Made by a program: the position numbers and the translations under genes. A stretch of 54,124 nucleotides of DNA from assembly GCA_903902965.1 (NCBI GenBank), contig CAIUXE010000086.1, forward strand, positions 1 through 54,124, given 5' to 3'. Below the pieces are notes generated by a model. It ran no database searches. It was not told the DNA's origin and was given only the letters and a program-made list of their open reading frames with translations. Positions 1-54,124 of this stretch are shown here, one piece after another; the stretch's first letter is position 1, and each line of letters starts with the position of its first letter. This DNA is from an uncultured Actinomycetes bacterium (GTDB taxonomy: Bacteria > Actinomycetota > Actinomycetes > Nanopelagicales > Nanopelagicaceae).

Positions 1-1
1 G

Positions 2-730
2 GCTGGCGGAGATGACAAGATCATCATCAGCAAGTGGCGCCATATGAAAGAAAGTGGCTCAATCGGAATTGATATGAGTATTCACTACGCAGACATCATT
101 GAATATTTCGTAGGCCCAGTTGAGCGAGTTTGGGGACGCGGAATTATTGCTGAACCAATTCGTTACACAAAAGATGGAGATGAGTCGATCATCCCAACTG
201 GTGAAGATGCACTGTTTGCCAGCATGCGCACTGCAGATGGAATTGATGTTCAGTACACATACCTTCCATCTGGTCCTGGCATCAGTCACAGACAAAGAAG
301 TTTGCATGGAACTAAAGGTTCAATGTTGGTCCCAGGGGATCGCTCAGATGGAGATGTTGTTGTGCAACTCGGAGAGCGCAAACTTATGGGCGCTGAATTA
401 GTAGCTGAGATTGCTAAAACTGGAACACATTTAAATATAAATGATGTTACGAAAGCAGTGTTAGGTCCGGATGGAACTGGTGGCAAAGGCGCAGCATGGG
501 CCGCAGTTGACTCTGGTTATTTGGCAGTTGAAATTGATGACTTCATAGACGCTGTATTAAATAAGCGTGCTCCAGAAGTTGACGGCATGGGTGGCCTTCG
601 TGCACTTGCCGTGGTTTACGCAATTCTTGAATCAGGAGTAGCTGGCCGTGAAGTTTCAGTTGATGAGGTTTTGACTGGCAAAATACACGCATATCAGGAT
701 GAGATCGATCAATCTTTAGAAAGGCGCTAA
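2..730 (+). CDS. Gfo/Idh/MocA-family oxidoreductase, C-terminal part (5' truncated by window edge)
   Basis: Frame is open from base 2 (AGGDDKIIISKWRHMKESGSIGIDMSIHYADIIEYFVG...), so the ATG at 44 is probably internal. The D-x-x-x-H-x-x-D-x-x-x-x-x-x-G pattern (DMSIHYADIIEYFVG) is typical of this family. Confidence 0.75.
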   Translation, partial: AGGDDKIIISKWRHMKESGSIGIDMSIHYADIIEYFVGPVERVWGRGIIAEPIRYTKDGDESIIPTGEDALFASMRTADGIDVQYTYLPSGPGISHRQRSLHGTKGSMLVPGDRSDGDVVVQLGERKLMGAELVAEIAKTGTHLNINDVTKAVLGPDGTGGKGAAWAAVDSGYLAVEIDDFIDAVLNKRAPEVDGMGGLRALAVVYAILESGVAGREVSVDEVLTGKIHAYQDEIDQSLERR

Positions 731-732
731 TC

Positions 733-1233
733 ATGAGCGAAGAATTAAAGTTTCATCAAGTCGCCTATGTTGTTAAAGATTTAGATAAGGCAGTTAAACA
801 TTGGGCAGATAATTTAGGAATTGGTCCTTGGACTGTTTACACACTTAAATCACCTGGATTAAGAAATTGTATTTATAAAGGAGAAGCAACAGATTTTGGA
901 ATTCGCCATGCAATGGCGTTTTCTGGAAACCTTCAATTTGAATTAGTAGAGCCACTTCATGGACCAAGTATTTTTCGTGACCAATTAGATTCAACTGGTG
1001 AAGGCATGAATCACGTAGGTTGCATTGTGCAAGATCATCCAGCTGCGGTCGCCGATTTCATTGCTCGTGGATTTACACCGCTACAAAGTGCTGCTGGTTT
1101 TGGTGCCGAAGGCGATGGTGCATTTGCTTACTTCCAACCACCAGATGGAATTAGCGCAATCGTTGAATTAATTTCTCCACCAAAAGTTCGAATCCAACCT
1201 GATTACATCTATCCAGCACCGGAAGGCAAATAA
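733..1233 (+). CDS. VOC (glyoxalase/bleomycin resistance) superfamily protein
   Basis: FHQVAYVVKDLDKAVKHWADNLGIGPW...NHVGCIVQDHPAAVADFIARGF... two beta-alpha-beta-beta-beta-like modules. ATG just after the upstream stop; overlaps the next ATG. Confidence 0.8.
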   Translation: MSEELKFHQVAYVVKDLDKAVKHWADNLGIGPWTVYTLKSPGLRNCIYKGEATDFGIRHAMAFSGNLQFELVEPLHGPSIFRDQLDSTGEGMNHVGCIVQDHPAAVADFIARGFTPLQSAAGFGAEGDGAFAYFQPPDGISAIVELISPPKVRIQPDYIYPAPEGK

Positions 1234-2372
1234 TGAAATCTGCTGCACGCATCGCCAAAGTTGAAGTTTTTGCCGCAGGCATGTCCTGCTTTGTTCGCCT
1301 TACTACTGAAGATGGAATTCAAGGCGTAGGTGAGTCAACCGCATTTGCATACCCAAACGCAGTTGCTGAAGTTATTCGCAACTTCGAACCATTTTTAATT
1401 GGTGCAGATGCTCATGATGTAGAACAGAATTGGCTAAAAATGTATCGCGCACTTGGATGGCGTGGATTGATGCTCGGTGGCGCAATCAGCGCAATAGATC
1501 AAGCGATGTGGGATATCCGTGCACGAGTATTTGAAACACCAGTTTGGCATTTGCTTGGTGGACGTAGCCGCAAAGCAGTTCGCGGAATGAAAGTTGTTTG
1601 GGGGGGTACCAAAGAAGAGCTAATTAACGATTCCCTTAAAGCCCAAAAAGAGGGTTACACCGCAATTAAGATTATTTTGCATCAACATGATCATCACTTG
1701 ATGCGTCATGCGGAGAAAATTGCTGACTTAGTAGACCGTATGGCCTCACTTCGCGATGCAGTCGGAAATACTTTGGATATCGGAGTTGAACTTCACCGCA
1801 ATATGCAACCAGGAAACTCGGTTGCGTTAATTGAAGAGTTGATGCCATTCCGCCCACTCTTTGTTGAAGATCCAATTCCACCAGATAGCGTGCTTTCATT
1901 TGCTGAAGTATCTGCGAAGGTGAAAACTCCAATGGCTGCAGGAGAACGTAATACCTCTATTTATGAGTTCCGTGAGTACATCGAACATGCTGGTCTTGCA
2001 TTTGTACGTCCTGACATCGGAATCGCTGGTGGCTTTACCCATGTTCGCAAAATCTGCGCGATGGCTGAAGCTCATCATCAAGGAATTTTGCCGCACGCAG
2101 TTCCATCAGGTGCGATCGCAACCATGGCACATATTCACATGGGTATCACTGCGCCTAACTGGGAAGCGCAAGAACACATGGATCAAAATGTTGATCCAGT
2201 ACAACAGATGGTTAAGCGAATCCCACTTGTAAAAGATGGTTGGCTGTATCCATTTGATGAGCCAGGTCTTGGCATGGAAATCAATGACGCATTCTTTGCA
2301 ACAAATCCACCAGTAACTATGCATGGAATAAATCCAGACCTTCGTGAAGATGGTTCGGTGGCACTTCGATGA
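1233..2372 (+). CDS. Enolase-superfamily (mandelate racemase/muconate lactonizing type) protein, probable sugar-acid dehydratase
   Basis: GYTAIKIILH, GVELHRNM, FVEDPIPPDS, PMAAGERNTS, VRPDIGIAGGFTHVRKI, LPHAVPSGAIATMAHIH: ordered metal-ligand/acid-base motifs of the MR/galactonate-dehydratase-like group. Confidence 0.85.
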   Translation: MKSAARIAKVEVFAAGMSCFVRLTTEDGIQGVGESTAFAYPNAVAEVIRNFEPFLIGADAHDVEQNWLKMYRALGWRGLMLGGAISAIDQAMWDIRARVFETPVWHLLGGRSRKAVRGMKVVWGGTKEELINDSLKAQKEGYTAIKIILHQHDHHLMRHAEKIADLVDRMASLRDAVGNTLDIGVELHRNMQPGNSVALIEELMPFRPLFVEDPIPPDSVLSFAEVSAKVKTPMAAGERNTSIYEFREYIEHAGLAFVRPDIGIAGGFTHVRKICAMAEAHHQGILPHAVPSGAIATMAHIHMGITAPNWEAQEHMDQNVDPVQQMVKRIPLVKDGWLYPFDEPGLGMEINDAFFATNPPVTMHGINPDLREDGSVALR

Positions 2373-3418
2373 GTAAACCTAAAATTGGGATCGCATGTTC
2401 TGCTGAAACTCGCGCCCTCTATTTAGAAAAACGCGATTTAGAACGCTTGAGCAAAATAGCTGATGTCGTAATTGAAGAGTATGACGTCCCATCTGATTGG
2501 GTAAACATTCCAGTGGACCCAGAAGTTGAAGCACGTTTTGCTAAATTCGCAGTAGATCTAGATGTATTGATCGTCTGTCATGGTGGCCCAAGAATTACTA
2601 AGCCAATTTTTGATGCTGGCAAGAAATTAAAAGTTGTTGGCGAACTTGAAGGTGATCGTTTTGCCGGTCGCATCGATGTAATTGCAGCTAAAGAAGCTGG
2701 CGTTATGGTGGTTGATACAACTCACTCATCATCATGGCCAGTATCTGAGTGGGCACTTGCGCTCGCATTAATTGGTTTACGTGAACATGCACGTTTTCGC
2801 GACATTATCGCTGGAAAGAAAATGAGTCATGATGATTACCGCACCAAGCCACCAGCCCGTGAATTAACTGGCAAGAGTGTTGGAATTATCGGTTTTGGTC
2901 ATATTGCATGGCGCTTACGCGAATTCTTAACTCCATTCCGTAATGAGATCTTTGCTTATGATCCTTTTGCACCTCGTGAATTAGCAGATGCGCTAGATGT
3001 TAACTTTGCATCACTTGAAAAAGTAATGGATTGCGATGTAGTTATCTGTCTTGCTCCAGATACCGCTAAGACGCGCAACATGATCGCTGAAAAAGAGTTA
3101 GCGATGCTTAAGCCTGGAGCAGTATTTGTAAACGTTTCACGCGGAGGATGTGTAGATGTCCCTGCCTTAATCGCCAAGGCTGCCAAAGAAGATGCATGGT
3201 TCTGTCTAGATGCGCATAATCCTGAACCAATCGCAGTTGATTCACCATTACGTGGAATGCGTAACGTCTTCCTCTCACCTCACATTGGCGGCATGACTGT
3301 CGAAGCTCAACCTAGATTTTTCACATTGATGGTTGAAGAGTTGGAACGTTGGGTTGATGGCGCAGAACCACGCGCGCAAATTACTGATCGCGTCGTCGCT
3401 GGAAGATCCGGAAAATAA
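2369..3418 (+). CDS. D-isomer-specific 2-hydroxyacid dehydrogenase, NAD-binding
   Basis: GKSVGIIGFGHIAWRLREFL (Rossmann GxGxxA-like), VNVSRGGCVD (catalytic Arg), DAHNPEPI, LSPHIGG (catalytic His). Confidence 0.88.
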   Translation: MSKPKIGIACSAETRALYLEKRDLERLSKIADVVIEEYDVPSDWVNIPVDPEVEARFAKFAVDLDVLIVCHGGPRITKPIFDAGKKLKVVGELEGDRFAGRIDVIAAKEAGVMVVDTTHSSSWPVSEWALALALIGLREHARFRDIIAGKKMSHDDYRTKPPARELTGKSVGIIGFGHIAWRLREFLTPFRNEIFAYDPFAPRELADALDVNFASLEKVMDCDVVICLAPDTAKTRNMIAEKELAMLKPGAVFVNVSRGGCVDVPALIAKAAKEDAWFCLDAHNPEPIAVDSPLRGMRNVFLSPHIGGMTVEAQPRFFTLMVEELERWVDGAEPRAQITDRVVAGRSGK

Positions 3419-3419
3419 G

Positions 3420-4298
3420 ATGATCGCAGATAGCCATTGCCATGCTTGGCGCAGATGGCCATATGACAAATCGGTACCGGATCCAGATCATCGTGGATCA
3501 CTTGAAGCGTTGTTGTATGAAATGGATACGCATGGCGTAACTCGGGCTTCAGTCGTATGTGCGCGCATCGGTGATGGAGAAGGCGGCGACGGATTTGGGA
3601 ATGAAGATAACAATGATTATGTATCTTCATTTGCTAAAAAATTTCCAGATCGAATTTCCGCTTGGGTAGATGTTGATTGTGTTTGGCGTAAAGACCATCA
3701 CAAGCCAGGAGCTGTTGCTCGTTTACGCGAAGAGTTATCGCGCAATAACGCAAAAGGTTTCACTCACTATGTAACTGCAGAAAACGATGGCTGGTTCCAT
3801 ACGAATGAAGGACAGGAATTTTTTGCAACAGCAGCAGAGCTAAAAGTGGTTGCTTCAATGGCAATCTCACCTGCTTGGTTTCCAGATTTGCGGGAAATTG
3901 CTAAAGCCAACCCAACCTTGCCATTTTTGGTTCACCACATGTCAATGCCGGCAAATACCAGCGCGGGATATAGCAAGAATGACATCGCAGAGTTAGTTAA
4001 GAGTGCAGAGATTCCAAATATCGGCATTAAAATCTCTGGGTTTAACTACAACTCAATTGAAAAATATGATTTTCCTTACAAGCAGTCTCAAGAACTTTTT
4101 AAAACAATTTATGATGCTTATGGTGCAGATCGGCTTTATTGGGCTTCAGATTTCCCAGCCTCGCGAGATATGTTGACTTACACCCAGGCAATCGAAGTTG
4201 TTCGAACACATTGTGATTATCTTCCAAAAGCAGATTTGGATAAGATCATGGGAGACAACTTAAACAATTTGTTAAATAATCCAGTTTTTTCTAAGTAA
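3420..4298 (+). CDS. Amidohydrolase family (amidohydrolase-2 / TIM-barrel) protein
   Basis: MIADSHCHAW start with HxH motif at 3420, in frame with the longer listed ORF; DRLYWASDFPASRDMLTYTQAIEVV near the C-terminus is typical of the amidohydrolase-2 family. Confidence 0.82.
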   Translation: MIADSHCHAWRRWPYDKSVPDPDHRGSLEALLYEMDTHGVTRASVVCARIGDGEGGDGFGNEDNNDYVSSFAKKFPDRISAWVDVDCVWRKDHHKPGAVARLREELSRNNAKGFTHYVTAENDGWFHTNEGQEFFATAAELKVVASMAISPAWFPDLREIAKANPTLPFLVHHMSMPANTSAGYSKNDIAELVKSAEIPNIGIKISGFNYNSIEKYDFPYKQSQELFKTIYDAYGADRLYWASDFPASRDMLTYTQAIEVVRTHCDYLPKADLDKIMGDNLNNLLNNPVFSK

Positions 4299-4327
4299 TA
4301 ACTAAACCAAACTAGAAAGGCAAAAAT

Positions 4328-4624
4328 ATGGCCGCTGTACTGATCGCTCGTTACTACGTAAATCCTGGAAACTCAGCTGCAGTTAAAGAAGCACTGCAAA
4401 AGATGGCAGTTCGCGTTAAAGCTGATGAGCCAGCATGTTTGGTTTATAACGCCAATATCGATCCAGAAAATGAAAACCTTTACTGCCTATATGAGGTCTA
4501 CCGTGATGCAGCAGCAATTGCCGCTCACCGCGAAACTCCTCACTTCAAAGAGATCATCGAAGGAATAATCGTTCCTTTGCTTGAAAAGCGCGAGCGCGAA
4601 ATTTACGAGCAGGTTATTGGCTAA
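4328..4624 (+). CDS. Antibiotic biosynthesis monooxygenase (ABM)-domain small protein
   Basis: 99-codon ORF; VLIARYYVNPGN...VKADEPACLVYNANIDPENENLYCLYEVYRDAAAIAAHRETPHFKEI pattern; aactagaaaggcaaaaatATG ribosome-binding site. Confidence 0.8.
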   Translation: MAAVLIARYYVNPGNSAAVKEALQKMAVRVKADEPACLVYNANIDPENENLYCLYEVYRDAAAIAAHRETPHFKEIIEGIIVPLLEKREREIYEQVIG

Positions 4625-5670
4625 TGAAATTACTCTCTTTTGCAACAGTTACTTCAGTAGGCCGAACCCGGCATCTTGGCGCGCTTGTTTCAGGTGATGC
4701 CGATGCGGGGGAGATTATTGATTTAACTGCAGCATCGAGAGCTTTACTTGCCTCAGAAGGTTTGGATGAGATTGGTGCAGAGCGAATTACAAATGCGCTC
4801 TGCCCAGCCTCAACTTTAGGATTTATTCAAGGTGGCGGCAGAGCCCGTGATTTAGCTGAAAAAGCAGTTGCTGCTGTTTTGAAAAATGGATGGGAGAGCG
4901 CCCCTAATCTTGCACAGATTAGATACAAGGCTGCCGACATAGCTCATCTTCCCGCAATAACTGCTCCACCACTTTTGCGAGATTTTATGTCTTTCGAAAA
5001 ACACTTATTAAATGTTTTTCCTAAATTAAATCGCGAGATTCCGGCCGAGTGGTACAAACGTCCAGTGTTTTATAAAGGTAACGCAGCCAGTATTGGCGCG
5101 CACAAACAAGAGATTGAATTTCCAGAGTATGCAGAAGTTTTAGATTTAGAGTTTGAATTTGCAATTGTGATTGGCAAATCTGGAATTGATATCAAAGTTG
5201 AGAATGCTCGGGATCACATCTATGGATACACGATTTACAATGATTTTTCGGCACGTGCAATTCAATCCCAAGAAATGTCCGTTGGGCTTGGGCCCGCCAA
5301 GGGTAAAGATTTTGTTGGCGCACATGTACTAGGTCCAGTTTTAGTTACTGCTGATGAAATCAAAGATCCTTATTCACTTGCCATGAAGGCGTGGATAAAT
5401 GGAGTTCAGTGGACTGATGGAAATACAAATGACATGCACTGGAAATTCGAACAAATGATTGCTTATGCATCTTGGAATGAACATTTACAAGTGGGCGAAG
5501 TTTTTGGTTCCGGAACAGTTGGAGACGGATCTGGCGCAGAACAAGACAAAGTCTTGAATCCTGGAGATGTCATTGAATTAGATGTTGCTGGAATTGGAAA
5601 GTTATTCAACAAAGTAGTTAGAAATAAACCGCTTGATCTAGATATCAGCAAACATGGGGGCGCTAAATGA
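4624..5670 (+). CDS. Fumarylacetoacetate hydrolase (FAH) family protein
   Basis: RDFMSFEKHLLN, VFYKGNAASIGAH, LDLEFEFAIVIGKSG, GYTIYNDFSARAIQSQEM, GKDFVGAHVLGP, GDVIELDVAGIGKLFNKV: ordered FAH-family motifs. Confidence 0.9.
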   Translation: MKLLSFATVTSVGRTRHLGALVSGDADAGEIIDLTAASRALLASEGLDEIGAERITNALCPASTLGFIQGGGRARDLAEKAVAAVLKNGWESAPNLAQIRYKAADIAHLPAITAPPLLRDFMSFEKHLLNVFPKLNREIPAEWYKRPVFYKGNAASIGAHKQEIEFPEYAEVLDLEFEFAIVIGKSGIDIKVENARDHIYGYTIYNDFSARAIQSQEMSVGLGPAKGKDFVGAHVLGPVLVTADEIKDPYSLAMKAWINGVQWTDGNTNDMHWKFEQMIAYASWNEHLQVGEVFGSGTVGDGSGAEQDKVLNPGDVIELDVAGIGKLFNKVVRNKPLDLDISKHGGAK

Positions 5671-7088
5671 TCTTCTCCGATCTATATATCAATGGCAAAT
5701 GGGTAGAGGGCGCTGGTCGCCACCCGGTTTATGACCCAAGTGATGGTTCGGTTATTGCCGAAATTGCTATCGCTGGAGAGAAAGAAGTAGATGCCGCGAT
5801 GAATGCTGCAGCAGCAGCTTTTCCATCTTTTGCACAAACCCCGTCACGTCAACGTGGTGAAATGCTTCGCCGTGCCTTTGAAATCATGATTGCAGAAGCA
5901 GATGATCTGGCGAGATTAGTTTCACGCGAAAATGGAAAAGTTTTCGCTGACGCAAAAGCTGAAGTTCTTTACGCAGCTGAGTTTTTCCGTTGGTTCTCTG
6001 AAGAGGCAGTTCGCATCGAGGGAGATTTCCGCACTTCACCAAGCGGGGACAAACGAATCATTGTTACTAACCAACCAATTGGTGTTTCATTATTAATTAC
6101 TCCATGGAATTTTCCAGCAGCTATGGCTACTCGCAAAATTGGTCCGGCAATTGCAGCTGGTTGCACAGTAATTGTTAAACCTGCAACTGAGACTCCACTT
6201 ACTACTTTGGCCATCGCTGATATTTTGCATCGTGCAGGCGTTCCTGCCGGTGTTGTAAATGTGATCACTCCAACTCCTGCTGGTCCAGCAATCACTCGCT
6301 TACTTCAAGATCCAAGATTGAAAAATCTTTCATTTACCGGATCTACTCAAGTTGGAAAAATTCTTTTAAAGCAAGCAGCAGATCGTGTAATCCGCACCTC
6401 TATGGAGTTAGGCGGAAACGCACCATTTATCGTTTTGGATGATGCAGATATTGATGAAGCAGTAAAGGGAGCGATGATTGCCAAGTTACGTAATGGCGGA
6501 GCCGCTTGTACTGCTGCAAATCGTTTTTATGTTTCTAAAAAAGTTGCTGCACAATTTACTGAAAAGTTAACAGCAGCAATGGCGGATATTAAAATGGCAT
6601 CAGGATTAACAGAAGGTGCTCAACTAGGTGCAAGCGTTTCGGTAAAAGAACGAAATAAAATTGCTGATCTAGTAACCGCATCAATTGCACAAGGAGCTGA
6701 GTTAAAGCTTGGTGGAAAAACTCCTGATGGCGATGGAGCTTTCTACCCACCAACAGTTCTTACAGTTGCAGCAGATAATGAAATATTAAAAGAAGAAATC
6801 TTCGGACCAGTTGCCGTAATAGTTACAGTGGATTCTGATGAGCAAGCAATTGCTTTAGCAAATGACACTGAGTACGGCTTGATCAGTTACATCTATTCAG
6901 CAGATTTGGGCCGTGCGCTCAAAGTTGCCGAAGCGATGGAATCTGGAATGGTGGCAATCAACCGCGGAGTGATTTCTGACCCAGCCGCCCCATTTGGCGG
7001 ATACAAGCAAAGTGGACTTGGCCGCGAAGGTGGCTTTGATGGAGTCCATGAGTTCCTCGAGAAGAAGTACATCGGCGCTGCTTTCTAG
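5667..7088 (+). CDS. NAD(P)-dependent aldehyde dehydrogenase (succinate-semialdehyde-dehydrogenase-like)
   Basis: LLITPWNFPAAMATRKIGPAIAAGCTVIVKPA, SFTGSTQVGKIL, MELGGNAPFIVLDDADID, RNGGAACTAANRFYV, EEIFGPVAVI, PFGGYKQSGLGREGG. Confidence 0.92.
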   Translation: MIFSDLYINGKWVEGAGRHPVYDPSDGSVIAEIAIAGEKEVDAAMNAAAAAFPSFAQTPSRQRGEMLRRAFEIMIAEADDLARLVSRENGKVFADAKAEVLYAAEFFRWFSEEAVRIEGDFRTSPSGDKRIIVTNQPIGVSLLITPWNFPAAMATRKIGPAIAAGCTVIVKPATETPLTTLAIADILHRAGVPAGVVNVITPTPAGPAITRLLQDPRLKNLSFTGSTQVGKILLKQAADRVIRTSMELGGNAPFIVLDDADIDEAVKGAMIAKLRNGGAACTAANRFYVSKKVAAQFTEKLTAAMADIKMASGLTEGAQLGASVSVKERNKIADLVTASIAQGAELKLGGKTPDGDGAFYPPTVLTVAADNEILKEEIFGPVAVIVTVDSDEQAIALANDTEYGLISYIYSADLGRALKVAEAMESGMVAINRGVISDPAAPFGGYKQSGLGREGGFDGVHEFLEKKYIGAAF

Positions 7089-7095
7089 GTTCATT

Positions 7096-7123
7096 TTGGT
7101 AGAGCAATAGAGGCGTGTACCCT
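7096..7123 (+). promoter_or_regulatory. Candidate sigma-70-type promoter upstream of tRNA-Thr
   Basis: TTGGTA (7096-7101), 16-nt spacer, TACCCT (7118-7123), followed by the same TACCCTCTACC string seen before rplM. Confidence 0.4.
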
Positions 7124-7163
7124 CTACCTGTTCAATCAAATAAGCAGTGAAGAAAGAAGTATT

Positions 7164-7236
7164 GCCCCCCTAGCTCAGTCGGTAGAGCGTTTCCATGGTA
7201 AGGAAAAGGTCAACGGTTCGATTCCGTTGGGGGGCT
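7164..7236 (+). tRNA. tRNA-Thr (anticodon GGT)
   Basis: Cloverleaf by eye: GCCCCCC/GGGGGGC acceptor, GCTC-GAGC D stem, TTTCC-ATGGTAA-GGAAA anticodon arm, AACGG-TTCGATT-CCGTT T arm. Confidence 0.93.
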
Positions 7237-7237
7237 C

Positions 7238-7311
7238 GGCGGGGTAGCTCAGCCTGGTAGAGCAAGCGGCTCATAATCGCTGTGTCGCCGGTTCAAGTCC
7301 GGCCTCCGCTA
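7238..7311 (+). tRNA. tRNA-Met (anticodon CAT), elongator-like
   Basis: Acceptor GGCGGGG/CTCCGCT (with G-U pairs), anticodon arm AGCGG-CTCATAA-TCGCT, T arm GCCGG-TTCAAGT-CCGGC. Confidence 0.92.
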
Positions 7312-7317
7312 CTCGAT

Positions 7318-7337
7318 TTCTCGCCTTAGGGCGAGAA
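7318..7337 (+). terminator. Perfect 8-bp hairpin between tRNA-Met and rpmG (no clear T-tract)
   Basis: TTCTCGCC-ttag-GGCGAGAA. Confidence 0.4.
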
Positions 7338-7391
7338 CGGGTACGCTCAGACCTTCACGAAAGTGGAGCTAAATTAGATAGGAGCATGACC

Positions 7392-7562
7392 ATGGCAAGT
7401 AAGAGTGCGGATGTCCGCCCAAAGATCACCATGGCCTGCGTGGATTGCAAAGAACGCAATTACATCACCAAGAAAAATCGCCGTAACGATCCAGATCGTA
7501 TGGAGATGAAGAAGTTCTGCCCGCGCTGCAAAGCCAGCACACTTCACCGGGAGACCCGCTAA
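7392..7562 (+). CDS. rpmG: 50S ribosomal protein L33 (four-Cys form)
   Basis: [56 protein letters not shown]; below the length limit of the ORF track. TAGGAG RBS upstream. Confidence 0.95.
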
Positions 7563-7565
7563 ATC

Positions 7566-7961
7566 ATGGTCGCCCCCGACCTAGTCGGGCGTAAATTTCT
7601 GGGAACGCATACGCAAAGAGTTAATCAAAAAGATCTGAGCGCATTTGCAACATCGATTGGTGAAACCCCCGATACTCAAATTTCCCAACTTCCAACTTTT
7701 CCAATTCGCTATACCTTGAATGAGGCAGAACGTATTGCTCCAGAACTTGGGTTGGACTGGAGTCGAGTAGTACACGGCGATCAAAGATTTATACATCACC
7801 GTTTTTTAAAAGTCGATGAAGAAGTCCGCGCGGATAGCGAAATCGAAGCGGTCAAATCTATGGCCGGTAATGATATTTTAACTTTGAGATCTGATCTTTT
7901 TGTGGGCGATGAGATAGTTACTTCCACTTGGTCAACTTTAGTCTTCCGAGGTCAACAATGA
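7566..7961 (+). CDS. MaoC-like/FAS1-DH-type dehydratase N-terminal domain protein (HadA-like)
   Basis: Placement rpmG-MaoC-MaoC-murB as in many actinobacteria; VGRKF...FATSIGETPDT...FPIRYTLNEAERIAPELGLDWSRVVHGDQRFIHHRFLKVDEE. Confidence 0.8.
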   Translation: MVAPDLVGRKFLGTHTQRVNQKDLSAFATSIGETPDTQISQLPTFPIRYTLNEAERIAPELGLDWSRVVHGDQRFIHHRFLKVDEEVRADSEIEAVKSMAGNDILTLRSDLFVGDEIVTSTWSTLVFRGQQ

Positions 7962-8371
7962 GTGCGCTAACCGGAATCGAAGTTGGTGCTGAATTGCCTA
8001 CACAAACTTTTCAATTAGATCGAACGATGCTGAGCAATTATGCAAAAGCAAGTGGGGATTTAAATCCGATTCACTTAGATGAGGCGTTCGCTAAAAGCGT
8101 TGGCTTACCAAATGTAATTGCGCACGGAATGCTCACCATGGCGCTCGCCGGAAAAGCTTTAAATACTTGGTGCAATAAAGAGTTCAAAGTAGTTGAAATC
8201 TTTGCTCGTTTCACTAAGCCAGTTATTGTTGAGGCAGATTCGACCACCGCTTTAGAAGTTAGTGGAAAGATCGGTGAAATTACCGAGGAAAAGATTAGAG
8301 TTGATTTGACCGTTATTTCAAATGAGCAAAAAGTACTTGGTATGACTCGTGCTTTTGTGATTAAGGCATAA
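7958..8371 (+). CDS. MaoC-family dehydratase (HadB-like)
   Basis: YAKASGDLNPIHLDEAFAKSVGLPNVIAHGMLTMALAGKAL hotdog/MaoC motif; ATG 7958 overlaps the upstream TGA (ATGA), preferred over listed 7928. Confidence 0.88.
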   Translation: MSALTGIEVGAELPTQTFQLDRTMLSNYAKASGDLNPIHLDEAFAKSVGLPNVIAHGMLTMALAGKALNTWCNKEFKVVEIFARFTKPVIVEADSTTALEVSGKIGEITEEKIRVDLTVISNEQKVLGMTRAFVIKA

Positions 8372-8374
8372 ATC

Positions 8375-9391
8375 ATGGAACTAGCTAAATTAAGTACATT
8401 CCGAGTTGGCGGTCCCGCTAAAAAACTAGTCGTTGCCACTAATGAAAGTGAAATCATTGCTGCCGTAGAAAATGCCGGCAAAGAAGCAATTCTGATTATC
8501 GGTGCAGGATCAAATTTACTTATTAGTGATCAAGGTTTTGCTGGAACCGTATTAGTTATCAAAAGCACCGGCTCTTCTCTTGATCAAGATGCATGTTCGG
8601 GTGGAACAATTACCGTAAGTGCGGGAGAAAATTGGGAAAGTTTTGTTGAACGAACTATAGAACAAGGCTTTAGCGGACTTGAATCGATGAGTGGAATTCC
8701 GGGAACAGTTGGAGCAGTTCCAATTCAAAACGTAGGTGCTTATGGTCATGAAGTTGCCGAATTTATTGCCAGAGTCCGTACGTACGATCGCTCGAGAGAA
8801 GAGATCGTAACTTTTACTGCAAATCAATGTGGCTTTGGATATAGAACGTCTTTATTTAAAGAAGAGCCAAACCGCTGGGTTGTTTTAGATGTGACTTTTC
8901 AATTAAAAGTTGGGGAGTTGTCTGCTCCAATTATGTATCGTGAATTAGCGAATGAATTAGGCGTTGAAATTGGTTCACGAGTAGAAGTAGCAAAATGCCG
9001 AGCTGCAGTATTGAAATTAAGAAAGAGTAAAGGGATGTTGCTTGATGAAACAGACTCTGACACTTGGTCAGCTGGTTCATTCTTTACTAATCCAGTTGTG
9101 AGTACCTCTGTAGCTAAAGCATTACCTGAAGAAGCGCCAAGATGGATTGTCGGAGACAACAAAATTAAAGTTTCAGCAGCATGGTTGTTACAAAACTCTG
9201 GAATTTCTCGAGGCGATCGCCTTGGAGGAGCCGGCATTTCAAGCAAACACGTATTAGCACTTTGCAATACAGATAATGCAACAGCTCAAGAGATTATTGA
9301 GTTGGCTAAAAAAGCCCGCAAAGCGGTGAACGATAATTTCGGAATCATGCTCACCCCAGAGGTGCGCCTAATCGGTCTTACCCTTGATTAA
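8375..9391 (+). CDS. murB: UDP-N-acetylmuramate dehydrogenase
   Basis: [84 protein letters not shown]. Confidence 0.95.
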
Positions 9392-10586
9392 TTAAGTTTT
9401 TAATACGGGTAATACCTTCAATTAAATCTTCATCACTTAATGCGTATGAGAATCGCAAGTAACCTGAAGGACCAAATGCTTCACCTGGCACTGCAGCAAC
9501 TTCGACTTCGTCAAGAATTAAATTTGCTAACTCGCTACTTGTCTGAGGTTTCTTTCCGCGAATCTCTCTTCCAAGAACCCCATGCACAGCTGGGTAAGCG
9601 TAGAAAGCACCTTGTGGTGTTGGACATGAAAAACCATCAATCTCATTTAACATTTTTACAATTAAATTACGGCGGCGCAAAAATGCAACTTTCATTTCAT
9701 TTGAAGCACTCAAATCACCAGTAAGAGCGGCGATAGCTGCACGTTGTGAAACGTTTGCAACATTTGCAGTCATGTGTGATTGTAAATTTGTTGCAGCTTT
9801 AATAATATCTTTTGGTCCAGCCATCCAGCCAACGCGCCAACCGGTCATTGCATAAGTTTTTGCAACACCGTTCAACACAATTGTGCGATCACGTAACTCT
9901 GGAAACATAACTGGAAGCGATGGAGCAGTAGCTCCGTCGTAAAGTAAGTGCTCATAAATTTCATCTGTTAAAACCCAGATCTCATGCTTAAGTGCCCATT
10001 CACCAATTGCACGAACTTGTTCAACTGTGTAAACAGATCCGGTTGGGTTGCTAGGAGAACAAAAAATAAGTGCTTTAGTTCTTGGCGTACGTGCTGCTTC
10101 AAGTTGTTCTACAGTCACGCAATAATTGCTTGTTTCATCTGCAAAAACTTCAACTGGAATTCCACCAGCGATACGAATCTGTTCTGGATATGTTGTCCAA
10201 TAAGGAGCAGGAAGAATTACTTCATCGCCCTCATCAACAATTGTGGCAACTGCTTGGAATACAGCTTGCTTCCCACCATTTGTTACTAAAACATTTTCAA
10301 CTGCAATATCAAAATTTGAATCACGTTTAGTTTTCGCGACAATCGCTTCGCGCAATTCTGGTAAACCTGCAACTGGGGTATAACGATGATTTGATGGAAC
10401 CCGGATTGCCTTTTCAGCTGCATCTAAAATGTAACCTGGAGTTGGGAAATCAGGCTCCCCAGCCCCAAAACCAATCACTGGCCGACCGGCGGCTTTCAAG
10501 GCTTTGGCTTTGGCATCAACAGCAAGGGTGGCTGATTCGGCGATAGCGGCGATTCGGCGGGAGATTCGGCTTTGATTTGGGCTCAT
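9378..10586 (-). CDS. aspC: Pyridoxal-phosphate aspartate aminotransferase (class I)
   Basis: [56 protein letters not shown]. Start MSPNQS at 10586 preferred (AGGA about 10 nt upstream); the ORF extends to 10604 with GTG. Confidence 0.92.
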
Positions 10587-10783
10587 AAGGGGCAATCCTG
10601 CCACTAATTAATAGGAATGCGAGCCGGTCTTCCTTTCTTAGATTTGGCTGGATTAGTTAGGCGACCGCTCGAGTTAGACCCGACCCCACCTCAGCCTCTA
10701 CACTCACCCGTCTAGCGCTTCGGATCTTCCCCGCTTTTGAGTTACTTAGTGGCTCCTGATTGGGTAAGGCCTTGAAGTTCTGG

Positions 10784-10856
10784 AGGGCAGTAGTTCAATT
10801 GGTAGAGCACCGGTCTCCAAAACCGGGGGTTGGGGGTTCAAATCCCTTCTGCCCTG
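10784..10856 (+). tRNA. tRNA-Trp (anticodon CCA)
   Basis: AGGGCAG/CTGCCCT acceptor, anticodon loop CTCCAAA flanked by CCGGT/ACCGG, T arm GGGGG-TTCAAAT-CCCTT; located just before secE as commonly found. Confidence 0.93.
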
Positions 10857-10896
10857 CGACAAATCAAATGAGTTTTAACGAAAGAAAGGAATTGTG

Positions 10897-11121
10897 ATGA
10901 GCGAGAAAGAAGGCGCAGTAAATGAGCGCTTAAATATTTTCGCGCGCGCAGGACTTTTCTATCGCCAAATTGTTTCAGAGTTGCGCAAAGTTGTCTGGCC
11001 ATCTCGCAAGCAGTTGTCGACTTACACGGCAGTTGTTTTAGTTTTCGTAACTTTCATAATTGCAGTCGTTTCACTATTTGATGTTGTGCTTACCAAAATT
11101 ACCTTCTGGGTTTTTGGTTAA
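10897..11121 (+). CDS. secE: Preprotein translocase subunit SecE
   Basis: FYRQIVSELRKVVWPSRKQLSTYTAVVLVFVTFI; precedes nusG. GTG at 10894 is an alternative start. Confidence 0.95.
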   Translation: MSEKEGAVNERLNIFARAGLFYRQIVSELRKVVWPSRKQLSTYTAVVLVFVTFIIAVVSLFDVVLTKITFWVFG

Positions 11122-11147
11122 TAGAGATTTAGCGGAAAGGAGTAACA

Positions 11148-11924
11148 ATGGTTGACGATCCATTTGCAGCAGCGTTAGCTGCATCAGCAAATGAACTTAA
11201 TTCAGCGCATGAGAAATCAGCGGAATTAGCTGAAGTGATTGAAGTAGTTGTTACCTCCGAAGTTCAGCACGCGGATGTAGTGCTTGTAGAAGATGTAGCT
11301 CCAGTAGTTGATGAAGATGTGACTCTTGATGATGACGGTCAAGTTCTTGACGATCCTCTAGCTGAGTTCCGCAGAGCACTTCACAACGCCCCTGGCGATT
11401 GGTTTGTAATTCACTCTTACGCTGGTTATGAAAATCGCGTAAAAGGAAACCTTGAAAACAGAATCCAATCTCTGAACATGGAAGATTTTATTTATCAGAT
11501 TGAAGTTCCAAAAGAAGAGATCACTGAAATTAAAAACGGTCAGCGTAAACAAGTTACTCGAAATGTTTTCCCTGGTTATGTTCTTGTGCGCATGGATTTA
11601 ACTGATGAATCTTGGACTGTTGTTCGTAATACTCCAGGAGTGACCGGATTCGTTGGTCATGGCCATAATCCAAACCCACTGACATTCTCAGAAGTAGAAG
11701 CAATTCTTGCTCCACGTCCACTTAAGAAATCTGAAAGACCACAAATTAAGGTGGTTGATTTTGAAATTGGCGAATCCGTAACTGTTATGGATGGCCCATT
11801 CGCAACTTTGCCTGCATCAATTAGCGAAATCATGCCTGAGCAGGCGAAACTCAAAGTCCTTGTTTCAATCTTTGGACGCGAGACTCCAGTTGAACTTTCC
11901 TTCAGTCAAGTACAGAAGATATAG
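11148..11924 (+). CDS. nusG: Transcription termination/antitermination protein NusG with acidic N-terminal extension
   Basis: [24 protein letters not shown]...[12 protein letters not shown]...[11 protein letters not shown]...[19 protein letters not shown]. Confidence 0.97.
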
Positions 11925-11935
11925 GCGGAATAAAC

Positions 11936-12367
11936 ATGGCACCTAAGAAAAAGATCACCGCAATGATTAAGTTGCAGATCCAAGCTGGCGCAGCAACACC
12001 TGCACCACCAGTTGGTCCTGCTCTCGGTCAGCACGGCGTAAACATTATGGATTTCGTCAAGGCTTACAACGCCGCGACTGAAAGCCAGAAAGGTCAGATC
12101 ATTCCGGTTGAGATCAGTGTTTACGAAGATCGCTCATTTACTTTCGTAACCAAGACTCCACCAGCATCACGTCTGATCTTGAAAGCTGCAAACCTTGAAA
12201 AAGGTTCTGCAATTCCTCACAAAGTAAAAGTTGGCAACATCACGATGGCACAAGCGCGTGATATTGCAACTCTCAAGATGGCAGATCTAAATGCCAACGA
12301 TCTTGAGGCAGCAAGTTTGATCATTGCCGGTACTGCTCGTTCAATGGGCATCACTGTCAACGGTTAA
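11936..12367 (+). CDS. rplK: 50S ribosomal protein L11
   Basis: [38 protein letters not shown]. Confidence 0.98.
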
Positions 12368-12382
12368 TAACTAAATCAGAAA

Positions 12383-12446
12383 GTGTGGGAGAGCTTGCTT
12401 GCTCGCTAACCACAACCCAACAGTTAAATGAAAATTTCATTTAACT
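12383..12446 (+). promoter_or_regulatory. Putative rplA leader: L1-site-like hairpin followed by perfect 12-bp inverted repeat
   Basis: GTGTGGGAGAGC...GCTCGCTAACCACAAC can fold with an internal loop; then AGTTAAATGAAA-A-TTTCATTTAACT at 12422-12446, directly before the rplA RBS. Confidence 0.55.
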
Positions 12447-12460
12447 AGAATGGAGCAGAA

Positions 12461-13165
12461 ATGAAGCGCGGTAAGAAATACTTAGCAGCAGCCGAAAAAA
12501 TTAACGGCGACAACTTATATACACCTAGCCAAGCTGTTGGTTTGGCTCGCGAAACATCTGTAACAAAGTACGACTCAACTGTGGAAGTTTCACTTTCACT
12601 TGGTGTTGATCCTCGCAAAGCTGATCAAGCAATCCGTGGCGTTGTGAATTTGCCACACGGAACTGGAAAGACAGCACGTGTACTTGTCTTTGCAGGAGGC
12701 GAGCGCGCTGAAGAAGCACGTGCAGCTGGTGCAGACATCGTTGGTTCAGATGAATTAATTGATGAAGTTGCCAAAGGTCGTTTAGATTTTGATGCAGTCG
12801 TCTCGACTCCAGATCTAATGGGTAAAGTTGGCCGTCTTGGAAAAGTGCTTGGACCACGTGGCTTAATGCCAAACCCAAAGACCGGAACAGTTACCACCGA
12901 TGTTACAAAAGCAATCAATGACATCAAGGGTGGAAAAATTGAATTCCGCGTTGATAAGAATTCAAATCTTCACTTCATAATTGGCAAAGCATCATTCTCA
13001 CAAGAAGCACTTCTTGAGAATTATGTTGCAGCGATGGAAGAGGTTATGCGTGCAAAACCATCTTCATCAAAAGGTCGTTATGTAAAGAAAGCCACTATCT
13101 CAACCACGATGGGACCTGGAATTCAGGTAGATCCAAATATCGTGCGTGAGAGTGCTGGTAACTAG
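12461..13165 (+). CDS. rplA: 50S ribosomal protein L1
   Basis: [13 protein letters not shown]...[46 protein letters not shown]. Confidence 0.98.
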
Positions 13166-13182
13166 TTAGTAAATCAGCGGTT

Positions 13183-13212
13183 TTGACGGGTGGGCGCTTC
13201 GGCGCCTACTCT
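13183..13212 (+). promoter_or_regulatory. Candidate promoter for the rplJL leader (TTGACG-18-TACTCT) with UUCG hairpin in the spacer
   Basis: TTGACG 13183-13188, TACTCT 13207-13212; spacer contains GGCGC-TTCG-GCGCC. Confidence 0.5.
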
Positions 13213-13224
13213 TAGCTTCATCAG

Positions 13225-13370
13225 CAGTACAAGTAGCACAAGAAGTAAGTAGTACCCGAAGACCGTAGGCCATCCCGAAAGGGATCGAAGTTCGCGAAAG
13301 CGAGACCCACGCAGGAGTACACGAGTCCCTCGATGCCTCGTTTATTCGATGCGTACGAGGGTTTTTGCTT
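13225..13370 (+). ncRNA. Ribosomal protein L10 leader (rplJL 5' UTR) with terminator/attenuator
   Basis: Sits directly upstream of rplJ; stacked GAAA-loop hairpins (CATCCC-GAAA-GGGATC; TCGC-GAAA-GCGA) and a terminal stem CCCTCGATGC...GCGTaCGAGGG followed by TTTTT (13327-13366). Confidence 0.7.
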
Positions 13371-13426
13371 TTCAAGAGCTAGTAGATGCAGGAACAAGTG
13401 AACGTTGAAGATTAGAGGAGTCGTAA

Positions 13427-14050
13427 ATGGCAAAACCTGAGAAGGCATCAGCTGTAAGTGAATTGGCGGAAGATTTCCGTACATCACAAGCAACTCTTGT
13501 CACTGAATACCGCGGATTGTCGGTGACTTCTATGAAAGCGCTTCGTCGCACACTTGGAAGCACCACCAAATACTCCGTTGTAAAAAATACTCTTACTAAA
13601 ATTGCAGCTCGCGAAGCAGGTGTTCCAATTCCTGATGAGATGCTCAAAGGTCCTTCAGCATTGGCATTTGTTAAAGGCGATCCAATTGATGCCGCACGTA
13701 TGTTGCGCGACTTCAGCCGCGAAAATCCATTTTTGGTTATCAAAGGTGGAATTTACGAAGGTAAAGCCGTTACTAAAGAAGAGGTTATGCAATTAGCCAA
13801 CCTCGAATCTCGTGAGGTTCTTCTTGCCAAGCTTGCTGGCGCAATGAAGGGCTCCATCGCAAAAGCTGCGCGCGTATTTGATGCGTTGCGAATCAAGTTG
13901 GAATCTGGTGCCCCAACCGAAGTAGCCGCATCAGTAGATGTTGTTGCACCCGTAGAAGTTGTTGCAGAAGCAGTTGCAGAAGCAGCACCAGTTGTTGAAG
14001 AAGTAGTAGCTCCAGAACCAGTTATCGAAAACAATAAGGAAGAGGCATAA
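13427..14050 (+). CDS. rplJ: 50S ribosomal protein L10 with Ala/Val/Glu-rich C-terminal extension
   Basis: [45 protein letters not shown]. Confidence 0.97.
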
Positions 14051-14053
14051 ATC

Positions 14054-14431
14054 ATGGCAAAACTCAGCACTGAAGATCTATTAAATCAATTCAAAGAGAT
14101 GAGCCTGGTTGAGCTCTCCGAGTTCGTTAAGTCTTTCGAGACTGAATTTGATGTAACCGCAGCAGCACCAGTTGCCGCAGCGGCTGCAGGCGGAGCAGCT
14201 CCAGCAGCAGCTGAAGCTCAAGATGAGTTCACCCTCGTTCTTGAAAACGCTGGCGCTCAGAAGATTGCAGTAATCAAAGAGGTCCGTACCTTCACCGGTC
14301 TCGGATTGAAAGAAGCCAAGGATCTAGTAGATGGTGCTCCATCTAACATCCTTGAGAAGGCAAACAAAGAGACCGTTGACAAGGCAAAGGCTGCTTTCGA
14401 AGCTGCCGGCGCTACCGTCGCAGTCAAGTAA
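14054..14431 (+). CDS. rplL: 50S ribosomal protein L7/L12
   Basis: [44 protein letters not shown]. Confidence 0.98.
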
Positions 14432-14470
14432 GCAGTAAATACTCTGCTCACTGGGTTCAAGATTTGATCA

Positions 14471-14510
14471 GGTGGGGGTTTCCAGCGCGAGTTGGACATC
14501 CCCACCTTTT
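14471..14510 (+). terminator. Strong hairpin plus TTTT between rplL and rpoB (attenuator/terminator)
   Basis: GGTGGGGGTtTCCA...TGGAcATCCCCACC, about 13 bp with one mismatch, followed by TTTT. Confidence 0.8.
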
Positions 14511-14636
14511 GAACGATAGCCTGCCCTCCTATCCAGTTTTGCCCTAAAGCTAAGGTCTTCGCATATAGCGGTGGTGACCCCATGGCCTGCACGTGATTTC
14601 TTACTGTCCGTTGCGAGTTCGGAAGGACCCGAAGCT

Positions 14637-17600
14637 TTGAAAACTAAATCAACTAATTCCCGTCGTCTATCTTTTAACAAGATTCGCGAACCACTTGAGG
14701 TGCCTAACCTCCTTGCTCTGCAAACAGAGAGTATGGATTGGTTACTAGGAAATGATGCGTGGCGTAATCGCCTAACCGTTTCTGAAAACACCACACGTGG
14801 CGAGATTCCAAAGCAATCAGGTTTGGAAGAGATCTTCGAAGAAATCTCACCAATCGAAGATTTCCAAGGATCGATGAGTTTGTCTTTCCGCGATCACCGC
14901 TTCGAGCCACCTAAGTATGCAATTGAAGAGTGCAAAGAACGCGACATTACTTACGCCGCTCCACTTTTCGTAACTGCAGAATTCACCAACAACATCACTG
15001 GTGAAATTAAGAGCCAGACAGTATTCATGGGCGATTTCCCACTGATGACATCACGTGGAACTTTCGTTATCAACGGAACAGAGCGCGTTGTTGTTTCGCA
15101 GATTGTTCGTTCTCCTGGTGTTTACTTTGAGAAGAGTGATCCTGAGAAGAACTCAGACAAAGATGTTTTAATTGCAAAAATCATTCCAAGCCGTGGTGCA
15201 TGGTTGGAATTTGAAGTTGATAAGAAAGATTTAGTTGGCGTACGTATTGATCGTAAGCGCAAAATTCCAGTAACTGTTTTCTTAAAGGCACTGGGTTGGG
15301 ATGAAGCACAAATTCGCGAGCACTTCGGTGAGTACGAATCAATGGTTGGAACTCTTGAAAAAGATCACACCGTTACCCAAGATGATGCTTTGTTAGATAT
15401 CTACCGCAAACTTCGTCCAGGTGAACCACCAACACGTGAAGCTGCACAAACACTTATTGAAAATCTTTACTTCAATCCAAAACGTTATGACTTGGCAAAA
15501 GTTGGTCGTTTCAAAATCAATAAGAAACTTGGTCTTGATCACGATCTTCGTAAAGGTTTGCTAACTATTGAAGATATCGTTTCTGCGATTAAGTACATCG
15601 TAAAGATGCACGCTGGTGAAGTTGTAATGGATTCAGTTCGCGGACAAGTTCGCATTGAAACTGATGACATCGACCACTTCGGAAACCGTCGTCTTCGTAA
15701 CGTTGGTGAATTGATCCAAAACCAGGTTCGTACCGGTTTGTCTCGTATGGAGCGCGTAGTTCGTGAGCGCATGACCACACAAGATGTAGAAGCGATCACT
15801 CCTCAAACATTGATCAATATTCGTCCAATCACTGCAAGCATCAAGGAGTTCTTCGGAACTTCCCAACTTTCGCAGTTCATGGATCAGACAAACCCACTTT
15901 CAGGTCTAACTCACAAGCGCCGTTTATCAGCACTTGGACCTGGTGGACTTTCACGTGAGCGCGCAGGCTTCGAAGTTCGTGACGTTCACCCATCTCACTA
16001 CGGTCGTATGTGTCCAATCGAAACTCCAGAAGGTCCAAACATTGGATTGATCGGTTCGTTGGCAACATTTGGTCGCATTACGCCATTCGGATTTATTGAA
16101 ACTCCTTACCGCAAAGTTAATAAAGGAAAAGTTACCGATCACATCGATTACTTAACTGCGGATGAAGAAGATGAGCACATCATTGCTCAGGCAAATGCTC
16201 CACTTACAGATTCAAGTCACTTCGCAGAGCCACGTGTATTAGTTCGCCGTAAAGGTGGAGAAGTTGAATACATCCCGGCTGAAGAAGTTGATTACATGGA
16301 TGTTTCACCACGCCAAATGGTTTCTGTTGCAACGGCAATGATTCCATTCCTTGAGCATGATGATGCTAACCGTGCGCTTATGGGATCTAACATGATGCGT
16401 CAGGCTGTGCCACTTCTTCGCGCCGAAGCTCCACTTGTTGGAACTGGCATGGAGTATCGCGCTGCTGTTGATGCTGGCGATGTTGTGCTTTCCGAAAAAG
16501 CCGGCGTTGTTACTGAAGTATCTGCAGATTCAATCACTGTTATGGCAGATGATTCTTCTTATAAGACTTACTTCTTAGCGAAGTTCCGTCGTTCAAACCA
16601 AGGCACTAGTTATAACCAAAAACCAATCGTCGCAACTGGCGAGCGCGTTGAGGCTGGCGGAGTTCTTGCAGATGGTCCATCAACTGAGAACGGCGAATTA
16701 GCACTTGGTAAAAACTTACTTGTGGCATTTATGCCATGGGAAGGTCACAACTACGAAGATGCAATTATTTTGAGCCAACGTTTAGTTCAAGATGATGTGC
16801 TTTCGTCAATTCACATTGAAGAGTACGAAGTTGATGCACGCGATACCAAACTTGGACCTGAGGAAATTACTCGCGACATTCCAAACGTCAGCGAAGAAGT
16901 TCTTGCAGATCTTGATGAGCGTGGAATTATTCGCGTCGGTGCTGATGTAGTACCTGGCGATATTCTTGTTGGAAAAGTAACTCCTAAGGGAGAAACTGAA
17001 TTAACACCTGAGGAGCGTTTGCTCCGTGCAATCTTTGGTGAGAAGGCTCGTGAAGTTCGCGATACCTCACTTAAAGTTCCACACGGTGAAGGCGGAAAAG
17101 TAATCGGCGTCAAAGTATTTGATAGCGAAGAAGGCTACGAGTTACTTTCTGGCGTTAACCAATTGGTCCGCGTTTATGTTGCACAAAAGCGCAAAATCCA
17201 AGATGGTGACAAACTTGCTGGCCGTCACGGAAACAAGGGTGTTATTTCTAAGATTCTTCCGGCTGAAGATATGCCATTCCTTGAGGATGGAACTCCAGTA
17301 GACATCATTCTTAACCCACTCGGTGTACCTGGTCGTATGAACGTTGGCCAAGTTCTTGAAACACATCTTGGTTGGGTAGCTAATCAAGGATGGGATGTTG
17401 AAGGAAGCGATCTTGACTGGACTAAAGATTTAAAGCGCATCGGTGCTCTTTCTGGAAAACCAGGAACCCGTGTAGCAACTCCAGTATTTGATGGTGCTAA
17501 AGAAGAAGAAATCACTGGTCTTCTTGATGCAACTATTAAAAACCGCGATGGAAACCGTTTGGTTGATGGTTCCGGTAAAGCACGTTTGTTCGATGGACGT

Positions 17601-18089
17601 ACTGGCGAGCCATACCGTGATCCAATCTCAGTTGGTTACATCTACATTCTTAAATTACTTCACCTTGTTGATGACAAGATTCACGCACGTTCAACAGGTC
17701 CTTACTCAATGATTACGCAACAACCACTTGGTGGAAAAGCACAATTCGGTGGTCAGCGCTTTGGCGAGATGGAAGTTTGGGCACTTGAAGCTTATGGTGC
17801 TGCTTACACCTTGCAAGAGTTGCTAACAATTAAATCCGATGACGTTCTTGGTCGCGTAAAAGTTTATGAAGCGATCGTCAAGGGTGAAAATATTCCAGAG
17901 CCTGGCATTCCTGAATCATTCAAAGTTTTGATTAAGGAAATGCAATCACTCTGTCTCAACGTTGAAGTTCTGTCATCAGACGGAGCTGCAATTGAGATGC
18001 GAGATACAGATGAAGAAGTATTCCGTACTGCTGAAGAGCTCGGAATCAACCTATCCCGGGTTGAACCAAGCAGCGTTGAAGAGATCTAG
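14637..18089 (+). CDS. rpoB: DNA-directed RNA polymerase subunit beta
   Basis: [26 protein letters not shown]...[50 protein letters not shown] extends to 14571, but TTG 14637 has GGAAGGA at 14621-14627 and fits the usual N-terminus. Confidence 0.97.
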
Positions 18090-18103
18090 GAGAGGAGCGA
18101 GCA

Positions 18104-21100
18104 ATGTTAGATGTCAACTTTTTCGATGAGCTGAAGATCGGCCTCGCATCCGCTGAGGACATTCGCGGTTGGTCACATGGTGAAGTTAAGAAACCAGAAA
18201 CGATCAACTACCGAACCCTAAAACCTGAGAAAGATGGTTTGTTTGACGAGAAGATCTTCGGACCTACTCGCGATTGGGAGTGCTACTGCGGTAAGTACAA
18301 GCGCGTTCGCTTTAAAGGAATTGTTTGCGAGCGATGCGGTGTTGAAGTAACTCGTGCAAAAGTTCGTCGTGAACGTATGGGTCACATTGAACTAGCAGCA
18401 CCTGTAACTCACATCTGGTACTTCAAGGGAGTTCCTAGCCGTCTTGGATACTTACTGGATCTTGCACCTAAAGATCTTGAGAAAGTTATTTACTTCGCTG
18501 CGTACATGATCACTGAAGTAGATGCTGATGCTCGTCACGAAGATTTCGAGCAAAACCAAAAGAAATTGCTTAACGACAAGAAAAAGATCGAAACAAAACG
18601 CGATCTAGATCTTGATACCCGCCAGAAGAAACTCGAAGTTGATCTCTCAGCTCTTGAAGATGAAGGCGCGAAAGCAGATGCTCGTCGTAAGGTCCGCGAA
18701 AGCGCAGAACGCGAAATGAAAAATGTTCGCGATCGTGCTCAACGCGAACTTGATCGTCTGGATGAAGTTTGGGAGCGTTTCAAGAATCTTAAAGTTCAGG
18801 ATCTTGAAGGCGACGAAATGCTTTATCGTGAGATGCGCGATCGTTTCGGTATGTACTTCAAAGGTTCAATGGGTGCAGCTGCAATTAAGCACCGCTTAGA
18901 GACTTTTGATCTTGCTGCTGAAGCTGAATCACTTCGCAACATCATTGCAACTGGAAAAGGACAGAAGAAGACTCGTTCGATCAAACGTCTTCGTGTTGTT
19001 TCTTCTTTCTTAAACACATCTAATCACCCAGCATCAATGGTGTTGGATGCGGTTCCAGTTATTCCACCTGATCTTCGTCCAATGGTCCAACTAGATGGTG
19101 GACGTTTCGCGACTTCAGATCTAAATGATCTTTATCGTCGCGTAATTAACCGCAACAACCGTTTGAAGCGTCTTGCAGATCTTGGCGCACCAGAGATCAT
19201 CGTCAACAACGAGAAGCGCATGCTTCAAGAAGCTGTTGATGCGCTCTTTGATAATGGTCGTCGTGGTCGTCCAGTAACTGGCCCAGGAAACCGTGCACTT
19301 AAATCACTTTCTGACATGCTTAAAGGTAAGCAAGGCCGTTTCCGTCAGAACTTGCTAGGAAAGCGTGTTGATTACTCTGGCCGTTCAGTAATTGTTGTCG
19401 GACCACAGCTGAAACTTCATCAGTGCGGACTTCCAAAGCAGATGGCCCTTGAACTCTTCAAACCATTTGTTATGAAGCGCCTGGTTGATTTAAATCACGC
19501 ACAAAATATCAAATCAGCAAAACGTATGGTTGAGCGTGCTCGTTCAGTTGTATGGGATGTTCTTGAAGAAGTTATTTCAGAGCACCCAGTACTTCTAAAC
19601 CGCGCACCAACTCTGCACCGACTTGGTATTCAAGCATTTGAGCCACAGTTAATTGAAGGTAAAGCAATCCAGATTCACCCACTTGTTTGTACTGCATTCA
19701 ACGCAGACTTCGACGGTGATCAGATGGCTGTGCACCTTCCACTTTCTGCAGAAGCTCAAGCAGAAGCTCGCGTATTGATGCTTTCAAGCAACAATATTCT
19801 CTCTCCTGCAAATGGACGCCCAATTACTTCTCCTACACAGGACATGGTTCTTGGTTTGTACTTCTTAACTTCATATCTTGAAAATGAGAAAGGCGATGGA
19901 CGTGCATTCTCTTCAGTTTCTGAAGGAATCATGGCATTCGATCAAGGCTCACTTTCACTACAAGCTCGAATCAAAGTTCGTTTAGCAGCTGGAAGTGTTC
20001 CTCCACGTGGATTAGATGTTCCAGGTTGGGTTGAAGGAGAAGCTTTCACACTAGAAACAACTCTTGGTCGTGCATTGTTTAATGAAGTACTTCCAACAGA
20101 TTATCCATTTGTTGATTACGACGTAACTAAGAAACAACTTGGTTCCATCGTTAACGATTTAGCAGAGCGATATCCAAAAGTTGTTGTTGCGACAACACTT
20201 GATGGTTTGAAGAGCCTTGGTTTCCACTGGGCAACTCGTGCTGGCGTAACTATTGGTATCGAAGATGTGGTAACTCCTCCGCGCAAGCGCGAAATCCTCG
20301 AGTCTTATGAAAATAAGGCAGAGAAAGTTCAATCTCAGTATGAGAAGGGCTTGATCACCGATGATGAGCGTCGCCAAGAGTTAATTGAAATTTGGACCCA
20401 GGCGACAAATGAAGTTGCAAAGGCAATGGAAGAAAACTTCCCTCGTCGCAACCCAGTTTGGATGATGGTTTTCTCAGGCGCACGTGGAAACATGATGCAG
20501 GTCCGTCAGATCGCAGGTATGCGTGGACTTGTAGCAAATCCAAAGGGAGAAATTATCCCGCGTCCGATCAAATCAAACTTCCGCGAAGGTCTATCAGTAC
20601 TTGAGTACTTCATCTCAACACACGGTGCTCGTAAAGGTCTTGCAGATACAGCACTTCGTACCGCTGACTCAGGTTACTTAACTCGTCGTCTTTGCGACGT
20701 TGCACAAGATGTAATTATTCGTGAAGAAGATTGCGGAACTGATCGTGGTCTGACTCTTGAAATTGCATCTGTAAATGCAACTGGTGAGTTAGTAAAACTA
20801 GATCACGTCGAGTCATCTGTTTACTCACGTAACTTGGCTGAAGATATTGTTGTTAGCGGGCAGACAATTGCAATCGCTAATTCAGATCTTGGCGATGTAC
20901 TTATTGATCGCTTACTAGCTGCAGGAATTCAAGAAGTAAAAGTTCGCTCAGTACTAACTTGCGAGAGCAAAGTTGGACAGTGTGCAGCTTGTTACGGACG
21001 TTCACTTGCATCTGGTCACTTAGTAGATGTCGGCGAAGCAGTCGGAATCATTGCAGCGCAATCAATTGGTGAGCCAGGAACGCAGTTAACAATGCGTACC

Positions 21101-21985
21101 TTCCACACCGGTGGTGCGGTAAACGAAGCCGGAGATATCACACACGGTCTTCCTCGTATTGTTGAACTTTTCGAAGCGCGTGAACCAAAAGGTAAAGCGC
21201 CAATCGCAGAGTACGCAGGACGAATCACATTTGAAGAGGATCCAAAAAATCCAACCGGTAAGCGCTTAGTTCTAACTCCAGATAATGGAAGCGAAGAAGT
21301 TGCTTATCCAGTTTCACGTTCTCGTAAGTTATTAGTTAACGACGGAGATCGTGTTGAAGTTGGACAACGTTTACTTCTTGGTGCAATTGATCCAAAGGAT
21401 GTACTTCGTATCCTTGGACCACGTGCAACACAAGTACACCTTTGCGAAGAGATCCAATCTGTTTATCGCTCACAGGGTGTTGCTATTCACGATAAGCACA
21501 TTGAAGTTATCGTGCGACAGATGCTTAAGCGGATCACCATTCTTGAAGCTGGTAACGCCAACTTCTTGCCAGGTGAACTTGTGGAGCGCGGTCGTTTCGA
21601 AACTGAGAACCGTCGCGTCGTAGCAAATAGCGGAACTCCTGCTTCTGGTCGTGCCGAGTTGATGGGTATCACCAAGGCATCCCTTGCTACTGAATCATGG
21701 TTGTCAGCTGCTTCATTCCAAGAGACCACTCGAGTATTGACCGATGCCGCCTTGGGCGAGCGCCGCGATAACTTGGTCGGCCTCAAAGAGAATGTGATCA
21801 TCGGCAAGCTAATTCCAGCTGGAACTGGCCTAGCCCGTTACCGAAATGTCCGAGTTGAGCCTACTGAGGCAGCAAAGGCAGCGGTTTATGCGGCATATGA
21901 CGAGTACGACTTCACCCCATTTGAGAGCCAAGGCTCCGGTGAGGCGGTCCGTCTCGACGAGTTTGAGGTAGATAACCGCTCGTAA
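18104..21985 (+). CDS. rpoC: DNA-directed RNA polymerase subunit beta'
   Basis: [21 protein letters not shown]...[23 protein letters not shown] zinc site, [16 protein letters not shown] catalytic motif. Confidence 0.99.
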
Positions 21986-22007
21986 GGGCGGTCATTACCT
22001 ACCCGTT

Positions 22008-22041
22008 TTGACCAGGCGAGAGTGGTTCGGCTACTCTCGCC
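22008..22041 (+). promoter_or_regulatory. Candidate promoter for rpsL operon (TTGACC-18-TACTCT) overlapping a 9-bp hairpin
   Basis: TTGACC 22008-22013, TACTCT 22032-22037; GGCGAGAGT (22015-22023) pairs with ACTCTCGCC (22033-22041). Confidence 0.5.
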
Positions 22042-22098
22042 CTACTGAAAACAGCCCGCACTGACTTTTTGTTTGTGTAGCAATCGGTGGTGAATACG

Positions 22099-22123
22099 AC
22101 ACACCCGACCGCGTGGGTCGGAG
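22099..22123 (+). promoter_or_regulatory. rpsL 5' leader hairpin
   Basis: CACACCCGACCGCGTGGGTCGGAG: CCGACC-gcgtg-GGTCGG stem in the 5' UTR of rpsL. Confidence 0.5.
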
Positions 22124-22171
22124 ATAGTGCAAGAAGTGAAGTACTAGTAATTAAAGAGGAGAGGTAAACGC

Positions 22172-22546
22172 ATGCCAACGATTCAGCAGTTGGTCCGGAA
22201 AGGGCGCGCAGAGAAGAGTTCGAAGACGAACACTCCTGCACTAAAAGGCAGCCCACAACGGCGCGGTGTTTGCACGCGCGTTTACACAACTACTCCTAAG
22301 AAGCCAAACTCTGCGCTTCGTAAAGTGGCACGTGTTCGACTAACTAGTGGCATTGAAATTACTGCTTACATTCCAGGTGAAGGTCACAACTTGCAAGAGC
22401 ACTCAATCGTGCTTGTTCGTGGTGGTCGTGTAAAAGATCTTCCTGGTGTTCGTTACAAAATTATTCGCGGCTCATTAGATACCCAAGGTGTAAAGAATCG
22501 TAAGCAATCACGTAGCCGTTACGGTGCAAAGAAGGAGAAGAAGTAA
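22172..22546 (+). CDS. rpsL: 30S ribosomal protein S12
   Basis: [12 protein letters not shown]...[18 protein letters not shown]...[17 protein letters not shown]. Confidence 0.99.
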
Positions 22547-23016
22547 TGCCACGTAAAGGTCCCGCTCCGAAGAGCCCAGTAATTGCCGATCCGGTTTACA
22601 ACTCACCAGTTGTTACTGCGCTTATTAATAAAATTTTGCTTGATGGCAAGCGTTCAACTGCAGAACAAATTGTTTACGATGCGCTTGAAGGTTGCCGCGA
22701 AAAATCTGGTGCCGATCCGCTAATCACATTGAAGCGCGCACTAGACAACATTAAGCCAGCACTTGAAGTACGTAGCCGTCGTGTTGGTGGAGCTACTTAT
22801 CAGATTCCAGTTGAAGTTAAAGCTGCACGTTCAACCGCGCTTGCACTCCGTTGGCTCGTAACTTATTCACGTCTTCGTCGTGAAAAGACAATGGCAGAGC
22901 GTTTAATGAATGAATTAGTTGACGCAAGTAATGGTTTAGGCGCATCTGTAAAGAAGCGCGAAGACACTCACAAAATGGCAGAAGCTAACAAGGCTTTTGC
23001 TCACTATCGCTGGTAA
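22546..23016 (+). CDS. rpsG: 30S ribosomal protein S7
   Basis: MPRKGPAPK...[22 protein letters not shown]...[20 protein letters not shown]. Confidence 0.99.
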
Positions 23017-23033
23017 TAAGGAGCACTGAGAAC

Positions 23034-25136
23034 GTGGCTGTAGATACTGCAATCGAGCTCGCCAAGGTCCGTAACATCGGGATCATGGCGCATATCGACG
23101 CTGGCAAAACCACCACAACTGAGCGCATTCTTTTTTACACCGGAATCAATTACAAAATTGGTGAGGTGCACGAAGGTGCCGCAACGATGGACTGGATGGA
23201 GCAGGAACAAGAGCGTGGAATCACGATCACCTCTGCTGCAACAACCTGCATGTGGGATGAGCACTTAATTAATATTATTGACACACCTGGCCACGTAGAT
23301 TTCACCGTAGAAGTAGAGCGTTCACTTCGCGTACTTGATGGTGCTGTAGCTGTGTTTGATGGTGTTGCCGGTGTTGAACCTCAATCAGAGACTGTATGGC
23401 GTCAAGCAGATCGTTACAACGTACCTCGTATTTGTTTTGTTAATAAACTAGATCGCACAGGTGCAAATTTTGATATGTGCGTTGACATGATTAAAACTCG
23501 TTTAAATGCAATTCCACTTGTTCTACAAATTCCAATCGGAGCAGAAATTGATTTCCTTGGAGTTGTCGATCTAATTGCAATGAAAGCACTTGTATGGCCA
23601 GGAGAGACAAAGAAGGGTGAGGATTACCTCGTCGAAGAGATTCCAGCTGATCTTGCAACAAAAGCTGCTGAAGCTCGTCACGCACTTGTTGAAACTCTTT
23701 CAGAAAATGATGACATTCTTATGGAGAAATACCTTGAAGGTGTTGCACCAACTGAAGAAGAGATCATCGCCGGAATTCGTCGTGCAACTCTTGCTGACAA
23801 AATTACTCCAGTACTTTGTGGTTCTGCATTTAAGAACAAAGGCGTACAGCCAATGCTTGATGCAGTAACTCGTTACCTTCCAAGCCCACTAGATGTTTCC
23901 GGAATTGTCGGTCACAAGATGGGTGATAGCTCAGTTGAGATTTTACGTAAGCCAGATCAGAAAGAACCTTTCTCTGCTCTTGCATTTAAAATCATGAGCG
24001 ATCCACACCTTGGAAAATTAACATTTGTTCGCGTTTACTCTGGCGTTCTTGAGACTGGTACTCCAATTCTCAACAGCACCAAAGATCGCAAAGAACGCGT
24101 TGGAAAGATTTATCAGATGCACGCAAATAAGCGCGAAGAGCGTGAGACTGCTGTAGCTGGAATGATCGTTGCAGTTATGGGTCTTAAGGACACCACAACC
24201 GGTGAAACACTTTGCGATCCTGCAAATCCAGTAATTCTAGAATCTATGGATTTCCCAGATCCAGTTCTGCACATTGCAATTGAGCCAAAGACAAAAGGCG
24301 ATCAAGAAAAACTTGGTATGGCGATCCAACGTCTTGCTGAAGAAGATCCAACTTTCCATGTTCGTACAGATGAAGAGACTGGCCAAACCATCATTGCTGG
24401 TATGGGCGAGCTTCACTTAGAAATTTTGGTTGACCGCATGCGTCGCGAATTTAAAGTGGAAGCAAATGTTGGTAAGCCACAGGTTGCTTACCGCGAAACT
24501 CTTCGTAAAGCAGTTGAACGTCACGATTACACCCACAAAAAACAAACAGGTGGATCTGGTCAGTTCGCAAAGATTCAAATTGCAGTTCACCCACTTCCAT
24601 CAGGTACTGAAGGCGGATATGAATTCGTCAACAAAGTAACCGGTGGTCGTATTCCACGGGAGTACATCCCTTCAGTTGATGCCGGTTGCCAAGAGGCCAT
24701 GCAAAGTGGTCCGCTAGCTGGTTATCCACTTGTAGATGTACAAGTCACTCTTCTTGATGGCGCTTACCACGATGTTGACTCATCGGAGTTGGCCTTCAAG
24801 ATTGCTGGAATCGCAGCATTTAAGGAAGCAGCAAAACTTGCTGGTCCGGTATTGCTTGAGCCAGTTATGTCTGTCGAAGTCATTACCCCTGAAGATTTCA
24901 TGGGCGATGTAATCGGCGATTTGAATAGTCGTCGTGGTCAGATTCAGGCCATGGACGAGAGATCAGGTGCTCGTATTGTTAAAGCAATTGTGCCGCTTTC
25001 AGAGATGTTCGGTTATGTCGGAGATCTTCGAAGCAAGACACAAGGCCGCGCAAGTTACAGCATGCAATTCGACTCATATGCAGAAGTTCCGGCAAATGTG
25101 GCGAAAGAGATCGTTGCAAAGGTCCGGGGCGAGTAG
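23034..25136 (+). CDS. fusA: Elongation factor G
   Basis: [52 protein letters not shown] start. Confidence 0.99.
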
Positions 25137-25190
25137 TCCTACCAGTCCTAAAAAGGCAGTTCAACTAAACCGATTAACTAGGAGGTCACA

Positions 25191-26384
25191 GTGGCGAAGG
25201 CAAAGTTCGAGCGTACAAAGCCGCACGTCAATATCGGCACCATCGGTCACATTGACCACGGTAAGACCACTCTTACTGCGGCAATTTCCAAGGTGCTTCA
25301 CGACAAATATCCAGATGTAAACCCATTCACACCATTTGATCAGATCGACAAGGCGCCAGAAGAGCGTCAGCGCGGTATCACTATCTCGATCGCTCACATT
25401 GAGTACCAGACCGAGAAGCGTCACTATGCGCACGTCGACTGTCCAGGTCACGCCGACTACATCAAAAATATGATCACCGGCGCTGCACAGATGGATGGAG
25501 CAATTCTTGTAGTTGCAGCAACTGATGGTCCAATGCCACAGACAAAAGAGCACGTACTACTTGCTCGTCAGGTTGGCGTACCAGCAATTGTTGTTGCACT
25601 TAATAAGTCCGACATGGTTGATGATGAAGAAATTTTGGAACTAGTTGAGATGGAAGTTCGCGAACTTCTCTCACTATATGAGTTCCCAGGAGACACCATC
25701 CCAGTCGTACGCGTATCAGCACTTAAAGCACTCGAAGGAGATGCAAAGTGGGCTGAAGCTCTTATGGGTCTGATGGCTGCAGTAGATGAGTCAATCCCAA
25801 CCCCAGAGCGTGAAATCGACAAACCATTCCTTATGCCAGTTGAAGATGTTTTCACAATCACTGGTCGCGGAACTGTTGTCACCGGTCGTATTGAGCGCGG
25901 CATCGTTAAGGTCAACGAAGAAATCGAAATCGTTGGAATTAAAGAAGCATCACAAAAGACCACCGTTACCGGCGTTGAAATGTTCCGCAAGCTTCTTGAT
26001 GAAGGTCGCGCGGGCGAAAACGTTGGACTTCTTCTACGTGGAACCAAGCGTGAAGATGTTGAGCGCGGTCAAGTGTGTTGCAAGCCAGGATCAATTACTC
26101 CACACACTGATTTTGATGCCAGCGTTTACATCCTTTCAAAGGATGAAGGCGGACGTCACACACCATTCTTCGACAACTACCGTCCACAGTTCTACTTCCG
26201 CACTACTGACGTCACCGGCGTCGTAACGCTTCCAAGTGGAACCGAAATGGTTATGCCTGGCGATAACACTGAGCTGAAGGTTGCACTTATTCAGCCAATC
26301 GCTATGGAAGAAGGATTGCGTTTTGCGATTCGTGAAGGTGGCCGCACTGTTGGTGCCGGTCGCGTTGTAAAGATCAATAAGTAA
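25191..26384 (+). CDS. tuf: Elongation factor Tu
   Basis: [50 protein letters not shown] start. Confidence 0.99.
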
Positions 26385-26433
26385 TTAATTAACAAACAGT
26401 TGTAATTAAGCAAGCGAGAGGAGGGCGAGGAGC

Positions 26434-26742
26434 ATGGCGGGTCAAAAGATTCGAATTCGGCTCAAGGCCTATGACCATGAGGTGATTGACTCTTCGGCGA
26501 AAAAAATCGTCGAAACAGTTGAGCGCACAGGTGCAAAGGTTGCCGGACCAGTTCCACTGCCTACAGAGCGGAATTCATTTTGTGTAATCCGTTCACCGCA
26601 CAAGTACAAAGACAGTCGTGAGCATTTTGAAATGCGCACCCATAAGCGTTTGATCGACATCATCGATCCAACGCCTAAGACTGTTGATTCCTTGATGCGA
26701 CTCGACCTCCCTGCTGGCGTCGACATTGAGATTAAGTTGTAG
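26434..26742 (+). CDS. rpsJ: 30S ribosomal protein S10
   Basis: [41 protein letters not shown]. Confidence 0.99.
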
Positions 26743-26754
26743 GGGTAGAAAAAA

Positions 26755-27420
26755 ATGACACTAATTAGTACTCACCCACACACCCGAAAGGGCATTCTTG
26801 GCACAAAGCTAGGAATGACTCAAGTCTTCGATGCAAATAATCGGATTGTTCCGGTAACTGTTATTCAAGCTGGACCATGTGCAATTACGTTAATCCGCAC
26901 TCTTGAAAAAGATGGATATAGCGCAATTCAAATTGCATACGGTTCTATTGATCCACGCAAAGTTACTAAGCCACTTGCTGGTCACTTTGCAAAAGCTGGA
27001 GTTACTCCTCGCCGCTCTGTTGCTGAGATTCGTTTAGATGATGTCTCGGCATATGAAGTTGGCGGAGAAATTAACGCAGATATCTTTGCTGCTGGAGATC
27101 TAGTTGATGTAACTGGAACCAGCACTGGTAAAGGAACTGCCGGTGTAATGAAGCGTCACGGTTTCGGTGGTTTAGGTGCATCGCACGGTGTTGATCGTAA
27201 GCACCGTATGCCTGGATCAATCGGAGCATGTGCAACACCAGGTCGCGTATTTAAAGGTTTAAAAATGGCTGGACGTATGGGAAATGAAAAAGTCACGACT
27301 CAGAGTCTGACTCTCCACGCAGTTGATACCGAAAAGGGTTACCTATTAATTAAAGGTTCAGTCCCTGGTCCAATTGGTGGCTTAATTCTTGTTCGTGCCG
27401 CAGCGAAGGCAGGTGCGTAA
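26755..27420 (+). CDS. rplC: 50S ribosomal protein L3
   Basis: [14 protein letters not shown]...[46 protein letters not shown]. Confidence 0.99.
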
Positions 27421-28070
27421 TGTCATTAACAATTGAGATTAAAAACGCAGCTGGAAAAGCTGCCGGAAGCATTGATCTTCCAGCAGAACTTTTCGATGTA
27501 CAGACCAACGTTCCATTGATTCACCAAGTTGTAGTTGCTCAACTTGCTGCTGCCCGTCAGGGAACCAGCAAAGTTAAGAACCGTGGTGAAGTAAGTGGTG
27601 GTGGAAAGAAACCGTTCAAGCAGAAAGGAACTGGTCGTGCTCGTCAGGGCTCAACCCGTTCTCCTAATCAGCGTCACGGTGGAGTTTCACACGGTCCAGT
27701 ACCTCGTTCATTTGCACAACGGACTCCAAAGAAAATGATTGCTGCAGCACTACGCGGACTTTTGTCTGATCGCGCTCGCAATTCACGGATTCACGTTGTC
27801 ACTGAAATTTTGGCTAGTGAGTCTCCTTCAACAAAAGGTGCACTTGCCGCAGTTCGTCAATTCTCAGATCGCAAACAACTTCTCGTTGTAATTTCACGTG
27901 AAGAAGTAGATGCATGGAGAAGTTTGCGAAATGCAACCGATATGCATTTGATCGTTCCAGATCAACTAAATGCTTACGATGTCGTTAAATCAGATGATGT
28001 TGTGTTTACACATCAAGCGATTAAAGATTTCCTAGCAGCTCGTGCCGAGAAAGCAGAGGTGAGCGCATAA
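27420..28070 (+). CDS. rplD: 50S ribosomal protein L4
   Basis: [39 protein letters not shown]. Confidence 0.99.
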
Positions 28071-28366
28071 TGAGTAGAGATCATCGCTCAGTACTTTTTT
28101 CACCAGTAGTTTCAGAGAAGTCTTATGGACTACTTGATGAAAATAAATACACCTTCTTGGTTGCAACGGATGCAAATAAGACCGAGATCAAGATCGCGGT
28201 TGAAAAAGTCTTCGGAGTGAAGGTGCTTAGTGTCAATACCTTGAACCGTAAAGGTAAGACCAAGCGCACTCGTTTCGGTATGGGTAGTCGAAGTGATACC
28301 AAGCGCGCGATCGTACAAATCGCTGCTGGGGATCGCATCGATATCTTCGGCGGACCAGTCTCCTAA
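28070..28366 (+). CDS. rplW: 50S ribosomal protein L23
   Basis: [42 protein letters not shown]. Confidence 0.98.
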
Positions 28367-28390
28367 GAATTTAGAAAAGAGAATCTACTA

Positions 28391-29224
28391 ATGGGAATTC
28401 GTAAGTTAAAGCCGACAACACCGGGCCAACGTGGCATGAGCGTTTCCGACTTTGCTGAAATTACTCGTACAACCCCAGAGAAATCTTTGGTTCGTCCGAT
28501 TCACAGCAAAGGTGGACGTAACTCTGCTGGACGCATCACTGTTCGCCACCAAGGTGGAGGACACAAGCGTGCCTATCGCTTAATTGATTTTGTTCGCAAT
28601 GACAAAGATGGTGTGCCAGCGAAGGTCGCTCATATTGAGTATGACCCAAACCGCACAGCTCGCATCGCACTTCTGCATTACGCAGATGGCGAAAAGCGTT
28701 ACATCATTGCTCCAAACAATTTAGAGCAAGGTGCTGTTATTGAAAACGGCCCAAGTGCAGATATCAAGCCAGGAAATAACTTGCCACTTCGTAACATTCC
28801 TGTTGGAACTGTGGTTCACGCAATTGAAATTCGTCCTGGTGGAGGAGCAAAGATTGCTCGTTCTGCTGGTGCAAGTGTTCAACTTGTTGCAAAAGAAGGA
28901 GCTTGGGCACAACTACGTATGCCATCAGGTGAAGTGCGAAATGTAGATGTACGTTGTCGCGCAACCATCGGCACAGTTGGTAACGCTGAACAATCAAATA
29001 TTAATTTTGGCAAGGCCGGAAGAATGCGTTGGAAGGGTCGTCGTCCAACGGTTCGTGGTGTTGTTATGAACCCAGTTGATCACCCACATGGTGGTGGTGA
29101 AGGTAAAACTTCTGGTGGCCGTCACCCGGTTACACCTTGGGGTAAGCCTGAAGGTCGCACGCGTAAGAAGAAAGCTAGCGATCAACAAATCGTCCGCCGT
29201 CGTCCGAAGAACAAGAAGCGATAG
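28391..29224 (+). CDS. rplB: 50S ribosomal protein L2
   Basis: [26 protein letters not shown]...[31 protein letters not shown]. Confidence 0.99.
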
Positions 29225-29233
29225 GAACCTTCG

Positions 29234-29521
29234 ATGCCACGTAGCTTAAAAAAAGGTCCATTTGTGGACTCACACCTTTCCAAAAAGGTTGAGGCGCAAA
29301 ATGAGAAGAACACGAAAAATGTCATCAAGACATGGTCTCGTCGTTCGATGATCACTCCGGACATGATCGGTCACACCATCGCTGTTCATGATGGTCGCAA
29401 GCACATACCTGTCTTTGTTACTGAAGCAATGATTGGTCACAAACTCGGTGAGTTTGCACCAACTCGTACCTTCAAAGGTCACATTAAAGGCGACGATCGG
29501 AGGGCCAAGCGTGTCATCTAA
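29234..29521 (+). CDS. rpsS: 30S ribosomal protein S19
   Basis: [15 protein letters not shown]...[28 protein letters not shown]. Confidence 0.99.
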
Positions 29522-29882
29522 TACTGAAGCAATTTCGGCTCGCGCAATCTTGCGTGATGTCCGTATTACTCCTCAAAAAGCACGACGGGTTATCGATTTA
29601 ATCCGTGGCGTTAAAGCAGATGAGGCACTTTCGATCCTGAAGTTTGCTCCACAAGCAGCAGGAGATGTTTTCTACAAGTTAGTTGCATCAGCAGTTGCAA
29701 ATGCAAAACAAAAAGATCCAAACATTCGTGATGCATCAGAGCTTTGGATTACTGAAGCTTATGTAAATGATGGAGTGACGTTAAAGCGTTTCCGTCCACG
29801 TGCCCAAGGTCGCGCTTTCCAAATTTTGAAGCGTACAAGCCACATAACTGTTGTTGTGTCTGAAGTTCGGGGGGCCAAGTAA
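29511..29882 (+). CDS. rplV: 50S ribosomal protein L22
   Basis: GTG at 29511 ([33 protein letters not shown]...) after an AGGAGGG-like RBS preferred over listed 29433; overlaps the rpsS end. Confidence 0.95.
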
Positions 29883-30637
29883 TGGGTCAAAAGATAAATC
29901 CATACGGCTTCCGTCTGGGAATCACAACCGAATTTAAATCTCGTTGGTACACCGACAAGATGTACAAGGCATATGTTGGTGAAGATATTGCAATTCGTCG
30001 CATGCTAGATAAGGGCATGGAGCGTGCTGGAATTTCACGTGTTGAAATCGAGCGTACCCGTGAACGTGTTCGCATCGACATTCACACTGCACGTCCTGGC
30101 ATCGTTATCGGTCGCCGTGGAATGGAAGCAGATCGTCTTCGCATGGATCTTGAGAAGTTAACCGGAAAGCAAGTTCAATTAAATATTCTTGAAGTTAAGA
30201 ATCCAGAAATTGATGCGCAACTCGTTGCTCAAGGTGTTGCAGAACAACTTGCAAGCCGTGTTTCTTTCCGTCGTGCAATGCGTAAGTCAATGCAGACTGC
30301 ACTTAAATCTGGTGCTAAAGGAATTCGTGTTCAATGTAATGGTCGTCTTGGTGGAGCAGAAATGTCTCGCTCTGAGTTCTACCGTGAAGGTCGCGTTCCG
30401 CTACATACATTGCGCGCAGATATTGATTACGGTTTCTATGAAGCAAAAACTACTTTCGGTCGCATCGGTGTAAAAGTTTGGATCTACAAAGGTGACATTC
30501 TTGAGACTCGTGCAACTCGTCAAGCAGAAGCATTAGCTGCTGCTCGTACAGGTGCAGCTCGAGGAAGTTCAGCTCGCGGACCTGCTGGTCCAGTTGCTCC
30601 AGAAGCAGCACCAGTTGTTGAAGGAGGACAGGCCTAA
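29882..30637 (+). CDS. rpsC: 30S ribosomal protein S3
   Basis: [23 protein letters not shown]...[20 protein letters not shown]. Confidence 0.99.
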
Positions 30638-31050
30638 TGTTGATTCCTCGTAAAGTTAAATTCCGTAAGCCGCACCACCCATCTCGTTCAGGTGCGTCAA
30701 AAGGTGGAACTGCAGTCTCTTTCGGAGATTTCGGAATCCAAGCTCTTGAACCTGCTTACGTAACTAACCGTCAGATTGAGGCAGCGCGTATCGCGATGAC
30801 TCGTCACATTAAACGTGGTGGAAAAGTTTGGATCAATATTTATCCAGATGTTCCATTAACAAAAAAACCAGCTGAAACTCGTATGGGTTCCGGTAAAGGT
30901 TCACCAGAATGGTGGATCGCAAACGTCAAGCCAGGTCGCGTGATGTTTGAGATCTCTGGTGTCACTGAGGCTATTGCTACTGAAGCAATGACTCGTGCAA
31001 TCCATAAATTGCCAATGAAGTGCCGCATCGTTCGACGTGAGGAGGCGTAA
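30637..31050 (+). CDS. rplP: 50S ribosomal protein L16
   Basis: [15 protein letters not shown]...[40 protein letters not shown]. Confidence 0.99.
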
Positions 31051-31271
31051 TGGCTAACAACGTGAATGAAGTTCTACGAGCGCTATCCATTGACGAATTA
31101 GAGGCCAAACTGCGCGAATCGAAGGAAGAGTTATTCAACCTTCGTTTCCAAGCAGCAACTGGTCAACTAGAAAGCCATGGTCGCTTAACCGCGGTCCGCA
31201 AAGAGATTGCGCGTATCTACACGATCATGCGCGAACGTGAATTAGGAATTGGTATCGGGGGTGCTGCATGA
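31050..31271 (+). CDS. rpmC: 50S ribosomal protein L29
   Basis: [48 protein letters not shown]. Confidence 0.97.
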
Positions 31272-31552
31272 GCGATCAAACATCAACTACTCCATCATCT
31301 GAGCGCGGTTTTAGAAAAACCCGTGAAGGTCTGGTAACTAGCAACAAGATGGATAAAACCGTCACTGTTGTAGTTGAAGATCGTGTGAAGCACGCTCTGT
31401 ACGGAAAAGTTATGCGACGTGCCCATAAGTTGAAGGCGCATGATGAAGCTAATGAATGTGGAATGGGTGATCGCGTTCTAATTATGGAAACGCGTCCACT
31501 TTCAGCCACAAAGCGTTGGCGCGTTGTGCAAATTCTTGAAAAAGCTAAGTAA
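31268..31552 (+). CDS. rpsQ: 30S ribosomal protein S17
   Basis: [40 protein letters not shown]. Confidence 0.98.
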
Positions 31553-31570
31553 GAGCGGGAGAGAAAAGCC

Positions 31571-31939
31571 ATGATTCAACAAGAGTCGCGACTTCGCGTC
31601 GCCGACAACACTGGGGCTAAGGAACTGCTCTGCATCCGCGTACTTGGCGGCACCAGACGTCGTTATGCCAGCATCGGTGACATCATCGTTTGCTCGGTTA
31701 AAGATGCAATTCCTGGTGGTCAAGTTAAGAAAGGTGAAGTCGTAAAGGCTGTCATCGTTCGTACCACTAAAGAGAACCGTCGTGCTGATGGTTCATACAT
31801 CAAATTTGATGAGAATGCCGCCGTTATTTTGAAAGCTGACGGTGAGCCACGTGGAACCCGTATTTTCGGACCAGTTGCACGTGAACTTCGCGATAAGAAA
31901 TTTATGAAGATCATTTCACTTGCTCCGGAGGTGCTATAA
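31571..31939 (+). CDS. rplN: 50S ribosomal protein L14
   Basis: [46 protein letters not shown]. Confidence 0.99.
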
Positions 31940-31941
31940 AA

Positions 31942-32262
31942 ATGGCAAAAATCCGTAAGGGTGACACTGTTCAAGTGATCGCCGGCAAAGATAAGGGAGT
32001 TACCGGAAAGGTAATTTCAGTATTGGTTGAAAAAGATCGCGTAATTGTCGAAGGTGTTAATCAGATTAAGAAGCACACCAAAGAGAGTTCAACTGATCGT
32101 GGAGTACGCACCGGTGGAATTATCACTACCGAGGCTCCGATCCACATTTCAAATGTTCTTGTTGTCGACGAAGATGGTCGCGCAACACGTCTTGGATCTC
32201 GTAAAGATGAAAAGGGCAAAAATGTTCGCATTTCACGTCGCACCGGAAAGGACATCCGATGA
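31942..32262 (+). CDS. rplX: 50S ribosomal protein L24
   Basis: [42 protein letters not shown]. Confidence 0.98.
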
Positions 32263-32816
32263 GTACTGCAACTAGCGCACGCTTAAAGGATCGCTACCGT
32301 GCTGAAATTCTTCCTGCTATGCGTGAAGAATTTAAGTATGCAAATGTGATGCAGGTTCCGACCCTTGTGAAGATTGTTGTGAACATGGGTGTTGGCGAAG
32401 CTGCTCGTGATTCAAAATTAATCGAAGGCGCAATCAAGGATCTTTCAGCGATCACCGGGCAACGTCCACAAGTGACTCGTTCGACAAAGTCAATTGCGCA
32501 ATTCAAATTGCGTGAGAACATGCCAATTGGTGCGCACGTAACAATGCGCGGAGATCGTATGTGGGAATTCTGCGATCGTCTATTGAGCATCTCACTTCCG
32601 CGTATCCGCGACTTCCGTGGATTATCTCCAAAACAATTTGATGGCCACGGCAACTACACATTCGGTTTAACCGAACAAGTTGTATTCACCGAGATCGATC
32701 AAGACAAAATTGATCGTCCTCGCGGAATGGACATCACTGTTGTAACTACTGCGACAAATGATGAAGAAGGGCGCGCGTTGTTACGCAAACTCGGCTTCCC
32801 ATTTAGGGAGATCTAA
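32259..32816 (+). CDS. rplE: 50S ribosomal protein L5
   Basis: [58 protein letters not shown]. Confidence 0.99.
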
Positions 32817-32818
32817 AA

Positions 32819-33004
32819 ATGGCGAAAACATCGTTAAAAGTTAAAGCCAGCCGTAAACCAAAGTTCAAGGTACGCGGTTACACCAGATGTCAGCGTTGTG
32901 GACGTCCACGTGCTGTCTACCAAAAGTTTGGAATTTGCCGCGTTTGTTTCCGCGAAATGGCGCATGCCGGCGAACTTCCTGGAATCACAAAGGCCAGCTG
33001 GTGA
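32819..33004 (+). CDS. rpsN: 30S ribosomal protein S14, zinc-binding (type Z)
   Basis: 61 aa; [41 protein letters not shown] with CxxC...CxxC. Confidence 0.98.
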
Positions 33005-33095
33005 CCTCACCTGCGGTTGCATCAAACTCGAGCAAGAAAACTACGGAGCAGGTCCTAATGGAAACCACTTCGAGGAAGGTTAAGGCGAACCAACT

Positions 33096-33500
33096 ATGAC
33101 AATGACAGATCCCATCGCAGATATGTTGACGCGATTGCGGAACGCCAATTCGGCATACCACGACAAAGTGGCGATGCCATCTTCAACAGTCAAGGCACGT
33201 ATTGCTGCAATCCTCAAACAAGAGGGTTACATCAGCAGTTACGAGATCGTGACTAACGAGACTGGAATTGGAAAGACGCTAACAATTGATCTTAAGTACG
33301 GCGCAAACCGTCAGCGTTCAATCGCTGGTGTGCGTCGTGTGAGCAAACCAGGACTTCGCGTTTACGCAAAGTCAACTGCGTTGCCACGCGTTCTTGGTGG
33401 TTTAGGTGTTGCCATCATTTCAACTTCATCCGGACTGCTTACTGATAAGCAAGCTGGCAAACAGGGAGTAGGCGGGGAAGTTCTCGCCTACGTATGGTGA
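33096..33500 (+). CDS. rpsH: 30S ribosomal protein S8
   Basis: [25 protein letters not shown]...[26 protein letters not shown]. Confidence 0.99.
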
Positions 33501-33506
33501 GCGCTG

Positions 33507-34049
33507 ATGTCACGAATTGGTAGACAACCCATCACGCTTCCTAAGGGAGTAGAAGTTTCATTAGAAGGACAGCATGTTGCTGTTAAAGGTCCTAAAGGAT
33601 CTCTAGCTCACACTGTTGCACTTCCAATCACAATTACAAAGAGCGATGAAGGTGTTTTAACACTTACTCGTCCAAATGATGAGCGCCAAAGTCGTTCACT
33701 TCATGGACTTTCACGCACACTTGTTTTTAACATGATCGAAGGCGTAACAAACGGTTATGAAAAGAAGCTAGACATTATTGGTGTTGGTTACCGTGTTGCA
33801 GCAGAAGGCAAAAACCTTACTTTCGCACTCGGATTCAGCCACCCAGTAAATGTTGTTGCTCCTGAAGGAATTACTTTTGTAGTTGAGTCACCAACTAAAT
33901 TCTCAGTTCAAGGAATTGATAAGCAATTAGTTGGCGAAGTAGCCGCAAATATTCGCAAGATTCGCCCACCAGAGCCTTACAAAGGCAAAGGCGTGCGCTA
34001 TGTCGACGAAGTTGTTCGACGCAAGCAAGGAAAGGCAGGTAAGAAGTAA
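33507..34049 (+). CDS. rplF: 50S ribosomal protein L6
   Basis: [17 protein letters not shown]...[31 protein letters not shown]. Confidence 0.99.
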
Positions 34050-34426
34050 TGGCTATCGGAGTAAAGGTCCGTAAAGGATCGGCCCAAGTTGCCAAAGCTC
34101 GCCGCCACTTCCGCGTGCGTAAAAAAGTTTCCGGAACTGCAGCACGTCCACGTCTTGTTGTGACTCGTTCATCTCGCCATGTATTTGCGCAGGTTGTCGA
34201 TGACACAATGGGACATACTCTTGCATCAGCTTCGACTATGGAAGATAGCTTCCGTAATTCGAAAGATGACAAAACCAGAAAAGCTCGCTTAATCGGTCAA
34301 CTACTTGCAGATCGCGCGAAAAGCGCTGGAGTTTCTGCAGTTGTGTTTGATCGTGCCGGAGCAAAGTACACCGGTCGAATTGCCGCTCTTGCTGACGGCG
34401 CACGCGAGAATGGATTGGAGTTCTAA
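34049..34426 (+). CDS. rplR: 50S ribosomal protein L18
   Basis: [47 protein letters not shown]. Confidence 0.98.
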
Positions 34427-35049
34427 TGGCTGCTGAAAGAAGTACTAATCCAGGTGCACCTGCTTCAGGTGAACGTCGCGAAAAGCGTGAACGTCGTGAT
34501 GGTGGCGGACCAGAAAAAAGCCAGTACATCGAACGCGTTGTCTTCATCAACCGTGTTTCTAAAGTAGTAAAAGGTGGACGTCGTTTCTCTTTTACCGCTC
34601 TAGTAGTTGTTGGCGATGGCAAAGGCATGGTCGGTGTTGGTTACGGCAAAGCAAAAGAAGTTCCTGCTGCAATTGCCAAGGGAGTTGAAGAAGCCAAAAA
34701 AGCTTTCTTCAAAGTTCCAATGATTCAAGCAACCATTCCTCATCCAGTTCAAGGTGAAGCAGCTGCCGGAGTTGTACTCCTAAAGCCAGCAAGTCCTGGT
34801 ACTGGAGTTATTGCAGGTGGCCCAGTTCGTGCTGTACTTGAGTGCGCTGGAATTCACGATGTACTTAGCAAATCTCTCGGATCAAATAATGCGATCAACA
34901 TTGTTCATGCAACTGTTGCAGCATTGAAGAGCCTTGAGCACCCAAGTGCAATCGCTGCACGTCGCGGTCTTCCACTAGAAGATGTCGCACCAACACGTTT
35001 ACTTAAAGCAATTAACGCAGATCTACATCCAGTATCGGCAGGTGCATAA
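34426..35049 (+). CDS. rpsE: 30S ribosomal protein S5
   Basis: [55 protein letters not shown]. Confidence 0.99.
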
Positions 35050-35051
35050 AT

Positions 35052-35234
35052 ATGGGTCGCTTAAAAGTAACTCAACTACGCTCCAAAGTCGGCGGAAGAC
35101 CAGAACATCGCGAGACTCTTCGCTCACTTGGTCTTAAGCGCATCGGTGATGTTGTCGTAAAAGAAGATCGTCCAGAGATTCGCGGAATGGTTAAAGCCGT
35201 TCGTCATCTCATTCTTGTGGAAGAGGTCGAATAA
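35052..35234 (+). CDS. rpmD: 50S ribosomal protein L30
   Basis: LKVTQLRSKVGGRPEHRETLRSLGLKRIGDVVVKEDRPEIRGMVKAVRHLILVEEV. Confidence 0.98.
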   Translation: MGRLKVTQLRSKVGGRPEHRETLRSLGLKRIGDVVVKEDRPEIRGMVKAVRHLILVEEVE

Positions 35235-35684
35235 ATGACTCTTAAAATGCACCATCTACGCCCTGCCCCAGGAGCTAAGAAAGATCGCGTACGTAAAGGT
35301 CGCGGAGAAGCATCCAAAGGTAAAACTTCTGGTCGAGGTGGAAAAGGTACGCATGCGCGTAACACTGTTCGCATCGGTTTTGAAGGCGGTCAAATGCCGC
35401 TACATATGCGTCTTCCAAAACTCAAGGGCTTTAAAAACCCAGAGCGTGTGGAATACCAGGCTGTTAATGTGGCAACTTTGAATGAGCTCTTTCCAAAAGG
35501 TGGCACCGTAACTGTTGCCCAACTTATTGAATATGGCGCAGTCCGAAAAGGACTTCCAGTCAAGGTTCTTGGAAATGGCGATATCTCTGTTGCGATCACA
35601 ATCGCAGTACAAGGATTTTCTGCCACGGCTGAAGAGAAAATTAAGGCTGCTGGTGGCAAAATTACTAAAGTAGCCAAACTCTAA
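35235..35684 (+). CDS. rplO: 50S ribosomal protein L15
   Basis: [42 protein letters not shown]...[18 protein letters not shown]. Confidence 0.98.
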
Positions 35685-35728
35685 AGAAGATTTTCCTTAG
35701 GGGTAAGACTCTAAAAAAGGAGTAAAGA

Positions 35729-37024
35729 ATGATCGCTGCATTTGGAAAGGCCTTTAAAACGCCTGATCTGCGCAAAAAGATTTTCTTTACTCTTTCAATC
35801 ATGGCGCTTTTCCGTTTTGGTTCAGTTATTCCAACTCCTGGTGTCTCATACACCAGCGTTCAAACTTGTTTGAATCAAGTACAAACTGGTGGTTTGTTTG
35901 GATTAATCAACCTTTTCAGCAGTGGAGCGTTGTTACAACTTAGTGTTTTTGCACTTGGAATCATGCCTTACATCACGAGCTCAATCATTGTGCAACTTTT
36001 GACAGTAGTTATTCCACGTTTTGAAGCCTTGAAAAAAGAAGGTCAATCTGGAACCGCAAAGTTAACTCAGTACACCCGTTACTTAACAATTGGTTTGGCG
36101 ATCTTGCAATCATCTGGTCTGGTTGCAGTTGCTCGCACACCAGGAAGACTTTTCTCGGGCTGTAATGAAGCAATCATTCCGGATACTTCTTGGTCACGTA
36201 TTTTGACAATGGTAATTGTCATGACTGCTGGAACTTCGGTGATCATGTGGCTTGGCGAATTGATTACTGATCGTGGTGTGGGTAACGGAATGTCAATCCT
36301 GATCTTTACCTCAATTGCAGCAAGATTCCCTGGTCAACTTTGGAGTATCAAACTTCAAAAAGGACTTTTTGTATTCCTATTTGTTATGGCTGTCGGAGTT
36401 TTGATTGTTGCAGCAGTTGTTTTTGTTGAGCAAGCACAACGTCGAATTCCAGTGCAATATGCAAAGCGTCAAGTTGGTAGCCGTAGTTATGGTGGAGCAA
36501 GTACTTACATTCCAATCAAGGTTAACCAAGCTGGTGTTATCCCAGTAATTTTCGCCTCTTCATTGCTTTACATCCCATCACTTGTAGTTAATCTTTCAAA
36601 TAGCAAAGCAGCATGGGCAGTTTGGATTCAACAAAACTTTGTTAAAGGTGATCACTGGACTTATGTGATTGCATATTTTGCAATGATTATTTTCTTCACT
36701 TATTTCTATGTTGCAATTACTTTTAATCCTGAAGAAGTAGCTGAAAATATGCGCAAATACGGTGGGTTCATTCCAGGTATTCGTGCTGGACGTCCAACTG
36801 TTGAACATTTGCAATATGTTTTATCTCGAATCACTGCACCTGGCTCGCTCTACTTAGCTTTAGTTGCGATCATTCCAGTAATCGCACTTGCACTATTTGG
36901 TGCCACTCAGAACTTCCCATTTGGTGGAACCGCAATCTTGATCGTTGTTGGTGTCGGTCTTGATACAGCCAAACAGATTGAAAGCCAACTTCAACAACGT
37001 TCATATGAAGGTTTCTTGAGGTAA
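35729..37024 (+). CDS. secY: Preprotein translocase subunit SecY
   Basis: DLRKKIFFTLSIMALFRFGSVIPTPGV...FALGIMPYITSSIIVQLLTVVIPRFEALKKEGQSGTAKLTQYTRY. Confidence 0.98.
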   Translation: MIAAFGKAFKTPDLRKKIFFTLSIMALFRFGSVIPTPGVSYTSVQTCLNQVQTGGLFGLINLFSSGALLQLSVFALGIMPYITSSIIVQLLTVVIPRFEALKKEGQSGTAKLTQYTRYLTIGLAILQSSGLVAVARTPGRLFSGCNEAIIPDTSWSRILTMVIVMTAGTSVIMWLGELITDRGVGNGMSILIFTSIAARFPGQLWSIKLQKGLFVFLFVMAVGVLIVAAVVFVEQAQRRIPVQYAKRQVGSRSYGGASTYIPIKVNQAGVIPVIFASSLLYIPSLVVNLSNSKAAWAVWIQQNFVKGDHWTYVIAYFAMIIFFTYFYVAITFNPEEVAENMRKYGGFIPGIRAGRPTVEHLQYVLSRITAPGSLYLALVAIIPVIALALFGATQNFPFGGTAILIVVGVGLDTAKQIESQLQQRSYEGFLR

Positions 37025-37581
37025 TGCGTTTAGTTTTAGTTGGACCACCAGGTGCCGGAAAAGGGACACAAGCAGAATTCTTGTGTGCTCACTACGGAAT
37101 CCCTCATATTTCTACCGGAGATATCTTCCGCGCAAATTTATCTGCTGGTACGCCGCTAGGGATTGAAGCAAAGGGTTATATGGATCGCGGAGATCTAGTC
37201 CCAGATTCAGTTACCAACAGCATGGTTGAAGCCAGATTAAACGAATCAGATTTAGATAACGGATTTTTACTGGATGGATTTCCACGCAATGCAGCACAAG
37301 CTGCGGTTTTAAAGGAAATTTTGAAACGCATAAATGCACCTTTAGATTGCGTGCTTGAATTGCAGATCGATGAAGAAGAAATTGTTACACGTTTAGCTAG
37401 TCGAAATCGCGATGACGATAACGCCGATGTTGTCCGCCATCGCTTAAAAGTTTATAGAGATCAGACAGCTCCAATTATTGATTTTTATAAAAAAGAAAAT
37501 TTGCTTATTGCAATTAACGCCTCGGGTTCTATTGCAGATATTACTGAGCGGGCAATCGCAGCTCTGTCTCCTAAAAAATAA
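37024..37581 (+). CDS. adk: Adenylate kinase (short type, no LID zinc insertion)
   Basis: MRLVLVGPPGAGKGTQAEFLCAHYGIPHISTGDIFRANL...GFLLDGFPRNAAQA. Confidence 0.98.
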   Translation: MRLVLVGPPGAGKGTQAEFLCAHYGIPHISTGDIFRANLSAGTPLGIEAKGYMDRGDLVPDSVTNSMVEARLNESDLDNGFLLDGFPRNAAQAAVLKEILKRINAPLDCVLELQIDEEEIVTRLASRNRDDDNADVVRHRLKVYRDQTAPIIDFYKKENLLIAINASGSIADITERAIAALSPKK

Positions 37582-37592
37582 TTTGGCTTTTC

Positions 37593-38402
37593 ATGGCAAT
37601 TCAAATAAAAACTTTAGAGCAACTAAAATTAATGCGAGTTGCAGGTCTTCTTGTTGCTGACACATTAGAAATTTTAAGAAGTGCAGTAGCACCAGGAGTT
37701 ACTACACAAGAATTAGATAAAATCGCTGCAGATTGCATTAAGGCCGGTGGCGGCATTCCATCTTTTCTGGGGTATCACGGTTATCCAGCAACAATTTGCA
37801 CATCAGTTAATGATGAAGTTGTTCATGGAATTCCAAATGACAAACCATTAAAAGACGGAGATGTAATTTCAATTGATTGTGGAGCAATAGTTGATGGTTG
37901 GCATGGCGACTCTGCAATTTCTGTAGGTGTTGGCCAGATAACTGCCGAAGATCAGAAAATGATGGATGCCTGCGCGCAATCAATGTGGGCTGGAATCGCA
38001 GCTGCAAAAATTGATGGAAAGTTAACCGATCTAAGTGCGGCAATTGAAAAAAGTATTAATGCAAGCGGAAAGTATGGAATTTTGCGCGATTACGGCGGCC
38101 ATGGAATTGGTACCGAAATGCATCAAGAACCACATCTTTTAAATTTTGGCGTAGCCGGTCGTGGGCCGACTTTAATCGCAGGTATGGCATTAGCTGTCGA
38201 GCCAATGATCACTCGGGGATCACACAAAGTTCGCACTTTGGCTGACGAGTGGACAGTGGTAACGCAAGATGGAGCACGCGCTGCTCATACAGAACACTCA
38301 TTCGCCTTAACTCCTGATGGTGGGATTTTTGTCTTGACCGCCAAAGATGGAGGGGCGGCTGGATTGGCCCCTTTCGGGCGGGAAATCTCACCCTCAATCT
38401 GA
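37593..38402 (+). CDS. map: Methionine aminopeptidase type I
   Basis: YPATICTSVNDEVVHGIPNDKPLKDGDVISIDCGAIVDGWHGDSA...GHGIGTEMHQEP. Confidence 0.97.
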   Translation: MAIQIKTLEQLKLMRVAGLLVADTLEILRSAVAPGVTTQELDKIAADCIKAGGGIPSFLGYHGYPATICTSVNDEVVHGIPNDKPLKDGDVISIDCGAIVDGWHGDSAISVGVGQITAEDQKMMDACAQSMWAGIAAAKIDGKLTDLSAAIEKSINASGKYGILRDYGGHGIGTEMHQEPHLLNFGVAGRGPTLIAGMALAVEPMITRGSHKVRTLADEWTVVTQDGARAAHTEHSFALTPDGGIFVLTAKDGGAAGLAPFGREISPSI

Positions 38403-38437
38403 ATTGATCTGATTTTTGGGGCTATTTTAGTTAGGAA

Positions 38438-38561
38438 TTAAGTTCAGATTTAAGTTCAGTTTTAGGGGAGATTTGGGGGATTGAGGCCGATTTCACTGAA
38501 TCGACCCCCTGGACCTAGTATTGCCCTTCGGTCTTGAGTTCAATTTGGGAGTAGGTAAGGC
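38438..38561 (+). promoter_or_regulatory. infA leader region with 12-nt-period direct repeat and GGGGG...CCCCC hairpin
   Basis: TTAAGTTCAGAT TTAAGTTCAGTT at 38438-38461; GGGGG (38475-38479) / CCCCC (38505-38509) enclosing CGATT-tcactg-AATCG. Confidence 0.45.
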
Positions 38562-38783
38562 TTGTCAAAGAATGATGGTGCCATCGAAATAGAAGGCACC
38601 GTAGCTGAGGCTTTGCCAAATGCCATGTTCCGAGTTGATCTCACCAACGGACATAAAGTCCTCGCACACATCAGCGGAAAGATGCGACAGAACTACATTC
38701 GCATTTTGCCCGAAGATCGTGTGATTGTGGAGTTAAGTCCATATGACCTCACCAGAGGTCGCATCGTTTATCGATACAAGTAA
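38562..38783 (+). CDS. infA: Translation initiation factor IF-1 (TTG start)
   Basis: [73 protein letters not shown]. Confidence 0.97.
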
Positions 38784-38827
38784 GAGTTAAAAGAAAGCTA
38801 AAGCAAGATAAGGAAAGAGGGGGGAAC

Positions 38828-38941
38828 ATGAAGGTCAAGCCAAGCGTTAAGAAGATTTGTGACAAGTGCAAAGTAATTCGTCGTCACGGTCGCGTCATGG
38901 TGATCTGCGAGAACCTCCGTCACAAACAACGGCAGGGTTAA
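38828..38941 (+). CDS. rpmJ: 50S ribosomal protein L36 (Cys-containing form)
   Basis: [37 protein letters not shown]; 37 aa, below the ORF track cutoff. Confidence 0.97.
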
Positions 38942-38987
38942 TTTTTTAAAAAAACTTAATAGTTAACATGTAACACAACTGAGAAAT

Positions 38988-39053
38988 CAGTCCCCTTGGT
39001 CCAGAGGCTAAGGTCGTGTCGCATAGGACCTCTGGTTTAACGAAGGGCCACTG
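38988..39053 (+). promoter_or_regulatory. rpsM leader hairpin enclosing the Shine-Dalgarno sequence
   Basis: CAGT/ACTG and CCCTT/AAGGG outer pairs, CCAGAGG/CCTCTGG inner stem, ending at the rpsM ATG (39054). Confidence 0.65.
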
Positions 39054-39431
39054 ATGGCACGTTTAGTTGGTGTTGATCTTCCGCGTGAAAAGCGCGTTGA
39101 GATTGCACTTACATATATCTTCGGTGTTGGCCGTACCCGTTCGCAAGAAATGTTAACGGCTACTGGAATCAACCCGAACGTCCGCGTAAAAGATTTGCCT
39201 GAGAGCGATCTTGTTAAGTTGCGCGATTACATTGAAGGAAACTTCAAAATCGAAGGTGATCTCCGTCGTGAGATTGCAGCTGACATCCGACGCAAAGTTG
39301 AGATTCAGTGCTACCAAGGAATTCGTCACCGCAGAGGTTTGCCGGTGCGCGGGCAACGTACCCACACCAACGCACGTACTCGCAAGGGTCCACGCGTTGC
39401 TATCGCTGGTAAGAAGAAGGTGACCAAGTAA
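39054..39431 (+). CDS. rpsM: 30S ribosomal protein S13
   Basis: [34 protein letters not shown]...[21 protein letters not shown]. Confidence 0.99.
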
Positions 39432-39841
39432 TGGCTGCTAAACCTGCCGCTGCCGGTAAAGGCAAAGTAAAACTTCGTAAGAAAGAAAAGAAAAACGTTG
39501 CTGTTGGTCAAGCTCACATCAAGAGCACCTTCAACAACACCATTGTTTCTATTACTGATCCAACAGGTGCAGTTATTGCATGGTCATCAGCTGGCCAAGT
39601 TGGTTACAAAGGATCACGTAAATCAACACCATTTGCTGCACAACTTGCTGCTGAAGCAGCTGCACGTCGCGCGCAAGAACATGGTGTTCGCAAAGTAGAT
39701 GTATTTGTTAAGGGACCAGGATCTGGTCGCGAAACAGCTATTCGTTCATTACAGGCAGCCGGATTAGAAGTTGGAGCTATCGCAGATATGACTCCAGCTC
39801 CACATAATGGTTGCCGTCCACCAAAGCGTCGCCGGGTTTAG
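39431..39841 (+). CDS. rpsK: 30S ribosomal protein S11
   Basis: [74 protein letters not shown]. Confidence 0.99.
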
Positions 39842-39855
39842 GGGAGGAGAGAGAT

Positions 39856-40482
39856 ATGGCTCGTTATACCGGAGCAGATTGCAAGCGTTGTCGTCGTGAG
39901 AAAGTAAAGCTCTTCCTTAAGGGCTCTAAGTGCGATGGACCAAAGTGTCCGATCGAATCACGTCCTTACCCACCAGGGCAGCATGGTCGCGGTCGCACCA
40001 AAGACAGTGAGTACTTATTGCAGATGCGTGAGAAGCAAAAGTGCGCACGTATTTATGGAATTCTAGAAAAGCAATTCCGTGGATATTACGAAGAGGCAAA
40101 CCGTCGTCAAGGACGTACTGGTGAAAACCTACTTCGCATCTTGGAAACTCGTTTAGACAACGTAGTTTTCCGTGCAGGTTTTGCAAAGAGTCGCGACATG
40201 GCCCGCCAATTGGTGCGCCACGGTCACTTCTTAGTTAACGGCGAGAAGGTAAATATTCCTTCATACCGCGTAACTGCAAACACGATCATTGACGTTCGTC
40301 CAGGATCACATGACCTAACTCCATTCATCATCGCAAGTGCTGAATTAGGAGATCGTGCAGTTCCGGCTTGGATGGAAGTTGTTGGCTCGAAGTTGAGAAT
40401 TCTTGTTCACGCACTCCCAGAGCGCGCTGTCATTGATACTCAAATTCAAGAGCAGTTAATTGTTGAGTATTACTCGAAGTAG
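39856..40482 (+). CDS. rpsD: 30S ribosomal protein S4
   Basis: ATG 39856 (MARYTGADCKRCRREKVKLFLKGSKC...) with GGGAGGAGAG RBS, preferred over listed 39811. Confidence 0.98.
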   Translation: MARYTGADCKRCRREKVKLFLKGSKCDGPKCPIESRPYPPGQHGRGRTKDSEYLLQMREKQKCARIYGILEKQFRGYYEEANRRQGRTGENLLRILETRLDNVVFRAGFAKSRDMARQLVRHGHFLVNGEKVNIPSYRVTANTIIDVRPGSHDLTPFIIASAELGDRAVPAWMEVVGSKLRILVHALPERAVIDTQIQEQLIVEYYSK

Positions 40483-40509
40483 TAAGAAGTAATAGGTAGT
40501 AGCAGTAAG

Positions 40510-40574
40510 CGAACTTCTCGCCCCGAGAGAAGTTCGTGAAGTTCGTAAGTTGGAGATCAAATAGTGGATCTCCA
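40510..40574 (+). promoter_or_regulatory. Tandem hairpins in the rpsD-rpoA intergenic region
   Basis: CGAACTTCTC (40510-40519)/GAGAAGTTCG (40527-40536), competing TGAAGTTCG (40537-40545); TGGAGATC (40551-40558)/GATCTCCA (40567-40574). Confidence 0.65.
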
Positions 40575-40594
40575 CGAGTTATGGAGGATATCTA

Positions 40595-41686
40595 GTGCTT
40601 ATCGCGCAACGCCCCATCTTGTCCGAAGAAGTTGTGAGTGAATACCGCTCTCGCTTCATCATCGAACCATTAGAGCCAGGTTTTGGTTACACCCTGGGCA
40701 ACTCTTTACGTCGTACCTTGCTCTCTTCAATTCCCGGTGCTGCTGTAACAAGCGCACGAGTTGAAGGCGCACTTCATGAGTTCACCACTCTTGAAGGAGT
40801 TAAGGAAGATTTAACAGAGATCGTTCTAAACATCAAAGGTTTAGTTCTTTCATCAGATAGTGATGAGCCTGTAGTTATGTACATTCGCAAAACTGGCGAA
40901 GGTGTATTAACTGGAGCTGACATTGTTGTCCCAGCTGGAGTTGAAGTTCATAACCCAGAGATTCATATTGCAACCCTTAACGCAAAAGCAAAAGTTGAAA
41001 TTGAGTTAACAGTTGAGCGTGGCCGTGGTTACGTAACAGCTGTTCAAAATAAGCAAGCCGGTCAAGAGATCGGACGCATTCCAATTGACTCAATTTACTC
41101 ACCAGTTCTAAAAGTTACTTACAAAGTTGAAGCAACACGTGTTGAACAGCGCACTGACTTTGACCGTTTAGTACTTGATGTTGAAACAAAGCGTTCAATG
41201 GAACCACGTGACGCAATGGCATCTGCCGGAAAGACACTTGTTGAGTTATTTGGTTTGGCTCGCGAGTTAAATCTTGGTGCAGAAGGAATTGAAATCGGAC
41301 CTTCCATTACTGATGCTGCACTTGCTGCAGATCTTGCTCTTCCAATCGAAGATTTAGATCTAACAGTGCGTTCATACAACTGCTTAAAGCGTGAAGGAAT
41401 TCATAGCGTTGGTGAACTTGTATCTCGCAGCGAAGCAGACCTTTTGGATATCCGTAACTTCGGTTCAAAATCTATTGACGAAGTTAAACTAAAGCTTGTT
41501 GGAATGGGTCTTCAACTAAAGGACAGCCCAATTGGATTTGATCCAACTCAATCACCTGGTTATCACGACAATGGTGATGATGAGGATGAGGAGTTCTACG
41601 TTGTTCCACCAGTAACTCCAATCCACGCAGTTGATCCAATCAGCCCAACTCATTCAGATGTACCAAATTCAGAAACACAAGAGTAG
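40595..41686 (+). CDS. rpoA: DNA-directed RNA polymerase subunit alpha
   Basis: [40 protein letters not shown]-terminal domain [24 protein letters not shown] start. Confidence 0.99.
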
Positions 41687-41707
41687 TTAGAGGAGATCTG
41701 AGCCAAA

Positions 41708-42421
41708 ATGCCAAAGCCAGCAAAGGGACCACGCCTCGGTAGTGGACCAGCCCATGAGCGCCTCTTACTAGGAACTCTTGCCGCCCAATTAATTCAACAT
41801 GGTCGCATTCGCACAACAGTGACAAAAGCAAAACGCTTGCGTCCAGTTGCTGAGAAGTTGATCAGTGCTGCAAAGAAAGGTGATCTTCCAGCTCGCCGAC
41901 GAGTGATGGCAGTTATCAGCGATAAGAGCGTTGTGCACCACTTATTCACTGAAATTGGTCCTCGTTTTGCTCAGCGCGACGGTGGATACACACGCATCAC
42001 CAAAGTTGGAGTTCGCAAAGGCGATAACTCTTCAATGGCGATAATTGAAATTCTTACTGAAGGAACTCCTGCAAAACGTGCAGTTGTTTCACAAGCAGAT
42101 GCAATTACCAAAGCTGCTTCAAAGCGCGAAGATGCCAAGAAGGCATCTGCCGCTCGCGTTGCAGATCGTGATTCAAATGCGAAGAAGATTTCAGAGCGAA
42201 TTGCTAGCCGTGTTTCAGCAGCAGTAAGTGAAATTGAAGTTGAAGGCGATGCCCCTAAGAAGGCAACAGCCAAAAAAGCCGCTGCTAAGAAAGCACCAGC
42301 TAAAAAAGCTGCCGCTAAAAAAGCACCAGCTAAAAAAGCACCAGCTAAAAAAGCTGCTGAAAAAGCTCCAGCCAAGAAAGCCGCAGCTAAAAAAGCTCCA
42401 GCGAAGAAGAGTGCTAAGTAA
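41708..42421 (+). CDS. rplQ: 50S ribosomal protein L17 with long Lys/Ala-rich C-terminal tail
   Basis: [52 protein letters not shown]; tail [20 protein letters not shown]... Confidence 0.97.
42251..42418 (+). repeat. In-frame tandem repeat encoding AKKAPAKKA-type tail of L17
   Basis: Repeated aaaaaagcaccagctaaaaaagctgc-like units read in the rplQ frame. Confidence 0.9.
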
Positions 42422-42443
42422 TTTTTAGCAATTTAAAATCATT

Positions 42444-43304
42444 ATGAGTTCGCCCGCCCCTGAATTACTTCCAGAGGGCGGGTTTACTCGTATTAGGTGC
42501 GAACTTTCTTATGATGGTTCTTATTTTTCAGGTTGGAATTTACAACCAGACCGACGCACCATTCAAAGCGTGGTCGAAGATTTACTAAGTCGCTTGATGG
42601 CTATTCCGGTTAACACAATGGTGGCTGGTCGAACTGATGCAGGAGTCCACGCAACTGGGCAAGTTTTTCATTTTGATATTGCACAAATTGATAGAGATCG
42701 TTGGAATTTAACTTCGCTGATGCAAATAGCTAATCGATTGTTGCCAGATGAAGTGCGCTTGAATTCATTAGATGATGCACCACATGGATTTCATGCGCGC
42801 TATTCAGCGCTTCGCCGAAATTACCGCTATCGATTTGCTGATGGTTTTAAAGTAATTCCACCATTGGCCCGTGCAGATGTTGCACCTTGGCAACAAAATT
42901 TAAATATTGATTTAATGAATGCAGCAGTTGTGCCTTTGATCGGCACTCATGATTTTGCTGCCTTTTGCCGCAAACGCGAAGGTGCTACATCAATTAGAAG
43001 TTTGGAAAAATTTGAGTGGAGCAGAGACAGTGATGGTTTTGCCCAAGCCTTAGTTAGTGCAGATGCTTTTTGCCATGCGATGGTGCGTTCATTGGTCGGA
43101 GCCGCCAGCATCGTTGGCGCCGGCCATGCCGAGATCGGCTGGCTGGGCGAACTATTAAATGGTGGAGATCGGGTAGGGCGCTCTTTATCTGCTCCTGCTC
43201 GAGGATTGACCTTGATCGGGGTGGATTATCCGACTGGGGCTGGCTTGTTGGAACGGGCCCAGGTGCTGACCAGGACCGGAGTCCGCTCACTTCCGAGTGA
43301 GTAG
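42444..43304 (+). CDS. truA: tRNA pseudouridine(38-40) synthase
   Basis: CELSYDGSYFSGWNLQPDRRTIQSVVEDLLSRL...VAGRTDAGVHATGQVFHFD...FCHAMVRSLVGAASIVGAGH. Confidence 0.97.
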   Translation: MSSPAPELLPEGGFTRIRCELSYDGSYFSGWNLQPDRRTIQSVVEDLLSRLMAIPVNTMVAGRTDAGVHATGQVFHFDIAQIDRDRWNLTSLMQIANRLLPDEVRLNSLDDAPHGFHARYSALRRNYRYRFADGFKVIPPLARADVAPWQQNLNIDLMNAAVVPLIGTHDFAAFCRKREGATSIRSLEKFEWSRDSDGFAQALVSADAFCHAMVRSLVGAASIVGAGHAEIGWLGELLNGGDRVGRSLSAPARGLTLIGVDYPTGAGLLERAQVLTRTGVRSLPSE

Positions 43305-43324
43305 AGCTTGGGGAATACCCCATT

Positions 43325-43354
43325 TTGACCCAGGCCACGCTCAAAAGGTACCCT
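43325..43354 (+). promoter_or_regulatory. Candidate promoter for rplM-rpsI (TTGACC-18-TACCCT)
   Basis: TTGACC 43325-43330, TACCCT 43349-43354; short GGGG-aata-CCCC hairpin plus TTTT immediately upstream. Confidence 0.55.
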
Positions 43355-43437
43355 CTACCCCCTGACCTCATTGAGGTCTGGCCAGATAGTTTCCTTAAAT
43401 AAGAAGCTTTCCATTACAAAGAAGATAGAGGTTGCGC

Positions 43438-43902
43438 GTGCGTACATATAGCCCAAAGGCTGGGGATGCAACTCCCGAGTGGCACATCATCGACGCTAAA
43501 GATGTTGTTCTAGGACGCCTTGCAACTCATGCCGCAACACTTTTGCGCGGAAAGCACAAAGCAACTTTTGCACCACACATGGACATGGGTGATTTCGTAA
43601 TCGTCATCAATGCAGAAGCAGTCGCACTTACCGGAACCAAAGGCGCAAGCAAGATGGAATTCCGTCACTCTGGTTATCCAGGTGGATTAACTGCAACTAC
43701 TTATTCAGACATGATGGCATTGCACCCAACACGTGCAGTTGAAAAAGCAATCCGCGGAATGCTTCCAAAAAATTCTCTTGGCCGTTCAATCGGAACTAAG
43801 TTGAAAGTCTATGCAGGTCCAGAACACCCACATAGTGCTCAGAATCCAAAACCATTTGTGATTACACAAGTTTCACAAATTTCAAAAAGTAAGGTGAATT
43901 AA
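43438..43902 (+). CDS. rplM: 50S ribosomal protein L13
   Basis: GTG 43438 gives [41 protein letters not shown]; listed TTG at 43432 less likely. Confidence 0.97.
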
Positions 43903-44393
43903 TGTCAGATTTCACAGCTGATCTTTTAGAAGATGATTCTGAAGAGATTCCAACAAGTTACACATCATCTTCTCCTGCTCCAGCAACCAACCGCTCTGCG
44001 ATCACCGCACCCGGTGGAGGAACAGGCCGACGTAAAGAAGCTATTGCGCGAGTTCGCTTAATTCCAGGTAATGGTAAGTGGACACTTAACGGTCGCACTC
44101 TTGAACAATATTTTCCAAACAAAGTTCACCAACAAGCAGTTTCAGAACCATTCCGCACTGTTGGTGTTGAAGGAAACTACGATGTAATTGCACTTATAAA
44201 TGGCGGCGGCGTTTCTGGCCAAGCCGGTGCACTTCGTCTTGGTGTATCTCGTGCATTGAACGAGATCGACGTCGAGGCACATCGTCCACTTTTGAAAAAA
44301 GCCGGATTTCTTACCCGTGATGCTCGTATTATTGAGAGCAAGAAGTACGGTCTAAAGAAGGCACGTAAACGTTCGCAGTACAGCAAGCGTTAA
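43902..44393 (+). CDS. rpsI: 30S ribosomal protein S9 with N-terminal extension
   Basis: [34 protein letters not shown]...[19 protein letters not shown]. Confidence 0.98.
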
Positions 44394-44424
44394 TTCTTAA
44401 CCAAATTTAAGGAGCTGGATTTAA

Positions 44425-45753
44425 GTGGCTCTTTTTGGAACAGATGGAATTCGCGGAAGTGCGGGTTCTGCTAATTCACTTTTAAACTCTGAATTAGTGC
44501 ATGCAATCGGTGTTGCAACTGGCATTGTCTTCAAGGGCCAAGCACAAATCTTGATTGGCAGAGATACCCGTAAGTCAGGTGTAGAAATTGAGCAAGCATT
44601 AGTTGCTGGGCTTACCAGTACAGGAGTAAATGTCACTTTAATTGGAGTTATCCCAACTCCGGGCCTTGCCCACTTAGTACTCACTCGCAAAGCAGATGCT
44701 GCGATCATGATCACCGCTTCTCATAATCCAGCATCTGACAATGGAATCAAAATTTTTGGAAGCAACGGCCAAAAAATTGCAGATGAACTTGAACGTGAGA
44801 TTGAGCGATTAATTGAAAGCAATGTAGCGGCAAAAACTAAACAACAAGGCTCAGTCTTGAAAGATGAAAATGGAAGAAATGATTACATCACATATTTGCT
44901 ATCAACAATTTCAAAATCACTAGATGGAATTACTGTTGTAGTTGATTGTGCTCACGGCAGTGCAAGTACATATGCTCCTGAAGTTTTAAAACGTGCTGGA
45001 GCTGAAGTTGTTGTTATTGGCGCAGCACCAGATGGCGAAAATATAAATAAGGATTGTGGTTCAACTCATTTAGATCTACTCGCTGCAAAAGTATTAGAAA
45101 GTAAAGCTGATCTAGGGATTGCCCATGACGGAGATGCAGATCGAGCACTTCTGATTGATGGACGTGGGAATACTGTTGATGGCGACGCATTACTTGCACT
45201 TTTGGCACTTGCAGCAAAACAAAAAGGTAAATTGCCTGGAAATAAAATCGTAGCGACAGTGATGAGCAACCTAGGATTTTTAAATAAGATGAGGAATGAA
45301 GGTATCACGGTAGAAATAGCGCAAGTTGGAGATCGATATGTTCTCGAACAAATGCTTGCTCATGAGATTTACTACGGTGGAGAACAATCAGGTCATATTA
45401 TTTTACGTGAGTTTGCAACCACTGGAGATGGAATTTTAACCGCTTTACATATTCTTGAATTGATAGCGAATGGTGAAGCTAAAGCAGAAAATTTGTCCGA
45501 GGTTTTTTCATCGTATCCTCAGGTTCTTTTAAACATACCAGTCACGGATAAAGAAAAAGTATTAACTTCTGCCGATCTAAAAATAGCTACTCAATCTGCC
45601 GAAAATGAATTAGGAAATGATGGACGCATTTTGATTCGTGCATCAGGTACTGAAGCATTAATTCGCGTTATGGTTGAGGCCGATACCCAAAGCAAAGCCG
45701 ATGTAATAGCAAAAAAATTGGCTGACGCAGTAGAATCAGCCTCTAATGCTTAG
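44425..45753 (+). CDS. glmM: Phosphoglucosamine mutase
   Basis: LFGTDGIRGSAG, MITASHNPASDNGIKIFG, AHDGDADRALLIDGRG, ILIRASGTEALIRVMVE. GTG start. Confidence 0.97.
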   Translation: MALFGTDGIRGSAGSANSLLNSELVHAIGVATGIVFKGQAQILIGRDTRKSGVEIEQALVAGLTSTGVNVTLIGVIPTPGLAHLVLTRKADAAIMITASHNPASDNGIKIFGSNGQKIADELEREIERLIESNVAAKTKQQGSVLKDENGRNDYITYLLSTISKSLDGITVVVDCAHGSASTYAPEVLKRAGAEVVVIGAAPDGENINKDCGSTHLDLLAAKVLESKADLGIAHDGDADRALLIDGRGNTVDGDALLALLALAAKQKGKLPGNKIVATVMSNLGFLNKMRNEGITVEIAQVGDRYVLEQMLAHEIYYGGEQSGHIILREFATTGDGILTALHILELIANGEAKAENLSEVFSSYPQVLLNIPVTDKEKVLTSADLKIATQSAENELGNDGRILIRASGTEALIRVMVEADTQSKADVIAKKLADAVESASNA

Positions 45754-45765
45754 AGGGGAGTTCTG

Positions 45766-47604
45766 ATGTGCGGGATTATCGGCTATGCCGGACGCAATCA
45801 GGCACTACCAATCATTATTGAAGGTCTTCGCAGGCTTGAATACCGCGGTTACGACTCCGCTGGAGTTGCCTTGATTACAACTGATGGACTTTCAACGGTT
45901 AAGCGAGCTGGAAAATTAGCAGCGTTGGAAGGTGCGTTAGGTAAAGTTAATTTGCCTGCATCGAAAACTGGAATTGGCCACACCAGATGGGCAACTCACG
46001 GTGCTCCAAACGATCGAAATGCACATCCGCATTTAAATCCATCTCAAGAGTTAGCAATAATTCACAATGGCATTATCGAAAATTATGTTGTCCTTCGAAG
46101 AGAACTCGAGACAAATGGACATGAGTTTCTCTCTGAAACTGATTCAGAGGTTGTCGCACACCTGCTTGGTCAAGCGTATGAAAAATGTGGTGGGGATTTG
46201 GCAGAGGCAATGCGGCAAACCTGTAAAAGATTAGATGGGGCATTCTCACTAGTTGCAGTCCATGCTAAGTCTCCAGATCAAGTTGTTGGAGCAAGACGTA
46301 ATTCACCATTAGTTGTTGGCGTAGGTGATAGTGAAAGATTTCTCGCTTCTGATGTTGCCGCGTTTATCGAATACACTTCAAATGCCATTGAACTTGGCCA
46401 GGATCAAGTTGTTTTGATAACCCCAGATGCGGTAACCATTACTGATTTTTCTGGAAATAAAGTAGTAGGGCGCGAGTTTAAAGTTACCTGGGATGCAGCT
46501 GCTGCTCAAAAGGATGGCTACCCACATTTCATGGCTAAAGAGATTATGGAACAACCCAAAGCGGTAGCCGATACTCTCTTGGGACGCCTTGATGAAAAAG
46601 GAAAATTAATTTTAAATGAGATTCGAATCGCTGAAGAGGATCTTCGTGATGTTGAAAAAATTATTATTATTGGGTGCGGTTCAGCATTTCATGCTGGAAT
46701 GATTGCAAAGTATGCGATTGAACACTGGACCAGAATCCCTGTTGAAGTGGAGCTTGCCTCCGAGTTTAGATATCGCGATCCGATAATAGATCGAGGAACG
46801 CTAGTTATCGCAATTTCGCAATCTGGTGAAACTATGGATACTTTAATGGCGCTACGCCATGCAAAAGATCAACGTGCAAAGGTGTTAAGCATTTGCAATA
46901 CCAATGGTTCAACAATTCCACGAGAATCAGACGGCGTTCTTTATACCCATGCTGGGCCTGAAGTTGCAGTTGCGTCAACTAAAGCATTTTTAACTCAAAT
47001 CGTTGCTTCATATTTAATTGGTCTCTATATCGCACAAGTGCGTGGACTTAAATTTTCAGATGAAATCAGAAAAATTTTGGCAGAGTTGCAAGAGATGCCA
47101 GGGAAAATTGAGCGCTTTCTCGAGACTAGAGAGTCAATTAGTAAACTTGCGATTGAGCTAAAGGATGTTGGTTCAGTACTTTTTCTGGGAAGACATGTTG
47201 GCTATCCGGTAGCGCTAGAAGGTGCGCTTAAATTGAAAGAATTGGCATATATGCATGCAGAAGGATTTGCTGCAGGCGAATTGAAACATGGCCCGATAGC
47301 TCTTATCGAAGCGGGAACTCCGGTCGTTGTTGTTTTACCTTCGCCAAGCTCACCTATTTATCAGAAAATGTTAAGCAATGCTCAAGAAGTTCAAGCTAGA
47401 GGAGCGATGACAATTGTTATTGCTGACGAAAATGATCTTGAAGTTAAAGCCGCACACATAATTCGTGTGCCCACATGTTCAGTTCTCTTGCAACCACTAC
47501 TTAGCATTTTGCCGCTACAAGTTTTTGCATATGAGATGGCAGTTGTCCGTGGCCTTGATGTAGATCAGCCACGTAATCTTGCCAAATCCGTAACGGTTGA
47601 ATAG
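45766..47604 (+). CDS. glmS: Glutamine-fructose-6-phosphate aminotransferase (isomerizing)
   Basis: MCGIIGYAGRNQALPIIIEGLRRLEYRGYDSAGVA; SIS-domain motifs; DVDQPRNLAKSVTVE C-terminus. Confidence 0.98.
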   Translation: MCGIIGYAGRNQALPIIIEGLRRLEYRGYDSAGVALITTDGLSTVKRAGKLAALEGALGKVNLPASKTGIGHTRWATHGAPNDRNAHPHLNPSQELAIIHNGIIENYVVLRRELETNGHEFLSETDSEVVAHLLGQAYEKCGGDLAEAMRQTCKRLDGAFSLVAVHAKSPDQVVGARRNSPLVVGVGDSERFLASDVAAFIEYTSNAIELGQDQVVLITPDAVTITDFSGNKVVGREFKVTWDAAAAQKDGYPHFMAKEIMEQPKAVADTLLGRLDEKGKLILNEIRIAEEDLRDVEKIIIIGCGSAFHAGMIAKYAIEHWTRIPVEVELASEFRYRDPIIDRGTLVIAISQSGETMDTLMALRHAKDQRAKVLSICNTNGSTIPRESDGVLYTHAGPEVAVASTKAFLTQIVASYLIGLYIAQVRGLKFSDEIRKILAELQEMPGKIERFLETRESISKLAIELKDVGSVLFLGRHVGYPVALEGALKLKELAYMHAEGFAAGELKHGPIALIEAGTPVVVVLPSPSSPIYQKMLSNAQEVQARGAMTIVIADENDLEVKAAHIIRVPTCSVLLQPLLSILPLQVFAYEMAVVRGLDVDQPRNLAKSVTVE

Positions 47605-47606
47605 CT

Positions 47607-48290
47607 ATGGCTGTAAATAACCGACAGTCTCAGGTGCAGATTAAAAGACGAACACCAGATCGCTTAGTTAGGTTTGCAGCTTTTTTCATCCTTATATTTT
47701 TCGTGATTACTGAGCAAGTTGTTCATGATGGGCCATTACTTGCTTTAGATCAATCGATAGCAAAGTGGAAACGACCAATACTTCCCGATTGGGGAGATTG
47801 GGTTGTATATAATTTAGATCACTTAGGATTGCGCGGACTTACCGCATTTTTCTTACTCTCACTTGCAATATACCTTGGCTGGAAATTTGAAAGTTGGCGG
47901 CCATTTAATCTCTCAATTATTTCATTAATTGCCTTAAATGCAGTAGTAGGTTTAGCGAAATTAGAGTTTGGAAGAACTAAGCCAAGATTGAATGTTGATT
48001 TGCTTTACGTGGGTGGTATGTCTTATCCAAGTGGGCACGCCTCAAACGCTGTCTTAACTTGGGGGTTGATTGCATATCTTTATATTCAATACGCCCAACC
48101 GAGACTAGAGGTTGTTAGGGCCGCTTCCATTTCAGTAGTTGGTGTTAGCACCATAGTTTTTTGTGTCTCAATTTTCAGAAATACTCATTGGCTGTCGGAT
48201 TTACTTGGTGGTCTTGCGATTGGAACCGCACTACTGATGCTAATAATTGCTGTCGATCGCAGCATTCCCTCACGTCGAAGCAACCTTTAA
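47607..48290 (+). CDS. PAP2-superfamily membrane phosphatase
   Basis: KLEFGRTKPRL...MSYPSGHASNAVLTWG...NTHWLSDLLGGLAIG: three PAP2 phosphatase motifs with hydrophobic segments. Confidence 0.9.
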   Translation: MAVNNRQSQVQIKRRTPDRLVRFAAFFILIFFVITEQVVHDGPLLALDQSIAKWKRPILPDWGDWVVYNLDHLGLRGLTAFFLLSLAIYLGWKFESWRPFNLSIISLIALNAVVGLAKLEFGRTKPRLNVDLLYVGGMSYPSGHASNAVLTWGLIAYLYIQYAQPRLEVVRAASISVVGVSTIVFCVSIFRNTHWLSDLLGGLAIGTALLMLIIAVDRSIPSRRSNL

Positions 48291-48299
48291 AGTACTTCC

Positions 48300-48662
48300 A
48301 TGAGTTCACAAATAGGAATAGATCTAGTAGATCTTGCGAGATTTGAGATCTCACTAACCAGGACCGCAGGTTTAATTAATAGGTTATTCACGGATCGTGA
48401 GATAGAGCAGGGAAGTAACCGGAATCTACATCTTCACTTAGCCGGAAGATTTGCTGCTAAAGAAGCATTAGCAAAAGCGCTAGGAGTACCTCCTGGACTT
48501 TCTTGGCATGAAGTTGAAGTTTTACGCCTTGAAAGTGGGCGACCAAGTTTTGAATTCAGTGGCGCAGTGTTAGCTTTAGTCTCAGATAAAAACGTCAAAG
48601 TTTCAATCTCTCACGATGGTGGTTTTATTATTTCAATGGTAATTATCGAGAGCCCAAAGTAA
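48300..48662 (+). CDS. acpS: Holo-[acyl-carrier-protein] synthase
   Basis: IGIDLVDLARFEISL...LFTDREIE...LAGRFAAKEALAKALGVPPGLSWHEVEVLRLESGRPSFEFSG...VSISHDGGF. Confidence 0.96.
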   Translation: MSSQIGIDLVDLARFEISLTRTAGLINRLFTDREIEQGSNRNLHLHLAGRFAAKEALAKALGVPPGLSWHEVEVLRLESGRPSFEFSGAVLALVSDKNVKVSISHDGGFIISMVIIESPK

Positions 48663-49789
48663 TGCAACTACCAAATACTGCTTATATTAATTATCAAAAT
48701 ATCTCAGATAATGTTGCTGCGATTTGTGAAGCAATTAATAAGCCAGTGATGGCAGTCGTAAAAGCTGATGCATATGGTCATGGGTTGATCAAATCCTCGC
48801 ATGCTGCACTTCTTGGTGGAGCGGAGTGGCTAGGAGTAGCGTTGTTATCTGAAGCATTTGAAATTCGTAGAGCAGGTATTGCTGCACCTGTGTTGGCATG
48901 GCTAACTCCGCCAGGTGCTGACTTTGAGGGTGCGATTAAAAATGATATTGATCTATCTATTTCATCTATGCAACATTTGCAGGAAATTTATGCCGCTTCG
49001 CTAAGAGTTGGCTTAATTGCCAGAGTACATCTCAAGGTTGATACCGGAATGAGTAGGGCTGGTGCACTTGATGAATTTCCAGAAATAGTTAGTGAATTAA
49101 ATCGTCTCACCGCTGCCAACGAAATTGAGTTGGTGGGAACTTGGTCCCATTTAGCTTGTGCAGACGAACCGGCGCATCCATTAAATGCCGAACAAATTAA
49201 ACGGTTCAAGAGTGCACTTGAATATATGAATGATGAAAATCTAAATCCTGGGATTCGGCACATTGCTAATTCTTCAGCAATACTTGCCTTGCCTGATGCG
49301 ACCTTTGATCTAGTCCGCGTAGGACTTCTAATTTATGGATTGTCTCCAACTAATATTCCGCCAAAAAATATCTCTTTAAAACCAGCCATGGAGTTGAGAG
49401 CGCGACTATTGTTGGTTAAGCAAATTCCCAAAGGAGCAACTGTTGGTTATGGCGCAACCGTAGAAGTAGAGAAGGAAACAAAAATTGGCATTGTTGCATT
49501 TGGATATGCCGATGGGTTGCCAAGGTCCACAGACGGATCGGCATATTTTTTGCACAATAATTCCCCTGCCCCTTTAATTGGCCGGGTCTCTATGGATCAA
49601 TGTGCAATCAATTTGGGAATCGACTCGCTGGCAAAAGCAGGGGATGAAGTAGTTATTTTTGGAGTAAAACCACTGGCAAATGAATTAGCCACAGCAGCTG
49701 GAACAATCTCATATGAGATAGTTTCGGGTATTGGTTCCAGAACTCCAAGAATCCCAGTACCCCCAGAAAGCAAAGTGTCGGAGGTGTGA
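48662..49789 (+). CDS. alr: Alanine racemase
   Basis: PVMAVVKADAYGHGLIKSSHAAL (PLP lysine), HLKVDTGMSRAG, VGLLIYGLSP, GRVSMDQCAINLG. Confidence 0.96.
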   Translation: MQLPNTAYINYQNISDNVAAICEAINKPVMAVVKADAYGHGLIKSSHAALLGGAEWLGVALLSEAFEIRRAGIAAPVLAWLTPPGADFEGAIKNDIDLSISSMQHLQEIYAASLRVGLIARVHLKVDTGMSRAGALDEFPEIVSELNRLTAANEIELVGTWSHLACADEPAHPLNAEQIKRFKSALEYMNDENLNPGIRHIANSSAILALPDATFDLVRVGLLIYGLSPTNIPPKNISLKPAMELRARLLLVKQIPKGATVGYGATVEVEKETKIGIVAFGYADGLPRSTDGSAYFLHNNSPAPLIGRVSMDQCAINLGIDSLAKAGDEVVIFGVKPLANELATAAGTISYEIVSGIGSRTPRIPVPPESKVSEV

Positions 49790-49790
49790 T

Positions 49791-50576
49791 GTGAATGAAC
49801 TTTTAAAAGTTGAAGGTTTGTCTGTCACATTTGGCGGCCTAAAAGCGCTTAATAATGTTGATATCGAATTGCACAAAAACGAAGTGCTCGGCTTAATTGG
49901 CCCAAATGGTGCCGGAAAGACCACATTATTTAATGCGATCTCTGGGTTGGTTCCTCCAGCAAGTGGAATGTTTTCGCTGGATGGTAAAAATTCAATTTGG
50001 CCAAAAACTCATCAGTTAGCAAATTTAGGGATCGCTCGCACATTGCAAGGAGTCGGATTATTTTCTGGGTTAACAGCGTTAGAAAATGTGATGGTTGGAG
50101 CACAAGCTCATGCCAGCAAAGGTTTTTTTGCGGATCTATTTGGCACATCGGGAAAGTCAGAAGCAAAACTAAAAGTGAAAGCCCAAAAAGCTTTAGCATG
50201 GGCGGGAGCAACACAATTTGCAGATAAGTATCCAAGCGAATTAACTTATCCAGATTCTAAGAGAGTGGCACTGGCCCGTGCGCTTGTGTTAGAGCCAAAA
50301 ATCTTATTGCTAGATGAACCAGCAGCAGGATTAGGTCATGATGAAATAGAGAAGTTGGCTAATTTGATTTTGCAGCTTAAAGTTTTTTATTCCATTATTG
50401 TGGTTGAGCATAATGTTGAGTTTGTGAATAAAATCTCTGATCGAGTATATGTTTTAAATTTTGGTGAAGTTATTGCAAGTGGTCCATTTAAAGAAGTTAG
50501 GCAGGACTCGGCAGTTGTGGCTGCATACTTAGGAACATCAGCATCAGAGGACGTAAAATTAGGTTCTGGTAATTAA
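49791..50576 (+). CDS. livG: Branched-chain amino acid-type ABC transporter, ATP-binding protein (LivG-like)
   Basis: GTG 49791 (VNELLKVEGLSVTFGGLKALNNVDIEL), GLIGPNGAGKTTLFNAISG, LLLDEPAAGLGHDE. Signature motif divergent (LTYPDSKR). Confidence 0.85.
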   Translation: MNELLKVEGLSVTFGGLKALNNVDIELHKNEVLGLIGPNGAGKTTLFNAISGLVPPASGMFSLDGKNSIWPKTHQLANLGIARTLQGVGLFSGLTALENVMVGAQAHASKGFFADLFGTSGKSEAKLKVKAQKALAWAGATQFADKYPSELTYPDSKRVALARALVLEPKILLLDEPAAGLGHDEIEKLANLILQLKVFYSIIVVEHNVEFVNKISDRVYVLNFGEVIASGPFKEVRQDSAVVAAYLGTSASEDVKLGSGN

Positions 50577-50578
50577 TC

Positions 50579-51298
50579 ATGAAGGAATTAATAGTTAGTG
50601 ATTTAGTGACAGATTACGGCCATGTTCGCGCTCTAGATGGAATTTCATTCGTTGCTAGTTCCGGAGAAATTACTACAGTCATTGGCGCAAATGGAGCTGG
50701 TAAATCTACGTTGCTTCGGACTATCTCAGGTTTAGAAAAAGCAAAATCTGGAACCATAAGTTGGGGAGATATTGAGATAACCAATCTCGCCCCTGAAGAG
50801 ATTGTACGTTCAGGAATAGCCCACGTACCAGAAGGTCATGCAGTAATTCCGACTTTCTCAGTGCTGGAAAATATTGAGATGGGCGCTCTCTTTAGAAGAC
50901 GGAAAAATTCAAGTGATGTTAAAGCTGCGATCTCAGAAGTATTGGACTTATTTCCACGATTAGCCGAAAGAGTTAAACAAAGCGCTGGATCTCTTTCAGG
51001 GGGAGAGCGTCAGATGCTCGCAATCTCAAGAGCGCTTGTCTCAAGACCTAAACTTTTATTGCTTGATGAGCCGTCCCTAGGTTTGGCGCCACTTGTTGTG
51101 GAGCAGATTATTCAAACCATTAACCATTTGTGTAGAAGTACAGGGCTAACAGTTTTGTTAGTAGAACAAAATGCAAATACCGCGTTAGCAGTTGCCGATC
51201 ACGGTGTTTTATTGGCACTAGGTAAAGTTGCTTCAGACCAGTCTGCTGCAGCCATGCGTGCAGATTCCGCACTTAGAAGTGCGTACTTGGGGTATTGA
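50579..51298 (+). CDS. livF: Branched-chain amino acid-type ABC transporter, ATP-binding protein (LivF-like)
   Basis: TVIGANGAGKSTLLRTISGL, LSGGERQMLAISRAL, LLLLDEPSLGLAP. Confidence 0.88.
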   Translation: MKELIVSDLVTDYGHVRALDGISFVASSGEITTVIGANGAGKSTLLRTISGLEKAKSGTISWGDIEITNLAPEEIVRSGIAHVPEGHAVIPTFSVLENIEMGALFRRRKNSSDVKAAISEVLDLFPRLAERVKQSAGSLSGGERQMLAISRALVSRPKLLLLDEPSLGLAPLVVEQIIQTINHLCRSTGLTVLLVEQNANTALAVADHGVLLALGKVASDQSAAAMRADSALRSAYLGY

Positions 51299-52203
51299 TG
51301 AATACTTTTATTAGCACGCTAATTACCGGAACAGCTACCGGAGCAATTTATGCTTTAGCGGCTCTCGGGTTAGTAATTGTTTGGCGTGGTGCTGGTGTAG
51401 TTAATTTTGCTCAAATGGGTCAAGCAATGTTCACCACTTATATTGCTTCGAATTTAATTGCATCCGGAAATTCATATTGGCTGGCTTTTGTGGTCGCGTT
51501 AATATCCGGGTCTTTGCTTGGAATGGCTATAGATTTATTAATTATGCGCCCACTGGCACATAAAAAAAGCTCATCATCCACCAAGACCCTCGCAGCAACT
51601 ATTCCGGTTATAGCCTCTCTTGGGATATTGGCGATATTGCAAGCACTGGCTGGAGTATTTTGGGCGGGCGAGGAACGTGGATTCCCTACTCCGGTTAATA
51701 GTTTTTATTTTAAAAATGGCACAGGAACGCTTCCATTTTCAGCTTTTAACCTTTTCGTTATTGGCGTCGTGTTGACCGTCTTACTTTCGCTCTCCTACTT
51801 CTTCACGCAGACCGGCGTGGGCTTAGGTATGCGCGCTGCAGCATTAAATCCTGAAGTCGCTAGATTGAGCGGAATAAAAGTAAGCAGAATGCGAACTTTA
51901 AGTTGGGCAATATCTGGAGCAGCTGGATCCTTGGCTGGCTTATTGATCACTCCTAGTACAAATTTATCTCCAAACTCTTTAGATTTAATTCTGATTGTTG
52001 CTTTTACAGCTGCAGTTGTTGGCGGATTAGATAGCCCGCTAGGTGCAGTTATTGGTGGCTTAATTCTTGGAATTGGAATCTCTTTAGTAACAACATACGG
52101 ATCTCCCGAAAATGTATTTTTAGCAATTTTATTTTTATTACTTGCAGTGCAATTAATTAGACCAAATGGAATTTTAGGCGGAAAGCAGGTGCGCCGTGGT
52201 TAG
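51298..52203 (+). CDS. livH: Branched-chain amino acid-type ABC transporter permease (LivH-like)
   Basis: GTATGAIYALAALGLVIVWRGAGVVNFAQMGQAMFTTYIA; AFTAAVVGGLDSPLGAVIGGLILGI. ATG 51298 overlaps the livF stop. Confidence 0.88.
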   Translation: MNTFISTLITGTATGAIYALAALGLVIVWRGAGVVNFAQMGQAMFTTYIASNLIASGNSYWLAFVVALISGSLLGMAIDLLIMRPLAHKKSSSSTKTLAATIPVIASLGILAILQALAGVFWAGEERGFPTPVNSFYFKNGTGTLPFSAFNLFVIGVVLTVLLSLSYFFTQTGVGLGMRAAALNPEVARLSGIKVSRMRTLSWAISGAAGSLAGLLITPSTNLSPNSLDLILIVAFTAAVVGGLDSPLGAVIGGLILGIGISLVTTYGSPENVFLAILFLLLAVQLIRPNGILGGKQVRRG

Positions 52204-53179
52204 TGTTGATAAAATTTGGCGCAAAAGTTTGCTTAAAACTTTAACTTTGGGATTAGTTTTATTCCTTTTAAGTTTTATCTTTGATGCTTACAACCAAGGA
52301 CAATTGGCTCTGGTGTTGATGCTATTTATTGGCGTGCTCTCTTTAACAGTTCTTACTGGATCATCTGGACAAATTTCTCTCGGTCAAGGTGCGCTAATGG
52401 CTGTAGGTGGATATTCAAGCGCTTCAGTAATTACACATTTAGGTGCTTCGATTTGGACTGGCTTCTTAGTCGCAGTTTTTGTGGCAAGTGTATTTGGATT
52501 AGTTTTAGGAGTAGCTGCAGCAAGACTTTCCGGACCTTACTTGGCTGGTACCACTTTAGTAATTGCGTTAGCGCTGCCATCAATGGCAAATAGATTTGAG
52601 TCAGTATTGGGCGGCGATGTTGGCTTGATGATTGATTTTGGAATGCCACCAACATGGATCAGCAATTTAATTGAAGTTGGTTATGAGCAATGGCAACTTT
52701 GGGTTTCAATACCTATTGCCTTAATTTCCTTATTCTTTGTTTCTAATTTACTGACATCTAGAGCTGGTAGAAGTTGGAAAGCTGTTCGCGATGATGAGAT
52801 CGGCGCAGCAGTAAACGGAATTCCAGTTGCACGTACGAAAGTTATTGTCTTTGTAGTCAGTTCTGCTGTAGCCGGACTTGGCGGTGCTCTTTACGGATTA
52901 CGGGGATTGGTTGGTCCAAGCGTTTATCCAGTTTCACTTTCCCTAACTTTGTTAACAGCAGCAATACTTGGGGGAGTTGGAAGTATTAGTGGTGCGTTCA
53001 TTGGCACGGTGATTGTGGTTTTTCTCCCTGACCTGGTCTCTTGGGCTATTTCAGGCTTGGCGGTTTCCGAGCAGGTAACAAATTATTTGCCAGCACTACT
53101 CACCGGCGTTTTATTGCTGGCCACGATCATCCTCAACCCAGCAGGGGTTATGGGTACTCGTCACCGTAGTAAGCATTAA
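52196..53179 (+). CDS. livM: Branched-chain amino acid-type ABC transporter permease (LivM-like)
   Basis: SLTVLTGSSGQISLGQGALMAVGGYSSA; SWKAVRDDEIGAAVNGIPVARTKVIVFVVSSAVAGLGGALYG. GTG start, overlaps livH end. Confidence 0.88.
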   Translation: MVSVDKIWRKSLLKTLTLGLVLFLLSFIFDAYNQGQLALVLMLFIGVLSLTVLTGSSGQISLGQGALMAVGGYSSASVITHLGASIWTGFLVAVFVASVFGLVLGVAAARLSGPYLAGTTLVIALALPSMANRFESVLGGDVGLMIDFGMPPTWISNLIEVGYEQWQLWVSIPIALISLFFVSNLLTSRAGRSWKAVRDDEIGAAVNGIPVARTKVIVFVVSSAVAGLGGALYGLRGLVGPSVYPVSLSLTLLTAAILGGVGSISGAFIGTVIVVFLPDLVSWAISGLAVSEQVTNYLPALLTGVLLLATIILNPAGVMGTRHRSKH

Positions 53180-53341
53180 GCCACCTCTCAGATTCAGCGT
53201 AAATTTCATAAAATTTGGGCGATTTGTCGGATTACGTGTTCACCCTTTGGCAACCTTCTAGTAACTTAGCCTTTGTAGCGGCTCAAGCCGTGCCTGCCCG
53301 GAGCACCGCGCAGTCAACAGATATAGAAAAGAGTCATCGAA

Positions 53342-54124
53342 GTGAAAATTCGTGGATCTCAATCAAAAAGATGGGCGATTGGCATTGTTGCTGGCGCAGT
53401 CGCGAGCACTCTCGCTATTGCACCTTCACAAGCAATTCCAGTGCGCTCCGAAGTTGGTGTTAGCGCAACTGAGATTGTGCTTGGCATGCAGTTGCCTCAG
53501 ACAGGTACCGCTAGTCCGGGATACAACAAAGTAGATGACGCGATGCGCGCCTACTTTGATTATGTGAATTCAAAAGGCGGAGTCAACGGCCGCAAAATCA
53601 AATTAGTAGTTAAAGATGACATCTACAAAGCTGGTCTAACAATCTCAACAGCTTCTACCCTGATCAACAAAGATAAAATCTTTGCAATGGTTGGAAGCGT
53701 TGGAACTCAGACCCACATTTCTGTTATCAAGGATATTAACCGTCGTGGAATTCCGGATCTATTTGTAAATAGTGGATACAGCGGGTTTTATACCGACCCT
53801 AAAAAGTACCCAACATCATTTGCTGGTCTTGGAACTTACGTTGTTGAATCTAAAATCGAAGCTGAGTACTTGAAAGCTAATTACGCCGCAGAACTGGCCG
53901 CTGGAAAAGTTGGCATTCTTTATCAGACTGATGATTTCGGGCGAAATGTACTTGCCGGATTTAAGCAACAAGGCGTAACTTTCCCAGCTGCAAACACTCA
54001 AAAGTTTGTTGCCGGTAGCCAGGCACTTGGTTTAACCGCTCAAGTTAAAGCGCTTCAAGCTTCCGGTGTAACTATGGTTGTGATTGGCGCTGTTGCTAAT
54101 GCAACTGCAATCACAATTCTTACC
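53342..54124 (+). CDS. ABC transporter substrate-binding protein (LivK-like), 3' truncated by window edge
   Basis: GTG start then signal-peptide-like VKIRGSQSKRWAIGIVAGAVASTLAIAPSQA; EIVLGMQLPQTGTASPGYNKVDDAMRAYFDYVNSKGGVNGRKIKLVVKDD periplasmic-binding motif; open to the window end. Confidence 0.85.
   Translation, partial: MKIRGSQSKRWAIGIVAGAVASTLAIAPSQAIPVRSEVGVSATEIVLGMQLPQTGTASPGYNKVDDAMRAYFDYVNSKGGVNGRKIKLVVKDDIYKAGLTISTASTLINKDKIFAMVGSVGTQTHISVIKDINRRGIPDLFVNSGYSGFYTDPKKYPTSFAGLGTYVVESKIEAEYLKANYAAELAAGKVGILYQTDDFGRNVLAGFKQQGVTFPAANTQKFVAGSQALGLTAQVKALQASGVTMVVIGAVANATAITILT

Follow-up and report, generated by a model that had tools for sequence, protein, structure and literature searches.

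The spacer between rpsD and rpoA in an actinobacterial ribosomal protein operon raises the question of whether it holds an RNA element that controls rpoA. The window, by which we mean the whole stretch of 54,124 nt analysed here, comes from a Nanopelagicaceae genome (an acI-type freshwater actinobacterium), whose closest named relative is the MAG Baikal-deep-G34. On its forward strand, rpsD, encoding ribosomal protein S4 (39856-40482; an open reading frame with S4 homologues in 40 of 41 genomes), is the 5′ neighbour of rpoA, encoding the RNA polymerase alpha subunit (40595-41686, GTG start at 40595; open reading frame and homologues). Another open reading frame, rplQ (L17; 41708-42421), begins 21 nt past rpoA. 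Two hairpins are found between the end of rpsD (40482) and the GTG of rpoA (40595). They had been reported in a sequence-only reading as having perfect stems, and both are where that reading placed them.

Hairpin 1 (40510-40536, forward strand) has a 10-bp stem and a 7-nt loop: CGAACTTCTC at 40510-40519, GCCCCGA at 40520-40526 and GAGAAGTTCG at 40527-40536, with an extra G-U pair between 40509 and 40537. A further copy of its 3′ arm, TGAAGTTCG, is present at 40537-40545. Hairpin 2 (40551-40574, forward strand) has an 8-bp stem, with TGGAGATC at 40551-40558, the loop AAATAGTG at 40559-40566 and GATCTCCA at 40567-40574; as RNA, it reads UGGAGAUC AAAUAGUG GAUCUCCA. The Shine-Dalgarno sequence of rpoA, GGAGG (40583-40587, forward strand), lies 8 nt past hairpin 2, and its position was compared across spacers. 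The view that the second stem is unlikely to be a simple terminator held: no T-run follows it, and a terminator scan of the spacer was empty.

We counted perfect stems of 8 bp or longer, with loop sizes of 3-10 nt, in the window and observed 7 against 6.65 expected; for stems of at least 10 bp, 2 were observed against 0.7 expected. Two such stems within 65 nt of spacer are unusual, and this stretch folded better than all of its shuffled versions (200/200, z = -4.57). As the stem frequency is near chance, the sequence alone cannot decide the matter and comparison does. On the comparative data, hairpin 2 is raised far above chance.

Comparison of rpoA upstream regions

Spacers from ~110 loci were collected by S4 protein similarity, and so were not selected for the motif. 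Hairpin 2 was present at the end of all 98 distinct rpsD-rpoA spacers obtained in this way, with rare single deviations in its core. A covariance model, R1, matched 171 of the 197 genomes of the class. For genomes that were negative or weak with R1, we fetched the rpoA loci directly (L171-L196), and all of those whose sequence includes the rpoA start had hairpin 2, often bulged or with a non-standard pair. A census of distinct rpoA upstream regions gave 152/152 in Actinomycetes and 3/30 outside the class; part of the 152 loci had been fetched with the motif, the unbiased sets being the 98 S4-fetched spacers and the rpoA-fetched L171-L196. The three positives outside the class were all three genomes examined from one sister class, and they have a bulged A. 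Hairpin 2 was missing from the other 27 of the 30 upstream regions outside the class, and the other actinobacterial classes sampled were without it. Within the class, it was found in Streptomyces, Micromonospora, freshwater acI bacteria and the other Actinomycetes examined. Each genome had one confident copy. Those weak extra R1 matches that we inspected as possible further regulon sites were chance-like and not tied to operon genes.

The most conserved part of hairpin 2 is a near-invariant core, UCAAAUAGUGGA (40557-40568, forward strand), with the consensus U-C-A-W-A-U-R-G-Y-G-G-N; the loop within it (40559-40566) is closed by the pair C40558-G40567. The core was matched with at most one mismatch in 152/152 class sequences, and its positions 1, 3, 5, 10 and 11 (U, A, A, G and G) did not vary in this census. 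In a Streptomyces-type example, GGGCGUC AAAUAGCG GGCGCCC, the stem is rewritten and the loop is unchanged. The AU-rich single-stranded loop persists even in very GC-rich Streptomyces.

The covariation in rpsD-rpoA spacers that the sequence-only reading had proposed to check proved to be strong in the stem of hairpin 2. Among 75 distinct rows, seven of the eight pairs changed on both sides (128 two-sided cells), and the covariation was 0.563, compared with 0.237 +/- 0.015 after shuffling and a maximum of 0.164 after sliding. Since a count of cells is not a count of events, pair states were mapped on the S4+RpoA protein tree, where parsimony gave ~29 double compensatory changes. Inner pairs were seldom broken except pair 10-21, in which U is constant and the opposite base is A, G or U. 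Judged from these alignments, the compensatory pattern is the signature of an RNA, not of a DNA palindrome.

Two variants of the hairpin were also observed. A single bulged A (or C), placed 3 nt from the closing pair on its 5′ side, was seen repeatedly, in several distinct lineages (L173, L182, L199, L243, L244 and others). Streptomyces smaragdinus (L096, spacer at about 3128-3267) has hairpin 2 twice in tandem before rpoA. In the upstream one, ACCGGUGC CAUAUGGCGG GUACCGGU, the stem is complete and the U preceding the core is missing.

Attachment to rpoA and proposed function

In the 98 spacers that were not fetched by the motif, the distance from the loop of hairpin 2 to the rpoA start was 25.7 +/- 1.8 nt, and that from the rpsD stop to the loop was 60.1 +/- 22.7 nt. 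The core sits 21-29 nt upstream of the rpoA start codon. The gene order is rpsM-rpsK-rpoA in three families (f3, f13 and f33), whose S4 comes from a divergent gene elsewhere. Hairpin 2 was still found before rpoA in 6/6 checked genomes of these families, and none was found near the displaced rpsD at nine such genes. Hairpin 2 belongs to rpoA, not to rpsD. The tight spacing to rpoA, the loose spacing to rpsD and the persistence without rpsD imply that it probably gives rpoA a control distinct from that of the ribosomal genes. Thus, the earlier suggestion that this spacer separates rpoA expression from that of the ribosomal proteins is probable as far as hairpin 2 is concerned, but not by way of the competing arms to which it had been linked.

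A consistent position upstream of one gene and a covarying RNA structure are the marks of cis-regulatory ribosomal-operon leaders, and hairpin 2 shows both. From the sequence comparison, we consider it rather probable that hairpin 2 acts in cis, throughout the class Actinomycetes, as the translational operator of rpoA. A trans-acting protein would recognise the loop together with the C-G pair that closes it and the adjoining U and, once bound, would hinder loading of the 30S subunit at the adjacent Shine-Dalgarno site. Translation of rpoA would be lowered, and with it that of rplQ, 21 nt further, through coupling. Both genes could then be controlled independently of S13, S11 and S4 made from the same mRNA. 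Repression is assumed here as the direction, as is usual for such elements.

The loop is near-invariant over a wide range of base composition, for which a binding partner is the best explanation. Hairpin 2 leaves the Shine-Dalgarno sequence unpaired and would therefore exert only weak control in the absence of a protein. Sequestration of this site by the 3′ arm (a UCUCC/GGAGG pairing is possible in the window) was considered and rejected, since the stems change freely in other taxa and the pairing is not conserved. The likeliest ligand would be a product of the same operon, namely one of the RNA-binding ribosomal proteins L17, S11 and S13, or alpha itself. S4 is disfavoured as the least likely ligand, because hairpin 2 belongs to rpoA and not to rpsD: an S4-bound operator would be expected beside rpsD, but the hairpin was absent at the nine displaced rpsD genes and present at rpoA without rpsD. 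We also searched for rRNA mimicry. The core with its stem (up to one mismatch) had no primary-sequence match in the 16S/23S rRNA of four class members, the complement of the core gave no convincing site either, and the lack of a look-alike of core and stem in rRNA counts against an operator with a ribosomal protein as its ligand. A wider reading is that hairpin 2 represents an RNA family dedicated to alpha, an ancient operator of Actinomycetes through which alpha or a ribosomal protein of the operon controls rpoA translation and links RNA polymerase to ribosome supply; we regard the case for this as evenly balanced.

Alternative readings of the two hairpins

Hairpin 2 might instead be an RNA processing site: its AU-rich loop, or the sequence beside it, would be recognised or cleaved by an endonuclease (RNase E/G or J type), which would detach the rpoA-rplQ mRNA from that of the ribosomal proteins and give it a stability of its own. 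This would likewise set rpoA apart, as the hairpin is placed exactly between rpsD and rpoA, and the retention of an AU-rich loop even in very GC-rich Streptomyces fits it. However, as far as is known, such enzymes have looser recognition needs, which are exceeded by near-invariance at almost all loop positions together with tight spacing to the start codon. In addition, cleavage in the loop would destroy the conserved stem. We consider a processing site unlikely.

It is also conceivable that the hairpin is a structural aid without a ligand, holding the region before the Shine-Dalgarno sequence in a fixed shape as a standby site or as insulation. The fixed distance to the start codon agrees with this, and insulation may be required against the strong, unrelated hairpins just upstream that were found in 40 of 86 spacers (z < -2). 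Nevertheless, a ligand-free aid would not explain why the loop is near-invariant across 152 sequences when the GC content of the class ranges widely, which makes a purely structural role quite unlikely.

An element acting at the DNA level, either an rpoA promoter or a palindromic repressor site, is very improbable. The A+T-rich core CATATAG could resemble a -10 element, but a -10 element has a conserved A at position 2, which is missing in the TCAWAT register, and a promoter scan of the spacer revealed no promoter-like site. Retention of pairing while the stem sequence is free is the reverse of what a protein-binding palindrome shows.

Least credible is the model of the sequence-only reading, a two-state attenuator or switch built from hairpin 1 and the second copy of its 3′ arm: both pairings of the 5′ arm are feasible on paper, and hairpin 1 of the sister sequence L003 still pairs despite a G-U substitution, but the single-state energies (-15.2 kcal/mol for partner A vs -9.3 kcal/mol for partner B) leave partner B with 0.7% of the ensemble against 99.3% for partner A, and neither the number nor the sequence of the repeat arms is constant within the genus, and the whole arrangement is absent from other genera. 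From the comparison of sister spacers, the supposed second 3′ arm is a single unit of a degenerate, genus-level 9-nt tandem repeat, GAGAAGTTC / GTGAAGTTC / GTAAGTTGG (40527-40553, forward strand), which extends into the beginning of the 5′ arm of hairpin 2. The repeat has ~3 units in the window and 4 in sister genomes, where its letters are altered. Absence of the paired arms from sister genomes had been named as evidence against the model, and the extra arm of hairpin 1 was indeed not retained by them. Hairpin 1 itself was common only to sequences of the same genus (L003/L032 and, weakened, L004), and other genera were without it. Since many other lineages carry strong, unrelated hairpins in this part of the spacer and others carry none, hairpin 1 is to be counted among many local structures that change fast.

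Relation to known leader RNAs

Rfam 15 gave no match to the rpoA hairpin; searches at the gathering threshold and at E values up to 10 returned only sub-threshold chance matches. In E. coli, S4 controls the alpha operon's ribosomal genes and leaves the alpha cistron unrepressed, and alpha is stated to be regulated independently (2023 review, PMC10931766). The S4 leader of the E. coli alpha operon (Rfam Alpha_RBS type) resembles hairpin 2 in being an RNA element of the same operon that controls translation, which for hairpin 2 is a prediction. It differs in being an S4-bound pseudoknot before rpsM, whereas hairpin 2 is a simple hairpin before rpoA that persists without rpsD. The E. coli leader model did not match hairpin 2 at E values up to 10.

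Leaders of this operon for S4 and L17 are known in other lineages or positions, and none for rpoA alone (Eckert and Weinberg 2020, PMC7247131). The S4 leaders of Bacteroidia, Flavobacteria, Clostridia and Fusobacteriales (PMC7247131, Table 1) were also predicted, and lie upstream of operons with rpoA and rplQ. Unlike the rpoA hairpin, they belong to other phyla, their gene sets start with rpsM or rpsD, and their ligand is S4. The L17-Actino-Proteobacteria leader RF03132 (PMC7247131) is found near a start codon of the same operon in actinobacteria, but it consists of two hairpins before rplQ, in contrast to the single hairpin before rpoA.

RF03132 had no match in the window or at rpoA spacers, and its matches were solely before rplQ. 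It co-occurs with the rpoA hairpin in three Streptomyces-type operons (RF03132 at L101:4330-4385, L081:4274-4330 and L095:4283-4335). As rplQ has its own leader in these loci, L17 need not be the ligand of the rpoA hairpin there. In the window, which is without this leader and in which rplQ lies so close behind rpoA, the rpoA hairpin could serve both genes, and rplQ is probably under the same control as rpoA. The loop of the second RF03132 hairpin, ACCUGAUACG, ends in AUACGG and bears a loose resemblance to the rpoA loop, which could hint at a shared ligand.

The coat operator of phages R17/MS2 has a short stem, a loop recognised by a protein and an adjoining Shine-Dalgarno site. Hairpin 2 is alike in its short stem by the Shine-Dalgarno sequence and, in several lineages, in an A that bulges out of the 5′ strand (compared by eye). 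The length and sequence of the loop differ.

No description of an rpoA leader hairpin was found in open-licence full texts, and the body text of a survey of 50 bacterial genomes including Streptomyces does not mention rpoA (PMC11109978). Hairpin 2 represents a strong and apparently undescribed RNA family. It provides a concrete candidate for independent control of rpoA, conserved across the Actinomycetes examined. With a 30-nt motif and its covariance model available, such control becomes directly testable.

Two observations concern terminators. Many Nanopelagicaceae (loci L036, L037, L043, L046, L052, L054 and L057) have a run of at least 5 T directly past the rpsD stop, where a terminator stem was not seen. 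Elsewhere in the window, a perfect 9-bp hairpin, GGCGAGAGT/ACTCTCGCC (22015-22041), lies ~30 nt past a TAA that apparently ends a reading frame; a T-rich stretch follows ~24 nt beyond it, and it is possibly a terminator.
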